The notes under the pieces: generated by a model | Seen by the model: the letters and a program-made list of their open reading frames with translations, nothing else | What the model was told of the DNA's origin: nothing | Database searches by the model: none | From: a bacterium SCSIO 12643 | GTDB lineage: Bacteria > Bacteroidota > Bacteroidia > Flavobacteriales_G > Salibacteraceae | DNA: 64,000 nucleotides | Direction: 5' to 3' | Assembly: GCA_024398135.1 (NCBI GenBank) | Contig: CP073750.1 | Location: forward strand, 1,550,001-1,614,000 | Made by a program: the position numbers and the translations under genes | Shown: piece by piece, positions 1 to 64,000 of the stretch | Position numbering within the stretch: the first letter of the stretch is position 1 | How the letters are laid out: the number at the start of each line of letters is the position of its first letter

Positions 1-698
1 ATGGCTCCGCATGGAGCAACCTTGGAGGAACACAAGTTGTCAATGCGCAGGTCGCTTTCGAGCAATGTATTGATATTAATCCGGTAACCGGTGAAATCAA
101 TGTGGTATTTGCAGAAGGGAGCGGCTCAGAAGGGAGCTTAAGTGCATACCAATACAATGGTACCAGCTGGAGTCAAATTGGTTCTGATGTGGCTAATGGA
201 ATGATCTCCGATTTAGATATGACCATTAACGAAAAAGGAGTTATGCTGCTTTCTTTCCAGGATAAGGCATTTTCTGATGCGGTAAGTGCAATGAGCTACT
301 CTTACGGAAACTGGACATTTATTGGTCCTCGTGCATTCTCAGGAGGTACGGCTTCTCAAACAGCTATTGCGGCTTATGATAACATGCCATATGTCTTATA
401 TAAAGACAATGCTGCATCGGATAAAGCAACCGTAAAATATTATGATTCCCCAGTAGTTTCAGTATCTGAAATTAGCGAAGTTTCTCAACATAATGTTTAT
501 CCAAATCCAGCGAACAACTTTATCCAAATTGATGGATTGGAAAAAAGCACAGAAGGAAGAATTTATAATATTCAAGGTGCGTTAATCTGGTCAGGATATA
601 TTCAGCCAAATGGAAATATCTCTACTCAAAGTTTAGATAACGGAATTTATATTTTACACATCGATCAGTCACAATATAAAGTGGTTGTTCAACACTAA
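1..698 (+). CDS. Secreted protein with T9SS C-terminal sorting domain (5' end missing)
   Basis: The reading frame is open from the first bases of the window (codons begin at base 3), so only the C-terminal part is present. The visible 231 or so residues begin with a beta-rich region of the kind seen in secreted beta-propeller or adhesin-like proteins. They end with a type IX secretion sorting tail of about 75 residues: the NVYPNPANNF motif, then an IYNIQG strand and a final NGIYILHI strand. Such tails direct proteins through the outer membrane of Bacteroidota, after which the tail is removed and the protein is often anchored to the surface. The function of the main body cannot be told from this piece. 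A hairpin follows the stop codon. Confidence 0.85.
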   Translation, partial: GSAWSNLGGTQVVNAQVAFEQCIDINPVTGEINVVFAEGSGSEGSLSAYQYNGTSWSQIGSDVANGMISDLDMTINEKGVMLLSFQDKAFSDAVSAMSYSYGNWTFIGPRAFSGGTASQTAIAAYDNMPYVLYKDNAASDKATVKYYDSPVVSVSEISEVSQHNVYPNPANNFIQIDGLEKSTEGRIYNIQGALIWSGYIQPNGNISTQSLDNGIYILHIDQSQYKVVVQH

Positions 699-728
699 GC
701 AAGGTTTAATATTTAGAACTCTCATGCG

Positions 729-783
729 TTAAAATTTGGGCTGTCGGAAATCAACACTGTTTTCGTCAGCCCAATTTTATTTT
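729..783 (+). terminator. Probable terminator hairpin after the T9SS protein
   Basis: An inverted repeat (TAAAATTTGGGCTG against CAGCCCAATTTTA, one bulged base) encloses about 23 bases and ends in T-rich sequence, 30 bases after the stop codon. This fits an intrinsic terminator for the upstream gene. Confidence 0.6.
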
Positions 784-861
784 ATACTCACCTCATCCTA
801 AACCCCTTAATGGCATTTTAGAAATAAATTTCGTAACTTTAAAAGTCTAAAATTCAATGCC

Positions 862-1284
862 ATGTCAAGATTAATTACCAAACTCAACAAGTATGGAAAC
901 TCGTTTAGAGTTTTCGAGCCTAACATCGCCAGAGTTCTTCTAGGCGTTTTTGTTCTCTACAAGGGACTCACATTCTTACAACATACCAACATTTTAATGG
1001 AGATTTTAAATCCGTCCGATGCGGGCCTTACTGAGATTTTTATTGTGCATTATGTTCAAATGGGACATATTGTTGGAGGACTTTTCTTAATTTTTGGATT
1101 ACTGACCAGACTTGCAGCAATCACACAAATTCCGATCTTAATCGGAGCTGTTGTGGTAAATGCTCAAATCGGAGATTTAAACCAACTGGTTATTTCTTCA
1201 GTAGTCCTGTTATTTTTGGTTTTCTTCACCATTATTGGTTCAGGGAAAGTCTCTATGGATTACAGCCTAAAAATGGAAATGTAA
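862..1284 (+). CDS. DoxX-like integral membrane protein
   Basis: A 140-residue protein with four hydrophobic segments (about residues 22-40, 66-84, 87-104 and 110-128). After the first helix comes FVLYKGLTFLQHT, and the second helix carries a glycine-rich stretch (GHIVGGLFLIFGLLTRLAA) typical of the DoxX/DoxD-like family. Members are small inner membrane proteins of poorly defined role, some linked to redox stress or quinones. It is a single gene, convergent with the cytochrome gene that ends 7 bases away. Family membership rests on topology and the GLLTR-type loop; no catalytic motif is visible. Confidence 0.65.
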   Translation: MSRLITKLNKYGNSFRVFEPNIARVLLGVFVLYKGLTFLQHTNILMEILNPSDAGLTEIFIVHYVQMGHIVGGLFLIFGLLTRLAAITQIPILIGAVVVNAQIGDLNQLVISSVVLLFLVFFTIIGSGKVSMDYSLKMEM

Positions 1285-1291
1285 TTCAGAT

Positions 1292-1720
1292 TTACAACGC
1301 ATTAAACTCGTGCAACCAAATTTGATACTGACGTAAATATTCTAAAATTGCAAATGCCTCTTTCTTAGAATCGATCCGAGCGCCACAATCTATTTCATAT
1401 TTCTTTCGAGTTATTATGGTTAAGGAATCTCTTTGTAACATTTCATCTGTATTCAATAAAAAGTTGGCCACCCATTCTTCATGACGGTAAGCCAAAATAT
1501 CACTAATATCCGGCCCGGTGTTTTTATATTCCATGGTATGACATGTACTACACTTATTTTCGAATAACTGCTTCCCAGAATTCATTAATGAATCATTAAT
1601 CGGTGGTAAATCCAAATTCTTTATCGGCCCCACTCCTTTTAAATCTCTGGATAATTCAGGCCTGGATTCGCATGACACCAGACCCCAAATCAAAACGCAA
1701 AAAACGAATCCTATTCTCAT
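1292..1720 (-). CDS. Monoheme c-type cytochrome lipoprotein
   Basis: A 142-residue lipoprotein: hydrophobic N-terminus ending in a lipobox with Cys17 (GLVSC), then one heme c site CSTCH at residues 57-61. A likely distal Met is present near residue 94 (TDEML). It is the last gene of a tight minus-strand run (norF-like gene 4 bases upstream, then the norE-like gene). By position it probably passes electrons from the quinone/bc1 or alternative complex III side to NirS or NorBC, as NirC or cytochrome c551 do elsewhere; this role is inferred. A general cytochrome c unrelated to denitrification remains possible. Confidence 0.75.
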   Translation of the reverse strand: MRIGFVFCVLIWGLVSCESRPELSRDLKGVGPIKNLDLPPINDSLMNSGKQLFENKCSTCHTMEYKNTGPDISDILAYRHEEWVANFLLNTDEMLQRDSLTIITRKKYEIDCGARIDSKKEAFAILEYLRQYQIWLHEFNAL

Positions 1721-1724
1721 GATT

Positions 1725-1961
1725 TCAATACAATATAATTATCCCAACAATAAAAATAAGCGCCAAAATGCTACTCGTAACTTTCCAGAAAACATGGGCA
1801 TTTTTAGTTTCTACAAACTGCATTAAAACTCCTAAAAACTTAATGGTTGAGATCAACACGATGAGATAAACTCCACCTGACATTCCATTCAACAAAACAC
1901 CTATCAGTGTAAGTCCAATTAGAAGTATCCAAACCCATCTGTTATTTTTAAGCTCTTTCAT
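1725..1961 (-). CDS. NorF-like / prokaryotic cytochrome c oxidase subunit IV-like small membrane protein
   Basis: A 78-residue protein with three hydrophobic segments (about residues 10-25, 28-48 and 58-77) resembling the prokaryotic COX4 / caa3 subunit IV family. It overlaps the upstream subunit III-like gene by 4 bases (ATGA type), so translation is probably coupled. A subunit III homologue followed by a protein of this size matches the norEF pair of denitrifiers, which improves nitric oxide reductase activity without being part of the enzyme core. No oxidase subunit I or II lies nearby, which favours NorF over a true oxidase subunit. The assignment rests on context and topology. Confidence 0.6.
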   Translation of the reverse strand: MKELKNNRWVWILLIGLTLIGVLLNGMSGGVYLIVLISTIKFLGVLMQFVETKNAHVFWKVTSSILALIFIVGIIILY

Positions 1962-2545
1962 ATCAGATATAAAATTGGAAAAATCAGTATCCAGATCAAA
2001 TCACACATATGCCAATAGGTTCCACTCGCTTCAACATCAGCAAAATCTTTTGCTGAATACTTTCTCTTTTTAACTGCTACACGCATATAGGCAAGTAAGC
2101 CTACACCAAACAGAACATGAATAAAGTGAAATCCGGTCATTAGCCAATACAACGTAAAAAAAGTATCATGCCCCATACCAAAACCTTCTTCCAGTTTTAA
2201 ATAATATTCTCCAGCCTTAATCATCAAAAAAAGAATCCCCAGGAATAAAGCCCATCCCATATAACCTACTGCTCCATCCGTATCAGCCAGCTTTAATTTC
2301 ACAATAGCATTGGCCATAAAGTATCCACTGGTAATGAGCACAATCGTGTTTACCGTTCCCCAAACCGGATGTATCTGGCTTCTATAAAACGCAAAAGCAT
2401 CGACTTCCACATTTCTGTAGTACATGAAAATAAAAACTCCGCCTAAAAATGTAATGATTTCAACCATCATGATCAACCATATCAATATTCCTCCCGGAGG
2501 ATAAAAAACCGACTTATTTTCGTTTATGGATTTCTGTTCTAGCAT
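1958..2545 (-). CDS. NorE-like / heme-copper oxidase subunit III family protein
   Basis: A 195-residue, five-helix membrane protein of the cytochrome c oxidase subunit III family. Family hallmarks are visible: an EIITFLGGVFIFMYY helix, a KAGEYYLKLEEGF loop, and YWLMTGFHFIHVLFG with the conserved HFIHV helix, followed by GTYWHMCDLIWILIF. Lone five-helix subunit III proteins in denitrification clusters are NorE. Here it precedes a NorF-sized protein in the same island as norCBQD and nirS, which supports that reading. It starts 6 bases after the HmuY-like lipoprotein gene ends, so it is in the same operon. A subunit of a split aerobic oxidase is the alternative. Confidence 0.7.
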   Translation of the reverse strand: MLEQKSINENKSVFYPPGGILIWLIMMVEIITFLGGVFIFMYYRNVEVDAFAFYRSQIHPVWGTVNTIVLITSGYFMANAIVKLKLADTDGAVGYMGWALFLGILFLMIKAGEYYLKLEEGFGMGHDTFFTLYWLMTGFHFIHVLFGVGLLAYMRVAVKKRKYSAKDFADVEASGTYWHMCDLIWILIFPILYLI

Positions 2546-2551
2546 TTACCG

Positions 2552-3523
2552 CTACAATTTTTGAACTTCAAAAGTGGGATACCCTTTATTACCCGATTTA
2601 TCATAGAAGTCTGTAAACCTCAACTTATAGAATATTCCTTCAGTTGTTTTTAAAACAAAACTTTTTGATGGGTCAATCACGAATGAATTATCCTGACTAT
2701 TTCTAATCTTCCAATCGTATCCAATAACATCCCAATCATTACTGTACACATATGATCCCGTATCGCTTAAAACAATTTCTGAGAAACGATTCATATGGTC
2801 TTCTCCCACTACTACATTCTGATCCTGATTGATCAGAACCTGAGTCAAAACAAAAGGCAATGGCAAATTACTAAACTTGTGATAATGATTGGTAAACAGC
2901 AAATCCCAGGAGTGTTTTTCCGGTTCTAGTTGTAATGTTTGGCCACCGCCTTGAAAAGTAAAATGGACATAATTTAAATCCGGGTCTTTAAGAATGGTAT
3001 ATGTCTGCCCATGAGCACCATCTACATCTGAAAACTTCAATATATATCTGGTTGCATCCACGGATACAAATTGAATTTTTTTGAATCCCAAATGTTTTCC
3101 TTGTGCATCATATTGCAAATCCAGAATATAGACATCGGTTTTATTTCTCCAATCTCCAATTGCTGTAGAATCTAAATTCCCGGAAGGTGCGTCCCATAAC
3201 CATTTAGCATCCTGAACATCATGGATAGCGTCAAACGATACATTTCCCATATTGGCTATAAATTCTCCTTTAGCAGTATTTAATCTTACTCTATACCCAT
3301 CAGAGGCGCATTCAAAAGCAAGATCCCATGCATACTTCGTATGGGTACGCACAATTTTGTTTGTACCACAATCGTAATATATCTGATTTAAATATGGATA
3401 ACCAATTTCAATTTGAACTGTTTCAATACTTCCCGGGGTAATAGGAGCCATAGGAGAATCTTCGCGGAAACAAGATGATAATCCCATTAATAAAATCAAG
3501 CCATATGTTAATAAGCCTCTCAT
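2552..3523 (-). CDS. HmuY-like heme-binding lipoprotein (putative)
   Basis: A 323-residue lipoprotein with lipobox Cys18 (GLSSC). It contains two copies of a WDLxF-centred module: YAWDLAFEC near residue 65 and HSWDLLFTN near residue 205. This signature is typical of the HmuY family, secreted or surface hemophores that deliver heme to TonB receptors. Its start lies 1 base beyond the stop of the TonB receptor gene, so the two are surely co-transcribed. The context (receptor, NirS, Nor, cytochromes) fits heme uptake for heme-rich respiratory enzymes. The family call is from motif recognition and heme binding is inferred; the ligand could be another metal complex. Confidence 0.6.
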   Translation of the reverse strand: MRGLLTYGLILLMGLSSCFREDSPMAPITPGSIETVQIEIGYPYLNQIYYDCGTNKIVRTHTKYAWDLAFECASDGYRVRLNTAKGEFIANMGNVSFDAIHDVQDAKWLWDAPSGNLDSTAIGDWRNKTDVYILDLQYDAQGKHLGFKKIQFVSVDATRYILKFSDVDGAHGQTYTILKDPDLNYVHFTFQGGGQTLQLEPEKHSWDLLFTNHYHKFSNLPLPFVLTQVLINQDQNVVVGEDHMNRFSEIVLSDTGSYVYSNDWDVIGYDWKIRNSQDNSFVIDPSKSFVLKTTEGIFYKLRFTDFYDKSGNKGYPTFEVQKL

Positions 3524-3524
3524 A

Positions 3525-5759
3525 CTAAAGATTAAAATTCATGGATATAAAAAACGTCCGCCCCCACAATACGCTCAATGAGGATGCATTTTTCGAACTT
3601 GAAACACCAAACACATTACCTACTAGCGCAACATCATTCACGTCAAACAGATTCTTGACCCCTGCCACACATTTCAACTTTCTTTTCCAAAGATGTTTTG
3701 AAGCAGTCACATCCAGTGTATGAAACCCTCCAATATAACTGGGTTGAATCACATCATTATCATCCATATAACTGTTTCGAAGTGCTCCGGTATATTTATA
3801 AAAACATCCGAGCTCTACACCTAGAGTATCCAGACAATACGAGAATTCTGACGCAACATCCGTTGAATAAAAAAATGAGTTTTGGTGATCCGCACGATCA
3901 AACATAGAGTTGTAATTTCCATAATGACTTCCGGTAATTGACCATTTTATGGATTTCCATTGATAATACAGCGCCAAAGACATACCTTGAGTAATCAAAA
4001 AGTCTACATTGGCATATTTCCAATCCACCTCCGAAATCTGAACCAAATCGATAAGTTGATTGATCCTGGAATAATAGGCTTTTGGAACTACCCTGATCCG
4101 ATGTCCACCAATATCTTTATGATAATCCAACGAAAGGTTTAAATGATCTGAAGTTTCGGCACTTAACCGTTCATTACCCCATAGATTGATTGTCGCATTG
4201 TAGTGGAACTCCAAATACAATTCCTTTAACGAGGGAGCTCTAAACCCTTTGGCATACGAACCTCGAATGGTCATTTGAGAATTGGGTTTTACCAAAATAT
4301 TTAATGATGGCACTAAAGGTGCATTATACTTGGTATTATACGCATACCTCATGGCAGGTTGAATGGTTATTTTTTTAGAAGGTTGATACATCAAATGTCC
4401 AAACGCAGCATAATCTCCTATATACTGCTGATTTCCAGTGACACGACTGGCATCAATTTGGTCATATTTCATTTCAATTCCGGCCAAATAATTCCACTTC
4501 ACTTCATCATTTTTCTGACTAAAAACCACGCGCGACATATACGAGTTAAAACGTGTGGTATCCTGATCTGTCTCAGAGTCTGTCAATGTTTCCTCCAGGC
4601 TTACCAGATCCTTGAAATAAATATTTCTTGTTCTTTCGTAATACGACTGCGATAATGTAACATCCAAAAAGTGCGTTTGAGTTACTCTACCGGAAAGCAA
4701 AGCTTTATTTGAAAATCTTTTGGTTTTGAAATACGCATCAAAAGCACTCGTATAATATGGGTATCTGGGCGCTCCTTTACTGATCATTTTTTCAGAGAAC
4801 CCATCTAGGATGTACGAGAATTTCAGATGCCCAAAACTCCGACTATAAGTAAACGTTCCAAAATATTGTTCACGTGGTTTCCAATCTTGATATCGAATGG
4901 TATCACTAACGGCATAACCTCCAAAAAAATTACGTCCTCCAGATATTTTAAAAGTGCTTTTTTTATGCTTAAACCCCAATCGACCACTCACGTTATACTG
5001 GCCTACTGTTTCATAAAATAGTTTTATGCCAACGTCCAACTTTTTATACTGTTGTTTTTTTGTGATGATGTTAATGACCCCGCCCAGCGCATTTGTCCCG
5101 TATACAACCGATGTTGGCCCTTCAATGATTTCTATTCGTTCAATTTGATCTAAATTTATTTGAGATAAATCCAGATTCCCATTTATACGTCCTTCCACAG
5201 GAACTCCATCGATCATAATTTTCACATGATTCCCAGACAATCCGTTTAATATTACCGCAGTTTCATTAGCATGCCCATTATTTGATTTAAAGTTAATCTC
5301 AGCATTCAAAGCTTCGCGCAAATTGTTCGCACCTTTCTGTTCTACTTTTTTATCACTTATCGTCTTAACTTCATAGATCGCGTCCTGCTTCTCTATTGGG
5401 ATAAACTGTGCGGTAACTACGACATCTTTCAATCCAAAAACACTTGGTTTTAATAGAATTTTCTTTGAAATTCCCGGGCCAATTGTCAGCACATATGCAT
5501 CAAAACCGATATAGGAAATCTCCACTCGAACAGAATCTAAAAAAGGAACACGTACCTCTCCGTTTACATCGGTTACTTCCCATTTCACCTGATCCTTTTG
5601 ATCCCCTGAAACACAAGTAAACTTAACATGTGCCAGATATACTGGAATTTGATCTTCCAGATTCATAACTCGCAGAACTCCTTGAGATCCATCCTGAGAA
5701 AAAGTAAATAGATGCAGGTAAATAAAAATCCATATTGTTATGCTTCTTTTTGCCCACAT
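3525..5759 (-). CDS. TonB-dependent outer membrane receptor
   Basis: A 744-residue outer membrane receptor. A signal peptide (to about residue 21) is followed by a carboxypeptidase-like beta-sandwich domain (about 28-110) as in SusC-type and many Bacteroidota receptors. Then come a plug domain (about 125-235, including DGVPVEGR, ERIEIIEGPTSVVYG and NALGGVINIITK) and a 22-strand-type barrel ending in an aromatic F-N-L. The conserved plug and barrel motifs appear intact. It is flanked by two HmuY-like genes in one operon, which suggests heme or hemin as cargo; the sequence itself does not prove the substrate. Start chosen at the first Met before a clear signal peptide. Confidence 0.88.
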   Translation of the reverse strand: MWAKRSITIWIFIYLHLFTFSQDGSQGVLRVMNLEDQIPVYLAHVKFTCVSGDQKDQVKWEVTDVNGEVRVPFLDSVRVEISYIGFDAYVLTIGPGISKKILLKPSVFGLKDVVVTAQFIPIEKQDAIYEVKTISDKKVEQKGANNLREALNAEINFKSNNGHANETAVILNGLSGNHVKIMIDGVPVEGRINGNLDLSQINLDQIERIEIIEGPTSVVYGTNALGGVINIITKKQQYKKLDVGIKLFYETVGQYNVSGRLGFKHKKSTFKISGGRNFFGGYAVSDTIRYQDWKPREQYFGTFTYSRSFGHLKFSYILDGFSEKMISKGAPRYPYYTSAFDAYFKTKRFSNKALLSGRVTQTHFLDVTLSQSYYERTRNIYFKDLVSLEETLTDSETDQDTTRFNSYMSRVVFSQKNDEVKWNYLAGIEMKYDQIDASRVTGNQQYIGDYAAFGHLMYQPSKKITIQPAMRYAYNTKYNAPLVPSLNILVKPNSQMTIRGSYAKGFRAPSLKELYLEFHYNATINLWGNERLSAETSDHLNLSLDYHKDIGGHRIRVVPKAYYSRINQLIDLVQISEVDWKYANVDFLITQGMSLALYYQWKSIKWSITGSHYGNYNSMFDRADHQNSFFYSTDVASEFSYCLDTLGVELGCFYKYTGALRNSYMDDNDVIQPSYIGGFHTLDVTASKHLWKRKLKCVAGVKNLFDVNDVALVGNVFGVSSSKNASSLSVLWGRTFFISMNFNL

Positions 5760-5796
5760 CCTTTACCCGATTATCCTTTTATGCTGTTCAATCTAT

Positions 5797-7068
5797 TTAC
5801 TCTACAATCAACTTTTGCATTGTTCTTAAATTGGAATTACTGAGTACCACGAAGTACACTCCGCTATTCAGATGACTAATATTTACCTGTTTTTGAGTCA
5901 CTCCTGAATTCAATCCAAATGAATTGTTCCAGACAATTTTTCCAGTAATATCCATTATTTGCATATTCACGGTACCTTGAAGTGAATTATCCATAAGAAT
6001 AGTTACATTTTCAGCTGCCGGATTTGGATATAAACTCCAAGTCATTTTTTGTTCTGGTTCTTCTATGGAAACTGTAAATAACTGCTCTGTTTCAAACATA
6101 GCTTTCCCGGTTCCCATTCCTTCAAAGCCAGTAAATACCATTCGATACAAATCGGTACTATCATTAACATACAGGAAATACGCTATGGAGTCATAAGTCA
6201 TCCAACCTGAAGACGAACTGTATTTTTTCCATTCTCTACCAATATTATCCATTTTATCCGTATATGCCGTTTGTGGAATTGTTGCCACTGAAGCCGCTGC
6301 ATAATCTGCTTCATGAGACTTTGCAGTATAAACACCACGGTTACTAAAAACACTGGTCATGGATTGATACATCCCCGGAGGGTTCAAATAATCAACATGT
6401 TTCGTGAATGTAATATCCCAGGTATCGTTATCTGGTTCTCGATCCACAATCTGATCATTTAGTACGGAATGATATACAAAGTTTCTTTTCGGATATACAG
6501 ATTTATCAATGGTAAAAACCTGCTCATTCGACCCATCAATATTTGCATATTTATATTCCCAAACACCTGTTTTCAAACTTACTACCCACAGTTTTCTAAA
6601 CGAACCGTCATTTAAACGAAGTAAATAAAGTGAATCGCCAAACGTCCAGTAGTTATTACTCGGGTTCAATATTCCCCATCCCATATCAAACAATCCTGCT
6701 GCTCCTCGATATCTATTAAAAGCTCCATTCGTCCAGGTAGTATCTGAATTCAATAACCTTTCCCAGTTTTCATGACCAGTAGTATCAAACCCACTCCAGT
6801 TTGATGTATCTCCCGGATATTTCCATAAAACCGTATTGAATTCATTGATCCAAATTGCACTCCCGGCAGCGCCATTACCATGAGTCGTAAAAGCCAAATC
6901 CCAATCGGTATTATCCACATTAGCAACCTCACCATTTTCTAAACTATAGAAAACCTGACTCACATAAAATTGTCCCATTGAAATGGTATCAGAAACGGGT
7001 TGCGCAACAGCACAAAGGCTTCCAAATAAAACACTAAATATTGTCACTAAATTTTTCATAAGCATCAT
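5797..7068 (-). CDS. HmuY-like protein with T9SS sorting domain
   Basis: A 423-residue secreted protein. After a signal peptide (ending GSLCAVAQ), two modules carry the HmuY-type signature (TDWDLAFTT near residue 54 and DTWDITFTK near residue 220). The last 80 or so residues are a T9SS tail (WSLYPNPAAENVTI, then SGVYFVVLS). It is therefore predicted to be exported to the cell surface or medium rather than kept as a lipoprotein. Its stop lies 37 bases before the TonB receptor start, and it heads the probable six-gene operon ending with the monoheme cytochrome. I infer a surface hemophore partner of that receptor. The two internal modules suggest an old duplication. Confidence 0.6.
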   Translation of the reverse strand: MMLMKNLVTIFSVLFGSLCAVAQPVSDTISMGQFYVSQVFYSLENGEVANVDNTDWDLAFTTHGNGAAGSAIWINEFNTVLWKYPGDTSNWSGFDTTGHENWERLLNSDTTWTNGAFNRYRGAAGLFDMGWGILNPSNNYWTFGDSLYLLRLNDGSFRKLWVVSLKTGVWEYKYANIDGSNEQVFTIDKSVYPKRNFVYHSVLNDQIVDREPDNDTWDITFTKHVDYLNPPGMYQSMTSVFSNRGVYTAKSHEADYAAASVATIPQTAYTDKMDNIGREWKKYSSSSGWMTYDSIAYFLYVNDSTDLYRMVFTGFEGMGTGKAMFETEQLFTVSIEEPEQKMTWSLYPNPAAENVTILMDNSLQGTVNMQIMDITGKIVWNNSFGLNSGVTQKQVNISHLNSGVYFVVLSNSNLRTMQKLIVE

Positions 7069-7237
7069 TTATTTCTATCAAAAAAAACACATTTTAAACT
7101 CAGAAAACATGACGTAAAATTGCTGATTCACTGAGCTTTATCACTTTTCATCCATCCAGTTAAAAATCAAAATAATTTGGTCATTTATTTGTCATAAAAA
7201 AGGGTCTTCAACCCCTTAAAAATCCACTGTGAAATAA

Positions 7238-7261
7238 GAAGGAGGGAAAATTCCCTCCTTC
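7238..7261 (-). terminator. Terminator hairpin after nirS
   Basis: A perfect inverted repeat, GAAGGAGGGAA with TTCCCTCCTTC and a 2-base centre, lies 33 bases past the nirS stop. It is followed on the minus strand by TTATTT. It probably ends or limits the nirS transcript before the HmuY-like/TonB operon. A weaker hairpin (AAGGG against CCCCTT) lies just beyond at about 7199-7216. Confidence 0.65.
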
Positions 7262-7293
7262 AAACTCACAATTCATATTTAAATCTAATCCAA

Positions 7294-8952
7294 TTAATAA
7301 ATATCATGAGTTGTGTTGTAAATATTGAATTTACCCGTTGGATTCTCTACCCAGTCATCTTGAATGATCTCTTTCAATTCAAGAGTCTCATCATCGTATA
7401 TTAAAATTGCACTTTTTTGTCCCATAAAGGCAGATACCCAAACTTCATCACCGGCTTTATTGTATTCCATATGAACCATTCTACCGTCCACACCCTCTGG
7501 CATGGTTATATTTTTCTTCAACTCTAAGGTTTCAATATCAAACACATCCACAGTGGAATTCAATTCCGGAGTTGGATTTAACGTTCTATCCACCCACAAG
7601 TGTTTTGATTTTGGGTGTGATTTCACAAATAGTGCTCCACCACCAGAACCTGTAGCTTTCACTTCTTTTACCACGGTCCATTGACCTTCTCCAGGATCTG
7701 TTTTGATAAATGATAATTTATTTTCTCCCAGGTGAGAAGTTACCCAAAGACTTCCCAAATCGTTTTTAATATTTGTACCACGTCCAGGGTGTGGTTTGTT
7801 ACCCGTTTCAATGATGCTTACTAATTTTTTATTTGGTACATCCACCACAACAATTTTGTTACTGGCATTTGCCGCTACTAAGAAGTAATGTCCGGTTGCA
7901 TCCCAACCGCCATCATGTAAGAATCTCGCTGAAGGAATTTGGGTAGATACCGGATTTCTTGGATCCGTATAATCTACAATCCATACCATACCTGTTTCTT
8001 TTACATTACAAATCCAAACCGGATCAGTATGTGATGCTACAATGGAAGCCACACGCGCTTCTTCAATAAATTCTTTGTCTCCGTCACATGCGTTACCACT
8101 TGTAGAGGTCACACTTAAAGGTTCTAATGTTTGCGCATCAAAAATCACAAAGTGACTTGGACTATAACCCCCTGCAACCAAATACTTGTCTTCATATCCT
8201 TTGTACTTGGATACCTCAACAGAACGCGCATCAAACGATTCTCTAACTTCAGCTACAATTTCTGGTTTCTCCGGATAAGTATCGATCATTGTAATACGTC
8301 CATCTCTACCAATAGAATAGATATAACGACCAGATGCAGATGTTCTTAAAATATGAACCGCAAATCCTGTTTTTAATACTGCTAATTGTTCTTTAGTATC
8401 ACCATCAATAATGGCTACTTTACCTGCATCACGCATAATCACACCGAAATAATTATCAATGTTTCGATTATGCTGAGGCTTTGTAGGGCGATCCGCAACC
8501 GGAACAATTAACTTCCAGGTTTCTTTAATTTCTTTCATCCCGAATGGTGGCACAACCGGAGGCTCAACTTGCAAGAAACGCGTCATTACTTCAATTTCCT
8601 CTTCGGTCATCACACCCTTCCATTCTGGCATACCACCACCGGTTCCATTTTCAATAAATGCTCTCAAACCAGCAGTACCCAACATTTTTGTTGCCGGATA
8701 TTTCCCATCTCCGTCTGGTAATAATGAAGGTCCTGTAGCACCTTTCCTTGAAGATCCATGACAACCTGCACAACGATCAAAATACACTGCGGCAGCGCTT
8801 TCCATTTCAGCTTCGGTAATACTAATTTCTTCGCTCTCCGCCTCTTCCACGGGAGCCTTGGTTTCTGCAGGGGCTTTTTGGGGTTCACCTCCGCAGCTAT
8901 ATAAGACCACCGAACTGAACATTGTTAAATAAACTAAGTGTAATTTTTTCAT
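7294..8952 (-). CDS. nirS: Cytochrome cd1 nitrite reductase NirS (lipoprotein form)
   Basis: A 552-residue cytochrome cd1 that reduces nitrite to nitric oxide in the periplasm. A lipobox (VVLYSC, Cys20) replaces the usual soluble-export signal, so it should be membrane-anchored. The heme c domain holds CAGCH at 61-65 and a GGGMPEW methionine loop near 105-111. The d1 propeller follows. The expected d1 axial His is His200 (FAVHILRTSASGRY), and the two active-site histidines are His308 (VASHTDP) and His346 (FLHDGGWD). Length and motifs match functional NirS. Heme d1 synthesis genes are not in this window. A 21-bp operator-like element lies 57 bases before the start codon. Confidence 0.95.
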   Translation of the reverse strand: MKKLHLVYLTMFSSVVLYSCGGEPQKAPAETKAPVEEAESEEISITEAEMESAAAVYFDRCAGCHGSSRKGATGPSLLPDGDGKYPATKMLGTAGLRAFIENGTGGGMPEWKGVMTEEEIEVMTRFLQVEPPVVPPFGMKEIKETWKLIVPVADRPTKPQHNRNIDNYFGVIMRDAGKVAIIDGDTKEQLAVLKTGFAVHILRTSASGRYIYSIGRDGRITMIDTYPEKPEIVAEVRESFDARSVEVSKYKGYEDKYLVAGGYSPSHFVIFDAQTLEPLSVTSTSGNACDGDKEFIEEARVASIVASHTDPVWICNVKETGMVWIVDYTDPRNPVSTQIPSARFLHDGGWDATGHYFLVAANASNKIVVVDVPNKKLVSIIETGNKPHPGRGTNIKNDLGSLWVTSHLGENKLSFIKTDPGEGQWTVVKEVKATGSGGGALFVKSHPKSKHLWVDRTLNPTPELNSTVDVFDIETLELKKNITMPEGVDGRMVHMEYNKAGDEVWVSAFMGQKSAILIYDDETLELKEIIQDDWVENPTGKFNIYNTTHDIY

Positions 8953-9246
8953 CGTTGTGTTTTTAGTTTTGATTAATGTTATACAGATATTCTTTTGTTT
9001 TGACGATATAAAGATGTTTATATCTTTTATTTGAAAAAAGAACTTATCTCATACGAATCATCTCAAAATCCTTGATTTTCAACTGACTAAAATCAGCTTT
9101 TGCAAACAAAAACTTACAACAACTTGAATTTCAATAAACTAAAGTCAAGGCTAAACATTTTGGGATTTTAATCGAAAAAGAATGTTTGTCATACAAGATT
9201 CATGTATTCACAAACGTTAAGAGCTAACTTCTTCTATTTAGAGGAA
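8953..9246 (-). promoter_or_regulatory. nirS upstream region with operator-like element at 9009-9029
   Basis: This non-coding stretch of 294 bases separates nirS from the small membrane protein gene. It contains TAAAGAT-n7-ATCTTTTA (9009-9029), whose core AAAGAT/ATCTTT (9010-9027) is an inverted repeat. A second perfect inverted repeat, GATATAAA-n4-TTTATATC (9005-9024), overlaps it. The same 21-mer recurs upstream of norC and ric with 18/21 identity to this copy. No clear TAnnTTTG box is visible between the element and the start codon; TATCTGTA (minus strand, 8982-8989) is the nearest candidate. I see nothing gene-like in the rest. Confidence 0.7.
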
Positions 9247-9414
9247 TTATGCTTTAATCGCATCGTATAACATAAAGACAATCGCCAATCCGAAAGCAAC
9301 TCCGGCCGCAATTAAAACTTCCTTTATAAATGGCCAGCCTACAAAGTCACCTATTGAACCAATGACTGCCAATTGTAAACCTACCGCTAATGCTATTTTC
9401 ACTTTTTTACTCAT
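9247..9414 (-). CDS. 55-residue membrane protein in the nor cluster
   Basis: A small gene starting with ATG at 9414 and ending with TAA at 9247, 16 bases after the norD stop. The product is MSKKVKIALAVG... ending MLYDAIKA. It has a basic N-terminus, a hydrophobic segment at about residues 6-22 and a second at about 33-51, joined by a GDFVGWPF loop. The codon pattern resembles the neighbours and the reading frame is clean. It probably sits in the inner membrane and is co-transcribed with norQD. I do not recognise a family. It may be a small accessory subunit of the nitric oxide reductase, but that is only suggested by position. Confidence 0.6.
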   Translation of the reverse strand: MSKKVKIALAVGLQLAVIGSIGDFVGWPFIKEVLIAAGVAFGLAIVFMLYDAIKA

Positions 9415-9430
9415 TATTCAATATTTGAAG

Positions 9431-11194
9431 TTACGACTGATATTTAATCTTGTCATATATTCTCGCCAATGACTGTAATAACTCTACCGGAGTGGTCATA
9501 ATATCATAGTGATTCGCTCCGAACATTTGAGGCAGGTAATACTTGGCTTCAGATTCTATAGCCAGCGCATAAGTGTTGATGTTTCTCTGATTCAGTTCAC
9601 GTAAGGCTTGTTTTACATCATAGATACCATAACGACCTTCATATTTATCAAAATCATTTGGTTTTCCATCCGAAATCAAAATGATCCATTTGTTTTTGCT
9701 TTCTCTCTGATCTAATAATGCTCCTGAATGTCTTAAAGCCGGACCAATTCGGGTATACCCGGCAGGATCGGCCATTCCAATTTTATTTCGACCTGTAGTC
9801 CATTTCTCATCAAAATCTTTTAGTGTTAAGTAGGTCGTGTAATTTCTTGTTTTTGAATGGAAACAATTGATAGAAAAATCTACATTGAACTCCTCCAGAA
9901 TTTCCCCAAATAAAATCGAAACTTGTTTTTCTACATCAATCACGCGATTACCTGCTGCATATGAATCGCTGGATAGACTCGAATCGAGTAAAAACAAAAT
10001 GGACAAATCTTTTTCTTTTTTACGCTTGGATAAGTAGATATTCTCTGATGGCGTATATCCGGAATGTACATCTACAAAACGTTCTGTTAAGGCTTCCAAA
10101 TCAAATTCTTCTCCCTGATTTTGTCTTCTTTGCGTTTGATACTTGTTATTTACCGAGGTTAACATTTTTCTCAACCCCATAAGTGTTGAAGCATTCTCTG
10201 CAATAGTTTGCTTATAATATTTAGCACTCTGTTTCACTTGTATTTGCGGATATACTTTACAATAATTGGTCTTATAGGCAGATTTCGAATAATCCCATTC
10301 ATCATATTTTAAATGATGTCCTTTTTCATCTAGCTCTAAACTTTCTGAAATATTGGTGTTCTCCACAAAATCGGCTTGATACACTGAATGCACCTCGTCA
10401 TCCACACGCACTGTATATTTCATTTGTAATTCATCCAGTGCATTTTCATGGTCTTCCAATTCATCTTCCCCATCAAAATCTCGCCAGGTCCCGCCTCCGA
10501 ATTCCTCTGCACTTTCTACTTGTTCAAAGTAGTTACTCACCACATGGTCTTCCTGTTGCTTTTTATCCACTGTGAGATTTTCCATTTCCTCAACCGGATT
10601 AGCCTTTAAAGTAGTTTCTACTTTTTCAATACGTGCACGTTTTACTTTATCACTTACATTCTTCAGCGGGTCTTCTTGCTCCTGTGGGTTATTAAACATC
10701 CATTTCCCATACAACCAGGAAACATCGGTTTCTTCTGATTCGTTGGATTTCAGAAATTCTAAAAACTCATCATGTTTTTCATTAGCCCAACTGAATTCAC
10801 TTTTTAATACTTCTAAAACTTGAGGCGCGCTATTCTCAGCATATTGTCGTGCTGCTTCAACTTCTACCGTCTGATCTCCTTCTGTAAAATTTAAATCCAG
10901 ATTTTTCTGAATAGACAGAAACAAGATCCGATACAGAAGAAAGTCCTGGTTTTGTTGTTGTGAAGGAAACAATGCCATTTGTTGTGGAATAAAGAAATTG
11001 TCATTCTTATATCCACCTTCTCGTTCTGAAGGAAACAATTCAATTGGCCTACCGGTAATTGCACGTGAAATCACGGTTAATTTCGGGCGTAAATCTTCTA
11101 AATAGGCAGATTTCTCGAGAATATCTTTTCGATTTAATTTTCGGTTTTTCAAATAGTTTGCAACCGCTCCAAATAGATATTCTTGCAAATCCAT
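9431..11194 (-). CDS. norD: Nitric oxide reductase activation protein NorD
   Basis: A 587-residue cytosolic protein with a C-terminal von Willebrand A domain (about residues 396-585). The metal-ion-dependent adhesion site is DSSLS at 404-408, with later GYTRIGPALRHS and ILISDGKPNDF segments. The N-terminal half is acidic and charged, as in NorD proteins. NorD works with the AAA+ ATPase NorQ to assemble or activate NorBC, probably by helping insert the non-heme iron FeB. It starts 3 bases after the norQ stop, so the two are translated from the same message. Length agrees with the family. Confidence 0.92.
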   Translation of the reverse strand: MDLQEYLFGAVANYLKNRKLNRKDILEKSAYLEDLRPKLTVISRAITGRPIELFPSEREGGYKNDNFFIPQQMALFPSQQQNQDFLLYRILFLSIQKNLDLNFTEGDQTVEVEAARQYAENSAPQVLEVLKSEFSWANEKHDEFLEFLKSNESEETDVSWLYGKWMFNNPQEQEDPLKNVSDKVKRARIEKVETTLKANPVEEMENLTVDKKQQEDHVVSNYFEQVESAEEFGGGTWRDFDGEDELEDHENALDELQMKYTVRVDDEVHSVYQADFVENTNISESLELDEKGHHLKYDEWDYSKSAYKTNYCKVYPQIQVKQSAKYYKQTIAENASTLMGLRKMLTSVNNKYQTQRRQNQGEEFDLEALTERFVDVHSGYTPSENIYLSKRKKEKDLSILFLLDSSLSSDSYAAGNRVIDVEKQVSILFGEILEEFNVDFSINCFHSKTRNYTTYLTLKDFDEKWTTGRNKIGMADPAGYTRIGPALRHSGALLDQRESKNKWIILISDGKPNDFDKYEGRYGIYDVKQALRELNQRNINTYALAIESEAKYYLPQMFGANHYDIMTTPVELLQSLARIYDKIKYQS

Positions 11195-11197
11195 ACC

Positions 11198-11974
11198 CTA
11201 AATCATTAAGTCACTTAAATCTTTTATTGCAGATGTTATTTCCACATCATCACTTAAAGGCTCCACTATGGCTACATGAACCGATAACCTTTTAGGTAAG
11301 CCGGTAGAAATCAATTTGGCCGCATCAATCAATAATCTGGTAGATACGGTTTCGGTAAGTCCCAATTCAGTTAGATTTCGAATCTTATTTGCAATCTTCA
11401 CCAGTTTCACTGCGGTATCTTTGTCTATCTCCGTCTCATTAATCAGGATGTCAGCCTCTACTTTTTCGTTCGGATAATCAAAAGCAATCGCAACGAATCT
11501 TTGTTTGGTAGAAGGTTTAATTTCTTTGAATCCTTTCTGGTATCCTGGATTAAATGAAACTACCATCATAAAATCCTCATGAGCCTTATAGGTTTCACCT
11601 AGTTTATCCACATATAATTCTCTACGATGATCTGTTAACGAGTGAATAGCCACAATCACATCCGGACGTGCCTCTGCAATTTCATCTAAATAAATAATAG
11701 CTCCTTCTTTCACAGCTTTGGTCAATGGGCCATCCATCCAAATCGTTTCCGCTCCTTTAATGATATATCTACCAATTAAATCCGTTGCAGATGTTTCTTC
11801 ATGACAACTTACAGTGATCACTTTTTGCTGATACTGATGGGCCATATACTCTACAAATCTTGTCTTTCCTGTTCCGGTAGGTCCTTTCAAAAGTAACGGC
11901 AACTTGCTTTTATAGGCATGTTCAAATACCTCTACTTCCTTTCCTACTTTTTCATAATATGGTGAATCACTCAT
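11198..11974 (-). CDS. norQ: MoxR-type AAA+ ATPase NorQ
   Basis: A 258-residue AAA+ ATPase of the MoxR/CbbQ/NorQ type. Walker A is KGPTGTGKTR at about 30-39, Walker B is IIYLDEIAEA near 93-102, and sensor 1 (VVSFNPGYQ) follows. NorQ partners with NorD in activating the cytochrome c nitric oxide reductase. It lies between norB, from which it is separated by a 104-base gap containing a terminator-like hairpin, and norD, which follows directly. That hairpin could set a lower level of NorQD relative to NorCB. Confidence 0.92.
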   Translation of the reverse strand: MSDSPYYEKVGKEVEVFEHAYKSKLPLLLKGPTGTGKTRFVEYMAHQYQQKVITVSCHEETSATDLIGRYIIKGAETIWMDGPLTKAVKEGAIIYLDEIAEARPDVIVAIHSLTDHRRELYVDKLGETYKAHEDFMMVVSFNPGYQKGFKEIKPSTKQRFVAIAFDYPNEKVEADILINETEIDKDTAVKLVKIANKIRNLTELGLTETVSTRLLIDAAKLISTGLPKRLSVHVAIVEPLSDDVEITSAIKDLSDLMI

Positions 11975-12008
11975 TTTAAAACTTTTAAAAATCTAACTTC
12001 ATCAGATG

Positions 12009-12055
12009 AAAAAACCGAGATTAACAACTATATATTCTTAGCTCTAATCCCGGTT
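12009..12055 (-). terminator. Terminator or attenuator between norB and norQ
   Basis: The inverted repeat AACCGAGATTA (12013-12023) against TAATCCCGGTT (12045-12055) has one mismatch. On the minus strand it is followed by six Ts (12009-12014). It lies between the norB stop and the norQ start, so it could end most norCB transcripts and let a fraction continue into norQD. Confidence 0.6.
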
Positions 12056-12078
12056 CATAATCAGAAAATAATAAAAAA

Positions 12079-13413
12079 TCAACCCTGCTCTAAAGCTTCA
12101 TCGCTTGGCAGTCCATATTTGATAAAATCAATTATGAATAATAATAAACCTGTTGTCAATACTGTCGCACCCAGAACCAATACGAAGAAATGCACTTGTA
12201 ATTCATTTTGAACCTGCATAAACTCTTCCTTGTATACTCTTTCCAAATATACCTGAGCCACTCCGGCAACGGCAAACGCACCTGTCATAGAGAACATTCC
12301 TACATTAGACAACCAAAAGGCAGCCTGACCTGTAGGCTTTTTGTAAATTTTTCTACCGGTAATGTTTGGCATCGCATAAGAGATTAATGCCAACACAATC
12401 ATTGCATACGCACCCCAAAATGCCAGGTGACCATGAGAAGCTGTTGCTAATGTTCCGTGTGTATAAAGATTTGTTTGCGGTAATGTATGTGCCAATCCAA
12501 GCACTCCTGCTCCTAAGAATGAAACTACAGCTGAACCTACGGTCCAGAACATCGCTAATTTATTTGGATGTTTTTTCTCTCCTTTTTGGAACATTACCAT
12601 CGCCCAGATTGCCATAGCTAAGAATGCTAATGGCTCTAGTGCTGAGAAAATACCACCTACAATTAACCAGATTTTATTGACTCCGATATAATAATAGTGG
12701 TGACCCGTTCCGAGTACTCCTGATAGAAATGTTAGACCAATAACTACATATAACCATTTCTCTACAACCTCTCTATCTACTCCAGTAAGTTTGATCAGCA
12801 AGAACGCCAGAATACCTCCCATAATCAATTCCCAAACGCCTTCTACCCAAAGGTGAACAACCCACCAACGGAAGAATGAGTCCAGTACCTGACTATCGAA
12901 TGTGATCATTCCAGGTAAGTATAATAATGCTGCGGCAACTAAACCACCATACAGCACTAATGCGGTGGTCGTTTTCTTTTTACCTTTTATAAGCGTCATC
13001 AACAGAATAACCAAAAACAAGACCACATTAACGGCTACGGGCCAATCCAGAAATCTTGGAATTTCCAAAAACTTACGACCTTCCCAGGTATTAAAGTGAA
13101 AACCTAAAACTGCTACAACACCAACCACAGCTAATGAAATTAACTGCACATATGCCAATTTTACTGACCATAACTCAGTTTCTGCTTCTTCAGGAATAAT
13201 AAAATAGGCAGCGCCCATAAATCCTGACAACAACCAAACAACCAATAAATTCAAGTGCACCGTATGCGCGGTGTTAAATGGAATAATATCATGTAATCCG
13301 TCAAAACCCATTCGAGCAAAACCCATGATAAAACCATATGTCAATTGCAAAACCAATAAAAGCATGGACAATGCAAAGAACCAATATGCTACTTTTTGTG
13401 ATTTAAATTTCAT
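12079..13413 (-). CDS. norB: Nitric oxide reductase large subunit NorB (cytochrome c type)
   Basis: A 444-residue, twelve-helix heme-copper oxidase superfamily protein that reduces two NO to N2O. The short length and the partner NorC mark it as cNor rather than the quinol-oxidising fusion. Ligand motifs are present: FNTAHTVHLN (His50, His53), HLWVEGVWEL (187-196, including His187 and the FeB glutamate), GTGHHYYYIG (His238, His239), SALEPL (Glu260) and the heme-bearing THGTLATASHGHLAFWG helix. It starts 12 bases after the norC stop. The enzyme sits in the inner membrane with its active site fed from the periplasm. Confidence 0.96.
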   Translation of the reverse strand: MKFKSQKVAYWFFALSMLLLVLQLTYGFIMGFARMGFDGLHDIIPFNTAHTVHLNLLVVWLLSGFMGAAYFIIPEEAETELWSVKLAYVQLISLAVVGVVAVLGFHFNTWEGRKFLEIPRFLDWPVAVNVVLFLVILLMTLIKGKKKTTTALVLYGGLVAAALLYLPGMITFDSQVLDSFFRWWVVHLWVEGVWELIMGGILAFLLIKLTGVDREVVEKWLYVVIGLTFLSGVLGTGHHYYYIGVNKIWLIVGGIFSALEPLAFLAMAIWAMVMFQKGEKKHPNKLAMFWTVGSAVVSFLGAGVLGLAHTLPQTNLYTHGTLATASHGHLAFWGAYAMIVLALISYAMPNITGRKIYKKPTGQAAFWLSNVGMFSMTGAFAVAGVAQVYLERVYKEEFMQVQNELQVHFFVLVLGATVLTTGLLLFIIDFIKYGLPSDEALEQG

Positions 13414-13425
13414 ATCATGTATTGT

Positions 13426-13866
13426 TTAATTGTTTTTATTCTCTTTCGCTAATGGAGAAACCACACGGTCAAATCCATTTAAATCAATCTCACCTACCCA
13501 TTTAAAAAATGCAATCACATCATTAGCTTCCTGCTCAGAAAACCCATAAGCGACCATCTTTCTTCCATTAGGTTCCCATGGAACCGGAGACATTAATATT
13601 GCTTTAATCATCCCTTCTCCTCTTCTGTCATATACCTTTGTAAGTTCAGGACCGTAATACGCTCCTTCTCCCATAAGTGTATGACAGCCCATGCAATTGT
13701 TTTTTTCCCAAATCTCTTTTCCCCTAACCACTTCTTCGGTCATAAGGTCATGATTGGCCTGATCCTGAGCACTAGAAAGAGAGAATATGGTCAGCCCGAT
13801 AAAAATTAAAAACGTGACTGCAGTCCCCCCTAAAAAAAATGCCCGTGCTTGTTTTTTTGATAGCAT
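13426..13866 (-). CDS. norC: Nitric oxide reductase cytochrome c subunit NorC
   Basis: A 146-residue membrane-anchored cytochrome c. One transmembrane segment (about residues 9-31) is followed by a periplasmic heme c domain with CMGCH at 58-62, the family-typical LMGEGAYYGPEL segment and a methionine-bearing loop (GRKMVAYGFS) supplying the distal ligand. It delivers electrons to NorB, whose gene follows directly. A 21-bp operator-like element ends 31 bases upstream of the start codon, so norC heads the transcript. Confidence 0.95.
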   Translation of the reverse strand: MLSKKQARAFFLGGTAVTFLIFIGLTIFSLSSAQDQANHDLMTEEVVRGKEIWEKNNCMGCHTLMGEGAYYGPELTKVYDRRGEGMIKAILMSPVPWEPNGRKMVAYGFSEQEANDVIAFFKWVGEIDLNGFDRVVSPLAKENKNN

Positions 13867-13896
13867 ACTCTTAAAGTTTGAATTGAATAATATATT

Positions 13897-13917
13897 TAAA
13901 GACCTTTTTATCTTTTA
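13897..13917 (-). promoter_or_regulatory. Operator-like element upstream of norC
   Basis: TAAAGAC-n7-ATCTTTTA is identical at 18 of 21 positions to the nirS element. The half-sites are AAAGA and TCTTTT. It lies 31 bases before the norC start and upstream of the adjacent Rrf2 gene's 3' end. No convincing TAnnTTTG box is seen; TATATTAT (minus, near 13887-13894) is a weak candidate. Confidence 0.65.
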
Positions 13918-14013
13918 ATAATTCAAATGTAAGGTTCCCTATTTTACAATATCATGACATTTGTCAGTGTATCAGGAAATTTAAGTCGCTATGAAACTGA
14001 ACGAAAACTCGTT

Positions 14014-14463
14014 TTAAGCCTCTTTTACGGGCAAATTTTTAATGAAAGACTCCCCATCCTGGACAGAAATCACTAAATCAGAGATTTTTTTGGAATTGAA
14101 TAAATCCCAAAGTCCATCACGATATACTTTAAAGTCATCATGCAAAGGACAAGGATGTTCATTGGAACATTCTTTTAATCCTAAACCGCAACTGGTAAAG
14201 AATGAAAGTCCATCAATCACTTCTATTATTTTAATCAACGCCACCTTTTGATTCTCCTCATTCAAATAAAAACCGCCATTTGGTCCTTTTACAGATTGAA
14301 TGATTTTATGTTTCGTAAGCTGTTGTAAAATCTTTCCTAAATATGGTGTAGGTAGATCTAACTCCTCGGCAATCGCTTTGATTCCTAATTTGGAATCGGG
14401 GGTTGCACGACAGGCAATAAAAACAATAGATCTAAGTGCGTATACACAGGATTTAGAAAGCAT
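14014..14463 (-). CDS. Rrf2-family transcription regulator, NsrR-like
   Basis: A 149-residue Rrf2 regulator: N-terminal winged helix (about 1-65, with the wing KGPNGGFYL) and three cysteines, Cys92, Cys99 and Cys105 (CGLGLKEC then CSNEHPC). These suit an iron-sulfur cluster as in NsrR and IscR. It lies between ric and norC, both preceded by a shared operator-like element, so NO sensing through the cluster is the likely role. It starts 65 bases after the ric stop and is probably co-transcribed with ric, giving autoregulation. IscR is less likely because no isc/suf genes are near. Confidence 0.8.
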   Translation of the reverse strand: MLSKSCVYALRSIVFIACRATPDSKLGIKAIAEELDLPTPYLGKILQQLTKHKIIQSVKGPNGGFYLNEENQKVALIKIIEVIDGLSFFTSCGLGLKECSNEHPCPLHDDFKVYRDGLWDLFNSKKISDLVISVQDGESFIKNLPVKEA

Positions 14464-14528
14464 ACAAATTGATTAATTTAGAAATAATTGAAGCCGCCAA
14501 AATTACAAATAATAACTCAGGTGATAAA

Positions 14529-15248
14529 CTATAAAAGGCTATTCTCTAGCTCAATTGCCTTTGGAAACAAAACATTATTTTCCAAATGAATGTGTTGGAA
14601 TAAATCATTTTGGAATTCTTCCAATTTTGCATACATCGCTTTATATGTATTACACGCGTCTGCCGGTGGTGTAAAGTTGTTGCTCAATTCCGCAATCTCT
14701 TTAATGATATCGCCTGCCCCATCGTGTTCGTTGTGCATCACATGAATTGGATTTTGTACAGTTCCAAACCCAGGTGGTGGAACAGGTGTATTATTTCTCT
14801 TGGCATTCAACAACTGCTTCACATAAGGAAATAATATGTTCTCCTCTTTCAACAAATGCGGACCCAATTCTTCAACCAACGCATAAGCCAATTGATTAAT
14901 TCTTACCACCTCCGGATGATTGACTCCATGAACCGTTGCGACACGCTGTGTATATTGTAACATGAGTTCTGCGTTACCTCTTACGTAAGCGTGATGCGTA
15001 TTCATGATGTAATCAATCAAAAAGTCCAATTCCCAGGAATTGTAATCATGTACAGCACCTTTTTCAGCCAGCGAATCATTCAACTCACTCACAATTTGAT
15101 CTACATCCAGACCCTTTCTTTCGCACGCTTTGGCCACGTTAACGTTACCTCCACAGCAAAAGTCAATTCCGTTTTTTTTAAATACGTCTGCGGTTTTGAT
15201 GTTCTCTGTAACAATTTCTGCTACTGTTTTATCTGCTAAATTTTGCAT
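14529..15248 (-). CDS. ric: Iron-sulfur cluster repair di-iron protein (Ric/ScdA/YtfE)
   Basis: A 239-residue protein with the N-terminal ScdA_N domain (about 5-58, with the signature GIDFCCGGN) and a hemerythrin-like di-iron domain. Its ligand histidines and glutamates appear as NTHHAYV, GPHLLKEENILFPY, HVMHNEHDGAG and HIHLENNVLFP. Ric proteins repair iron-sulfur clusters damaged by nitric oxide. The gene has its own operator-like element and a clear -7 box. With the Rrf2 regulator downstream it forms the nitrosative-stress arm of the island. Confidence 0.92.
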   Translation of the reverse strand: MQNLADKTVAEIVTENIKTADVFKKNGIDFCCGGNVNVAKACERKGLDVDQIVSELNDSLAEKGAVHDYNSWELDFLIDYIMNTHHAYVRGNAELMLQYTQRVATVHGVNHPEVVRINQLAYALVEELGPHLLKEENILFPYVKQLLNAKRNNTPVPPPGFGTVQNPIHVMHNEHDGAGDIIKEIAELSNNFTPPADACNTYKAMYAKLEEFQNDLFQHIHLENNVLFPKAIELENSLL

Positions 15249-15267
15249 AACCCTAAATTTTAGAATA

Positions 15268-15311
15268 CAAAATTAGATAAAACTCTTAATAAAAGATGTT
15301 AATGTCTTTTA
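15268..15311 (-). promoter_or_regulatory. ric promoter: -7 box with operator in place of the -33 region
   Basis: On the minus strand TAATTTTG (15268-15275) matches the Bacteroidota -7 box TAnnTTTG, 20 bases before the start codon. No TTG is found at the usual -33 distance. Instead, an operator-like element of 21 bases (15291-15311; AAAAGATG-n5-TCTTTTA) lies 15 bases upstream of the box. Adding base 15290 makes the outer arms TAAAAGA/TCTTTTA a perfect inverted repeat. The element overlaps the stop codon of the upstream UPF0104 gene. Confidence 0.7.
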
Positions 15312-16403
15312 TTTTTTAAACTGGATTAATTTTCGCTTTAAATACACACGTTGAATCCATTGCGGTAAAATAATGGCACCGATAAACAAATACGGATAAT
15401 ACGTAAATAGTCTCCATAGTACAGCCAAAACGATGGACAATCCTATTGGCGTAAAATCACTTAGAAAACTTCCAAATGCCAATTCCGCCACTCCCGCACT
15501 TCCAGGAGTTGGACTAATGAGCATGATCACCCACATAATTAATTGTCGGGCTAAAACCACCAGATTATCTAAAAAAGACAACTCGGTAAAAGCCATTAAG
15601 AGAAAATTCGCTACTAGAAATCTGGATGTCCAGGACAATGCAGTCGCACCAAACGTCTTTAACCAGAACATAAATGACTTCCCCTTCAATTCAGTACTAG
15701 TCGTGATCACCTCATCTCCGGTCTCTTTTGCAGATCGTCTCCATTTTTTAAGAAAAGGCAATCTGAAGACCAGCAATAACAATCGCTTAAATCCTTGTGG
15801 ACTCAAGAAAATACCATAAAAAATAATCGAAATTAAAAAGATGATGAATCCGTATCCCACCCAAAATACTTGCTTAATTCCAAGCTCCATACCTAACACA
15901 TTCATTTCCGGCACGGTATCCGGGAACAAAAACGCACTTCCTGCAAACACAAATAATAGAGGCACCATCACCACATAAAACAATTCATCCAAAAAGGCTG
16001 TAATCATCACAATAGCTGTACTCCTCCCTACTTTGATTCCCTCCTTACTTAAAATAAAAATGGCAACACCAGACCCTCCTACCACGGATGGAGTTATAGC
16101 AGAAGAAAATTCCCACAACATAATATCGTCAAATACATTCCGCCAGGAAATTTGTTTTTCACTCAGAATTCGCAATCGGAACATATATCCAATATCCCGA
16201 AATGCCGCAGCGCATAATGCTACGATTAGCATCAAAACTACTCGTGAGTTAAACTCAATTGCACCCAAAGCTTTTAAGTCCAAATCTCTAAAAAGTAGAA
16301 AACCAGCAATGGCCACACCAATTACGATTGGAATGGCCATTTTTTGTGGACTCAATAATTGTCTTATGGGACTAGATTGTTTGGTCTTCTTTACCTTTGC
16401 CAT
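15309..16403 (-). CDS. UPF0104 / lysylphosphatidylglycerol synthase-type membrane protein
   Basis: A 364-residue integral membrane protein with about eight helices, resembling the flippase-like transmembrane domain of MprF (UPF0104, also annotated as lysylphosphatidylglycerol synthase transmembrane family). Typical features are the early SAITPSVVGGSGVAIFIL segment and the late LISPTPGSAGVAELAFGSFL segment. The catalytic lysyl-transferase domain is absent, so it is more likely a lipid transporter or polytopic helper. An upstream Met at 16412 would leave only 6 bases to the divergent gene at 16419, so I prefer the Met at 16403 (MAKVKKTK). Confidence 0.8.
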   Translation of the reverse strand: MAKVKKTKQSSPIRQLLSPQKMAIPIVIGVAIAGFLLFRDLDLKALGAIEFNSRVVLMLIVALCAAAFRDIGYMFRLRILSEKQISWRNVFDDIMLWEFSSAITPSVVGGSGVAIFILSKEGIKVGRSTAIVMITAFLDELFYVVMVPLLFVFAGSAFLFPDTVPEMNVLGMELGIKQVFWVGYGFIIFLISIIFYGIFLSPQGFKRLLLLVFRLPFLKKWRRSAKETGDEVITTSTELKGKSFMFWLKTFGATALSWTSRFLVANFLLMAFTELSFLDNLVVLARQLIMWVIMLISPTPGSAGVAELAFGSFLSDFTPIGLSIVLAVLWRLFTYYPYLFIGAIILPQWIQRVYLKRKLIQFKK

Positions 16404-16418
16404 TTTAATCATAAATCA

Positions 16419-16772
16419 ATGCAAAACACTGTATTTTATCTTCAAACTTGTGACACCTGCAAAAGAATCATTAAAGATCTAGCATTGGATACCGGGTTTG
16501 AAATGCGAGAAATCAAAAGTAATCAAATAACTCCTGAAGAATTAGATGAAATGAAGGATCTTGCAGGAAGTTACGAAGCTTTATTTAGTAGACGTTCCAG
16601 ACAATATGCTGCGAGAGATCTTAAAAACAAAACTTTGACTGAAGATGATTACAGAACTTTAATTCTTGAAGAATACACTTTTTTGAAAAGACCGGTCACA
16701 ATATTAAATGGCGAAATATTCATTGGTAATTCCAAAAAGGAATTGGAAAAGTTGAGAGAAGCAAAGAGCTAA
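16419..16772 (+). CDS. ArsC/Spx/MgsR-family thioredoxin-fold protein
   Basis: A 117-residue protein with the ArsC/Spx fold: N-terminal strand TVFYLQTCDTCKRI containing a CxxC pair (Cys11, Cys14), an EIKSNQITPEEL helix, and RRSRQYAARDLK and FLKRPVTILNGEIFIG near the end. The conserved Arg-Pro (KRPV) matches the family. Members act as arsenate reductases or as redox-responsive RNA polymerase binders; the CxxC pattern fits Spx/YffB-like proteins better than classical ArsC. The start at 16419 is chosen because upstream codons overlap the divergent membrane protein gene. Confidence 0.75.
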   Translation: MQNTVFYLQTCDTCKRIIKDLALDTGFEMREIKSNQITPEELDEMKDLAGSYEALFSRRSRQYAARDLKNKTLTEDDYRTLILEEYTFLKRPVTILNGEIFIGNSKKELEKLREAKS

Positions 16773-16782
16773 ACTTTAGCTG

Positions 16783-17208
16783 TTACTTATCCTCCTCAAT
16801 TTTCAAAATTCTTATTTGCTGGATTTCCACGGGATGTTGTTTGTCAAAATTGGATGGTTTCTTAAAACCATTGGTACAATTATAACTAATACCAGTATAC
16901 TCCATATCCACAATGAAATCCATTTCTTCCAGGTTTTCGTTGTTTAGTAGTTCTTCTGGTAAGCCTTCTGAAATTTCCAGTAAATATTCGAAGTGCTGAG
17001 TGGTACATTTCACAAATATCCCGGTACATGTTCCCGGATTAGTATGATCAACTTCGTAGATCTGGGCTTTCATTTCCATATGCTTTTTCCCTTTCAACGA
17101 ATAGTAATAATCGGTTTTTGAAGCTTGTACTTCTGGAGTTTCTTTTTCACAAGCCATAAAAAAAACCGCTAATGAACTGAATAGTGTAACGTAAATTAGA
17201 TTTTTCAT
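16783..17208 (-). CDS. Hypothetical lipoprotein
   Basis: A 141-residue lipoprotein with lipobox Cys20 (AVFFMACEKE). The mature part has a tyrosine-rich start (TDYYYSLKGKKHM), two cysteines close together (GTCTGIFVKCTT) and one later (ISYNC), compatible with a disulfide. I recognise no family. Its 3' end is 10 bases from that of the convergent ArsC-like gene. Likely anchored in the inner or outer membrane facing the periplasm. Confidence 0.7.
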   Translation of the reverse strand: MKNLIYVTLFSSLAVFFMACEKETPEVQASKTDYYYSLKGKKHMEMKAQIYEVDHTNPGTCTGIFVKCTTQHFEYLLEISEGLPEELLNNENLEEMDFIVDMEYTGISYNCTNGFKKPSNFDKQHPVEIQQIRILKIEEDK

Positions 17209-17554
17209 AACTGTTAGGTTTTTGATTCTGATATCAAATTTACCGCGTTTTTACCCCACTCCCAAAAAATCAAAAGTATTAAGTGTTGATTATCATGTAT
17301 TTACATATGTGAGTTGCAAAATCAAAAACCACTCATACTCAAAAAAAACCTTAGAACATCTTAAATCCCCATAAATTAATTCTTTATGTAAATGGAACAA
17401 TTCGCATGTTTTACACCCAACTTTTCTAAACTGATAACAAGCACTTTACATGATTTTAATGTTTTTAAAACATTTATATATACATCATATATATCGTTGC
17501 GTAATTTCTAGAAGTATACACTACTTTTGCAGCCGTTAATTTAAGTAAATCAAA
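17209..17554 (+). promoter_or_regulatory. Divergent intergenic region with the lysS promoter (17497-17529)
   Basis: This stretch of 346 bases holds no gene. Near its right end TTG (17497-17499), a 22-base spacer and TACTTTTG (17522-17529) form a Bacteroidota promoter 25 bases before lysS. Upstream lie a perfect inverted repeat AATGTTTT-T-AAAACATT (17459-17475) and an alternating AT tract (ATATAT copies around 17476-17494). The left part should carry the promoter of the hypothetical lipoprotein, but no clear box is visible there. Confidence 0.65.
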
Positions 17555-19270
17555 ATGTCGCAATTATCAGAACAAGAAGTAGTTCGTAGAGAAGCTATGA
17601 ACAAACTTCGGGAAATGGGAATCAACCCATATCCAGCGGAGGAATATGTGTCTACACATTATTCAGAAGATGTAAAATCAATTTTTGAACAGACAGAAGA
17701 GTTAAAGGATATCTCATTATCTGGTCGTATTATGGCCAAACGGGTAATGGGTAAGGCGTCATTTGCAGAATTAAAGGATAAAAAGGGTCGTATTCAGTTA
17801 TACTTTAACCGTGATGAAATTTGTCCAACCGATGATAAATCTATGTACAATGTCGTTTTTAAGAAACTAATGGACATAGGTGATTTTATCGGAATCAAAG
17901 GTTATGCTTTCCGTACTCAGGTTGGTGAGATTTCTATTCATGTTACCGGGTTTACTGTATTAAGTAAATCACTTAGACCGTTACCTATCGTTAAAACAGA
18001 TGCTGAGGGTAATGTTCATGATGCATTTACTGATCCGGAACAACGTTATCGTCAACGTTATGTGGATTTGATCGTAAACGAAGGGGTTAAGGATACTTTC
18101 GTTAAACGTACGAAGATCATGAACGCCATGCGTGAATTCTTCAATTCTAAAGATTACTTAGAAGTAGAAACACCAATCTTACAGCCGATTCCTGGTGGTG
18201 CAGCTGCACGTCCATTCGAAACACATCACAATGCGTTAAATATTCCTCTTTATTTAAGAATTGCAAATGAGCTTTATCTTAAAAGGTTAATCGTTGGTGG
18301 TTTTGATGGAGTGTATGAATTTGCCAAAGACTTCCGTAATGAAGGAATGGATAGAACGCATAATCCGGAGTTTACCGTAATGGAAATCTATGTGGCCTAC
18401 AAAGACTACCATTGGATGATGGATTTCACTGAAAAAATGCTAGAGCATGTCGTAAAGTCAACTAACAATGGTGGCACTCGCGTGAAGCTAGGTGATATGG
18501 ATATCGACTTTGCCGGTCCTTATCCAAGAATTCCAATCCTGGATGCCATTAAAGCACATACAGGATATGACTTAAACGGAAAGACCGAGGCTGAAATCTA
18601 TGATGTAGCTAAAAACTTAGGTATTGAGGTTGATAAAACCATGGGTAAAGGAAAACTGATTGATGAAATCTTCGGGGAGAAATGTGAAGGAAACTTCATT
18701 CAACCAACATTCATCACAGATTATCCGGTGGAGATGTCTCCATTATGTAAAAAGCATAGAGACAATCCAGAATTGACTGAACGTTTTGAGTTAATGATCA
18801 ATGGAAAAGAAATTGCAAATGCATATTCTGAGCTAAACGATCCAATTGACCAAAGAGAGCGTTTTGAATCCCAATTGGCGTTAAGTGAAAAAGGTGATGA
18901 CGAAGCCATGTTCATTGATCATGATTTCTTGCGTGCATTAGAATATGGAATGCCTCCGACTTCAGGGATGGGAATCGGTATTGATCGTTTAACAATGTTG
19001 TTAACGAATCAAACTTCTATTCAGGAAGTATTGTTATTCCCTCAAATGAAACCAGAGAAGAAAATTGTTCTTCCTACTGCTGATGATTTTATCGGCATAG
19101 GGGTTTCTGAAGCTTGGGCAGAACATGTACAAAGCTTAGGATTCAAATCTATTGATGAATTTAAAGAAACCAAGTCTACGCAACTTCACCAGAAATTGAA
19201 TGGACTTCGTAAAAAGAATAAATTAGATATTCCGGCATTAAAGCTTGAGGATGTTGAAGCATGGATGTAA
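17555..19270 (+). CDS. lysS: Lysyl-tRNA synthetase, class II
   Basis: A 571-residue class II lysyl-tRNA synthetase that charges tRNA-Lys. The N-terminal OB-fold anticodon-binding domain spans about 55-160. Class II motifs follow: motif 1 around [19 protein letters not shown], motif 2 with [18 protein letters not shown], and motif 3 with [14 protein letters not shown]. It is longer than the E. coli enzyme because of a C-terminal extension of about 60 residues after motif 3 ([18 protein letters not shown] onward), a tail seen in Bacteroidota versions. The promoter lies 25 bases upstream and a strong terminator follows. Confidence 0.96.
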
Positions 19271-19277
19271 TTCAAAC

Positions 19278-19307
19278 AAAAAAGGGAGCTAAATAGCTCC
19301 CTTTTTT
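19278..19307. terminator. Bidirectional terminator between lysS and the TPR lipoprotein gene
   Basis: AAAAAAGGGAGCT (19278-19290), a 4-base loop, then AGCTCCCTTTTTT (19295-19307) form a perfect stem with A and T runs on both sides. It can stop transcription of both convergent genes. Confidence 0.9.
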
Positions 19308-19325
19308 GTTTCCTTTTCTTGTATC

Positions 19326-20345
19326 TTATTTGATCACCCGACTCTTTCCTTTCGCTGCCGGTGTATAGTCCGGTTTTAATTCCAGTGCCTTATCGTAATC
19401 ACTTAATGCTTGGGGGAACATTTCATTTCTTTCAAATGCCAATCCACGGTTATAATATCCCTTAAAATTATAAGGATTTAATGCCAACAATTTATCGTAA
19501 TACATGATTGCACTATCATTTTCCTGTAGCATTTCCAAATAGATAAACCCGATGTTATAATATGCGTCTTGATATCCGTCATTAACTCTAAGAATATGCT
19601 CATATTGGTTTATTGCATCTCTGGCAATTCCCCAATCTTGTAAGTGCATCCCAAATGCATATAAAGCATCAATATTGTTTGAATCAATACGCAATGCATT
19701 TTCATAAAATGCACCCGCTAAAGTATCTTCCGCTACATCATACATATATCCAAGCTGTAACCAGGCTTCTATATAATCATTATCCTGCTCCGTTGCAGTT
19801 CTAAAATTAGATACAGCCAATTTAAAGTTGCCCAACTCTTTATATGCCAATCCTTTTAAATAATATGGTTCAGGAATATACTGGTTTTGCTTCAACACAT
19901 TATTCGCATAGGTAAAGCACGATTCATGTTGTCCTGCAATCAAGCTGATCCATGCCATTTTTTGATTGGCATGTTCATTTTCTTCGTCTTTTTCTAACAC
20001 TTTCAAATACACTTCTTTCGCATTGAGCATATCCTGAGCATCATAGTATGCATCAGCCTTGAAGTTGTAATATGCAATATTATTTGAATCCAATCCTATG
20101 GCCTTATCCGCTTCAATAACTGCATTCTCCACACTTCCTTTTTCAAGCATATATCTGGCTTTTGCAATATATAAACCCGGATCATTTGGATTCTCCAGTA
20201 TTTGTGTGTTGATCCACCCCAAAGAATCTTCTTTTACATTTTCCTTAGGCTGATCTTGCTGATCAACAGTTTTTTTAGGCTCAGTATCACAAGACCAAAC
20301 CAATACGGATAGAAATAGTACTAAAAATAGATTTTTCATATTCAA
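19326..20345 (-). CDS. TPR-repeat lipoprotein
   Basis: A 339-residue lipoprotein (lipobox Cys19, VLVWSCDTE) with at least seven tetratricopeptide repeats from about residue 45 to the end, for example NIAYYNFKADAYYDAQD, PEPYYLKGLAYKELGNF and FKGYYNRGLAFERNEMF. TPR lipoproteins serve as protein-binding scaffolds in the periplasm; no enzyme domain is present. It has its own promoter with a stem-loop at the predicted 5' end of the message. Convergent with lysS. Confidence 0.8.
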   Translation of the reverse strand: MNMKNLFLVLFLSVLVWSCDTEPKKTVDQQDQPKENVKEDSLGWINTQILENPNDPGLYIAKARYMLEKGSVENAVIEADKAIGLDSNNIAYYNFKADAYYDAQDMLNAKEVYLKVLEKDEENEHANQKMAWISLIAGQHESCFTYANNVLKQNQYIPEPYYLKGLAYKELGNFKLAVSNFRTATEQDNDYIEAWLQLGYMYDVAEDTLAGAFYENALRIDSNNIDALYAFGMHLQDWGIARDAINQYEHILRVNDGYQDAYYNIGFIYLEMLQENDSAIMYYDKLLALNPYNFKGYYNRGLAFERNEMFPQALSDYDKALELKPDYTPAAKGKSRVIK

Positions 20346-20352
20346 CGCTTAA

Positions 20353-20413
20353 ACCCCAACTTTACATACGTAAAATTGGGGTCCGAAAGTAGGGTTAAAT
20401 TAACATTCTTCAA
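20353..20413 (-). promoter_or_regulatory. Promoter and 5' stem-loop of the TPR lipoprotein gene
   Basis: On the minus strand TTG (20411-20413), a 19-base spacer and TACTTTCG (20384-20391) form a good Bacteroidota promoter with one mismatch in the -7 box. Immediately downstream ACCCCAATTTTAC (20370-20382), a 4-base loop and GTAAAGTTGGGGT (20353-20365) can pair with one mismatch. The transcript would start at about the foot of this hairpin. It could protect the 5' end or act as recA terminator relic. Confidence 0.55.
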
Positions 20414-20469
20414 AAAGAACACTAATTTAAAGGGTTAAACCTGCGAATTAAGACGTTATAATTCTATTA

Positions 20470-21471
20470 TTAATTTTCTTCCTTAGCTGCGCGAACTTTT
20501 CCTTCGATTTCCTCAGCCAATTCAGGATTATCTTCAATCAATTGTTTTACGGCATCTCTACCTTGTCCTAATTTAGTATCTCCGTAGCTAAACCAGGAAC
20601 CGCTCTTCTTCACTACACCCATTTCAACACCCAGATCCAATAACTCTCCAGATCTTGAAATTCCTTTACCATACATAATATCAAATTCAGCTTTTGTAAA
20701 CGGAGGCGCAACTTTGTTCTTCACCACTTTTACACGTGTATGGTTTCCAACTACAGTATCTCCATTTTTGATCTGTCCTACTCTACGGATATCCATTCTC
20801 ACAGAAGCGTAGAATTTCAATGCATTACCACCAGTAGTTGTTTCCGGATTTCCAAACATAACTCCAATCTTTTCACGTAATTGGTTAATGAAAATCACCG
20901 TACAGTTTGTTTTGCTAATTGTTCCGGTCAACTTACGTAATGCCTGAGACATTAAACGTGCATGGAGTCCCATTTTACTATCTCCCATTTCGCCCTCAAT
21001 CTCTGCTTTAGGAGTTAAAGCTGCAACAGAATCCACTACAACGATATCCACCGCACCCGAACGGATCAAATTATCTGCAATTTCTAGAGCTTGCTCTCCA
21101 TTATCCGGCTGAGCAATTAATAAGTTTTCGATATCTACGCCAAGGTTCTCAGCATAAAAACGGTCAAAAGCATGCTCTGCATCAATAATCGCAGCAATTC
21201 CTCCTTGCTTCTGTGCTTCAGCCATCGCATGAATTGCCAGAGTTGTTTTACCAGAAGATTCAGGACCGAAAATCTCAATGATTCTTCCTTTTGGCAATCC
21301 CTGTACTCCCAAGGCCATATCTAACATGATCGAACCTGTTGGAATTACATCTACTTTTTCAATAGCAGCATCACCTAATTTCATGATTGCTCCCTTTCCG
21401 TAATTCTTTTCCAATTTATCCATTGTCAGCTTTAACGCTTTCAATTTTTCTGATGCTGCTTCTTTTGCCAT
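20470..21471 (-). CDS. recA: Recombinase RecA
   Basis: A 333-residue RecA, slightly shorter than E. coli RecA because the acidic C-terminal tail is short. Walker A is GPESSGKTT (about 68-76), the MAW motif region is intact, and Walker B and loop 2 ([20 protein letters not shown]) are present. RecA performs strand exchange and SOS signalling. A -7 box TACGTTTG lies 28 bases upstream; no LexA-like palindrome is obvious there. Confidence 0.97.
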
Positions 21472-21499
21472 TTTGTTTATGTTTTAACTAATTACTCTG

Positions 21500-21507
21500 C
21501 AAACGTA
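21500..21507 (-). promoter_or_regulatory. recA -7 promoter box
   Basis: TACGTTTG on the minus strand matches TAnnTTTG exactly, 28 bases before the recA start. No TTG is found at the usual -33 spacing, so only the -7 half is supported. Confidence 0.5.
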
Positions 21508-21573
21508 AGGTCGGTAACCGTAATCTATTTGCGGTCTAATTTTTTTCTTCTTTTTTTATTTATTTACTCCAAA

Positions 21574-22038
21574 TTATTGTCCCAATACTTCCAGAATTTG
21601 CTCCGTATGGGCCTTGGTTTTTACCTTAAGAATAATTTTCTCAATCACACCATTCTCATCAATAATAAAAGTCTCACGATAAATTCCTTCATATTCCCTT
21701 CCGTACAACTTCTTCATTCCCCAAACACCATAAGAATTGATGATTTCTTTAGACTCATCTGCCAGTAAAATAAATGGAAGTTCATATTTCTCCGTAAACT
21801 TTTGATGACGCTTCACACTATCTGCAGAAACTCCAATCACTACAAACCCTTTTTCTGTTAAAGCCCCATAATTCTCTCCTAAATTACATGCCTGAGCGGT
21901 ACAACCCGGAGTCATATCTTTAGGGTAGAAATACAAAATCACTTTTTTTCCTTTAAAATCTGATAGCTTTACTTGTTGTTCATTTTGATCAATTCCAGTA
22001 AAATCCGGTGCCTGATCTCCTTCTTTTAAATGCGTCAT
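21574..22038 (-). CDS. bcp: Thioredoxin-dependent thiol peroxidase (Bcp/PrxQ)
   Basis: A 154-residue peroxiredoxin of the Bcp/PrxQ class that reduces hydrogen and organic peroxides. The active site is KDMTPGCTAQACNLGE with peroxidatic Cys at about 47 and resolving Cys five residues later, the classic PrxQ spacing. The catalytic Pro-Thr pair varies to Thr-Pro-Gly-Cys-Thr as in the family. A -7 box lies 19 bases upstream. Next to recA but with its own promoter. Confidence 0.93.
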   Translation of the reverse strand: MTHLKEGDQAPDFTGIDQNEQQVKLSDFKGKKVILYFYPKDMTPGCTAQACNLGENYGALTEKGFVVIGVSADSVKRHQKFTEKYELPFILLADESKEIINSYGVWGMKKLYGREYEGIYRETFIIDENGVIEKIILKVKTKAHTEQILEVLGQ

Positions 22039-22057
22039 TTGTCTAATTTGAATGCTT

Positions 22058-22065
22058 CAAAAGTA
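22058..22065 (-). promoter_or_regulatory. bcp -7 promoter box
   Basis: TACTTTTG on the minus strand matches TAnnTTTG exactly, 19 bases before the bcp start. A -33 TTG is not evident. Confidence 0.5.
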
Positions 22066-22180
22066 AGGGTTTCGATCCCAAAAAAAGCAGAAAAATCAAG
22101 AAAGCAACACAATTTGTCAAAATATTTAACATGAGTTGTAAAACGTAATTTTTACCATGGGTAATTGTAATTTATATCAC

Positions 22181-22211
22181 AAGATTTCCCATCTTCTACT
22201 TCTTACATTTG
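22181..22211 (+). promoter_or_regulatory. DUF302 gene promoter with palindrome at the -33 position
   Basis: TACATTTG (22204-22211) is an exact -7 box, 16 bases before the start codon. In place of a -33 TTG lies the inverted repeat AAGAT-n5-ATCTT (22181-22195). The half-sites match those of the nirS operator-like element, but the spacer is 5 rather than 6 bases and the flanking A/T extension is missing. Confidence 0.5.
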
Positions 22212-22227
22212 TAAAAACTTTAAAAAG

Positions 22228-22614
22228 ATGAGCTATTATATAGGTAAAGTCGTAGACATGGAATTCAACCAGGCGGTTGATGCCATTACAGCTACACTCA
22301 AAGATCAAGGTTTTGGAATCATTACCGATATTGACATGAGTGCCACATTGAAAAATAAAATTGACAAGGACATTCCTTCATATAGAATCCTGGGTGCTTG
22401 TAATCCCGGATACGCATATGAAGCGGTCACCAATGAACCTCAAATCGGTGTAATGCTTCCCTGTAGTGCAGCCGTAAGACAACTTGAAAACAATCAGGTT
22501 GAAATTGCAGTGATTGATCCCATTGCTTCCATGATGGCTGTAGAAAACGATAAACTTCATGGATTTGCAACAGAAGTTAAAGAAAAATTATCTGCTGCTG
22601 TAGACAACTTATAA
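22228..22614 (+). CDS. DUF302 domain protein
   Basis: A 128-residue protein covering one DUF302 domain: MEFNQAVDAITATLKDQGFGIITDIDM at the start, YRILGACNPGYAYEAV with a conserved cysteine in the middle, and the GVMLPCSAAVRQLEN segment with a second cysteine. The family has no firm biochemical role; members appear in sulfur-, metal- and stress-related settings. No signal peptide is visible, so it should be cytoplasmic. It is convergent with the YiaA-like gene, with a long stem-loop over their 3' ends. Confidence 0.85.
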   Translation: MSYYIGKVVDMEFNQAVDAITATLKDQGFGIITDIDMSATLKNKIDKDIPSYRILGACNPGYAYEAVTNEPQIGVMLPCSAAVRQLENNQVEIAVIDPIASMMAVENDKLHGFATEVKEKLSAAVDNL

Positions 22615-22617
22615 TCT

Positions 22618-22683
22618 AATCGCACTGTCCACAATCGAAACAACACTATGATTGATCCATAGGTTGTTTCGATTGGTGCGATT
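22618..22683. terminator. Long stem-loop over convergent 3' ends
   Basis: A perfect 13-bp stem (CAATCGAAACAAC, 22632-22644, with GTTGTTTCGATTG, 22663-22675) is extended by AATCGCAC (22618-22625) with GTGCGATT (22676-22683) after a 6-base bulge. The right arm lies inside the 3' coding end of the YiaA-like gene. There is no T-run, so termination would not be of the simple intrinsic kind. Confidence 0.6.
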
Positions 22684-23068
22684 CATAAATAGCCAAATCA
22701 CGTGTATTTTTTTGTACCGCAATGGCTCCAAATAACGCCAGTAAATACGAAAAAGCATAAAACCCTTTTTCACTTGGTAACAAATCGGCATTCCATAAAC
22801 CCACTACCAGAAGAACCAGAGTAAGTATAGTCGAGAACCAACTTAGACCATAATAAATGTCCGTAACCGGAATTCCTTCCAGTTTATCTCTCACGCTTTT
22901 TTGAACTGATACTACTGCAAACAGTCCAAACATAATTCCTATAAAATAATAGCCTTTTTCACTTAACATCATCTCTGAACGCCACAATCCAATTAGATAT
23001 CCGGAAACTCCTATAATCAACGCAATCCAGGATGCTGCAATAAATGCATTTGATGGTTTTAAATTCAT
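22646..23068 (-). CDS. YiaA/YiaB-type two-helix-repeat membrane protein
   Basis: A 140-residue inner membrane protein with four helices arranged as two similar halves. The first half has ASWIALIIGVSGYLIGLWRSEMMLSEKGYYFIGIMFGLFAVVSVQK, written here only as the pattern W-S-E-x3-SEKG-Y; the second repeats LWNADLLPSEKGFYAF and AIAVQKNTRD. This internal duplication with LxSEKG and VQKxxRD motifs is the YiaAB two-helix family. The function is unknown. Its C-terminal codons form one arm of the stem-loop shared with the DUF302 gene. Confidence 0.85.
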   Translation of the reverse strand: MNLKPSNAFIAASWIALIIGVSGYLIGLWRSEMMLSEKGYYFIGIMFGLFAVVSVQKSVRDKLEGIPVTDIYYGLSWFSTILTLVLLVVGLWNADLLPSEKGFYAFSYLLALFGAIAVQKNTRDLAIYESHQSKQPMDQS

Positions 23069-23282
23069 AATCTGTGATTTTTAAGTTAATACCGGGTATG
23101 TTGGTTAGCCCCATACCATGAATAGCTCTATATTGAGCAGATTCAAAATCTACGACCAGTTTGTTTCAGAAGATTCACCAATTAACATTTATTTAAGAAT
23201 TCGCGGGTTATGGTAAAATTTGTAAAATAAAACGCGTAATCCAATCGATTCATTTTTATTTGACCTCATTCAAAATACAACA

Positions 23283-24077
23283 ATGAAAACTTTACTTCTG
23301 CACTCCTCTATAATTGTTGCCATCATTTTAGTTGGCTGTTCTTCATTAATCACAGTAAACAGTGTCGATGAAAAAGATTCGAGCACTGCTATTTATAAAA
23401 ACTATGATGCAGATAGTCAAATAAAGTATCTGGTCTCTAATGATGACAAAAACTTACATCTAAGTTTAAAAACCAATCATCAACCTACTATTGCCAAAAT
23501 TTTAAGAGCTGGATTAACCATTTACTTTGATCAGGAGGGAAAAAAGAAAAAGAATGTATTTGTAAAATATCCTATGGAATCATCTCAGGATTTCAAGCAA
23601 TTCAAAGGAAAAGATGGACAAAGAAAAGGGTCTAATCTCAAATCACTGATCAATGCTACATCAGTAGGCGCAGAATATAGCTTCTTTGGCAAAAAACAAT
23701 CATTTGTCGTTACCAATCCCAACTCCAAGATTCAACTTTCTTTAAATACCAATAGTGAAAAAGAACTGGTTTATGATCTTATTATCCCTTTTGAAAAACT
23801 TGCTGTAAATGGTAGATCTGATTTATTAAATCTTTCTATCGGTATTGTTACCGGGAGTTTTGATGTTCCATCCTCTCGCCCACAAATGGGTCAAGGCGGT
23901 GGTGGTGGAAAAGGTCAGGGCGCAGGAGGAATCCCTCAACAAGGCTATGTTTCCGGAAATGCCAATTACGCTGGAGGAGGTCAGCGTGGTGGTAGATCAG
24001 GTCGACCGCCACATGAAGGCTTTACAGAATTGAGCCAGGATTCAAAAATTTGGTTTTTAGTGGCTTTGTATCGCTAA
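23283..24077 (+). CDS. Hypothetical lipoprotein with Gly-rich C-terminal region
   Basis: A 264-residue lipoprotein (lipobox Cys19, ILVGCSS). The body up to about residue 200 looks beta-rich and includes a basic EGKKKKNVFVKYPMES stretch. Residues 205-246 are Gly/Gln-rich and arginine-bearing (MGQGGGGGKGQGAGG, AGGGQRGGRSGRPP). I recognise no named family, though similar lipoproteins occur in Bacteroidota. It lies upstream of the AraC-controlled pair but in front of the first operator, so it is probably a separate unit. Confidence 0.7.
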   Translation: MKTLLLHSSIIVAIILVGCSSLITVNSVDEKDSSTAIYKNYDADSQIKYLVSNDDKNLHLSLKTNHQPTIAKILRAGLTIYFDQEGKKKKNVFVKYPMESSQDFKQFKGKDGQRKGSNLKSLINATSVGAEYSFFGKKQSFVVTNPNSKIQLSLNTNSEKELVYDLIIPFEKLAVNGRSDLLNLSIGIVTGSFDVPSSRPQMGQGGGGGKGQGAGGIPQQGYVSGNANYAGGGQRGGRSGRPPHEGFTELSQDSKIWFLVALYR

Positions 24078-24134
24078 AACCAGCGTACGCTTGCATCTCA
24101 TTCATTATTACACATACCCTGTCAACTTTCATGC

Positions 24135-24201
24135 TTGAACGGATTGTCCAATTAGTTGGACGGATATTCCCATTCATTCGATTGATGTTATCTGACTTTT
24201 G
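24135..24201 (+). promoter_or_regulatory. AraC-regulon promoter: 41-bp element and -7-like box before the SRPBCC gene
   Basis: The element at 24135-24175 begins TTGAAC, contains the perfect inverted repeat GTCCAA-TTAG-TTGGAC, and ends GATATTCCCATTC. It is followed after exactly 18 bases by GACTTTTG (24194-24201), a -7-like box with one mismatch to TAnnTTTG. The second copy at 25694 has the same layout. The start codon of the SRPBCC gene is 32 bases further. Confidence 0.7.
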
Positions 24202-24233
24202 TATTCACAGTTTAATCATTAAAAATCAAAGTC

Positions 24234-24797
24234 ATGAAAACAAAAATCAATCTCATTATCATTCTTGTATTTTCAGTAATTATCACAAATGCGCAGTCTT
24301 TTACAGTTGAACGAATCATTAATGCTCCGGCTGAAAAAGTCTGGAAAGTTGTAGGTGAACAATACGGAGAAATCGCAAATTCCCATCCCACTGTAGTCGC
24401 ATCAGATTATATTAGTGATGATTCCCAGGGAGGTGAAGGATGTGAACGTGTGTGCTATTTAAACGAAGAAAAAACTAAATACACCCACGAGAAACAACTT
24501 GAATTCGATTCCATTAATTTTCGATTCAAAGTTCAAATATCTCATGTGGAGGGTATTCCTTTAAATCCTGATTTTTCTTATGGAATTTATAAAGTGATTC
24601 CAATTGACGAAAACTCTTGTAAACTAGTCATCGAAATGAACCTTAAAACCTCACCTGCGTTTATGGGTATTTTGGCTAAAGGTAAATTCAAGAAAAACAT
24701 TGAAGATTATCAAATTGCGATTCAACATAATGTTCTTACCGGAGAACATGTGACAAAAGACAACTTCAAAGAAATCAAAAAGAAGTATCAAAGCTAG
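24234..24797 (+). CDS. Secreted SRPBCC-family protein
   Basis: A 187-residue protein with a signal peptide (cleavage after about residue 21, ITNAQS) and a START-like SRPBCC domain. The domain opens with FTVERIINAPAEKVWKVVGE and ends with a long helix (AKGKFKKNIEDYQIAIQHNV). SRPBCC proteins bind lipids, polyketides or other hydrophobic ligands; the ligand here is unknown. An exported SRPBCC protein is somewhat unusual. It carries the first copy of the AraC-type element in its promoter and is followed by a terminator, then by the araC gene. Confidence 0.8.
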   Translation: MKTKINLIIILVFSVIITNAQSFTVERIINAPAEKVWKVVGEQYGEIANSHPTVVASDYISDDSQGGEGCERVCYLNEEKTKYTHEKQLEFDSINFRFKVQISHVEGIPLNPDFSYGIYKVIPIDENSCKLVIEMNLKTSPAFMGILAKGKFKKNIEDYQIAIQHNVLTGEHVTKDNFKEIKKKYQS

Positions 24798-24807
24798 ATT
24801 AAATCTC

Positions 24808-24831
24808 AGGGGATCTAAGTATCCCCTTTTT
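24808..24831 (+). terminator. Terminator after the SRPBCC gene
   Basis: AGGGGAT (24808-24814), a 6-base loop, and ATCCCCT (24821-24827) form a stem followed by a T-run, 10 bases after the stop codon. Confidence 0.85.
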
Positions 24832-24853
24832 CTTCTCCAAAATTTCTTTAGTT

Positions 24854-25714
24854 ATGATTTTATCACGTCAGCACTTCAAAGTTCAAGGCAAGATTATCCT
24901 GGAAAAAGTGCAATTTCAACCTCCGTTAAATGCCGATTCCGCCATGCATAATGAAGCATGTTTCTTACATGTGGTTCGCGGAAAGTCTCGATTATACAGT
25001 CCAACTCAAAATCTTTCGGTTCAATCCCAAGACAACCTGTTGATGAAATGCGGACACTATCTAAATAAGTGGTTTCAAAATGAAAATGCACAACCTAACG
25101 AAGCTGTTCTTATCCATTTTTATCCGGATATCTTAAAATGGGTGTATCAAGATCGATTACCCGATTTCTTCTCATTCTTACCTTCGAAGTCTTCGCAGAC
25201 TGTTGCAAAGATTGAAACGGATCAAATCATCCAAAACTACATGGAGCAACTGTTACATTGTTTTGAACACCCTCAACTCGTGAATGATGAATTCATTAAA
25301 ATAAAAATTCAGGAACTGATTTTTATACTCACGCAATCGCAAAACAACAGTCAAATTATCACCATTTTAAACCAGCTCTTTCATCCCACAGAATATGCTT
25401 TTAAGGATGTGATTCACAAAAATATTTTTGAAGATCTCAGTTTAAATGATCTGGCTACCATTTGTGGGATGAGTTTATCTTCTTTTAAAAGGAAGTTTAG
25501 AACTGTCTTCAATACCAGCCCAAAGAATTATATCATCGAACAAAGACTTCTAAAAGCAGCAGAATATTTAAAGAATTCTTCATTACGAATCTCTGAGATC
25601 GCATTGGAATGTGGATTTAACGATATGGGCTATTTCTCCAAATCTTTCTCGTCAAAATTTGAATATTCTCCAACAGATTATCGAAAACTTCACTTGAACC
25701 AATTGTCCCATTAG
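24854..25714 (+). CDS. AraC-family transcription regulator
   Basis: A 286-residue AraC-type regulator. The N-terminal part (about 1-165) is a cupin-like sensor, and the C-terminal 100 residues hold two helix-turn-helix units, LNDLATICGMSLSSFKRKF and ISEIALECGFNDMGYFSKSF, ending in the usual SPTDYRK. The gene sits between two nearly identical 41-bp elements, one before the SRPBCC gene and one over its own stop codon before the SDR gene. I infer that it activates both. The inducer is unknown. Confidence 0.9.
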   Translation: MILSRQHFKVQGKIILEKVQFQPPLNADSAMHNEACFLHVVRGKSRLYSPTQNLSVQSQDNLLMKCGHYLNKWFQNENAQPNEAVLIHFYPDILKWVYQDRLPDFFSFLPSKSSQTVAKIETDQIIQNYMEQLLHCFEHPQLVNDEFIKIKIQELIFILTQSQNNSQIITILNQLFHPTEYAFKDVIHKNIFEDLSLNDLATICGMSLSSFKRKFRTVFNTSPKNYIIEQRLLKAAEYLKNSSLRISEIALECGFNDMGYFSKSFSSKFEYSPTDYRKLHLNQLSH

Positions 25715-25760
25715 TTGGACGAATATTCCCATTCCTTTAACCACACACACAGCACCTTTG
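25694..25760 (+). promoter_or_regulatory. AraC-regulon promoter: second 41-bp element before the SDR gene
   Basis: Second copy (25694-25734), matching the first at 37 of 41 positions. It overlaps the last seven codons of araC and its stop. The inverted repeat is GTCCCA-TTAG-TTGGAC, with one changed base. After 18 bases comes CACCTTTG (25753-25760), a -7-like box, and the SDR gene starts 52 bases later. Confidence 0.7.
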
Positions 25761-25812
25761 TATCATCAAAAAACTTAAAGTCAATTATTTATTATCAAAA
25801 AATATTATCGCT

Positions 25813-26778
25813 ATGAACCAAACAGAACAACTTTCAGTATTTATTACGGGCGCTAATGGAGGAATGGGACTGGATACATCAAAAATTTTAGTTAGCTCCG
25901 GGATTCATAGACTGGTTATGGCTACCAGAACTATGGATAAGGCCGTTACAGCCAAAAGTAAAATTGATACAGCCTATCCAGGTCATCAAACTCAAATTGA
26001 AGTCGCATCGGGATTTGATATGACCGATCCAAAGGCTATAGAAAAAGCTGTACACAAACTTCCCAAAGACCAACCTTTTAATATCATATTTCTACAAGCC
26101 GGAGGAGTTATTTTCAGCAACGACTATTCATATTTGACATGGAATAATACTGCGATTGAAAAAACCATTTTTCAAAATGTCATAGGTCCATATATCACAT
26201 TACTTCAACTCAAAAAACATGGACTGATTGCTCCAAATGCAAGAGTTGTATTCGCAGGAGGTGAAGGTGCACGTGGAATTCCCGGAATGATTGAAAAACC
26301 AGTATTTGACACCATCAATGATTTTAAAAACTATATCTACGGAAAAGGAAATTTACCGAAATACAATCCTATGAACGCTATTGGTGTTTCTAAACTAATG
26401 GGTGCCGTACTGAGTCAAAAGCTTTCCTCACTGGAAAAAAATATGGATGTGATTTGGTTTACGCCTGGCTTAACCTATGGAACAAATGGTTTAGCTGCTA
26501 AACCCGCGATCCAAAGATGGTTTATGGAAAAGATCATGTTCGGAATCGCAGGATTTCTCGGATTCGCACAAAGTCCCATGCAAGGGGCTCAAAAATATGT
26601 AGATTGCTTATTAGGTGTCTATGGTAAAAATGGTGATGTTCTGGGCGCACCTGAAGGCAAAGTTTTGGGTGATCTTGTAGATCAAAAACCTATGAACCAA
26701 ATGTTCACCAATACAGCGTTACAAGATGAGTTTTGGCATATTCTAAATACCATTTACATGCCTTACCACGTGATATAA
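25813..26778 (+). CDS. SDR-family protein, atypical catalytic site
   Basis: A 321-residue short-chain dehydrogenase/reductase-like protein. The NAD(P)-binding glycine motif TGANGGMG is at about residues 13-20, and the LQAGG strand follows near 97. The usual active-site YxxxK is changed: at AIGVSKLMG (about 196-204) the lysine remains but the tyrosine position is isoleucine. It may be a reductase with altered chemistry or a non-catalytic NADP sensor. It follows the second AraC-type element. A weak hairpin follows the stop. Confidence 0.8.
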   Translation: MNQTEQLSVFITGANGGMGLDTSKILVSSGIHRLVMATRTMDKAVTAKSKIDTAYPGHQTQIEVASGFDMTDPKAIEKAVHKLPKDQPFNIIFLQAGGVIFSNDYSYLTWNNTAIEKTIFQNVIGPYITLLQLKKHGLIAPNARVVFAGGEGARGIPGMIEKPVFDTINDFKNYIYGKGNLPKYNPMNAIGVSKLMGAVLSQKLSSLEKNMDVIWFTPGLTYGTNGLAAKPAIQRWFMEKIMFGIAGFLGFAQSPMQGAQKYVDCLLGVYGKNGDVLGAPEGKVLGDLVDQKPMNQMFTNTALQDEFWHILNTIYMPYHVI

Positions 26779-26785
26779 ATATAAG

Positions 26786-26810
26786 TGGGTTAGATCCCTT
26801 TTCTAGCCCA
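26786..26810 (+). terminator. Hairpin after the SDR gene
   Basis: TGGGTTAGA (26786-26794) pairs with TCTAGCCCA (26802-26810) with one G-U pair and a 7-base loop. It has no strong T-run. Confidence 0.5.
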
Positions 26811-26855
26811 TTAATAATTCACTTAAATTTGATGTTCAACTTTAACAAACTACAT

Positions 26856-27383
26856 ATGTCATACGATTTCATTGGAGATCATCCACAAAACTATTCTTCG
26901 GGCAATATTATTTCTCGTTTTATAGACGGTTTAGGTTTTCGTTATTACTGGGTCACTGAAGGGTTAACAGAAAATGACTTAAAATTCAAGCCTTCTGAAA
27001 CTGGTCAAAGTACCATGGAAACCATACGCCATATTTATTGGTTGGCATTTATGGTAAACAATACACTTTATAACCGACCATCCAATAGATCGTTTAATGC
27101 AGAAATAGAGTCGTTAGATTTTAATGAAATCAGAAATGGAACACTGGATTTGATCAAAGACTCCAGTAGTCTATCTCGCAGTTTATCTGAAGAACAATTA
27201 TCCCAATTAGAAGTGCAAATTCAAAGCGGAGATAAAATCTATTCGTATCCCCTTTGGAACATGATGAATGGCCCATTATCCGATGCTTTATATCATACCG
27301 GACAAATTGTATCGTTTAGAAGGTCATCGGGAAATCCAATTCGTAAAGGGGTTAATGTATTTTTGGGAAAGTTGGTCAACTAA
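26856..27383 (+). CDS. DinB-like putative metal-dependent protein
   Basis: A 175-residue protein resembling the DinB/YfiT four-helix family. A metal-type histidine occurs in METIRHIYWL and a second pair in ALYHTGQIVSFRR, the HxGQ signature. Family members bind nickel or zinc, and some act as thiol-dependent transferases. The start chosen is ATG at 26856 because the upstream in-frame codons extend back over the SDR gene and its terminator hairpin. It follows the SDR gene and may belong to the same regulon. Confidence 0.65.
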   Translation: MSYDFIGDHPQNYSSGNIISRFIDGLGFRYYWVTEGLTENDLKFKPSETGQSTMETIRHIYWLAFMVNNTLYNRPSNRSFNAEIESLDFNEIRNGTLDLIKDSSSLSRSLSEEQLSQLEVQIQSGDKIYSYPLWNMMNGPLSDALYHTGQIVSFRRSSGNPIRKGVNVFLGKLVN

Positions 27384-27394
27384 CATCTAGATTT

Positions 27395-27898
27395 ATGAAA
27401 TTAATTCTATCCATAATCGTTTTGTTTTCTTTTGGTGTTGCCTCTCCTCCAATTATTCCAGAGCTATCGCAAGACAGCATTAACAAGATGTACTGGAAAT
27501 CGGATCATGGAAACTTTGATCTTCTGAGTCCTTTAGAATTATTACAACTTTCTGCTTCAGTCAAGCATGGAGGGATTTACTATCAGCCCGAAAAAAGTAA
27601 CAGCAAGGTATTTCATTATGAAAAAAATATTCAATGGTTAGGTCAAGCAAAGTCCGATTGGGTTACTGAATCGGATATTCAGAAATTACTCCCATATATT
27701 CGATCATCTCAACCATGTCTGCCTTCAGTCACGCTACATACCTCAAGTCGTTGTCAAGATATTAGTACTGTTGGAAAAGAAGCCTGTCAAATTATTCTTC
27801 ATTCAGCAGAAAGCCCATATCCAAATAGATGTAGCAGTATCTCTGATGAAAAATGGGAAAAATTGATCTCTATGATTCAAAAAAGGTATCAAAAATAA
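27395..27898 (+). CDS. Hypothetical secreted protein
   Basis: A 167-residue protein with a signal peptide (about residues 1-16, ILFSFGVAS type). The rest is mixed helix with three or four cysteines (SSQPCLPS, SSRCQDIS, KEACQII, NRCSSIS) that could form disulfides outside the cytoplasm. No known family. It begins 11 bases after the DinB-like gene and is probably co-transcribed with it. A terminator-like hairpin overlaps its stop codon. Confidence 0.65.
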   Translation: MKLILSIIVLFSFGVASPPIIPELSQDSINKMYWKSDHGNFDLLSPLELLQLSASVKHGGIYYQPEKSNSKVFHYEKNIQWLGQAKSDWVTESDIQKLLPYIRSSQPCLPSVTLHTSSRCQDISTVGKEACQIILHSAESPYPNRCSSISDEKWEKLISMIQKRYQK

Positions 27899-27924
27899 AG
27901 AGCCACCAAAATGGCAGCTCTTTT
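27897..27924 (+). terminator. Terminator after the hypothetical secreted protein
   Basis: AAAGAGC (27897-27903) pairs with GCTCTTT (27917-27923) around a loop that has its own CC/GG pair, and a T-rich tract follows. The right arm lies in a segment that is duplicated at 28665-28680. Confidence 0.65.
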
Positions 27925-27946
27925 ACTTTTTGTTATTTGTTATTTC

Positions 27947-27988
27947 TTATTTAGGGGTTCCGATTCCAGTTTTATTTGGAAATTCTAA
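27947..27988 (-). pseudogene. Relic of the 3' end of a tricorn protease gene
   Basis: Read on the minus strand, these 14 codons give LEFPNKTGIGTPK and a stop. The neighbouring tricorn protease ends in PEFPNKTGIGNPK and a stop (28694 side). The similarity continues beyond the stop into the T-rich terminator region. Upstream of the relic the frame meets a stop within two codons. It is therefore a leftover of a duplicated gene end, not an active gene. Confidence 0.7.
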
Positions 27989-28093
27989 TGTTTAGAAGAT
28001 TCTCTGTAAATCATATTCTAAGATGAATTGATGTGTTTTTTTGGAAATGTAAAACTTAATATTTTCGCAATTCAATTTTTTACACTTTAATCC

Positions 28094-28663
28094 ATGAAGC
28101 AAGTTTCCAAAATAGCCCCATTTATTCCTTTCATAATCGCGTGTTTAATCATGTCTATTAGTATCATTCAGGTTATCATGATACCACAAACAATTGACGA
28201 AAAGGGTAGATTAGTAACATACTTATTAGAAAACTCTGTGTTTTATGGGGCTATTGGTTTATTTATTACATTAAATCTTATTCTTATAAAAAGGGATATT
28301 TGGAAATATGCTTTCTTAATTCTCGTCTTAGCTTCATTTTCTCCATTTATTGACTTGATTGGTTTTTTCAGGCTCTATTTTATTGGAATCAATATTATTT
28401 CTTTGACGATACTCATATTACATCTGTATTTCAATACTGAAATTATATATAACACCATCAATTTTTTTAAACCAACCGAAAAAGAAATTCAAAAAATAGA
28501 ACAATCCAAACTAAAAGACTTTGAGCAACGCATTTTGAAATTTGAAAAGAAGTTCGCAAATAAAAGTGAAGCGGAACTCTCGAATATCATAAAAGAAAAT
28601 CGACTTATTCCAGAAGCAATAGAAGCTTCAAAACGACTATTAGATAACAAAAAAGGAGCCTAA
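28094..28663 (+). CDS. Hypothetical membrane protein
   Basis: A 189-residue protein with four hydrophobic segments in the first 125 residues (for example PFIPFIIACLIMSISIIQV and IGLFITLNLILI) and a charged, probably coiled-coil C-terminal tail (about 130-189, rich in Lys and Glu). No family recognised. A TATTTTCG box with TTG about 16 bases upstream lies roughly 25 bases before the start. The gene is framed by two copies of the tricorn 3' end, which suggests insertion or local rearrangement. Its last codons form part of the terminator. Confidence 0.6.
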   Translation: MKQVSKIAPFIPFIIACLIMSISIIQVIMIPQTIDEKGRLVTYLLENSVFYGAIGLFITLNLILIKRDIWKYAFLILVLASFSPFIDLIGFFRLYFIGINIISLTILILHLYFNTEIIYNTINFFKPTEKEIQKIEQSKLKDFEQRILKFEKKFANKSEAELSNIIKENRLIPEAIEASKRLLDNKKGA

Positions 28664-28678
28664 TAAAGCTCCTTTTTT
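28649..28678. terminator. Bidirectional terminator
   Basis: AAAAAAGGAGC (28649-28659) and GCTCCTTTTTT (28668-28678) form a perfect stem over an 8-base loop and overlap the last codons of the membrane protein gene. It also serves the convergent tricorn gene. Confidence 0.88.
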
Positions 28679-28693
28679 GTTTCTGGTTATCTC

Positions 28694-31600
28694 TTATTTC
28701 GGATTACCGATTCCAGTTTTATTTGGGAATTCCGGAACAACCACTTTAGCTGGTGGATTTGCTTTTAAAGAAGCGTTGATTAACTCAATAGCTTTATCCA
28801 ATTGGGCATCAATACCGTTATACATATCTTCAGCTTGTGCATCCACTTCATAATCCGGGGAAACACCAACACCTTCAACATCCCACTCACCATCTAAATT
28901 AAAGAAAGCAAAATTCGGTGCAGTTAAGAATCCGCCATCTACCAATGGTGGAATTCCACTAATTCCTACCAATCCTCCCCAGGTACGTTTACCTACTACA
29001 GGACCTACTTTCTCTTGTTTAAAGATGTATGGGAACATGTCTCCACCTGATCCGGCCCATTGGTTAGCCAACATCACTTTAGGCCCGTCCATTCCGTTAA
29101 ATGGAATCGGCCATGGTTTCTTGTCTCTTCGAGAGAAATGACTACGAATTGGGCGGTTTAATAATTCCACAAATCTGTCTGGGATTTGGCCTCCACTATT
29201 CCATCTTTCATCAATAATCATAGCGCTTAAATGGAATTGTCCCTGATACATTCTGAACAACTGATTTTGTCCATCTACCCCCGTATTTGGGACATAGATA
29301 TAACCACATTTTCCATTTGTTGCTTTCAGCACTTTCTGACGATTGTTTTCAATCCACGCCAGATTTCTTAAACGAGCTTCATTACGCATTAGCTTCACCT
29401 CAACATCTCTGGCATCTTTACCATTGGCATCTGAAGCAATGCTTAAAACCACCACTTTTTGATCCAAATTTTGGAATGCCGCATATGGACTCTGTGTTCC
29501 ATCCACCGGTTGGTGATTTACAGCCACAATATACGCTCCTTCTTTCACCTCAATTCCAGCTTCATTTAATGGTGATCTGGTGATATCCCATGGTGCTCCG
29601 GCATATATTTTATCAATACGAATGGCATTTTTACCTTCTGTAGATAAATCCGCACCTAACATTCCCACACCTACTCTTTCTGCTCTAGGCATATCGCCTC
29701 CACCGACATAAGCATGACCTACATTCAATTCACCAATCATTTCTCCAATGATATAGTTCAAATCACTTCTGCTAGAACAAAATGCCATTAACTTACTGTA
29801 ACGCTCTCTCACTTCTTTCCAATCAACACGATGCATATTTGGATCATAGAAAAAATCTCTCTCCAATCTCCACGCTTCATTAAAAATTTGATTCCACTCT
29901 TCCACAGGATTAATCTCCGCACGCACATCTTTCATAGACAACGCACCATCTCCTGCTTTTTGACCCGGACGCACACCTGTAATGGCATAACCTCCTCTAA
30001 ATCCATAAATGATCTTTTTACCATCGGCAGATAATTCATATCCGTATGCGCCTGAAACAATTGAACTCTCTTCTTTTCCATTAATATCCCAGTATCTAAT
30101 TTCAGAACCGCCTCTACCGTAAGCTTGATACAAGATTTTGCCATCAGCAGCGGTTAAATAGCCATAATTCCCCGGCTCTACAGGCAATGCTACTGCACGC
30201 CATTCAATTCCTTCGAAATCTATTTTGATTCCATCATCTTCAGTCTCTTCTTCTTTGTCTGATTTTTCCTCTTTTTTATCTCCATCCTCTTTAACTTCTT
30301 CCATATCATTTTCAGGAGCCAAAATAGAAGGTTCATCTTTAGACAAAGTTGTCGCCATCAACACCGTAGATTTATCATATACCCAGGTACCATCAAAGTT
30401 GCTATAGGTTGGCATAAACGCTCTGTTAGAAGTATAGAAAAGGTACTTTCCATCTAACGAAAACACCGGATCCTGACAGTTATAGAACTCGCTGGTCAAT
30501 TGGTATGTTTTCCCCTCTTTAAGGCTATAGGCAATAATGACAGAGTTCTGGCTAATTATAGATTTAGAATAGGTTAACCATTTACTGTCATGCGACCATC
30601 TGTAATCACGAATGTCATCCATTTCACTGAAATCTACTTTCGTAATCTTCTTGCTATCTACGTGGATATAATAGAGTGTTCCGTCATATTTTGTAAAAGC
30701 AATTTTCTTACTGTCCGGAGACCATAAAGTTCCACTGTAATATCCTTCCAAATCTTTGGTTAATGCTTGTGGTTCTCCCGAACCATCTGCAGGGCGAATC
30801 ATTAATTGATATTCTCCGGTTTCATCAGAAAAATATGCGATATACTTTCCATCCGGTGACCAGTTTGGTGATTGCTCAGAAGATCCTGAGGTATGTGTAA
30901 TATTCTGTGTAATTCCTTTCTCCGCAGGAACGGTAAAAATCTCCCCACGCGCATCAAACAAACCTCTTTTTCCGGTTGGGGAAATAAAATAAGTACGCAC
31001 ATCTTTACTCAGGTCTTTCCACTCCGCACGTGCCATAATATGTTCTGAAGGCACTTTTATTTCTACCGGATTTGTTTTTCCTGTAACCAGATCAAACAAA
31101 TGAAGTTTACCTCCATTTTCCAGTACAATATGTCCTTTACCCATACTAGGGAATTTCACATCGTAAGTATCAAAATTTGTTTCTTGCTTGAACTCTTTAC
31201 TATTCACATCATAAGACCAGATATTAGCTTTATGATTCTCTCCACGATCACTTAAGAAATAGATCTTATCTCCATTCCACATCGGTAATGCATCAGTCCC
31301 CTTATAAGAAGTAATCTGAGTCGATTTTTTGGTCTTTTCATCATAAATCAGGATATCACTTGCTGTTCCTCCCTGATACCGTTTCCAGTTTCTAGAAACT
31401 CTGTTTAGGTATTGATAGGCCAATTGCGTTCCATCGGCATTGTAACTTCCTAACTCCGCAAAAAACAATGGCAACTGCTCAAGAGTTCCACCTTTAGTTG
31501 ACACCGTAAAAAACTGATTAAATCGGTTAGATGGGGATTTCCTTCTGGATGCAAATAAAATTCCCGATCCGTCCGGTTTCCAATCTACTGTGCGATCGTT

Positions 31601-31930
31601 CCCCGGATGGTAAGTTAATCTCTTTACATTATATCCGTGATGGTGAATTGTATAGACATCATAGTTCCCATCATAATTCCCACTAAATGCAATCGTATTT
31701 CCATCTGGTGAAAACTTAGGATAATACTCCATACCAGGAGTTGAAGTAATTCTTTTGGCCATACCTCCGGTTATAGGTACAACCCATACATCTTCTGCAT
31801 ATACAAAAGTGATTTCATTCTCCGATACATCGGGAAAACGCAACATTAGTGCGTCAGGTGAATCTGTAGTCTGCGCGAATGAAAATAACGCTGTAGACAA
31901 CACAGATAGGAGGGTGTAAATTCTTTTCAT
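28694..31930 (-). CDS. Tricorn protease homolog (S41 family)
   Basis: A 1078-residue exported tricorn protease. Signal peptide (to about residue 20, LFSFAQ) is followed by two WD40-like beta-propeller regions (about 30-330 and 330-540), an acidic linker (KEEKSDKEEETEDD), then core, PDZ and S41 peptidase domains. The core His motif DPNMHRVDW and the catalytic serine motif NQWAGSGGD are visible, so an active enzyme is likely. Tricorn degrades oligopeptides; Bacteroidota forms are secreted. A longer start at 31951 adds seven residues before the signal peptide, so I take Met at 31930. Confidence 0.92.
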   Translation of the reverse strand: MKRIYTLLSVLSTALFSFAQTTDSPDALMLRFPDVSENEITFVYAEDVWVVPITGGMAKRITSTPGMEYYPKFSPDGNTIAFSGNYDGNYDVYTIHHHGYNVKRLTYHPGNDRTVDWKPDGSGILFASRRKSPSNRFNQFFTVSTKGGTLEQLPLFFAELGSYNADGTQLAYQYLNRVSRNWKRYQGGTASDILIYDEKTKKSTQITSYKGTDALPMWNGDKIYFLSDRGENHKANIWSYDVNSKEFKQETNFDTYDVKFPSMGKGHIVLENGGKLHLFDLVTGKTNPVEIKVPSEHIMARAEWKDLSKDVRTYFISPTGKRGLFDARGEIFTVPAEKGITQNITHTSGSSEQSPNWSPDGKYIAYFSDETGEYQLMIRPADGSGEPQALTKDLEGYYSGTLWSPDSKKIAFTKYDGTLYYIHVDSKKITKVDFSEMDDIRDYRWSHDSKWLTYSKSIISQNSVIIAYSLKEGKTYQLTSEFYNCQDPVFSLDGKYLFYTSNRAFMPTYSNFDGTWVYDKSTVLMATTLSKDEPSILAPENDMEEVKEDGDKKEEKSDKEEETEDDGIKIDFEGIEWRAVALPVEPGNYGYLTAADGKILYQAYGRGGSEIRYWDINGKEESSIVSGAYGYELSADGKKIIYGFRGGYAITGVRPGQKAGDGALSMKDVRAEINPVEEWNQIFNEAWRLERDFFYDPNMHRVDWKEVRERYSKLMAFCSSRSDLNYIIGEMIGELNVGHAYVGGGDMPRAERVGVGMLGADLSTEGKNAIRIDKIYAGAPWDITRSPLNEAGIEVKEGAYIVAVNHQPVDGTQSPYAAFQNLDQKVVVLSIASDANGKDARDVEVKLMRNEARLRNLAWIENNRQKVLKATNGKCGYIYVPNTGVDGQNQLFRMYQGQFHLSAMIIDERWNSGGQIPDRFVELLNRPIRSHFSRRDKKPWPIPFNGMDGPKVMLANQWAGSGGDMFPYIFKQEKVGPVVGKRTWGGLVGISGIPPLVDGGFLTAPNFAFFNLDGEWDVEGVGVSPDYEVDAQAEDMYNGIDAQLDKAIELINASLKANPPAKVVVPEFPNKTGIGNPK

Positions 31931-32050
31931 TTCATTCGTATTTTCACGCAAGTTAAAATGTTTTCCAGCCCAAATCTTATTTTTTTGGTAAAGGGTTGAA
32001 TTCCTAGATAAATGGAATCCTGCTGTAACTCACATGAAATAAAAGGTAGT

Positions 32051-34246
32051 TTACCTCCTACGACCACCTCTGGCACCTCCACCTGCTGGTCTTCCTTGTG
32101 GGCGACTTTGCATTCTGGATTGCGCTTGTCTTTGTTGCTGTGCTCTTTGGTAGTTTTGATTCCCCTGATTTCTACTTTGCGCAGATCGATTTAATTGCTG
32201 TTTCTTTTGCTGAGCTTGCTGTCTCGCTTGTTGATTACCTGTATTTGATCCTACGGCTGGTTTTTGAGGTTTCTTACCTTGAAACTCCTCCTTTGTAGGT
32301 CTTTTTCCCGCTGCGTTATTTGTTCTATTTTGGAAATTGCCTTTTTGATCTCTTTGGTAAACATTCCCCTTTTTATCGGTATACATATTATTCGGTTTAC
32401 CTGAAGGTCTGGCTCTATTATTTATCGCGCGATTTGCATTTCCACGATTGATATTTCCGGTTTGTTTTACGCCATTACTACGGTTCTTATACACGTTTTG
32501 ATTGCTATTCCTTTTTCCAGCAGCATATCCTGCTCTATATCCATTATGATAACCTCTTCTATACCCGTTATGGTATCCGTGATGATAGCCATGACGATAT
32601 CCATAGTGATATCCTCTTGGTCCCCAATAGCCATAACGATATGGATGATAGCCCCAGCTTACCCATCCATAACTAATTCCTATCGTAAAGCCCCATCCGG
32701 TATACGGGTTATAGTGTACTCCATATCCATAAGTCACTGGTCTTGGATAATAATACGCACCATACCATGGGTGATAATAATATCCCGTTCCATAAACCAC
32801 TACACCACCATATACATAACTGTAAGTGTATCCCGGTGTATATCCTACATATACCACATCCGGTGTAGAGTCATAGATATAAACATACTTTACATTGTAC
32901 ACCGGTGATTCCGGTGGAATTTGATCTACATCGTCCGGTCTATCTGTAGATACTTCCCATGGTCCAGTTGGTTGATCAGAAACGAACCATACGGCATTTT
33001 CTACCGCATAATATTTACCCTTAATAAGCAACACACTTTTATCTGTATTCACTGCATATTGCATTTCTGTTCCGGTAATCGGTTCAAATTTAGGTTCCCC
33101 ATCATAAGTCACTTCAATCTTCGCTTCTTTTCGATCTATCGTAGCTGTTTGTGGAATAGATTGTTCCAGAATTGCAGATTGTGCTTGTGGTGTTCCTGGC
33201 ACACTTGGCAACACATTACCCATACTTGATGAATCCGGAATATTTTTAAATTCTTCCGGTAAACTCTCCGGCTCCACGAATTTCCAGTCACCATCTTCTA
33301 AAGATTTAGATGCATACCACCTTCCGGCAAGTAACACAAAGTGCTTTTGACTGGTAATATCCATGATCACATCACTTTCTGTATTGCTCACATACAGTAA
33401 AGATGTTCCCTCAATTGGTTTGTAGTCCATCTCACCATCTACAATAATCAACTCCGATGCTTTGGTTTCTACCAAAATTTCGGGTGCTTTATCATAAGTG
33501 TCCGCAATAGAATCAACTTCAGTGTCTTTTTGATTTTCTTCTGCAAACTTTTTTACTCCGGATGGTACTTTCTCAGTTTCTTCATAACCTTTCAAAGCTT
33601 CTTTTGAAGTATACCAGAATTCTCCTCCATTGATATAGTAATCCGACTTTTTATCCTTAACAATAAAGAATGGGGTATTGATCACATACTCCAGGCCTGA
33701 TCCTTCATCTTTCTTAAATCTTGGTTCTCCATCAATCATCACCAATACCGCAGGAGATTTTCGCAAAAATATTTGCGGAGGATCATTATTAATTTGTTCG
33801 GACAGAGCATTTAAACCTTCCACTTCTTCCAAACTTGCGGATAAACGATCTAATGACATCACAATGTCCCAGGATTCCACTTCACTGGTCAATAAATCCT
33901 TAAATTTCTGAGACTTCTCATCATCTACCATATCCGGAAAGTGGGTATTGGTAATATCCACCGATTGGAGTCTTACAATTCTATTTTCCAAATCGGTTTC
34001 CATCGTAGCTTCAAACCATACCGCTCCAAAAACCATTTCGCCATCTTTTGGTTTTACCGTCAAAGCCATTCTACCACTCAGTATATTTCCTTTAAAACTT
34101 TCAAGTTGCGGTTGATATAAGGTTGTAACATATCCTTTATCACCTTCCAGTTCCATGGGCCAGGAAAATTCAGTTATGACGTCTTGGGAAATACTTGTAA
34201 ATGGGAATAAAAATATATTGGCTAAAATGATAAGAAATAACCTCAT
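32051..34246 (-). CDS. Secreted protein with three repeated modules and Tyr/Gly-rich region
   Basis: A 731-residue protein with a signal peptide (about 1-20). Three similar modules contain GEPRFKKDEGSGLEYVINT (about 173), GEMDYKPIEGTSLLYVSNT (271) and GEPKFEPITGTEMQYAVNT (383), each followed by a tryptophan-rich WYTS/WYAS/WFVS strand. Residues 450-550 are rich in Tyr and Gly. About 551-577 carry seven x-x-GY repeats. The last 150 residues are Asn/Gln/Arg-rich and probably disordered. Similar proteins are sometimes labelled carbohydrate-binding; I see no catalytic site. Likely exported and perhaps surface-attached. Confidence 0.7.
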   Translation of the reverse strand: MRLFLIILANIFLFPFTSISQDVITEFSWPMELEGDKGYVTTLYQPQLESFKGNILSGRMALTVKPKDGEMVFGAVWFEATMETDLENRIVRLQSVDITNTHFPDMVDDEKSQKFKDLLTSEVESWDIVMSLDRLSASLEEVEGLNALSEQINNDPPQIFLRKSPAVLVMIDGEPRFKKDEGSGLEYVINTPFFIVKDKKSDYYINGGEFWYTSKEALKGYEETEKVPSGVKKFAEENQKDTEVDSIADTYDKAPEILVETKASELIIVDGEMDYKPIEGTSLLYVSNTESDVIMDITSQKHFVLLAGRWYASKSLEDGDWKFVEPESLPEEFKNIPDSSSMGNVLPSVPGTPQAQSAILEQSIPQTATIDRKEAKIEVTYDGEPKFEPITGTEMQYAVNTDKSVLLIKGKYYAVENAVWFVSDQPTGPWEVSTDRPDDVDQIPPESPVYNVKYVYIYDSTPDVVYVGYTPGYTYSYVYGGVVVYGTGYYYHPWYGAYYYPRPVTYGYGVHYNPYTGWGFTIGISYGWVSWGYHPYRYGYWGPRGYHYGYRHGYHHGYHNGYRRGYHNGYRAGYAAGKRNSNQNVYKNRSNGVKQTGNINRGNANRAINNRARPSGKPNNMYTDKKGNVYQRDQKGNFQNRTNNAAGKRPTKEEFQGKKPQKPAVGSNTGNQQARQQAQQKKQQLNRSAQSRNQGNQNYQRAQQQRQAQSRMQSRPQGRPAGGGARGGRRR

Positions 34247-34302
34247 GAGATCAGAATTAATTTAAGCTTCGAATTTACATAAATTGGGCTTTGAATATCG
34301 AT

Positions 34303-35481
34303 TTAATTCCGATTATTCCATGCAGAACCAAAAGTGATGTAATACCCAAAATCATTATTGGACCAGGCGACATCCACACCCATTCGTAATCCGAATTTAC
34401 GCGCTAACAGGTATCTAAATCCAGTACCATAATTATACACCAAAAGGGCATCTTTAAAATCCACTTCCTGAGTCGGTGCCTTAGCCATTCCCCCAAAAGC
34501 CAGTATACTCCATCGTTTGGTAAAGTCATATCGTTGTTCGGTTTCCAACATATAGGTACGATCACCCTGATATCTATTAATGGGTACTCCTCTTAAACTA
34601 ATCCCCGGCATCGCATAGAATGGTGCATCACCAAATTGAGATTTATTATCCAATCGGAATCCACTAACCCATCTGGAAGTAGGTTGAAAATAATAAAGCA
34701 CTCCAAAAGTTAAAGTTCCATATTCATAATCACTTCCGGTCCATTCTGCATTTTGTCTATAATTAGAAGTAATCAAAATTCCTTTGTTGGGTGTAAAAAC
34801 ATTATCCCGCTTATCGTATTCCAGATCTACTCCTACACTACTTAAATTATGAGACTTTCTTAAACGCTCATCAAAATCCGGAAAATCTTCCAGCTCAAAA
34901 TTTGCTCCTACGTCTGCATTGATAAACAAATACTCTAACCCCACATACACATGCGTTCGTCCAATTTCTTTTAATACAGATGCAAATACGGGAGTCATTC
35001 TAAAATTAAATGAAAACTTACGCTCCCCAATAAAAGGCAAGTCACGATAAAAATCCATATTGACATTGGCATATGCCAAACCTGCTCGATATTTCATTCG
35101 ATACTTTGGCAATGAAGCAATGCGCATGGCACCCAATAACCATGTTTGGTTTCCAGTATATCCTGCAACTGCAGCGGTGATATTGGGCGGCACATACTCA
35201 TCTTTTAATTGCACCTTATTCGGTTTAATAAATACTGCCGCTAACATCACCCCTATATCACCTAACGCGGGCTCTGTAATTAACTGTGGGACTGGAATAA
35301 AACCATCGGCCTGAATCAGGAAATCACTCGCATCTAATTTATGATCCAACGAATCGTGCAAAAGATCTTTCATTTTGGGTTTTTCCTTGGATGTCCGGGT
35401 TGGAGATTCCTGAGCCCAGATTGGAAGTATAACCCAACAGAAGGCACAAAGGATGATTCCCTTTTTTAAATATTTGTGCAT
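34303..35481 (-). CDS. BamA/TamA-type outer membrane barrel protein
   Basis: A 392-residue outer membrane protein with signal peptide (to about 23, PIWAQ). The last 280 residues resemble the surface-antigen barrel of BamA/TamA (for example NLSSVGVDLEYDKRDNVFTPNKGILI and a later RGVPINRYQGDRTYMLETEQRY). No POTRA domains are present, as in short barrel-only members, and the C-terminus ends in aromatic-rich strands. Such barrels may export or anchor a partner. A -7 box lies just upstream. Confidence 0.8.
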   Translation of the reverse strand: MHKYLKKGIILCAFCWVILPIWAQESPTRTSKEKPKMKDLLHDSLDHKLDASDFLIQADGFIPVPQLITEPALGDIGVMLAAVFIKPNKVQLKDEYVPPNITAAVAGYTGNQTWLLGAMRIASLPKYRMKYRAGLAYANVNMDFYRDLPFIGERKFSFNFRMTPVFASVLKEIGRTHVYVGLEYLFINADVGANFELEDFPDFDERLRKSHNLSSVGVDLEYDKRDNVFTPNKGILITSNYRQNAEWTGSDYEYGTLTFGVLYYFQPTSRWVSGFRLDNKSQFGDAPFYAMPGISLRGVPINRYQGDRTYMLETEQRYDFTKRWSILAFGGMAKAPTQEVDFKDALLVYNYGTGFRYLLARKFGLRMGVDVAWSNNDFGYYITFGSAWNNRN

Positions 35482-35864
35482 AAGGTATGATCGTATAGTG
35501 TTTCAAATATACGAGGATTCTTTATGCAACTCTGAAATATCAAATCCATTTTAGTAACATAGCAAAAGGCCTTAGCCAAAGTATTAAATCGTCTTTATGC
35601 TTTTATAAAACTATTATGAACCGGATTTAATAATTTGTAAATACGAATTCGTGATCTTGACAATACGCTAACTCTGACAAAATTTTAATTTAACATTCCA
35701 TTTTTTCGTACCTCCACAATCTCCTTCAAGTCACTTATTTCCAATCACATTTTAAAAACCACTCATTTAACCTGGATTTAAATTATCATAAAGATTTAAT
35801 AAATCAATTCACTTCTCACCTCCCGTAACAGCCCTGTTTCTTTGCAGCAGCTAAATCAACAACT
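35482..35864. promoter_or_regulatory. Divergent intergenic region; -7 box at 35504-35511 (minus)
   Basis: This 383-base gap has no gene. TATATTTG on the minus strand (35504-35511) is an exact -7 box 22 bases before the outer membrane barrel gene. Toward the plus-strand PhoX-like gene, TTTCTTTG about 30 bases before its start is a one-mismatch candidate. A short palindrome (ACGAATTCGT near 35643) is probably chance. I see nothing else. Confidence 0.5.
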
Positions 35865-37697
35865 ATGAACAAAATTTTTACATTTTTAATGGCAACTGCG
35901 ATTGGAGGCTCTGCACTTGCTCAAAATCCGTTTCCTCCTCTTCAAAAAAACTTTTACGATTCTACAACTTACGGTTCTGATTTAACGGAGGTGATGGTTC
36001 CAGCATCTCCAATGAAATATGATGTGCTTTTTGTAGGAGGAACTGATATGGTTCATAACAGCTCAGGCCAATCTGCTCCGGCAAAAGAATGGCAAGATTT
36101 TACGGGTTATGTACCTATTGATGGTAGAAGTGATTCCGGATACGTTATCGTAAACCACGAAAGAGTTCAATCTGATCCGGTAAACGGTGACGGTGGAGGT
36201 ATGACCGTTTTCATTGCACATAAAGATGCTACCGGACATTGGAATGTAGTAGATCAAGGTGCCGGTGTGAAATTCAAAAACGTTGATTTCTCAAATGTGG
36301 GTGGCACCGGTGCAAACTGCGGTGGTATACAAAGTTCATGGGGAGCTGTTTTCACTGCTGAAGAGTGGGGTTCTGCTTTCAACGGATACTGGTTAAAAGA
36401 TCAAAACGGTATAGATAGCTTTTATGTGACAGGTAATGCTCGTATCGCAAGTCAGGGTTTCTCTGATACCACTGACTGGAACGTGGCAAGCTTTAACGGA
36501 GCTGCTTTGAACCAAAACATTAAAAGAAACCAAAACTTCCAATATATTGTTGAGGTAGATCCTGCAACTGCGCAAGCGGTTCGTAAAAACTACAACATGG
36601 GAAGATACGATCACGAAGGTGGATGGATTGCCGGTGACAACAAAACAGTTTACTTATCAGATGATGCTTCTTCTGGTTCTGTACTTTTCAAATTCGTTGC
36701 AGATCAGCCTAAAGATTTCTCTAAAGGAAATTTATACGCTTACAAACAATCTACTGATGGTACTTCTGGCTCCTGGTTGACCATGCCAATGAGCTTGGAT
36801 TCAATGGTTGTGGCTCGTGATGTAGCTTTACATATGGGTGCAACAATCTTTATGAGATTAGAATGGGTAGAAGGTCAAGGTGATATGGTATACATCACTG
36901 AAACCGGAAGAGGTAAAACTTTCAACGTTTCCGGTGCGATCAGCAAAGGTGGTGTATTGGCTAAGCATTTAAGGGATTTAGATACGGATAACGATGGTAA
37001 AGCTGAAGATATTTTCGGTCGTGTTTTAAGATTAGATGCACAATCTAACAAAATCGAAATTATGCTAGAAGGTGGTGGTACTTTAGATGGAAATAACCTT
37101 CCAACCGGAAACCACTTAACTTCCCCTGATGGATTGGCATTAGGAAACATCAACGGAAAGACTTATTTGGTAATCAACGAAGATTTGAACCCAAATTCTT
37201 CTCCGGCTTCTCCGGCTCAATTCTCTAAAAAATTAAACGAGATTTATTTCTTAGATGTTACTGGTGACGTTGCAGGTAAAACTTACCAGGTTTCTGAATT
37301 AATTCGTTTCGTTGCAGGTCCTAAAGGATGTGAAACTACTGGTGGTAGATTTACTCCGGATGGATTGACTTACTTCTTTAATGTTCAACACCCAGATCCA
37401 GCAAACACATACCCTTTTAACCATTCCGTTACAGTTGCAGTGACTGGATTTGAAGACTACTTAACCTCTGTTCAAAATACAGATTCTAAGGGATTAGGAT
37501 TAAATATCTGGCCAAACCCGGTGGCTAGAGAGTTACACCTTAACAAGGTAACTGATGTACGTTTAATTGAAATTGCAACCGGGAAAGTTGTTCGTGTTCA
37601 AAGAAATACGAATAGAATGGATGTATCCGGATTACCTACAGGTAACTACGTGATCCAAACTATCGAAGGAGAAATTCAGAAAGTAATCATCCAATAA
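35865..37697 (+). CDS. PhoX-like (DUF839) secreted protein with T9SS tail
   Basis: A 610-residue secreted protein. Signal peptide ends GSALAQ. The body resembles the PhoX/DUF839 beta-propeller family of calcium- and iron-dependent phosphatases, with GYVIVNHERVQS, GAVFTAEEWG, GRYDHEGGWI and DNDGKAEDIFGR stretches. The last 75 residues form a T9SS tail (LNIWPNPVARELHL and VSGLPTGNYVIQ). True PhoX activity is plausible but not proven; some DUF839 proteins are not phosphatases. A hairpin and then a di-heme peroxidase gene follow. Confidence 0.82.
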   Translation: MNKIFTFLMATAIGGSALAQNPFPPLQKNFYDSTTYGSDLTEVMVPASPMKYDVLFVGGTDMVHNSSGQSAPAKEWQDFTGYVPIDGRSDSGYVIVNHERVQSDPVNGDGGGMTVFIAHKDATGHWNVVDQGAGVKFKNVDFSNVGGTGANCGGIQSSWGAVFTAEEWGSAFNGYWLKDQNGIDSFYVTGNARIASQGFSDTTDWNVASFNGAALNQNIKRNQNFQYIVEVDPATAQAVRKNYNMGRYDHEGGWIAGDNKTVYLSDDASSGSVLFKFVADQPKDFSKGNLYAYKQSTDGTSGSWLTMPMSLDSMVVARDVALHMGATIFMRLEWVEGQGDMVYITETGRGKTFNVSGAISKGGVLAKHLRDLDTDNDGKAEDIFGRVLRLDAQSNKIEIMLEGGGTLDGNNLPTGNHLTSPDGLALGNINGKTYLVINEDLNPNSSPASPAQFSKKLNEIYFLDVTGDVAGKTYQVSELIRFVAGPKGCETTGGRFTPDGLTYFFNVQHPDPANTYPFNHSVTVAVTGFEDYLTSVQNTDSKGLGLNIWPNPVARELHLNKVTDVRLIEIATGKVVRVQRNTNRMDVSGLPTGNYVIQTIEGEIQKVIIQ

Positions 37698-37717
37698 CAA
37701 TCTATTTATCCTTTCTC

Positions 37718-37742
37718 AATAGGCGGCCCATGGCCGCCTATT
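37718..37742 (+). terminator. Terminator hairpin after the PhoX-like gene
   Basis: AATAGGCGGCC (37718-37728) and GGCCGCCTATT (37732-37742) form a perfect stem with a 3-base loop, followed by TGTTATTT. It lies 20 bases after the stop codon and just before the peroxidase start. Confidence 0.75.
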
Positions 37743-37761
37743 GTTATTTAAAACATTTTCT

Positions 37762-39660
37762 ATGAAACGTCTTATTTTCTTATTTACACTCATTGGAGCC
37801 ATTTACTTTTTGAATTCTTTTCAAATTGAGACTCAAAACATGGCCACACAATCCATCCAAACAGAGTGGGTGAAGCAAATTCAGTTATTTCAAGATCAAC
37901 TGGAAGTATTTTCCCAAAAGGTAAAATCCAACAATGTTACACCTGAAGATTTCGTAGAACTAAAACTACAATACAAACGTATTGAACCACTTACAGCATA
38001 TTTCTTTCCTACATTGGATAAATCATTTAATGGAGCGCCATTAAACACGGTGTATACCGATGTTATTGTATCTGATGTAGAAAAACCAACAGGTTTACAG
38101 GTTTTGGAAGAAGCTCTATTTGCCGAAGATGAAGCACATATCACTGATGCTTTAGCTCAAACGCATTTTTTGATTAAAAAAAGTGCTTACTTAAAAGAGC
38201 GTACGCAAAAACTTCATCTGGAAGATCGTCAGATCTTTGAATCTGCACGTCAGGAAATTTTACGCATCGAAACCATGGGGATTACCGGTTTTGATTCTCC
38301 GGTGTTTGGCAATTCACTACCTGGTGTTTCACCGGCATTAAAAGCAATAAAGTATAATATTTCTCAGTATTATGACTTTGCCTCTCGACAAAACTCTAAA
38401 GCACCAGAAGAGTTAAAAACTCTTTTCAAACAAGCACAACTTTACCTCGAAGAAAAACAGGATTTCGACACTTTCAATCGTGCGTATTTTATTCGCAACT
38501 TTATGGACCCTATTTATGGCTCGCTTCTAGATCTACATCAGGATTGTCAGATCGAAACTATAGATTTGGTATCTTCTATCCCTCAAAAACTAAATTACTT
38601 CGCTACACAGCTTTTTGCAGAAGATTTCCTAAATCCATATGCATACTCTAAAATCGGAAAGGAAACCGAAAACAAAGCATTAGCTCAAATTGGAGAAAAA
38701 CTATTCTTTGATCCTATTCTATCTGCCAATAATGAACGTGCCTGTGCTTCTTGTCATTTACCTGAAAAGGCTTTTACTGATGGTTATACGACCAGTAAAA
38801 ACTTTAAACAAGATGGTTTTGTTGCACGTAATTCTCCAACTGTTTTGAATGCTGCCACACAAGATGCTTTTTTCTGGGATGGCCGATCTGGGAACTTAAA
38901 TGATCAAATTGATCATGTGGCATTAAATCCTGACGAGTTCAATTCTTCCGTGGCTGAGGTTGTTATGAAAATTCGTACTAGTTCTGAATATCTAAGTTTA
39001 TACACTCAAGCCTATAATAGAGAAATCGTTCCTGAGGAATTTGGAATTGCGGACATTAAATCCGCATTAAGTCAATATATCCGTACCCTGAATTCTTACA
39101 ACTCTCCTTTCGATAGGTATATGAGAAAAGAAACCAATTCAATTGATCCACGGGTGGAGAATGGGTTTAATGTTTTTATGGGTAAAGCGACTTGTGCTAC
39201 CTGCCATTTCCCTCCCACTTTCTATGGATTGGTACCTCCCCTATTTCAAGATTCAGAATTTGAAGTGATTGGTGTTCCGGCTACCGCAGATAATACATCA
39301 TGGGATACCGATATGGGACGATATAAAGTATTTCCACTCCAGTTTTACAAAGGATCTTTTAAAACGCCTACGATTAGAAATGTAGAATACACGGCCCCTT
39401 ATATGCACAATGGCGTTTACACTGAGCTCAAGCAGGTAGTCGATTTTTACAATAATGGTGGTGGCACCGGACATGGATTTAATATCCCGCATCAAACGCT
39501 ACCGAGCGATTCCTTACATCTCACAGATCAGGAAATCGAAGATTTGGTTTTATTTATGGAATCATTAAGTGATACCACTTCTCTGAATCATCGTCCACAA
39601 AACTTACCTCATTTTGAAAACACCAGCTTGAATACCCGTCCGATTGGCGGTTCCTATTAA
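37762..39660 (+). CDS. Di-heme cytochrome c peroxidase/MauG family protein with N-terminal extension
   Basis: A 632-residue exported protein. After a signal sequence, residues to about 270 form a helical region of the kind seen in imelysin-like extensions. The C-terminal half is a CCP/MauG di-heme domain: CASCH (NNERACASCHLPEKAF) and CATCH (KATCATCHFPPTFYG), with YMHNGVY and DFYNNGGG near the end. These proteins reduce peroxide or oxidise unusual substrates. The start at 37762 is chosen because the upstream Met at 37741 would overlap the PhoX terminator. The N-terminal domain pairing is common in Bacteroidota and often next to DUF839 genes. Confidence 0.85.
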   Translation: MKRLIFLFTLIGAIYFLNSFQIETQNMATQSIQTEWVKQIQLFQDQLEVFSQKVKSNNVTPEDFVELKLQYKRIEPLTAYFFPTLDKSFNGAPLNTVYTDVIVSDVEKPTGLQVLEEALFAEDEAHITDALAQTHFLIKKSAYLKERTQKLHLEDRQIFESARQEILRIETMGITGFDSPVFGNSLPGVSPALKAIKYNISQYYDFASRQNSKAPEELKTLFKQAQLYLEEKQDFDTFNRAYFIRNFMDPIYGSLLDLHQDCQIETIDLVSSIPQKLNYFATQLFAEDFLNPYAYSKIGKETENKALAQIGEKLFFDPILSANNERACASCHLPEKAFTDGYTTSKNFKQDGFVARNSPTVLNAATQDAFFWDGRSGNLNDQIDHVALNPDEFNSSVAEVVMKIRTSSEYLSLYTQAYNREIVPEEFGIADIKSALSQYIRTLNSYNSPFDRYMRKETNSIDPRVENGFNVFMGKATCATCHFPPTFYGLVPPLFQDSEFEVIGVPATADNTSWDTDMGRYKVFPLQFYKGSFKTPTIRNVEYTAPYMHNGVYTELKQVVDFYNNGGGTGHGFNIPHQTLPSDSLHLTDQEIEDLVLFMESLSDTTSLNHRPQNLPHFENTSLNTRPIGGSY

Positions 39661-39685
39661 AAACCAGACACTAGTTAGCTAAAAC

Positions 39686-39720
39686 AAAAAGGGGTAAGAA
39701 TTCAGTTCTTACCCCTTTTT
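39686..39720. terminator. Bidirectional terminator between peroxidase and arylsulfatase
   Basis: AAAAAGGGGTAAGAA (39686-39700), a 5-base loop and TTCTTACCCCTTTTT (39706-39720) form a perfect 15-bp stem with A/T runs. It serves both convergent genes. Confidence 0.92.
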
Positions 39721-39739
39721 TCCTGTACGGAATCTCCAA

Positions 39740-42172
39740 CTATTGACTCATCATAACTCTTTTCGCTTCCGCTTCTAAATCGATGTATGGGGTACCTTCT
39801 ACAGTTACCGCTACAAAATCAATGATACCTCCTGAAAACTTACTTGGATTAGGATATAATTCACTAACCCCATCACCACTATCATATCCAACACATAATC
39901 CATCACCTGAAAGTGTAAACTTAGCTGGTTGAGTTCTCATCGGGCCTTCAGCTACTAACTTCTCATCAATATACAATTTCGTAGTTCCAATAGACTCTCC
40001 TTTATCACCAGTACTTTCACGAACAAACTCCATTCCGATAGTATATTTCCCCGGAGTTAATTTCACTGATGATTCAAAAACCTGCTCTGGTTTAATTCCT
40101 AAGAAATTATACACGTAATACAATTTATTATTCTTGATAAATAATGAGTGGCCACCGAAACGAGATCCATGTGCAAATACCACACCTGAAGAATTTTCAG
40201 TAATCTCTACGTTTGCCAAAATCTTATATGAGCGGCCTCTAATATTTACCGCATTACCTTCCGGTACCGGAGCTGTATTTGGATAGTATACATATCTATC
40301 TCTAGCTGGTTCTTGAGAAGGTCTTTCAATAGTTAATATCTCTGCCGCACTTCTATCATCCAATGGAAGCACATTATTTTTCTCTGCTTCAACAAACCAG
40401 GCATCAATTAATTCTTGTAGTTTTTCCGGATTTTCTTTCGCTAAATCTTTAGACTCTGACCTATCCTCCGCCACATGATACAATTCCCAATCATCTTTAT
40501 CGAAGTTTCCTTTTCCTGAAAGCGGTGCGTGAACAGCAGCTGCTTTCCATCCGTCTTTCCAAATTCCTCTTGATCCTAACATCGCATAATACTGTACATC
40601 TTTTTCAGTAGGGTCATTAGGCTTCGCATCGAATGTATAGGCCATTGACACACCAGATAAAGGCACTTGTTTTACTCCATTATACGTTTCCGGCATTTCT
40701 AAACCAATTACCTCTAACAATGTTGGAACGATATCCACAGAATGGTGATACTGATGTCTGATTTCGCCTTTGGACTGAATTCCTTTTGGCCATGAAATCA
40801 CCAACGGATCATTGGTTCCTCCAGCATATTGAGAATAACGCTTAAACATTTTAAATGGTGCAGAAAACGCAGATGCCCACCCAGTTGGATAATGCTCATA
40901 TGTTTCAGGGCCGCCTAAAACATCCAAATACTTCATATTTTCAGAAAGCTCATCCGGGAAGTTATTAAAGAACTTGTTTTCATTTACTGATCCATTTGGA
41001 GACCCTTCTCCAGAAGCACCATTATCCGCAGCATATAAAACGATGGTATTTTCCAGTTGACCACTTTTTTCCAAATAATCAATCACTCTTCCAACCTGTA
41101 CATCCGTATACTCTGAAAATCCAGCATATACCTCAGCCATACGTGCGAATAATTTCTTTTCATCATCCGTTAAAGTGTTCCACGGACGGACGTTATCAAT
41201 AGCAGCAGCCATATCCTCACGCATTGGATTCATCGGGGTATTCACCGTACCTTCCGGTAAAATTCCTTTTTCAATCATCCTATTGGTTACCCATTCTCTA
41301 TACACATCATACCCATCATCAAATTTTCCTTTGTATTTGTCGATGTACTCTTGTGGTGCGTGGTGTGGTGCATGATTTGCTCCAGGATTATACCACATAT
41401 ACCAGGGTTTTGACGGATTTGTCGCTTGTTGGTCTTGCAACATTCCCAAAGCATGGTCTGCTAAATCTTTTGATAAGTGATATCCATCTTCAGGTCCATA
41501 TTCTTGTTCAACGAAATGGTTATCCTCAATCAAATCCGGGTACCAGTTATTGGTTTCTCCACCAATAAATCCGTAAAAACGATCCCAACCCATTTGTAAA
41601 GGCCATTGTTTTTTACTACCACCCGAGGCTACATCTTGCTCTGGCACATTATGGTTTTTACCAATCCAGAAAGTACTGTATCCGTTGTCTTGCAAAATCT
41701 TAGAAAGTGGAGTCACCTCTGGTCCCATTCTACCATTAGAACCTGGGAACCCATCTGCAGTTTCAGTAATTGCAGCCATTCCATTTAAATGGTGATTTCT
41801 TCCCGTTTGAATTGTAGATCTGGTTGGCGAACATAAAGCGGTTGTATGCCATTGTGTATAAGTCAAACCATTCGCAGCTAGTTTGTCCATTGTCGGCATA
41901 TTGATTCTTCCACCGTATGGTGACCATGCACCTAGTCCGGTATCATCGTAAAGAATAAATAAAATATTGGGAGCCCCTTTTGGTGCTGCTTTGGGTGTAT
42001 ATGGAGTCCAATCTGATTTAGAATCTCTAACATCTAAAGCAATTTCTCCATTAAATTTAGAAGCAGAAGGTTCTTTTTTTGTGGTTTCTTTTGGGGTCGA
42101 ATTACAGCCTGATAGGAGACTAATAGCCAATGCCATAGCCACAGGTGCAATGCCCAATTTTATCTTGTTCAT
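39740..42172 (-). CDS. Arylsulfatase lipoprotein (CSPTR type)
   Basis: An 810-residue sulfatase of the alkaline-phosphatase superfamily. Lipobox Cys23 (LLSGCNS) anchors it. The metal motif LYDDTG is near 75 and the formylglycine site is C114 in CSPTRSTIQTGR, a C-x-P-x-R motif that can be converted by either maturase type. Further motifs are GKNHNVPEQ and AADNGASGEG. The C-terminal 200 residues add a beta domain (KLYIDEKLVAEG). It resembles P. aeruginosa arylsulfatase (AtsA). The substrate, aryl or polysaccharide sulfate, is undetermined. Confidence 0.88.
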   Translation of the reverse strand: MNKIKLGIAPVAMALAISLLSGCNSTPKETTKKEPSASKFNGEIALDVRDSKSDWTPYTPKAAPKGAPNILFILYDDTGLGAWSPYGGRINMPTMDKLAANGLTYTQWHTTALCSPTRSTIQTGRNHHLNGMAAITETADGFPGSNGRMGPEVTPLSKILQDNGYSTFWIGKNHNVPEQDVASGGSKKQWPLQMGWDRFYGFIGGETNNWYPDLIEDNHFVEQEYGPEDGYHLSKDLADHALGMLQDQQATNPSKPWYMWYNPGANHAPHHAPQEYIDKYKGKFDDGYDVYREWVTNRMIEKGILPEGTVNTPMNPMREDMAAAIDNVRPWNTLTDDEKKLFARMAEVYAGFSEYTDVQVGRVIDYLEKSGQLENTIVLYAADNGASGEGSPNGSVNENKFFNNFPDELSENMKYLDVLGGPETYEHYPTGWASAFSAPFKMFKRYSQYAGGTNDPLVISWPKGIQSKGEIRHQYHHSVDIVPTLLEVIGLEMPETYNGVKQVPLSGVSMAYTFDAKPNDPTEKDVQYYAMLGSRGIWKDGWKAAAVHAPLSGKGNFDKDDWELYHVAEDRSESKDLAKENPEKLQELIDAWFVEAEKNNVLPLDDRSAAEILTIERPSQEPARDRYVYYPNTAPVPEGNAVNIRGRSYKILANVEITENSSGVVFAHGSRFGGHSLFIKNNKLYYVYNFLGIKPEQVFESSVKLTPGKYTIGMEFVRESTGDKGESIGTTKLYIDEKLVAEGPMRTQPAKFTLSGDGLCVGYDSGDGVSELYPNPSKFSGGIIDFVAVTVEGTPYIDLEAEAKRVMMSQ

Positions 42173-42241
42173 AATGGTTTATATTTAGATTCTACGAAAA
42201 TAGCACCCGCAAAATCACAAAAAACCATCATTTGAAAGGTT

Positions 42242-42823
42242 TTACTCTACCTCCTTTTTGATTCTATATAGGGTAATCGGTTTGATTCCAATAAAGCTCG
42301 CCACATCTTTATCAAATGCCGAATGCAAATACTTGGGATTCCATCTCAACAAATCTTCGTAGCGTTCTTTAGGGTTCATAGTTACAAATGTGCCCACCCG
42401 ATGTGATAAGGTTAAAATAATTTCCTTTAGAAAGTCCAGGTAAAAACTCAACAATTCTTTGCTTTCGTAGCTCAATTCTTCCAGTTTCCCGATATTGAAT
42501 TTTAAGTAATGTACCTCACCTATTGATTCAACTTCCAGTATCTGAACCTCATCCCCAAACACTTTGGCATCCGCAATTAAATAACCTTCGTAACGCATAA
42601 AGTTATTGAGCTCTTTTCCTTCTTTATCTAGTGAAAAAGCTCTGGCTGAACCTGACAATAGCAGAATCACATTTTTACGGGTACTCCCACCTTTTAGAAT
42701 AATCTCTTTATTTCCTGCTTTTTTATACTTACATATGGATAAAAACTCATCCAAAGCTGCATCACTTAAGTTCGGAAAAAAATGTAAAACCCGGTTTTTT
42801 AGTTCTTCACTGGAATAGAGCAT
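42242..42823 (-). CDS. Crp/Fnr-family transcription regulator
   Basis: A 193-residue Crp/Fnr-type regulator with an N-terminal cyclic-nucleotide-binding-like beta-roll (about 20-110) and a C-terminal DNA-binding helix-turn-helix (AFDKDVASFIGIKPITLYRIKKE). The single cysteine (SICKYKK) does not form an iron-sulfur site, so it is not an Fnr-type oxygen sensor. The cyclic nucleotide arginine is not obvious, as in many Bacteroidota members. It is 6 bases downstream of the octaheme gene's stop and in the same direction, so it may be co-transcribed. Its targets are unknown. Confidence 0.82.
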   Translation of the reverse strand: MLYSSEELKNRVLHFFPNLSDAALDEFLSICKYKKAGNKEIILKGGSTRKNVILLLSGSARAFSLDKEGKELNNFMRYEGYLIADAKVFGDEVQILEVESIGEVHYLKFNIGKLEELSYESKELLSFYLDFLKEIILTLSHRVGTFVTMNPKERYEDLLRWNPKYLHSAFDKDVASFIGIKPITLYRIKKEVE

Positions 42824-42829
42824 AGTCGT

Positions 42830-44920
42830 TTAGTTTTGGGAGAAATACGTATTTAACTCCAATAATCTTTGATTGTTAGGTTGCAATTTCAGGGCTTTCT
42901 GTAATTCTTGTTTGGCTTTATTTTTTTGATCCGTCTGATACAATGTTAGAATATAATTATACGCATATCTAGCATTAGATGGTTGCAATTCGTATGCTCT
43001 TTGCAAATATTCTTTCTGTAGATCAGATTGTTCTAACATGCCTTCATTTAAACCCATATAATAGTTGAGCGCAGCCTGGTCCGGAAAATGTATTAACCCA
43101 GCACTCAAAATATCTCTTACCGCCATCAAATCATTTTTACCACTATAAATAATTGCCAGATTGGTATACGGACTCAAAATCAAAGAGTCCATTTTTAAAG
43201 CGCGTTTAAATGCTACGATAGACTTCTGATCATTTTTTACCTGCTGATAATATTCTCCTAGCATAACTTGTCCTGAAGGGAAATCTGCATTGGCTTTTAA
43301 ATAAGTCATGTATTCTGCTTGCACATCATTCCAAAGTCCATAACTCTTAGAGGTAAGTTTTGTCAAATCAATTCCGATTAAACACCTAAACGCCATGAGA
43401 CGCACCGCTTTGATCGGGTCACTCAATCCCTTCATGGCATACGTATCTTTAACCTCCTGGGGAAAATGAACCAACACAGCATAGGCATTCTGGCGCACCA
43501 AAGGATCTGGATGAACCAACGCTCCAACGATAAGTTCTCCGGCTTCTCTTTCCGGTACATATTGTAAATAATCTACAGCAGTAGCTTTTACAATGCCGGA
43601 AACAGAATCATTTTCCAAGAGGTTCTTTAAATGCATCAAAGCCTTATCTCCCAGCTCCGAACCCGGAATTAAATCATCCGAAAAATGATATGCTCTTTCC
43701 GGACCAAACCATTTAGTTACATGATTTGCAGCCCATTTTGCCGATTGATCTTTATGACATGAATTACATGCATTTGATGTTCCATATTTTACAGATTGGT
43801 CCGGTCTTGGAATTCTAAAACTATGATCTCTTCGATAATCATTTCCCATGTACATCTTACCATCCATATGACAACTGATGCATTCTGCCCCGGCCTGACC
43901 AACTTCGTGATGATGGTGCGATTTACTATCGTATGAATTCTCATGACACTGTAAGCACAGCGCATTTCCCTGTTGTTTTAAATGGCCCGAATGCGAATTA
44001 TGACAATCCGAACATTTTACATGATTGCGATACATTCTACTGGACAAAAAGGACGCATAAACAAAGTCTTCTTCCTGAATTTGCCCATCTGCTTCATAAA
44101 AAGCATTATTTAAAGTTTGTGGGAAATATCTGTTCAGGAATTCCGAATGAGGATCACCCAAATCTTCCAACATCGTCCTCCTGGCATGACATGTTCCACA
44201 GGTATTTACCTGATTTTTTTGATCTAACAAATTGACCACCGCATATGGATCTGACACCTCAGTTTGTTGATGCGAACGAATGTGTTCACTTCCCGGTCCA
44301 TGACATGACTCACAAGCTACATTCACCTCTTCATAGGTTGTATTAAATACATCGGTATTTTCATTGTAATTCTTTCGCACATGCGTAGAATGACATGAGG
44401 AACACATGGTATTCCAGTTTTGTCCGCCTTTAGACCAACTCAGCCAATCATGTGGTTCTATGACATCACCTGCACTTTGGTGAAACCATTTCTCTTGTTC
44501 CACATCCCAACTCGCTCTTAAGGTTTGAAACCTCCCGTTTTCAGCTCGCAACAAATATTGCTGTAGAGGATATGTACCGAATGTATAAGCGACCTCAAAT
44601 TTCTGAGACTTACCTGCCTCAGAAATTTCAACAAAATATTTTTGATTCTGAATGGTAAACTGATACGAAATCTGATCTGCTTTAAAATTCTGTTCAAAAT
44701 TGGCCTTTACAAATTCTGAAGTCGCAGGCTGCATTGAAAAATAATGATCAGATTTTTTCCAATCCTTATAGGCATCAGCATGACACTCTTTACAGGATTC
44801 AGCACCTACATATTCGTTATGATATGTTATCGGCTCCGCTTTAAAAGGTTTTTTCTCTCCATTTTCAGCACATCCTACCAACAACAGGGTTAGGCAAACG
44901 AATCCTACAAGTCTTAGCAT
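42830..44920 (-). CDS. Octaheme c-type cytochrome lipoprotein with TPR domain
   Basis: A 696-residue lipoprotein. Lipobox LLVGC at about residue 17 from the chosen start. Eight CxxCH sites are visible: CKECH, CSSCH, CESCH, CGTCH, CSDCH, CLQCH, CISCH, CNSCH, spread over about 350 residues, several in cytochrome c554/NapC-like double-CxxCH style. A HEAT-like segment (HPDPLVRQNAYAVLVHF) and then at least four tetratricopeptide repeats follow. This combination suggests an electron-transfer module with a protein docking domain. Nitrite/hydroxylamine or another reductase role is possible, but no catalytic heme ligand is defined. Start at 44920 gives a proper signal. Confidence 0.85.
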   Translation of the reverse strand: MLRLVGFVCLTLLLVGCAENGEKKPFKAEPITYHNEYVGAESCKECHADAYKDWKKSDHYFSMQPATSEFVKANFEQNFKADQISYQFTIQNQKYFVEISEAGKSQKFEVAYTFGTYPLQQYLLRAENGRFQTLRASWDVEQEKWFHQSAGDVIEPHDWLSWSKGGQNWNTMCSSCHSTHVRKNYNENTDVFNTTYEEVNVACESCHGPGSEHIRSHQQTEVSDPYAVVNLLDQKNQVNTCGTCHARRTMLEDLGDPHSEFLNRYFPQTLNNAFYEADGQIQEEDFVYASFLSSRMYRNHVKCSDCHNSHSGHLKQQGNALCLQCHENSYDSKSHHHHEVGQAGAECISCHMDGKMYMGNDYRRDHSFRIPRPDQSVKYGTSNACNSCHKDQSAKWAANHVTKWFGPERAYHFSDDLIPGSELGDKALMHLKNLLENDSVSGIVKATAVDYLQYVPEREAGELIVGALVHPDPLVRQNAYAVLVHFPQEVKDTYAMKGLSDPIKAVRLMAFRCLIGIDLTKLTSKSYGLWNDVQAEYMTYLKANADFPSGQVMLGEYYQQVKNDQKSIVAFKRALKMDSLILSPYTNLAIIYSGKNDLMAVRDILSAGLIHFPDQAALNYYMGLNEGMLEQSDLQKEYLQRAYELQPSNARYAYNYILTLYQTDQKNKAKQELQKALKLQPNNQRLLELNTYFSQN

Positions 44921-44982
44921 TAACAAACGATTTTGGCAAATGTAATTTTTCTCCAATCGGACTAAAAAGCAATTCTTAATTT

Positions 44983-45417
44983 TTATCCTTCAAATCCAAT
45001 CTTGGCATGTGCACCATCACAATACGGTTTGTTACCCGATCCTCCACAGCGACAAATCGCAGTCATTCCGGATTTTATTTCAATAGCTCCATCTACGCCT
45101 TTAATTTTAAGATCACCCTTGATCAACATCGGACCATTTTTCATTACGGATGCTTCCACCGGACTGGAATCTGCTGATTTCGATTCAGTTCCATCAGTAT
45201 AGGACAAAGCTCCGGATGGACACGCATCAATTTGTTTTTTAAGTTCAGCCACGCTAGCATTTTCTTGCTTAATCCATGGTTTCTCATTGGGATTATATAC
45301 TTCCGGTAACATTTTGACACATACCGCAGCATGTATGCACTTTGCAGGTTGCCATATAATCGTCAGATCATCTTTGATGTACTTTTTAGTAATTTCTCTC
45401 TTCATATCTCGATCCAA
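44983..45417 (-). CDS. YjdI-type mono-cluster ferredoxin fused to CDGSH domain
   Basis: A 144-residue fusion protein. The N-terminal part is a divergent 4Fe-4S mono-cluster domain as in YjdI (CIHAAVC, Cys27 and Cys33, and ACPSGAL, Cys66). The C-terminal part is a CDGSH iron-sulfur domain (CRCGGSGNKPYCDGAH, residues 122-137) with the final cluster-ligating histidine replaced by the CDGAH form. Such fusions bind two iron-sulfur clusters; the role is electron transfer or redox sensing. An inner Met at 45405 is an equally likely start. Confidence 0.85.
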   Translation of the reverse strand: MDRDMKREITKKYIKDDLTIIWQPAKCIHAAVCVKMLPEVYNPNEKPWIKQENASVAELKKQIDACPSGALSYTDGTESKSADSSPVEASVMKNGPMLIKGDLKIKGVDGAIEIKSGMTAICRCGGSGNKPYCDGAHAKIGFEG

Positions 45418-45434
45418 TTTTAGTTTATATTGAT

Positions 45435-45875
45435 TTATTCATATCCGATCTCTGGGGTTAATTGTACTTTGCTTTTTACAAAATTTCCGGTTCCTGTAGC
45501 CACTTCTTTACCGCGTTCATTATAGAGTACAGATTCAGCCACAAATAATTCTTTAGACACAAACCGTACCTTGCCTTCCGCTTTTATGATTCCTTTATTC
45601 ACCGGTCGTAATAACTGAATGTTAAATGATGTGGTCAACACAAAAGCATCTCTCACCACCGAATTCACCGCAAAAAACGCAGCATCATCTAATAGCTTAA
45701 AATACACGGAACCATGAATGGCTCCTAAAGCATGAAAATACTTCTCAGAAATACACAGTCCAATTTCAGATTTTCCTTCAGAAATATGACATGTAGTGGT
45801 ATCAAAAATCATGGTATTGACATTCGCCTGTAAATACATGCGCTCTAATTTTCGATAGTGTTCTTCCTGGCTCAT
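45435..45875 (-). CDS. PaaI-like hotdog thioesterase
   Basis: A 146-residue hotdog-fold protein of the PaaI/YdiI thioesterase type, with GAIHGSVYFKLLDDAAFFAVNS containing the HGxxxxxxD motif and the DAFVLTTSFNIQLLRPV strand. Probably hydrolyses acyl-CoA thioesters in the cytoplasm. It starts upstream of the CDGSH gene with a 17-base gap, so the two may be co-transcribed. Confidence 0.85.
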   Translation of the reverse strand: MSQEEHYRKLERMYLQANVNTMIFDTTTCHISEGKSEIGLCISEKYFHALGAIHGSVYFKLLDDAAFFAVNSVVRDAFVLTTSFNIQLLRPVNKGIIKAEGKVRFVSKELFVAESVLYNERGKEVATGTGNFVKSKVQLTPEIGYE

Positions 45876-45940
45876 ACAATTGTTTTGTGGTGATTTACAT
45901 CCTGACCGAAAGATATAATTTTTGAGCCAATTTTACGGTA

Positions 45941-47233
45941 CTATCCTGTGGGGTTCATCCAATTGGAATGGGTACTTTTTTGATTTCTACGGAGATACCT
46001 TTTTCTTAACCTCAGCCAATCCTGAATTCCATAGGTTTCAATTGATTTATCAGGATTACCGTAGGTTTCAATTAAATACTTCACCGATGGCTCTATTACT
46101 TCTAACTCATCAATCCAACGATACAACGCAGTTTTCCAATGATCAGAATTTCCACTCCATTTTCGGACCAGAAACTGATTAAAATAATAACGTTCGGAAA
46201 CTCGATATTTGAGATATTTACCTCTTGCCCACATGATCAAAGGCCAAATCCATTTTTTCAATACATATCCACCTACAATAAGTGCCAGAATTAAAACACT
46301 CCATTCTTTTATAGTTAATCCCCAAAAACTAAATTCTTTATCCGCAATTTCATCTTCCCGAGCTTGAGCCTGAGCAATGTTTAAGGAGTCTTTTATACTT
46401 TCCAACATCCCTAAATCCGGATTTGGATTCACATAAACAACCACTTCTTTTAATGTTCGCTTATATATTTTTTTATACCTCGGATTCCACCACATCACTT
46501 CCATTTCAGGAAATACTACTTCGCCTTCTTTTTCAAACAAATAACGCATCCTATCCGTTCGTTCCGCACTAATGGCCGTTTTAGATTTATGATTCTGCGC
46601 ACTCATTCTATCAGGATATAAACTCACCCCGTCCAGACTATCCCAAACAATTGGTGGAATCAGCTCCGATACTGTTCCGGCAGCCTCACGATAAATAGAG
46701 CGTTCAATGACATCTCCAACCTTGACATTTTTTAGATCACCGCTCCAATAATCTCGGACCGTCATTTGGTGTGTTACCAACCAATCTTCAGATTGAATTC
46801 CAGGAGGAATTGGTTTAATCCTGATTTTTCTGGGTGTAGTCCTGACTTTTCGTTTTACACCTTTGTAATCTCCTGCATCCGGGGTTTCTACCTCAATTTC
46901 CAGAGCTGGAAAAACAATATCCTCATCTGAATATGGGAATACATTGTAAAAAAACTGAACTCCAGCATACGTTTTTCCTTTAATAACTTTGGAGGTACTC
47001 AATGATCTAAAATACACCGTAAATGCATCATTTACCTGGATATTCTGTACATGAACTCCCTGAGTAAACCACGTACTTGTAAATACTGAAACGGTAACTT
47101 CTACTGGCTGTCCTATGTATACATACGAAGGTTTTACCTGAACTTCAGTCCAGAGATGTCTTTGTGACCATCCCGAAAATGATACCACAATCATCGCAAC
47201 AAACATTCCATATGTCTTCAGCCATCTTACCAT
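45941..47233 (-). CDS. batD: BatD-like protein
   Basis: A 430-residue BatD-like protein. A signal peptide (to about residue 23) is followed by beta-sandwich domains (VQVKPSYVYIGQPVEVTVSVF at the start of the mature chain), a transmembrane helix near residue 310 (WSVLILALIVGGYVL), and a charged cytoplasmic tail. It overlaps the BatB/C gene by 7 bases. Bat proteins are linked to aerotolerance and stress resistance and act with MoxR and DUF58 proteins. It is shorter than typical BatD. Confidence 0.8.
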   Translation of the reverse strand: MVRWLKTYGMFVAMIVVSFSGWSQRHLWTEVQVKPSYVYIGQPVEVTVSVFTSTWFTQGVHVQNIQVNDAFTVYFRSLSTSKVIKGKTYAGVQFFYNVFPYSDEDIVFPALEIEVETPDAGDYKGVKRKVRTTPRKIRIKPIPPGIQSEDWLVTHQMTVRDYWSGDLKNVKVGDVIERSIYREAAGTVSELIPPIVWDSLDGVSLYPDRMSAQNHKSKTAISAERTDRMRYLFEKEGEVVFPEMEVMWWNPRYKKIYKRTLKEVVVYVNPNPDLGMLESIKDSLNIAQAQAREDEIADKEFSFWGLTIKEWSVLILALIVGGYVLKKWIWPLIMWARGKYLKYRVSERYYFNQFLVRKWSGNSDHWKTALYRWIDELEVIEPSVKYLIETYGNPDKSIETYGIQDWLRLRKRYLRRNQKSTHSNWMNPTG

Positions 47234-48954
47234 TTCTTAGCTCCCTCTTTTGGTTTCAGACCTCTCTTTTGGGCTTGATATTTAAATTTACGCTTTAAGA
47301 ATAACGCAGGATCATCATCCACTTTTCGCATCAAAACTTTCTGTGGATCCATCCGTTGAGAATTCCCAAAATCAATATCATCCGGCACCTCATCTAATTC
47401 CTTTCCTTTACGGATATCGGTAGATACTGTTTCTTCTTTCCTTTCGCGTTGCATGTCTTCCTTAGTCGCCTCTTGTCCGCCTCCGCTCAGGTCTTCCATG
47501 TCTTTGTTCTCTATGTTTTTGGAATTATCCAAAGGCTGAGATTCTGTCGCATCTTCCGGATTTACTTCATCTTGTCCACGTATCACATCATCCAACATCT
47601 TTTGATTCACTCGAGCGGCTTCCATATTGGGGTCCAATTCTACCGCCATTCCAAAAGCCATTTGTGCTTCTTCAATATTTCCATTTTGGTAATAGGCCAA
47701 TCCTAAATTGTACATTCCATTGGAAGTAGTGTCTTTACTGAAGGCCTGAATAGCCGCTTCAAAATTCCCGGCTTTATAATACGCTACTCCTTTTCGCATA
47801 GGGTCTTCGAAAACCACTGCTGCAGAATCATAATCCCCTGCATCGAACAATCTCTGTCCCTGATAATCTTTAGTATACCAAAAATCGCTAAACGCGGTAT
47901 CAGAATCACAAGATTGCAAGGCCATCACAAACAGTATGGAGTATATTACAAATCCTTTTCTGAACCAGACTAAAGTCAATAACAGCAATGGAATGATCAG
48001 TACCCACCCCTGATCTTCCCAATCATCTTCTTTCAGGCCATCTTTTTCCTGAAAGTTTAAGTTGGTACTGATCTCTTGTGCCAGTTTTTCCATATCGCTT
48101 TTATCCAACGTTAACTGGCTTATCTCAACTTGCGACAGCGCTCCCAACTTTAAAACTATATCCTGATCCAATGCAGATCGAACCACCTCACCATCCTTAT
48201 CTCTTATTGATACAGTACTACCCAGTCGTGGGATTTCCGCTCCTAGTGTGGTATTCATCGGAACGATCACCACATTTCGACCTTCTGTCTGGATATAATT
48301 TTGAACCGATTGAAACAATGCCTCCGAAATCTCATCAGTAAATAAAATCAATCTGGATGGCGCATCTGTAATGGCCACTATGGTGTCTACCACATCGAAC
48401 AGCATTTCAAAATTTGTCCCCTGATACGGCATTATATGTGGGCCCAAACCATCCAAATGACTGTTTATAATTCGATAATCACGACTCAACGGAATAATAG
48501 TATGTGCAGTGCCTGCAAAGCCCACCAATGCCATTCGAGATTTGGGATCCGCAGCTAACAAATCTTTAATCTTAAACTTCGCACGGTCCAAACGATTGGG
48601 TTGAATATCGGATGCCATCATACTTTGAGAAAGATCCAAAGCTATAACCACCGGGGTTTCCAGAATTTTTCCCGGAACTTTAATCTCACTCCACGTTGGA
48701 CCTGAGAGACCTAAAACCGTAACGCTTAGAAAAAACATCAGGAAGATATGAATCCACAGTCTCATTTGGTTACTTCCTTTTTGAATCACATATGGTCTTA
48801 AGTGACTTGCAATATGTTGTTTCCATCGCTCTTCATCTCTAAAACTTAAAATCCCAAGAATCAATATCAAACCAATGGGCAAGAAAAGCCATAGATATTC
48901 CGGTCTCAGAAAATGAAACTTATCCCAATCGATATGTGTCCATTGCGCCATCAT
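47227..48954 (-). CDS. BatB/BatC fusion (VWA domain plus TPR)
   Basis: A 575-residue protein. Two N-terminal transmembrane helices, then a von Willebrand A domain with MIDAS ALDLSQSM (about 101) and ILFTDEISEA, another helix near 330 (WVLIIPLLLLTLVWF), then tetratricopeptide repeats (MYNLGLAYYQNGNIEEAQMAF) and an acidic, lysine-rich tail. In many Bacteroidota BatB and BatC are separate; here one frame covers both. It overlaps BatA by 4 bases (ATGA type). Confidence 0.82.
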   Translation of the reverse strand: MMAQWTHIDWDKFHFLRPEYLWLFLPIGLILILGILSFRDEERWKQHIASHLRPYVIQKGSNQMRLWIHIFLMFFLSVTVLGLSGPTWSEIKVPGKILETPVVIALDLSQSMMASDIQPNRLDRAKFKIKDLLAADPKSRMALVGFAGTAHTIIPLSRDYRIINSHLDGLGPHIMPYQGTNFEMLFDVVDTIVAITDAPSRLILFTDEISEALFQSVQNYIQTEGRNVVIVPMNTTLGAEIPRLGSTVSIRDKDGEVVRSALDQDIVLKLGALSQVEISQLTLDKSDMEKLAQEISTNLNFQEKDGLKEDDWEDQGWVLIIPLLLLTLVWFRKGFVIYSILFVMALQSCDSDTAFSDFWYTKDYQGQRLFDAGDYDSAAVVFEDPMRKGVAYYKAGNFEAAIQAFSKDTTSNGMYNLGLAYYQNGNIEEAQMAFGMAVELDPNMEAARVNQKMLDDVIRGQDEVNPEDATESQPLDNSKNIENKDMEDLSGGGQEATKEDMQRERKEETVSTDIRKGKELDEVPDDIDFGNSQRMDPQKVLMRKVDDDPALFLKRKFKYQAQKRGLKPKEGAKKW

Positions 48955-49949
48955 TTAACCGGATGCATTAATTTTCGTATCACTCCCCAAACCGTGGTAA
49001 CAAACAACATCACTAAACTCAGTACTACCGCAACCGCAAGCGGATAGTGATATAAAAGTGTCACAGGTTTATAGGTTTCTTCTTCGTATTCTATGGGCTC
49101 CAATCGGTCTAATTCCTCATATATTTCTTCCAGTGCTTCAGTATCTTTCCCTCTGAAATATCTGGCTTTAGTCATATTCGAGATTTCCCGAAGTGTTTTT
49201 TCATCCAAATCGGAACCTTGCGTTCCTGGTTCTCCAATACCAATCGTATAAATCAAAATAGAATCTTTTTGCGCCATATCTGCCGCATCTAAAGGCAATA
49301 TTTCCGATCCGGCATCTACTCCATCTGTGATCACCAACATCACCTTGTTTTCGATGGTATCGTTATCGAATAACTCCATTCCCTTCATAATGGCTTTACC
49401 GATATGTGTCATCTGTCCGGCAAATCCCACATCTGCTTCTTCCAACATTTGGTCTACAACTTCTAAATCTGGTGTGAAAGGAGCCTGAATATAGGCGGCT
49501 GAACCAAAGAAGATCAACCCCATTCGATCTCCTTCTCGCTTTTGGATAAATTCATGCATCACCGATTTAACCGCATCCCATCTTCGCACTCGTTTTCCAT
49601 CAATTTCCCAGTCTTTTTTTGCCATGCTGAATGAAATATCAGCCACCACTAAGAAATTTCTGGAGGTCTTCACTTTCATTTCCGGCTTACCCACCAATTG
49701 TGGAGAAGAGGCTGCAACTAATAAGGATACCCAAATCCCAACCAGGACAATCCATCTGAAAATATTACGTCTTCGGATCATGGATGCGCTACGCGGTTTT
49801 TGATCAGTATAACCCTGCGCATTTTCAAAATTCGGGTAAATCAACGAAGCACTTTTCATGCGCATAGCCGGAATCAACAAATACACCAACAGCGGTAATG
49901 GTGTTAACCAAAATACCCACAGATGCGCTATTTCAAAATTCTCAGGCAT
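48951..49949 (-). CDS. batA: BatA-like VWA membrane protein
   Basis: A 332-residue protein with two N-terminal helices and a C-terminal helix around a von Willebrand A domain. MIDAS residues are DISFSM near 107 and ITDGVDAG near 210. It overlaps both neighbours by a few bases. Its role in the Bat complex is inferred from the cluster with MoxR and DUF58. Confidence 0.88.
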   Translation of the reverse strand: MPENFEIAHLWVFWLTPLPLLVYLLIPAMRMKSASLIYPNFENAQGYTDQKPRSASMIRRRNIFRWIVLVGIWVSLLVAASSPQLVGKPEMKVKTSRNFLVVADISFSMAKKDWEIDGKRVRRWDAVKSVMHEFIQKREGDRMGLIFFGSAAYIQAPFTPDLEVVDQMLEEADVGFAGQMTHIGKAIMKGMELFDNDTIENKVMLVITDGVDAGSEILPLDAADMAQKDSILIYTIGIGEPGTQGSDLDEKTLREISNMTKARYFRGKDTEALEEIYEELDRLEPIEYEEETYKPVTLLYHYPLAVAVVLSLVMLFVTTVWGVIRKLMHPVK

Positions 49950-50424
49950 GCGTTTTTATCCACTTTTTTGCTAAACCAAATACACTTAAAGCATCTTCAT
50001 TTGAAGGGGCTTCATTTTTATATAATGCTTGATTCCATATGGATTCGAACTTAGAAAATGGTGTTTCTTTTCCTTTTTCTTCTAAAAATTGTAACCATTC
50101 CACCCCACTTAAATCGGCCACATGTGTTCTCCCGTAAGTGGTCATTGCAACTTGTTTTAGAACGACCATCAAATCTGTAAAGCAATGCACATCTTGTTTT
50201 GAGTTATATCTAACTGTAATCACCTGAATCAACGCAATCGCTTTTCTACGATACGCATTACGGATATAACTTCTTGTGATAAAAAACAAGCCCACTAATA
50301 TCAATACTCCAGCTACTATAAAGAGGATTTGCCACCCTACCGTTTCAAACGAAAAAGCTACCGCTTCCGGCTCATAAAGCGCTTTCATCTTTAAATCTGT
50401 CGATATGTTTAAAGAATCATTCAT
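49942..50424 (-). CDS. Small DUF4381-like membrane protein of the Bat operon
   Basis: A 160-residue protein with one transmembrane helix (about residues 32-54, WQILFIVAGVLILVGLFF) and a soluble C-terminal part (THVADLSGVEWLQFLEEKGK). Similar DUF4381-type proteins sit between DUF58 and BatA in Bacteroidota. The chosen start at 50424 overlaps the DUF58 stop by 8 bases; upstream in-frame codons would overlap it by 50. Confidence 0.75.
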   Translation of the reverse strand: MNDSLNISTDLKMKALYEPEAVAFSFETVGWQILFIVAGVLILVGLFFITRSYIRNAYRRKAIALIQVITVRYNSKQDVHCFTDLMVVLKQVAMTTYGRTHVADLSGVEWLQFLEEKGKETPFSKFESIWNQALYKNEAPSNEDALSVFGLAKKWIKTHA

Positions 50425-51343
50425 GGGAATTAAAAGCTCTTTTGATTTGCTCATCGACCGGATCAATGGTATTCATCCGAATCAATGGAATTCTGAACTT
50501 CTTCATTTTGGTTTCAAAATCTGTTAGATCCTGATCAAACCCGGCTGTGAATTTTTCCGATACTTTCTTGCGCTGCCCATCCACCATAATTTGATGATTT
50601 CCATCTCCTACAATCATTTTTTCACGAGGGATTTTTCTTTCAATCGGATCGAATACTTTGGCCAGTAACACATCATTATGCTGCGCCAATCGCGAAAGGT
50701 TTTTCACCACCTCATCCGAATAGTATACAAAATCGCTTATCACTACAATTAAGAAATCATGGGTTACAATATTTCTCAACTTCGAAATGGCTTCTCGAAG
50801 CGCTACGGAACGATCTCCCGAAGCATTTTGTTTCAGGTTGTGATTGTGATGGACAATACGCTCCAGTAACTTCAGCGTATTCTTTTTATTTCTTTTAGGT
50901 AGTACTGCATCGGCACCTTGATCCGTAAAAATCAATCCTCCCACACGGTCTCCTTCTTTTTGAATTTTAAATGCAATCATCGCAGCTAACTCTGCTGCTA
51001 CTACGGATTTTGTTTTTTTAACTGAACCAAAAAACATGGATTTGGATTGATCCACCACAATCAAAACCGGTTTCTCTTTTTCCTCAGTAAATACTTTTGA
51101 ATGTGTTTTTTGGGTTCTTGCGGTTACTTTCCAATCGATGTTTCGAATATCATCACCTGGGACGTATTGACGCACTTCTTCAAAGTCCATTCCCCGGCCT
51201 CTTAATTTAGAAGCGTATTTACCCGCCAAAATGCTTCGCACTTTTTGCTTTCGCGCTCTAAATGAAAAACCTTTGGCATAGCGACTCATTTGGAGTAATT
51301 CCTCCAACGATACAAATACGTCTTTTGGATATTCTTCACTCAT
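50417..51343 (-). CDS. DUF58 domain protein of the MoxR-Bat operon
   Basis: A 308-residue protein with the DUF58 domain: KYASKLRGRGMDFEEVRQYVPGDDIRNIDWKVTART near the start of the domain (split here as GRGMDFEEVRQY and PGDDIRNIDWK) and a VWA-type DQSKSM near 97. It starts 4 bases after the MoxR gene stop. DUF58 proteins partner MoxR ATPases in folding or metal insertion. Confidence 0.92.
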   Translation of the reverse strand: MSEEYPKDVFVSLEELLQMSRYAKGFSFRARKQKVRSILAGKYASKLRGRGMDFEEVRQYVPGDDIRNIDWKVTARTQKTHSKVFTEEKEKPVLIVVDQSKSMFFGSVKKTKSVVAAELAAMIAFKIQKEGDRVGGLIFTDQGADAVLPKRNKKNTLKLLERIVHHNHNLKQNASGDRSVALREAISKLRNIVTHDFLIVVISDFVYYSDEVVKNLSRLAQHNDVLLAKVFDPIERKIPREKMIVGDGNHQIMVDGQRKKVSEKFTAGFDQDLTDFETKMKKFRIPLIRMNTIDPVDEQIKRAFNSHE

Positions 51344-51346
51344 CGT

Positions 51347-52312
51347 TTAGCCCACCACTGCAACTTCTTTTAATATATTTCGAATCACCTCATCAGCTGA
51401 AATGCTATTCGCTTCAGCTTCATAACTCAGTATTAATCGATGTCTTAAGCAATCATACACCACCGCGCGAATATCATCAGGGGTTACATGATCTCTTCCT
51501 TCCATCCAGGCATGCACTCTTGCGCAACGATCTACCGCAATACTCCCTCTTGGACTAGCGCCAAACTCTATCCAGCTATCCAATTCTTCTCCGTATTTAT
51601 CCGGATTTCGTGTGGCTGAGATAATATCTACGATGTAACGTTCCATGTTTTCAGAAATCGTTACTTGTGCAATTTCCTCTCGTGCTTTAAACACAATTTC
51701 AGATGCTAATTTTTCCGATTCGGTTTCTTTTTGGGGACTTTGCTCCTGACGATTTAACCGAATGATTTGTAATTCAGCGGCATCATCCGGATAATCAATC
51801 ATTACATGCATAATAAATCGATCCATTTGTGCCTCCGGTAACGGATAAGTTCCTTCTTGTTCTACCGGGTTTTGTGTGGCCAGAACCATAAACAAAGGAT
51901 CCATAGGATAGGTTTTTCCTCCAACAGACACTTGTCTTTCTTCCATAGCCTCCAACAAAGCTGATTGCACTTTGGCAGGTGATCTATTGATTTCATCCGC
52001 CAGAATCAGATTACTAAAAATCGGCCCTTTTTGAAAAATGAATTTCTCTTCTGTTTCCGGTTGATAGATTTCAGTTCCGGTAATATCTGATGGCAACAAA
52101 TCCGGGGTAAACTGGATTCGACTCAAATCACAATTCAAACCTTTAGAAAGAGCTTTAATCGCTCTGGTTTTTGCCAAACCCGGCAGTCCTTCAAGTAATA
52201 AATTCCCATTGGCCAATAAAACCAAAATCAATCTGTTGACCAATTTATCCTGACCAATAATCGATTTCGACATATGGTCTCTTAATTGCTGTATGGATTC
52301 TAATGTTGTCAT
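51347..52312 (-). CDS. MoxR-family AAA+ ATPase
   Basis: A 321-residue AAA+ ATPase. Walker A is GLPGLAKT (about 42-49), Walker B LILADEINRSP (about 107-117), and the sensor region ATQNPVEQEGTYPLPEAQMDRF follows. It heads the MoxR-DUF58-BatA-BatB/C-BatD operon, with spacing of 3 bases to the DUF58 gene. MoxR ATPases act as chaperones for partner complexes. Confidence 0.95.
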   Translation of the reverse strand: MTTLESIQQLRDHMSKSIIGQDKLVNRLILVLLANGNLLLEGLPGLAKTRAIKALSKGLNCDLSRIQFTPDLLPSDITGTEIYQPETEEKFIFQKGPIFSNLILADEINRSPAKVQSALLEAMEERQVSVGGKTYPMDPLFMVLATQNPVEQEGTYPLPEAQMDRFIMHVMIDYPDDAAELQIIRLNRQEQSPQKETESEKLASEIVFKAREEIAQVTISENMERYIVDIISATRNPDKYGEELDSWIEFGASPRGSIAVDRCARVHAWMEGRDHVTPDDIRAVVYDCLRHRLILSYEAEANSISADEVIRNILKEVAVVG

Positions 52313-52318
52313 ATGCGT

Positions 52319-53326
52319 TTATTTTAATTCAAACGGATAAATTACCTTCCAATCGTTTTTCATATCAATGATGGTCCACTTTTCTGCCTCCGCCTGATCC
52401 AGACCTTTATCTAACTTTCCAATATGAGAATCACGGTCGTAAGCCCACTCTCTTTCTCCATCTGTATGATGAACATATACATTCAAAAATGTCTCTTGTC
52501 CTGAGGCCCATTGTAACATGGCTAAATCACCATCAGAGTTCCCCACGGAGATCACTGGTCTACGTCCGATAATTCTCTGAATATTCTCTGGTTTTCCAGC
52601 CTTATCATCCACAAAATGAACTTCCGGTAATTTCATGATTTGCGGATGTCCATTATTATAGGAATAAGCTGTTTTTAATGTAGTTCCAATAATTTGCTCT
52701 GGTGGAATATTGTAAATGTCCGACACAATTGGACGCATAAAATCTACACCTCCTCCTGAAACGATGTAAGTTTTAAATTCATTGTCCTGCAGGTATTGTA
52801 ACAATTCCAACATGGGTTGATATACCAAATCAGAATATTTACGGTGTAATTGTGGATGTTCTGCTGAAGCTGCCCATTGCTTTACAATTTCTTCAAATTC
52901 TTTTGTAGTCACATTGGAATGACTGGTCAAGATCAATTGGATTAAGCCTTTTTCCCCATAGCTCAAAAGCTTAGGCATATCATTTTGTAAAACGGCACTA
53001 TATGGCATCAAAGTATCCCATTCCGGATGTTCATTTGCCATCGCTTTGATTCGATCAATAGCAAAGAATAATTGAAAGTATACGGGTTGTTCAGCCCAGA
53101 GGGTTCCATCATTATCGAATGTAGCAATACGTTGAGCCGGGGCCATGTAATCCACACTATTTACATCGGTAACACGGGTTACAAAATCAATAATCTCTTG
53201 TTTTGATTTCACATCATTCCAGGATGGTAAAATCTCAATTTGTTGTTCAACATTCTGGGGATGCTCTGTACAGGAACTTATCCCCAAAATCAAAATTAAG
53301 TTCCATAAGATTATTTGTGATTTCAT
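52319..53326 (-). CDS. HAD-family phosphatase-like lipoprotein
   Basis: A 335-residue exported protein with lipobox Cys19 (LGISSCTEH). HAD motif I is FDNDGTLW (DxDGT with the nucleophile Asp), motif II is ILTSHS, and the late motif VGNSDGDLAMLQ is clear. It probably hydrolyses a phosphate ester in the periplasm. The start at 53326 is preferred because the earlier Met at 53356 lies inside a perfect palindrome. It sits next to a sulfatase gene in the same direction. Confidence 0.85.
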   Translation of the reverse strand: MKSQIILWNLILILGISSCTEHPQNVEQQIEILPSWNDVKSKQEIIDFVTRVTDVNSVDYMAPAQRIATFDNDGTLWAEQPVYFQLFFAIDRIKAMANEHPEWDTLMPYSAVLQNDMPKLLSYGEKGLIQLILTSHSNVTTKEFEEIVKQWAASAEHPQLHRKYSDLVYQPMLELLQYLQDNEFKTYIVSGGGVDFMRPIVSDIYNIPPEQIIGTTLKTAYSYNNGHPQIMKLPEVHFVDDKAGKPENIQRIIGRRPVISVGNSDGDLAMLQWASGQETFLNVYVHHTDGEREWAYDRDSHIGKLDKGLDQAEAEKWTIIDMKNDWKVIYPFELK

Positions 53327-53339
53327 ATTGTATAGATAA

Positions 53340-53371
53340 CACAAAGCCGAATACATGTATTCGGCTTTGTG
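53340..53371 (-). terminator. Perfect 32-bp palindrome between sulfatase and HAD gene
   Basis: CACAAAGCCGAATACA and its exact reverse complement meet without a loop. It lies 18 bases past the sulfatase stop and 13 bases before the HAD start. It is probably a terminator of the sulfatase transcript or a dimeric protein site; the T-run on the minus strand is weak. Confidence 0.6.
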
Positions 53372-53389
53372 AGTTTAACTTATTTAAAT

Positions 53390-54901
53390 TTAATTTTTTG
53401 GATTGGTTTGCAACGACTGCATCACCTTATCCATACTTAAAGAAGACCCCAATACTGGTGGATATTCTTTAAATGATTCCAGGAACTCTCCCACATATAC
53501 TTGTGCCGGAACAAATGTCCACATATTGTCCGCAAACCAACGGATATACATACTTGATTTGTAAGACACTTCATATGGATCCGCTCTTAAGTTGATTAAA
53601 ACCGGCCAGGATGGTGTTTTTCTGTATGCTTCGTTAATTGCACCCTCCATAATGGTAAAATGTAATTTCCAGTTTTGGTAACGTAATGCATTTAAATTAC
53701 CACCGGCATCAAAATAGAAAATCTCTTTTCTTGGCGCCTCTTCTACATCTCCTTTCCAGAATGGTAATGCATTGTAACCATCCAGGTGACACTTGAAGTT
53801 TTTACCAGATGCCTGGTAACCTTTTAACAATTTCTCTTTTACATCCGGAACACCTGCTGCTGCCAATAAAGTCGGCATCATATCCTCATGTGAGTAGATA
53901 TTGTTATCAATCGTTCCCGGCTTGATTACACCCGGCCAACGAATAGCGCATGGTACACGGAAACCACCTTCCCAGGTTGTTCCTTTTTCACCAGCAAATG
54001 GAGTTGTACCTCCATCAGGCCAGGTAAATTTCTCAGCACCATTATCTGTAGAATACATGATAATTGTATTGTCTATAATTTTCAATACTTCCAATTTAGC
54101 CAATACTCTACCGATTTGTTTATCATGCTCTACCATTCCGTCCGGATACAATCCAATGCCCGTTACGCCAACACTTTCGTCTTTTAAATGTGTCCAAACG
54201 TGCATTCTTGTTGCACTTAACCATACAAAAAATGGTTGTCCATTCGCATGCGCTTTTTCAATGAACGCAATGGCCGCATCGGTAAATTCATCATCTGCTG
54301 TTTCCATTCTTTTACGGGTTAAAGGTCCCGTATCTTCGATTTTTCCATCAGAATAACTATGGATCACACCTCTAGGTCCGTATTTTTTATGAAACTCCGG
54401 ATCTTTTGGATAGTAATATGTTTCTGGTTCTTCCTCCGCATTCAGGTGATACAGATTTCCAAAAAACTCATCAAATCCGTGGTTTGTTGGTAAATGTTCG
54501 TCTTGATCTCCCAAATGGTTTTTGCCAAACTGTCCGCAGGTATATCCCTGTGGTTTCAACAATTCGGCAATGGTAGGTTGATCATCTTTAATCCCTTGTT
54601 TACTTCCCGGCATTCCAATCGTCAATAATCCGGTTCTGAAAGGATGTTGTCCCAAAATGAAAGCTGCTCTACCTGCCGTACAGGATTGCTGCGCATACCA
54701 ATCGGTAAACATAGCACCTTCATTTGCAATTCGGTCGATATTTGGAGTTTGGTACCCCATCATCCCGTGGTTGTATTTACTGATATTGGCCCATCCAATA
54801 TCATCGCCCCAAATCACCAGGATATTGGGCTTTTTGTTTTTCTGTGCCATCACCATGGATGACACTGCTACTAAAGCTAATAAAATTAGGCTTTTTCTCA
54901 T
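53390..54901 (-). CDS. Arylsulfatase-like sulfatase (CTAGR type)
   Basis: A 503-residue secreted sulfatase. Signal peptide ends MVMAQ. The metal motif VIWGDDIGWAN is followed by the formylglycine site C74 in SCTAGRAAFILGQ. It is a C-x-A-x-R motif, a variant usually matured by anaerobic radical-SAM maturases. Later motifs GKNHLGD and STDNGAEKFTWPDGG are present. The protein is a close paralogue of the sulfatase at 56072-57643. Substrate unknown. Confidence 0.9.
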   Translation of the reverse strand: MRKSLILLALVAVSSMVMAQKNKKPNILVIWGDDIGWANISKYNHGMMGYQTPNIDRIANEGAMFTDWYAQQSCTAGRAAFILGQHPFRTGLLTIGMPGSKQGIKDDQPTIAELLKPQGYTCGQFGKNHLGDQDEHLPTNHGFDEFFGNLYHLNAEEEPETYYYPKDPEFHKKYGPRGVIHSYSDGKIEDTGPLTRKRMETADDEFTDAAIAFIEKAHANGQPFFVWLSATRMHVWTHLKDESVGVTGIGLYPDGMVEHDKQIGRVLAKLEVLKIIDNTIIMYSTDNGAEKFTWPDGGTTPFAGEKGTTWEGGFRVPCAIRWPGVIKPGTIDNNIYSHEDMMPTLLAAAGVPDVKEKLLKGYQASGKNFKCHLDGYNALPFWKGDVEEAPRKEIFYFDAGGNLNALRYQNWKLHFTIMEGAINEAYRKTPSWPVLINLRADPYEVSYKSSMYIRWFADNMWTFVPAQVYVGEFLESFKEYPPVLGSSLSMDKVMQSLQTNPKN

Positions 54902-54929
54902 CTGTTACGGTTTAATTTATACTTGTGCT

Positions 54930-54948
54930 ATCGCCATAATTTGGCGAT
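54930..54948 (-). promoter_or_regulatory. Palindrome upstream of the sulfatase
   Basis: ATCGCCA, five bases, TGGCGAT lie 29 bases before the sulfatase start and after the AraC gene's stop. Absence of a T-run suggests an operator or a leader hairpin rather than a terminator. Confidence 0.45.
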
Positions 54949-55007
54949 GAATTAAAAAATAAAACTATATATATTTTCTATTTTTAAAACAATCATTTTG
55001 CGACATT

Positions 55008-55988
55008 TCACTCTAATCCGGACCTGTATTCATTTGGTGTTAAACCATTCATTGCCTTAAACTTTCGAATAAAATTTTGACTATTGGCGTAATCCAGTCT
55101 TTGCGAAATTTCCTTTATGGAAAGTCTCGGATCATTCAACAACTCATAACTCTTTCGCTTTAAAAATCTCGATTTTATTTCCATAAAATGCGTTCCTTCT
55201 TGTTGCAATCTTCGCTCTATCGTTTTTCTGGAAACATTCAATAAATCGGATAATTCATCCAAACTTGGAATATGTCCTACTTTAAAACTTTCCAACATCC
55301 GTTCAATTTTGAAAGCATTGGTTGAATCATCGTATAGTGTATTAATTCCGTTAGAATCCACTGTCACTTCAGGAACTGGTTTCGCAAGTAGCGAGGTTTT
55401 AAATAAAACCCAACTTTCATTTTGATTGAGTTTTACCGGATAATCTCCCTTAGGAAAAATTGATTCCAAAATATTACTGGTTTCAGCTGTTATTCCTAGT
55501 TCTATGGGCTGAAAATCCTTTCCACCTACCAGCATAAACGCATCTAAAATTCGTGCAATATCAATCTCCTCAGAAATCAATTTACCATGCCCCTGAACCT
55601 CATTAATCTTAACAGAAAATCGTGATAAATTCCCATTAATATCCAACGCCATGGAATAATTGGAACGCAACATCTTATGACATTTTATAGCGTTTTCCAA
55701 AAAACATAGGAAATTGGGGCTTTGATATAAATGACTGCTCACAAACCCCATGTTGGTAGACCTGAAATGTTCTTTAAAGTCTACCACCAAACTATCCACA
55801 CCTAATTGATTCTTGATATTCAACAACAAATCTCCTAACAGTTCATTCGGAATATATTTATCCGGATCAGTTAGGTCTAGTTTTCTCAAATAGGAAGATT
55901 GAATAAACCGATCTGGGTTTATTCCATTTTCTTGTAATCCTGAAAACAATGATGGTAAATATGAATTAAGTGCAATATCGGTCTTCAC
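55008..55988 (-). CDS. AraC-family regulator with arabinose-binding-like N-terminus
   Basis: A 326-residue AraC-type regulator with the large N-terminal sensing domain (about 20-195) and a C-terminal helix-turn-helix pair (SLDELSDLLNVSRKTIERRL and SIKEISQRLDYANSQNFIRKF). It lies between two sulfatase genes, all on the minus strand, so it may control them. It belongs to a different subgroup from the AraC gene at 24854. Confidence 0.9.
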   Translation of the reverse strand: MKTDIALNSYLPSLFSGLQENGINPDRFIQSSYLRKLDLTDPDKYIPNELLGDLLLNIKNQLGVDSLVVDFKEHFRSTNMGFVSSHLYQSPNFLCFLENAIKCHKMLRSNYSMALDINGNLSRFSVKINEVQGHGKLISEEIDIARILDAFMLVGGKDFQPIELGITAETSNILESIFPKGDYPVKLNQNESWVLFKTSLLAKPVPEVTVDSNGINTLYDDSTNAFKIERMLESFKVGHIPSLDELSDLLNVSRKTIERRLQQEGTHFMEIKSRFLKRKSYELLNDPRLSIKEISQRLDYANSQNFIRKFKAMNGLTPNEYRSGLE

Positions 55989-56015
55989 TATTGATGTTAA
56001 ATGAGTTTAGTTTAT

Positions 56016-56051
56016 AAAATTAAAACCAGGTCGATTAAGCTATCGACCTGG
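56016..56051 (-). terminator. Terminator after the second sulfatase
   Basis: CCAGGTCGAT (56026-56035) and ATCGACCTGG (56042-56051) form a perfect 10-bp stem with a 6-base loop. On the minus strand it is followed by TTTTAATTTT. It ends the transcript of the sulfatase at 56072. Confidence 0.88.
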
Positions 56052-56071
56052 CAGGTTTTGAAAAGTTTCGA

Positions 56072-57643
56072 TTAATTATTGGTAGGTGTAGATAATTTCT
56101 CCATCACTTTATCCAAACTGAAACTAGCCGCTTTCATTCGCGGTGGATATTCCTTAAATGTCATTAAGAACTCCCCTACTATTTCTTGTGACGGCACCAA
56201 TAAAAAAGCATGATCCAATACCCAATCGTAATATGTATTTGATGTAATATTCGCTTCTTCGTATGGATCACGTCTCAAGTTAAAAATCAACGGCACTCTT
56301 AAAGGGGTAAATGGATTGGCCCAAACTCCTAATGTTCCTTCCATGCGTTGCTCCATGAATATTAATTTCCAATCATCATATCTCAATGCGGTTAAATCAC
56401 CATCATCTGAGAAATAAAACAATTCATGTCTACGACCTGTTTTTTCTTCACCCATTAGATATGGCAACATATTATACCCATCTAAATGTACTTTATAAGT
56501 TTTTCCATTAATGGTATAGCCTTTTAACAGTTTGTCTTTTACCTCAGCGTCACCAGCTGCTGCCAATAAAGTTGGCATCCAGTCCATCCCAGAGAAAATC
56601 TCATTCGACACACTATTTTCTTTAATCTTATTTGGCCATCTCACCATTGCAGGAACTCTCCATCCTCCTTCCCAATTGGTATTCTTTTCACCTCTAAAAG
56701 GACTAGCAGCTGCATCCGGCCAGGAATTTTTATGAGGGCCATTATCTGTTGAATACACTACAATAGTATTATCGGCTATTCCCAATTCATCTAAGAGTTT
56801 TAAGAACCTTCCAATATGCATGTCATGCTCTACCATTCCGTCTCCATATTCATTCTGACCTGAAACTCCACGTAATTCTTCTTTTACATGTGTTCTAAAG
56901 TGCATTCTGGTTCCATTCCACCACACAAAAAACGGCACGCCATCTTTCACAGATTTTTTGATGAATTCTATCGCTGCATCTGTAGTCTCATCATCAATCG
57001 ACTCCATTCTTTTCTTAGTCAATGGTCCGGTATCTTTTATACTTCCATCTGCTGTAGAATGAATCACTCCACGTGGTCCATATTTTTTTCTAAAGTTCGG
57101 ATATTTCTCAGGGTCCGGATAATCCGGTAATTCCGGTTCTTCCTCAGCATTCAGGTGATATAAATTACCATAAAACTCATCAAAACCATGATTTGTTGGC
57201 AAATGTTCATCTCGGTCTCCTAAATGGTTTTTTCCAAATTGCCCGGTAGCATATCCCAATGGTTTTAACAACTCGGCAATGGTAGGGTCTAATTCCGAAA
57301 TCCCTTCTTTGGCCCCCGGCATTCCTACTTTACTTAGCCCGGTTCTAAAAACGCTTTGTCCTAAAATAAATGATGACCTTCCAGCGGTACAACTTTGTTC
57401 TGCGTAGTAATCAGTAAAAATCATTCCTTCATTAGCAATACGGTCAATATTCGGGGTACGATATCCCATCATGCCCATGGTATATGCGCTAATATTGGAT
57501 TGTCCAATGTCGTCTCCCCATAGTACCAAAATGTTGGGTTTCTTATTTTTTTGAGCTTTTAAATCGGTGGATTGGATTCCTAGTACAAAGGCCAATCCCA
57601 GGAACAACAGGTTCCTTTTCGGTGTTAATAGTAATTTAGTCAT
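56072..57643 (-). CDS. Arylsulfatase-like sulfatase, second CTAGR paralogue
   Basis: A 523-residue secreted sulfatase, with signal peptide ending TDLKAQ. Metal motif LWGDDIGQSN is followed by C85 in SCTAGRSSFILGQ. It shares long identical stretches with the sulfatase at 53390, including FGNLYHLNAEEEPE-type and GKNHLGDRDEHLPTNHGFDEF-type segments. A tandem duplication with the AraC gene between is likely. Substrate unknown. Confidence 0.9.
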   Translation of the reverse strand: MTKLLLTPKRNLLFLGLAFVLGIQSTDLKAQKNKKPNILVLWGDDIGQSNISAYTMGMMGYRTPNIDRIANEGMIFTDYYAEQSCTAGRSSFILGQSVFRTGLSKVGMPGAKEGISELDPTIAELLKPLGYATGQFGKNHLGDRDEHLPTNHGFDEFYGNLYHLNAEEEPELPDYPDPEKYPNFRKKYGPRGVIHSTADGSIKDTGPLTKKRMESIDDETTDAAIEFIKKSVKDGVPFFVWWNGTRMHFRTHVKEELRGVSGQNEYGDGMVEHDMHIGRFLKLLDELGIADNTIVVYSTDNGPHKNSWPDAAASPFRGEKNTNWEGGWRVPAMVRWPNKIKENSVSNEIFSGMDWMPTLLAAAGDAEVKDKLLKGYTINGKTYKVHLDGYNMLPYLMGEEKTGRRHELFYFSDDGDLTALRYDDWKLIFMEQRMEGTLGVWANPFTPLRVPLIFNLRRDPYEEANITSNTYYDWVLDHAFLLVPSQEIVGEFLMTFKEYPPRMKAASFSLDKVMEKLSTPTNN

Positions 57644-57712
57644 AGTAGTATCTATTTGATTGACATAAAATTAACCTTTTTATTTAGATCGTGTATTATA
57701 TCAATTTGATGA

Positions 57713-58228
57713 TTAGAATTCTCTCCCAAATGCTACGGCAATAGACCAGGTATTATAGCCTTCTTTCACATCATAAAAAGCCCCGGGAGCCAATATCCAA
57801 TCATTTGAAAACACAAAGGCATACTCAGCACCAAATCTCATAACTCCGAGGTTTTTATGCTTTTCAATTTCTATTCCTCCTCCGGCAAAAACATTTACAT
57901 TACTAAATGGGTTATATGAAGCAATAGCCGTCATCACCAATGCTTTAGAACGATTTAAATCTTTCTTAATGATTAAGTAATCCGATAGCTCCAAATCAAT
58001 CATGGTTCCGATCTCCCACCTCGGACTAATCTTTCTAAAATAGTCAATCCCAATAGAAGGCACATATACTCCGGTGACCTCGGTTCCTTCAGGCTCAGCT
58101 CCTTCTGACACATAACTGTAACCAAATGATAAGGACAACAGGTTTTGTAATTCTTCAGTTTCTTCCTGCGCCTGAATGGTATAGCTAATCGCACAGGCTG
58201 TTATGATGGTCAATAAAATTTTTCTCAT
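57713..58228 (-). CDS. Outer membrane beta-barrel protein
   Basis: A 171-residue protein with signal peptide (MRKILLTIITACAISYTIQA) and about eight beta strands ending in VAFGREF, an outer membrane type C-terminus. Similar to small porin-like or OmpX-like barrels. The start at 58228 gives a proper signal; the upstream Met at 58288 would add a non-signal stretch. Confidence 0.75.
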   Translation of the reverse strand: MRKILLTIITACAISYTIQAQEETEELQNLLSLSFGYSYVSEGAEPEGTEVTGVYVPSIGIDYFRKISPRWEIGTMIDLELSDYLIIKKDLNRSKALVMTAIASYNPFSNVNVFAGGGIEIEKHKNLGVMRFGAEYAFVFSNDWILAPGAFYDVKEGYNTWSIAVAFGREF

Positions 58229-58294
58229 TATTTGTGCGTCTTTTGAAAGTTCAAAAATCAATAATTTGCAGGAACAAAAAACTTTCAAATGATA

Positions 58295-58825
58295 TTAAAA
58301 CAGCTCCATTTGAGAAAATATATCTGCACCTTCCAATTTGAGTAATCTCTTTTTAGCGGATAACCCTCCTGCGTAACCTACTAAATCACCATTACTTCCA
58401 ATAATTCTATGACATGGGACCAAAATGGAAATGGCATTTGCACCATTAGCTGTTGCTACTGCACGAATGGCTTTTTCATCTCCCAAAATCTTTGATAATC
58501 CCAAATAGGTTTCGGTTTTTCCGTAGGGAATTCGCACTAACGCATCCCACACCTTCTTTTGAAAATCAGTCCCGACCCAATGCATAGGCACATCAAACTG
58601 AGATCTGTTCCCCGCAAAATATTCTTCTAATTGATCAATGGTCTTTTGGATCGTTTCATCACTACCTTCAATATATTCTGCAGCTAACCCCGATTGAATA
58701 CGTTTATCAATTTGCTGACGCATTTTACGATATTTCCAATCCGCCAGACATAATTTCCCCGCATATGATCCCAACAGTATTTCTCCAACCGGAGATTTAT
58801 ATGTCTTTACAATCACATGTTTCAT
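58295..58825 (-). CDS. ogt: Methylated-DNA--protein-cysteine methyltransferase
   Basis: A 176-residue O6-alkylguanine-DNA alkyltransferase with the acceptor site VPCHRI (cysteine in PCHR), preceded by the helix-turn-helix VRIPYGKTETYLGLSKIL and followed by GDLVGYAGGLSAKKRLLKLE. Removes alkyl groups from guanine in DNA. The start at 58825 is one base after the MscS stop; the upstream Met at 58879 would lie within the MscS gene. Confidence 0.94.
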   Translation of the reverse strand: MKHVIVKTYKSPVGEILLGSYAGKLCLADWKYRKMRQQIDKRIQSGLAAEYIEGSDETIQKTIDQLEEYFAGNRSQFDVPMHWVGTDFQKKVWDALVRIPYGKTETYLGLSKILGDEKAIRAVATANGANAISILVPCHRIIGSNGDLVGYAGGLSAKKRLLKLEGADIFSQMELF

Positions 58826-58826
58826 T

Positions 58827-61265
58827 TTATCTCTCTTCAATAATTCTTCTGGTTGGGATTGGCGCTTGAATTCCAGCATCTTTTAATGCTTTAAAAATGG
58901 ATAATGAAATTTCACTATCTGTTTTTAAAGTATCCGAAAAAGTGGTCCAGTACATCAAAGCAAAATCTAAATTCCCATCAATCCCATAACCATAAAAATA
59001 TGTTTTTGGTGCCGGATCAGAATAGGTCAATTCATGATCTTTGGCTATGTTAGTTAACAGATCGATCACCATTTCCGGATCCGCACTGGATGAGGTTTTC
59101 ATCAAAATACGACTTCTTCGGTCACGATTCGCCAACGTCCAGTTTACCACTTTTTTTGAAATCAAATCTCCATTAGGTATGATCGCTTCCGAACCAGAAT
59201 AGGTACGAATATTACTGGATCTTACACCAATATTAGTCACCACACCTTTTTCCTGATCAATTTCAATGGTGTCTCCCAGGTTAATGGGTCTTTCGAATGC
59301 TAAAATCAATCCGGCAATAAAGTTTAAAACCACATTTTGCAATCCAAATCCAATACCTACACCCAGAGCTCCAAACATAAACTCTAACTTACTAACATCT
59401 ACCCCAGCTGAACGCATGGCTAAATAAAAACCAATACTGATAATGATAATTCTTAACAGTAACGACATCGCAGGAGCTACCCCTCTAGGTAACGCTTGAA
59501 TCATCCATTCATCATGGAATATTACAGCGGCCAGCTTTGCCATCAATAAGGCTCCAACAAAAAATCCAACAAAGGCTAAAACACCTCCTAATGAAAAACG
59601 CATATCTCCAATCGTCCAACCTATATGTAAGGAATCGTTGAACCATTCAATCACGTTTTCATATACATCAAACCCGATCAAGGTAAAGATGACCCAAAGC
59701 ACCAAACCGATAAATATCAGTACAGGTTGAAATCTTTGGTTTGTTGCATCTACCATAGCGGTTAATGCTTTGGCATTTTGACTTTTTCTCAGTTTGAAAA
59801 ATACGACCAATATACTGGTCACAATACGCACAGACAACAATACCACCATCCCCAACGCAACAGAAGTAAATACACCGTGTAGTACTACTGATGAAAGGTT
59901 AACCATTCCAATCACATTCGTCAAAATCGAAACTCCTGCGACTACGGTATAAAATGGCAACAACCATCGATGCATCCATTTTACCTTTTGGAATCGATCA
60001 GGATGGTTTTTCATTGCACGTTTTCCAACGATTAATGCTCCAATTAGAACAACACTATTTAGTATCATGATCCATCTGGAAAACACATCTTCTTCATCAA
60101 AATACACTGAAAATATTTCGATCAAATACGATAGTATAATAAGATGCAGGAATAATCTTAATTCTTTGGTGGTGATTTTAGGCAGCAATACGGATGTTCC
60201 AATTAGCACCACCATAATCTCGAATTCTCCAAATATTGGGATAACTCCTTCAAAGAACATAGATGAAATCAACACCCCCACTACCAATGCAGAAACTATT
60301 GGATTATTCAGGATTTTATATGCTTGTTCATCCACTTTGTTTTGCACTTCAAACTCAAAGAAGTCCCATCCTCTTTTCATTCGAACAATCATCCAAATAA
60401 TTAAAAATATCAACATGATTTGCAACAAGATGGTCCCCACATTATCCACCACAAAATCGACAAACTGCTTACCATCATATGCAACCTTATCCCACAAATC
60501 TTTTTTATTGGAAGCAGTATTAACATCAGCCTTATTCTCATCCACAACTGTAGAATCCATTAAAATGGTATCCACTTTCCCCAGAGCCCAAATTGGTGGG
60601 GCATCCAGAGTGAAATAATCCTGCTTCATCTGGTCTCCCACACGTTTCATTTCAGACATGGTCTCATCTACAACCAGAATTAATTCGGTGAGTCGGGTTT
60701 GAATGGTAAACACACTATCCAATCGGGATTGTGCCATAGTAATTAAATCATCTAATGTGACAATTACCGTATCCAAACTTCCAAAAACCTCAGGAGATTC
60801 CGAACTGTTGGTCAATCGATCTTTGGTCGCCTTCCACTTCTCCAACTCTTCAACCAATTCATCATTGACATCGGTAATATCAGAAGTTCGATCATTTAAT
60901 ACCCCCTGTAATTTTTTAAGTTGCTTACGATAGTTTTGCCACTCCACTTCCCGGTTTCGCAGATCCCTTCTGGAAATCACTTCTAACTCCTCCAGTAAGG
61001 TATCCCGTTTGGAATTTATAGCAACATACGCAGTATCTAAAACGGAATCTACTTTAACCGTTTGCATACTTGGCTTCAAGACCTCTTTCAGACTATTCAA
61101 ACGCTGACGTAGTGTTTCGGTCTCTCCTGAAATTTGCTCAATAGACATCCCCTCATCAGTCTGGGTAATACTATCTTGTTTTTCAATTTCCTGCTCTTGT
61201 GCGACTAAAAAAATCGGCACACACAAAACCATCAATAAAACAACACGTCTGATATAGTAGATCAT
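58827..61265 (-). CDS. Large MscS-family mechanosensitive channel
   Basis: An 812-residue channel. A signal sequence is followed by a long periplasmic region with coiled-coil character (about 30-240), then multiple transmembrane helices and the MscS pore and beta domain. The pore helix region LEFMFGALGVGIGFGLQNVVLNFIAG and the beta domain segment ITNIGVRSSNIRTYSGSEAIIPNGD are conserved. It is an MscM/MscK-type large member that releases osmolytes under low osmolarity. Start chosen at 61265 for a proper signal sequence. Confidence 0.9.
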   Translation of the reverse strand: MIYYIRRVVLLMVLCVPIFLVAQEQEIEKQDSITQTDEGMSIEQISGETETLRQRLNSLKEVLKPSMQTVKVDSVLDTAYVAINSKRDTLLEELEVISRRDLRNREVEWQNYRKQLKKLQGVLNDRTSDITDVNDELVEELEKWKATKDRLTNSSESPEVFGSLDTVIVTLDDLITMAQSRLDSVFTIQTRLTELILVVDETMSEMKRVGDQMKQDYFTLDAPPIWALGKVDTILMDSTVVDENKADVNTASNKKDLWDKVAYDGKQFVDFVVDNVGTILLQIMLIFLIIWMIVRMKRGWDFFEFEVQNKVDEQAYKILNNPIVSALVVGVLISSMFFEGVIPIFGEFEIMVVLIGTSVLLPKITTKELRLFLHLIILSYLIEIFSVYFDEEDVFSRWIMILNSVVLIGALIVGKRAMKNHPDRFQKVKWMHRWLLPFYTVVAGVSILTNVIGMVNLSSVVLHGVFTSVALGMVVLLSVRIVTSILVVFFKLRKSQNAKALTAMVDATNQRFQPVLIFIGLVLWVIFTLIGFDVYENVIEWFNDSLHIGWTIGDMRFSLGGVLAFVGFFVGALLMAKLAAVIFHDEWMIQALPRGVAPAMSLLLRIIIISIGFYLAMRSAGVDVSKLEFMFGALGVGIGFGLQNVVLNFIAGLILAFERPINLGDTIEIDQEKGVVTNIGVRSSNIRTYSGSEAIIPNGDLISKKVVNWTLANRDRRSRILMKTSSSADPEMVIDLLTNIAKDHELTYSDPAPKTYFYGYGIDGNLDFALMYWTTFSDTLKTDSEISLSIFKALKDAGIQAPIPTRRIIEER

Positions 61266-61494
61266 AATCAAATAATTTCCATTGAACTTTTCCGGATTAT
61301 GCCAAAATAAAAACATTATGATAATAAATCATCTTTTCTACATTAAATCCATCTGTTTTGAAATGGATCATAAATTAAAACTTTATTCTATCAATTATTA
61401 TAAATTTATGGGTTGATCTTCCGAACCAGAAATAATTCATCAATATGACACAAATCGCCTTTAATAAAATATCCTCTCCTACTAAATTAAGATC

Positions 61495-62202
61495 ATGCAA
61501 CTATCCGCTATTATTATCCACAACACGAACACCACCTTTGAACTCAAAAACATCCTAAATCAATATTTCACAGAAATTAAAATTCTTGGTTCGGCCAGTA
61601 CCTTAGACTCCGGAGTGAGTTTGCTCCATAAAACACAACCTCACATCGTTTTTCTGGATGTACATTTATCCAACACCGAAACAAGTTTTGACCTCTTAAA
61701 TCTATTCCCTGACCGAAAATTTCATGTAATCTTTATCACCTCTCATTCTCAATACGGTCTACAAGCCATTAAATACAACGTGTTCGACTATATCATCACC
61801 CCAATAGATTACAAAGAAGTCATTCAATCTATCCACAGGTTAAAAAAGATTTATTATAGTCCGAATGAAGATACTCCCAGAACTGATATCGTCATGATTC
61901 CTACATCAAAGGGCACCCATATTGTTCCACTATCCGATATCTTATATTGTAAAGCCGATGGCAGCTATTCCATCTTTAAACTTGTCAATAACAAACGACT
62001 CGTTCTTTCACGATCACTTAAGCATGCTGAGACCATATTATCTGATCATCGATTTAAAAGAGTCCATCGCTCATTTATTATCAACACCCATAAAGTCTCC
62101 AAATTTTATATTCAGGATGGTGGTTTTGTAAAAATCCTAAAAGAAAAAATACCCATTTCAAAATTTTTCGTTCAAAGAGCTTCTCAATTATTTAGCATTT
62201 AA
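61495..62202 (+). CDS. LytTR response regulator with degenerate receiver
   Basis: A 235-residue LytTR regulator. The receiver (about 1-120) keeps the phosphorylatable Asp55 (FLDVH) and Thr82. It lacks the usual acidic pair (IIIHNTN where IIVDDE is typical), and the conserved Lys before Pro is Thr102 (IITPID). The C-terminal LytTR domain (about 135-233, ILYCKADGSYSIFKL, FKRVHRSFIINTHKV) is complete. No histidine kinase is present in the window. Candidate LytTR direct repeats lie just downstream. Confidence 0.88.
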   Translation: MQLSAIIIHNTNTTFELKNILNQYFTEIKILGSASTLDSGVSLLHKTQPHIVFLDVHLSNTETSFDLLNLFPDRKFHVIFITSHSQYGLQAIKYNVFDYIITPIDYKEVIQSIHRLKKIYYSPNEDTPRTDIVMIPTSKGTHIVPLSDILYCKADGSYSIFKLVNNKRLVLSRSLKHAETILSDHRFKRVHRSFIINTHKVSKFYIQDGGFVKILKEKIPISKFFVQRASQLFSI

Positions 62203-62230
62203 CGCTCCTTATAAAATCATCACCCTAATT

Positions 62231-62259
62231 CATGAAACGAATCCCGTCACTCATGAAAC
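62231..62259 (+). promoter_or_regulatory. Candidate LytTR-binding direct repeats
   Basis: CATGAAAC (62231-62238) and CATGAAAC (62252-62259) are direct repeats 21 bases apart, as for LytTR dimers. Read on the minus strand the unit is GTTTCATG, which keeps the GTT core of LytTR sites. They lie 29 bases after the regulator's stop and about 150 bases before the next gene. A TATTTTG stretch about 28 bases further could be a -7 box. Confidence 0.5.
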
Positions 62260-62412
62260 CACCCTATTAATTCACACATAATCAATGTATTTTGAAAGCC
62301 ACTAATTTATTTGCTGGTACATTTCGGGCTTACCTCCCATTCTATTAACTATTACGGAGCTTTCGGAAAATCCTTACAAAAGAGTACGCTATACTAATCA
62401 AAATCATTTATT

Positions 62413-64000
62413 ATGAATTTTAATAACACCACGGATCATTTCTATGAATGGTCTTCTAACTTTTTACAATCCTTATTGATCTTCACCCTCCTCATAGGAG
62501 CAAATTATTTACAAGCACAGGAATATGACGAATGGGCATTTGGATCAGGTGCAGGAATAAACATAAATACCAATGCTTTATTAAGTCCGGTTCCTACTGG
62601 TTCAAGTTCAGGAAGAGAAGTCTCATATTGTGATGCTGCAGGAGATTTATGGTTTTATACTAAAGGAAATACGATTTACAACTATCAAACTGGTGCAGTT
62701 TGTACCAGTTGTATTCCTGGAAACAATCGTAGAAAAGTAATTGTCCCTAAGGTTGGTGGAGCAAGCAATGAATTCTACATATTCACCGTTCCAACCGCAA
62801 CTTCGACCAATACGGGACTGTCGTATCATGTATATAATGCAACGACCAATTCTATTTCAAGCACTGTTACATTGGGATTTTCTCCAGGTACATTTGGAGC
62901 ACATTGTCAGGAAAGATTGGCTGCTGTGCCCCATTCAAACGGAACAGATTATTGGGTGGTTATAAAACCTAAAGTGGGTACAATTCCTGGTGCAACAGTA
63001 TTACCAACATTACCTGCTGGAACGACCAATTCAGATCTATATGCTTATCGCGTATCTTCTTCCGGTGTTGCAAACTCACCGGTGATCAGTGATGCTGGAT
63101 ATACCGCTGATATCAATCCTCAAACAAACTATCTGGGCCAGGCCAAATTCTCTCCAGACAAACAATATTTTGCCAGTGTGGAAAGAAAAACATTTTCAAC
63201 GGGCTTTACACATCTTTATAGATTCAATAGTGGCTCAGGTAAATTCCACCACATGTTTGCTTTACCTACACCAAGTAGCCAGTCAGCATATGGGTTATCA
63301 TTTAGTCCAAATTCAAAAGTTCTTTATACATTGACCAATGGGACTACCGGCACCTGGAGTGAAAAAATCATACAATATGATCTTGAAGATTTAGATTGTG
63401 ACCCAACTGCGACCCCTCCTTCCTGTGTTTTAACGATTTCTAGTGGGTCATCTACTCAAAAGGTTTCTGAATTTCAGTTGACCACAGATGGTAGGCTTTT
63501 AAAATCTAATGTTGGTTCAAATGCCATTGATGTTATCAGTAATCCAAATGAAATTGGTTGTGCCAATATACAGTACCTACCAAATAGTTTAACCGTTGGT
63601 ACAGGAGCAAATGTTTCTGGAGTAAGCTTACCAAACAACATTGATGGAGAGAAAAACAACAGCAGTGTATCTATTTTTACTTGTTCAAAAACATGTAGCA
63701 CAGCTACATTTTCATTTACTGGTGGTGCGGATATCATTACATGGAATTTTGGAGATGGGACAAGTATTTCAGGAAATCCTGACCTTGGTGGAACACCTCC
63801 ACAATCGCATACTTCAGGGACTTATTTTAGACCCGTACATCAATTCCCAAATGGAGGAGGAACATATACCGTTACAGCGTCCACAAGTACTTATTCTGTA
63901 AGTACAACTGTGACTATTCTAGGCATCACTCCAATTCAAGTGAGTTCTTCAAGTTTTCCGGTGTGTGCAGGAAATAATACTGCAGCAAACATTGCTGTAA
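62413..64000 (+). CDS. Large PKD-domain secreted protein (3' end missing)
   Basis: The frame starts with ATG at 62413 and stays open to the end of the window, at least 529 residues. A signal-like hydrophobic stretch (about 20-36, LLIFTLLIGANYLQAQ) is followed by a beta-propeller-like region (AKFSPDKQYFASVERKTF and YGLSFSPNSKVLYTLTNG), then a PKD domain (WNFGDGTS near 450). Large PKD proteins of Bacteroidota are gliding or adhesion proteins exported by T9SS. The LytTR direct repeats lie before it. The C-terminus is not visible. Confidence 0.85.
   Translation, partial: MNFNNTTDHFYEWSSNFLQSLLIFTLLIGANYLQAQEYDEWAFGSGAGININTNALLSPVPTGSSSGREVSYCDAAGDLWFYTKGNTIYNYQTGAVCTSCIPGNNRRKVIVPKVGGASNEFYIFTVPTATSTNTGLSYHVYNATTNSISSTVTLGFSPGTFGAHCQERLAAVPHSNGTDYWVVIKPKVGTIPGATVLPTLPAGTTNSDLYAYRVSSSGVANSPVISDAGYTADINPQTNYLGQAKFSPDKQYFASVERKTFSTGFTHLYRFNSGSGKFHHMFALPTPSSQSAYGLSFSPNSKVLYTLTNGTTGTWSEKIIQYDLEDLDCDPTATPPSCVLTISSGSSTQKVSEFQLTTDGRLLKSNVGSNAIDVISNPNEIGCANIQYLPNSLTVGTGANVSGVSLPNNIDGEKNNSSVSIFTCSKTCSTATFSFTGGADIITWNFGDGTSISGNPDLGGTPPQSHTSGTYFRPVHQFPNGGGTYTVTASTSTYSVSTTVTILGITPIQVSSSSFPVCAGNNTAANIAV

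Follow-up and report, generated by a model that had tools for sequence, protein, structure and literature searches.

Two predicted tandem operators flank, and very probably serve, an ExsA_N-type AraC regulator in bacterium SCSIO 12643

In the window analysed here, a stretch of 64,000 nucleotides from contig CP073750.1 (positions 1,550,001 to 1,614,000), two copies of a 41-bp element lie on either side of a gene for an AraC/XylS family regulator of the ExsA_N type, and their sequence and arrangement indicate that they are very probably the operators of the AraC encoded between them. We are fairly confident, from the layout of the sites, that this ExsA-like AraC would bind head-to-tail and contact RNA polymerase as a class II activator. 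The switch is real and of a well-known general type; this particular one is apparently undescribed. A search of the available literature found no described AraC-SRPBCC-SDR regulon, nor any account of the half-site sequence, the gene set, the position at the araC 3' end or the constant 18 bp to the -7 box.

Anatomy of the element and its promoter

The two copies are on the forward strand at 24135-24175 and 25694-25734 and are identical at 37 of 41 positions. This pair had been noticed in an earlier sequence-only reading, and recomputation returned the same coordinates and the same count; when the region was resampled 60 times with a first-order Markov model, no two 41-mers agreed at more than 28/41 positions. 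The remaining geometry of that reading was reproduced as well, with one copy before the SRPBCC gene (24234-24797) and the other before the SDR gene (25813-26778), the araC stop codon (25712-25714) lying inside the second copy, and exactly 18 bp in both copies between the element and an off-consensus -7 box that is followed by TAT. The features of the region are as follows.

24135..24154, + strand: distal half-site of predicted operator 1, TTGAACGGATTGTCCAATTA, at about -71 to -52, with its repeat 21 bp away
24156..24175, + strand: proximal half-site of predicted operator 1, TTGGACGGATATTCCCATTC, at about -50 to -31, covering the -33 region
24194..24201, + strand: -7 box GACTTTTG, 18 bp past the element, off-consensus at base 1
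24234..24797, + strand: SRPBCC gene, 187 aa, Polyketide_cyc2 PF10604 (Pfam E 2.9e-10), predicted target of operator 1
24808..24827, + strand: hairpin with a T run after it, resembling a terminator, in the gap between SRPBCC and araC; -10.2 kcal/mol, z -1.7, and matched by a pattern scan
24854..25714, + strand: araC, ExsA_N regulatory domain and two HTH motifs, proposed activator
25694..25713, + strand: distal half-site of predicted operator 2, TTGAACCAATTGTCCCATTA, in the last araC codons, encoding the end of ...LNQLSH (stop)
25715..25734, + strand: proximal half-site of predicted operator 2, TTGGACGAATATTCCCATTC, 21-bp repeat of the distal half-site
25753..25760, + strand: -7 box CACCTTTG, 18 bp past the element
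25813..26778, + strand: divergent SDR gene, 321 aa, adh_short (Pfam E 1.3e-8), predicted target of operator 2

What the sequence-only reading had missed is the internal structure of the elements: each consists of two half-sites of about 20 bp in direct repeat, with a period of exactly 21 bp. Copy 1 reads TTGAACGGATTGTCCAATTA-G-TTGGACGGATATTCCCATTC and copy 2 reads TTGAACCAATTGTCCCATTA-G-TTGGACGAATATTCCCATTC; in each copy the two half-sites agree at 15 of 20 positions, and a repeat finder run on copy 1 returned a unit of 21. The half-site consensus is TTGRaCnAAWWnnCCMAAT, in which counts pooled over 40 half-sites delineate two boxes, TTGRaC and CCMAA, with about one helical turn between them, as expected for the two HTH motifs of each AraC protomer. 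Direct repeats spaced by 21 bp are the typical operator layout read by AraC-type dimers. A palindrome in copy 1 (GTCCAA-TTAG-TTGGAC) was rejected because copy 2 has GTCCCA, leaving the direct repeat as the conserved symmetry.

The -7 box of Flavobacterium psychrophilum sigma-A is TAnnTTTG and lies at -12 to -5 (PMC9723704), and the half-site positions relative to the start were numbered by this placement. Transcription is predicted to start near 24206 from operator 1 and near 25765 from operator 2, and the proximal half-site occupies the place of the expected -33 element. The absence of a -33 TTG, claimed earlier for the two copies, applies to both of them and to all of the 20 homologous sites checked, and the claim of an off-consensus -7 box likewise extends to these sites, 18 of which have a base other than T at position 1 and only 2 a T.

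Specificity within the genome

At 0-1 mismatch the half-site 20-mer occurs four times in the 4.1-Mb genome, and the four occurrences are the half-sites listed above. The full architecture, defined as TTGRNC, 21 bp, TTGRNC, 18 bp and nAnnTTTG, has three exact matches in the genome, namely the two in the window and one at 2847905-2847971, and the same pattern written backwards has zero matches in any of 35 genomes. The sequence-only reading had named occurrence at many unrelated loci as the outcome that would speak against it; the genome-wide run gave only these three matches, and the pattern searches rule out a dispersed repeat. The third match adjoins another ExsA_N-type araC (2847966), which is followed by a 134-aa gene, whose relatives in the same place match DUF4345, and then by an SDR gene.

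The genome has 34 genes with an AraC-type HTH (HTH_18), 30 of which were scanned, and the site was present at two of the 30 loci, both of the ExsA_N type. No such site was found within 1.4-1.5 kb on each side of the ExsA_N genes at 1227213 (45% identical; L049) and 2850228, so the expectation that the paralogue at 1227213 carries the site failed. Direct repeats of any sequence with 21-bp spacing were few at the other AraC genes of the genome, little above the reversed control. The AraC gene at 2074313 (L136) is followed by a different 21-bp direct repeat, in which TCTTTTCAAACAAAT occurs twice on the minus strand near 1738 and which ends 18-19 bp before TACTTTTG.

Conservation in other genomes

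A genome of the same genus (G001) has the gene order SRPBCC - araC - DUF4345 - SDR, with an AraC 49% identical to that of the window and both operators in the same two places. The check suggested earlier, a search for the same genes in related genomes, thus recovered SRPBCC, araC and SDR, plus DUF4345, together with both sites. A query of the genome collection with the AraC protein alone returned just two matches, both distant; loci beyond the genus were gathered by AraC homology or SRPBCC homology, not by the presence of the site.

In a spacing scan of 38 loci and the window, half-site spacings of 14-32 were combined with gaps of 5-33 (551 cells). It returned 26 matches, 17 of them in the single cell (21, 18) and none elsewhere in the row or column of that cell; the reversed-sequence control returned three matches, none of them in cell (21, 18). 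A weight matrix was used for whole sites. Its 20 training sites had been found partly by the same pattern, though held-out and reversed controls were included. Its null maximum was 10.7 over 724,510 reversed positions; operator 1 scored 52.1, operator 2 scored 56.5, and 14 held-out AraC loci scored 18.9-50. With a matrix made from the genus only, 20 of 37 other loci exceeded its own null maximum (19.4). At 19 of these the site was that of the full matrix, and the remaining one, L079, offers a weak candidate whose -7 box is poor.

Among 34 loci that have an AraC relative, 30 carry the site; it is on the same strand as araC in every case and usually at or just past the stop codon. Sixteen sites start inside the araC coding sequence, at most 29 bases from its end (seven at -20 and five at -8), and 10 further sites lie within 279 bp downstream of araC. 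In the registers whose site starts 20 or 8 bases ahead of the stop codon's end, the encoded protein tails include NQLSH, DQISK, DQKTK and LS, each directly before the stop. The gene downstream of the site varies. It is most often SRPBCC; the others are DUF4345-SDR, a DUF4345-like gene with an alpha/beta hydrolase, SDR, the CMD family, the AhpC family and a 163-aa protein without a Pfam match. Five SRPBCC loci without AraC (L102-L106) have no site, with scores below 10, which removed the reading of the element as an SRPBCC promoter element. Since the site is found at 30 of 34 AraC loci and at none of the AraC-less SRPBCC loci, and its targets vary, the element tracks the regulator and not the target.

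Several further sites were observed in these loci. A second, weaker operator candidate (22.0) lies 44 bp before the annotated araC start at L100:4900-5784 (G686), where it would be a case of direct autoregulation. At L110:1501-1567 (G003:C104:10386-10452) a strong predicted operator (54.0) precedes an SRPBCC gene whose product looks cytosolic, and no AraC gene lies within about 1.5 kb; we read this locus as a detached regulon member. The same 21-bp/18-bp geometry follows directly after a gene with an AraC-type tail at L111:1501-1567 (G008:C1:722426-722492), the product of which resembles a hybrid two-component sensor, and this geometry may hold for AraC-type activators of Bacteroidota in general. 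A protein of 163-167 aa that starts M.LSGLGIFHTIIG and is probably membrane-bound is a recurrent operator target in several genomes of two families (L075, L077, L080, L081, L083, L084 and others), and the member that was scanned has no Pfam match. On the minus strand of L078, 2.2 kb past the main site, there is a truncated second ExsA_N-like araC fragment with an operator-like site (34.5). At L054:4759-5604 (G009) a stop codon interrupts the AraC relative, whose operator candidate, at 14.7, is weak, as in a decaying copy or an assembly error.

The regulator

The protein encoded by araC matches ExsA_N with 78.8 bits (cut-off 27) and HTH_18 with 78.2 bits, in addition to two HTH_AraC stretches, and is an AraC/XylS family regulator of the ExsA_N type. 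The ExsA_N domain also matches in six of six aligned relatives. In the predicted model the helices of the C-terminal HTH are present, and the regulatory domain matches ExsA 4zua with a TM of 0.82 (by target length). Control by a protein partner (ExsD) in place of a small molecule would be a mark of the ExsA type; no anti-activator was identified in the araC neighbourhood. The hairpin between the SRPBCC gene and araC might be a terminator, as judged from its fold and T run, and no counterpart was seen in the G001 genome.

The target genes

The SRPBCC protein belongs to the SRPBCC/START helix-grip family, as judged by its PF10604 match and by its model (pLDDT 90), which has the helix-grip fold and for which 7tmu is the nearest PDB entry; Foldseek matches after 7tmu include PYL2, which binds a plant hormone, and Bet v 1. 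The earlier description of the protein as secreted is supported by its signal-peptide-like N-terminus, and a signal peptide is probable. Because of this start and the helix-grip fold with hormone-binding and Bet v 1 matches, a reasonable guess for its role is that of an exported protein carrying a small hydrophobic molecule.

The SDR was rightly called atypical. It keeps the TGxxxGxG motif and Lys194, and in the alignment the catalytic Ser and Tyr are replaced by Gly149 and Ile190, so that the Ser-Tyr-Lys triad (YxxxK) of classical SDR enzymes is lacking. The orthologues in G001 and G008 are also without the Tyr, and the paralogues in L052, L053 and L060 keep both residues, in FAS and YGxxK. 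By its sequence the protein may be a binding protein or an unusual enzyme.

Proposed mode of action and alternative readings

We infer the following mode of action. A signal received through the ExsA-like regulatory domain would free or activate AraC, two protomers of which would bind head-to-tail to half-sites 21 bp, or two helical turns, apart, each protomer reading TTGRaC and CCMAA with its two HTH motifs. The bound protein would replace the missing -33 element at a fixed 18 bp from a weak -7 box and recruit RNA polymerase through contact with the sigma factor, in class II activation as for ExsA and XylS. Through operator 1, active AraC would turn on the exported SRPBCC protein, and through operator 2 it would turn on the SDR. 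The promoters have the layout of the class II type, with the proximal half-site predicted to overlap the -33/-35 region at a fixed distance from the -7 box. The invariant spacing and orientation, combined with poor core elements, point to class II activation. The activator-dependent promoter proposed from the window is now strongly supported by 21-bp tandem half-sites, a fixed 18 bp and a single orientation beside orthologous AraC genes in many genera. As araC comes after the SRPBCC gene, with a putative terminator between them that looks leaky, operator 1 might feed araC as well; read-through of the hairpin would then give positive feedback, in this gene order only.

AraC-type proteins can also repress, and a proximal half-site over the -33 region could exclude polymerase when occupied, but we think it unlikely that AraC is a repressor or dual regulator at these operators: with a -33 TTG missing in 20/20 sites and an off-consensus first -7 base in 18/20 the bare promoters look weak, and repression needs neither the 18-bp distance nor the orientation, yet both are fixed. 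Binding by another regulator of the same fold, with the adjoining AraC a mere neighbour, as in cross-regulation by another AraC-type protein, is quite unlikely; 34 HTH_18 genes in the genome and the related operator at the ExsA_N araC at 2847966 provide candidates, but across the phylum the site goes with AraC orthologues, it is absent from AraC-less SRPBCC loci, and the two operators of the window match each other better (37/41) than either matches any other site. That same 37/41 identity is a point in favour of a repeat that is mobile or dispersed, or of a recent duplication with no regulatory function, but to this reading we assign a negligible probability: the four half-sites at 0-1 mismatch are the only ones in 4.1 Mb, the likeness of the two copies does not extend past the element, different genomes share the architecture, and both the genome-wide architecture search and the spacing scan contradict it.

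Comparison with known systems

Activation by AraC from these operators would resemble that by ExsA of Pseudomonas aeruginosa, which has a pair of sites at each promoter, one of them covering the -35 region, and for which the spacing to the -10 is critical (PMC4552939). The regulator here shares the Pfam domain ExsA_N, its best domain-level structural match is ExsA (4zua), and its promoters likewise have two sites, one over the -35/-33 region, with strict spacing; they are, however, of the Bacteroidota -7 type, and no type III secretion genes or ExsC/D/E partners were noticed; the likeness is one of domain and layout. XylS at Pm reads two direct repeats, each of a box A and a box B, with two HTH motifs, and the activator and polymerase sites overlap (PMC5481539). 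The repeats of two boxes are found here too, with a predicted overlap of the same kind, but the boxes are TTGRaC-N7-CCMAA in place of the TGCA-N6-GGTA of Pm, the regulatory domain is ExsA_N, and the targets are not aromatic catabolism genes. In the same phylum, for the AraC-type DNA-binding domains of the Bacteroides hybrid two-component (HTCS) regulators and RhaR, predicted direct repeats recur at 21 bp, given as an average distance or as a periodicity (PMC3878776, PMC3870299), so this kind of operator was already known. The targets there are different, HTCS being membrane-bound sensors of polysaccharides and RhaR the regulator of rhamnose use, and the passages on these operators state no fixed distance to a -7 box.

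Implications

It is possible, though we hold it with somewhat less than even confidence, that across Bacteroidota an ExsA-like AraC lineage carries its operator in its own last codons, in a few registers, so that regulator and operator would travel as a cassette capturing different downstream stress or detoxification genes; the C-terminal tail would then be dictated by DNA binding and not by protein function. The Bacteroidota sigma factor and promoters differ from the textbook ones, and the present sites describe, to single-base precision, a predicted activator-dependent promoter type for the phylum, with tandem 21-bp half-sites, 18 bp, nAnnTTTG and no -33 box. The recognition sequence would make the regulons of many unannotated ExsA_N-type AraC genes in the phylum predictable, opens a way to learn what the SRPBCC, SDR and DUF4345 genes found repeatedly with this regulator do, and may be a starting point for inducible expression tools.
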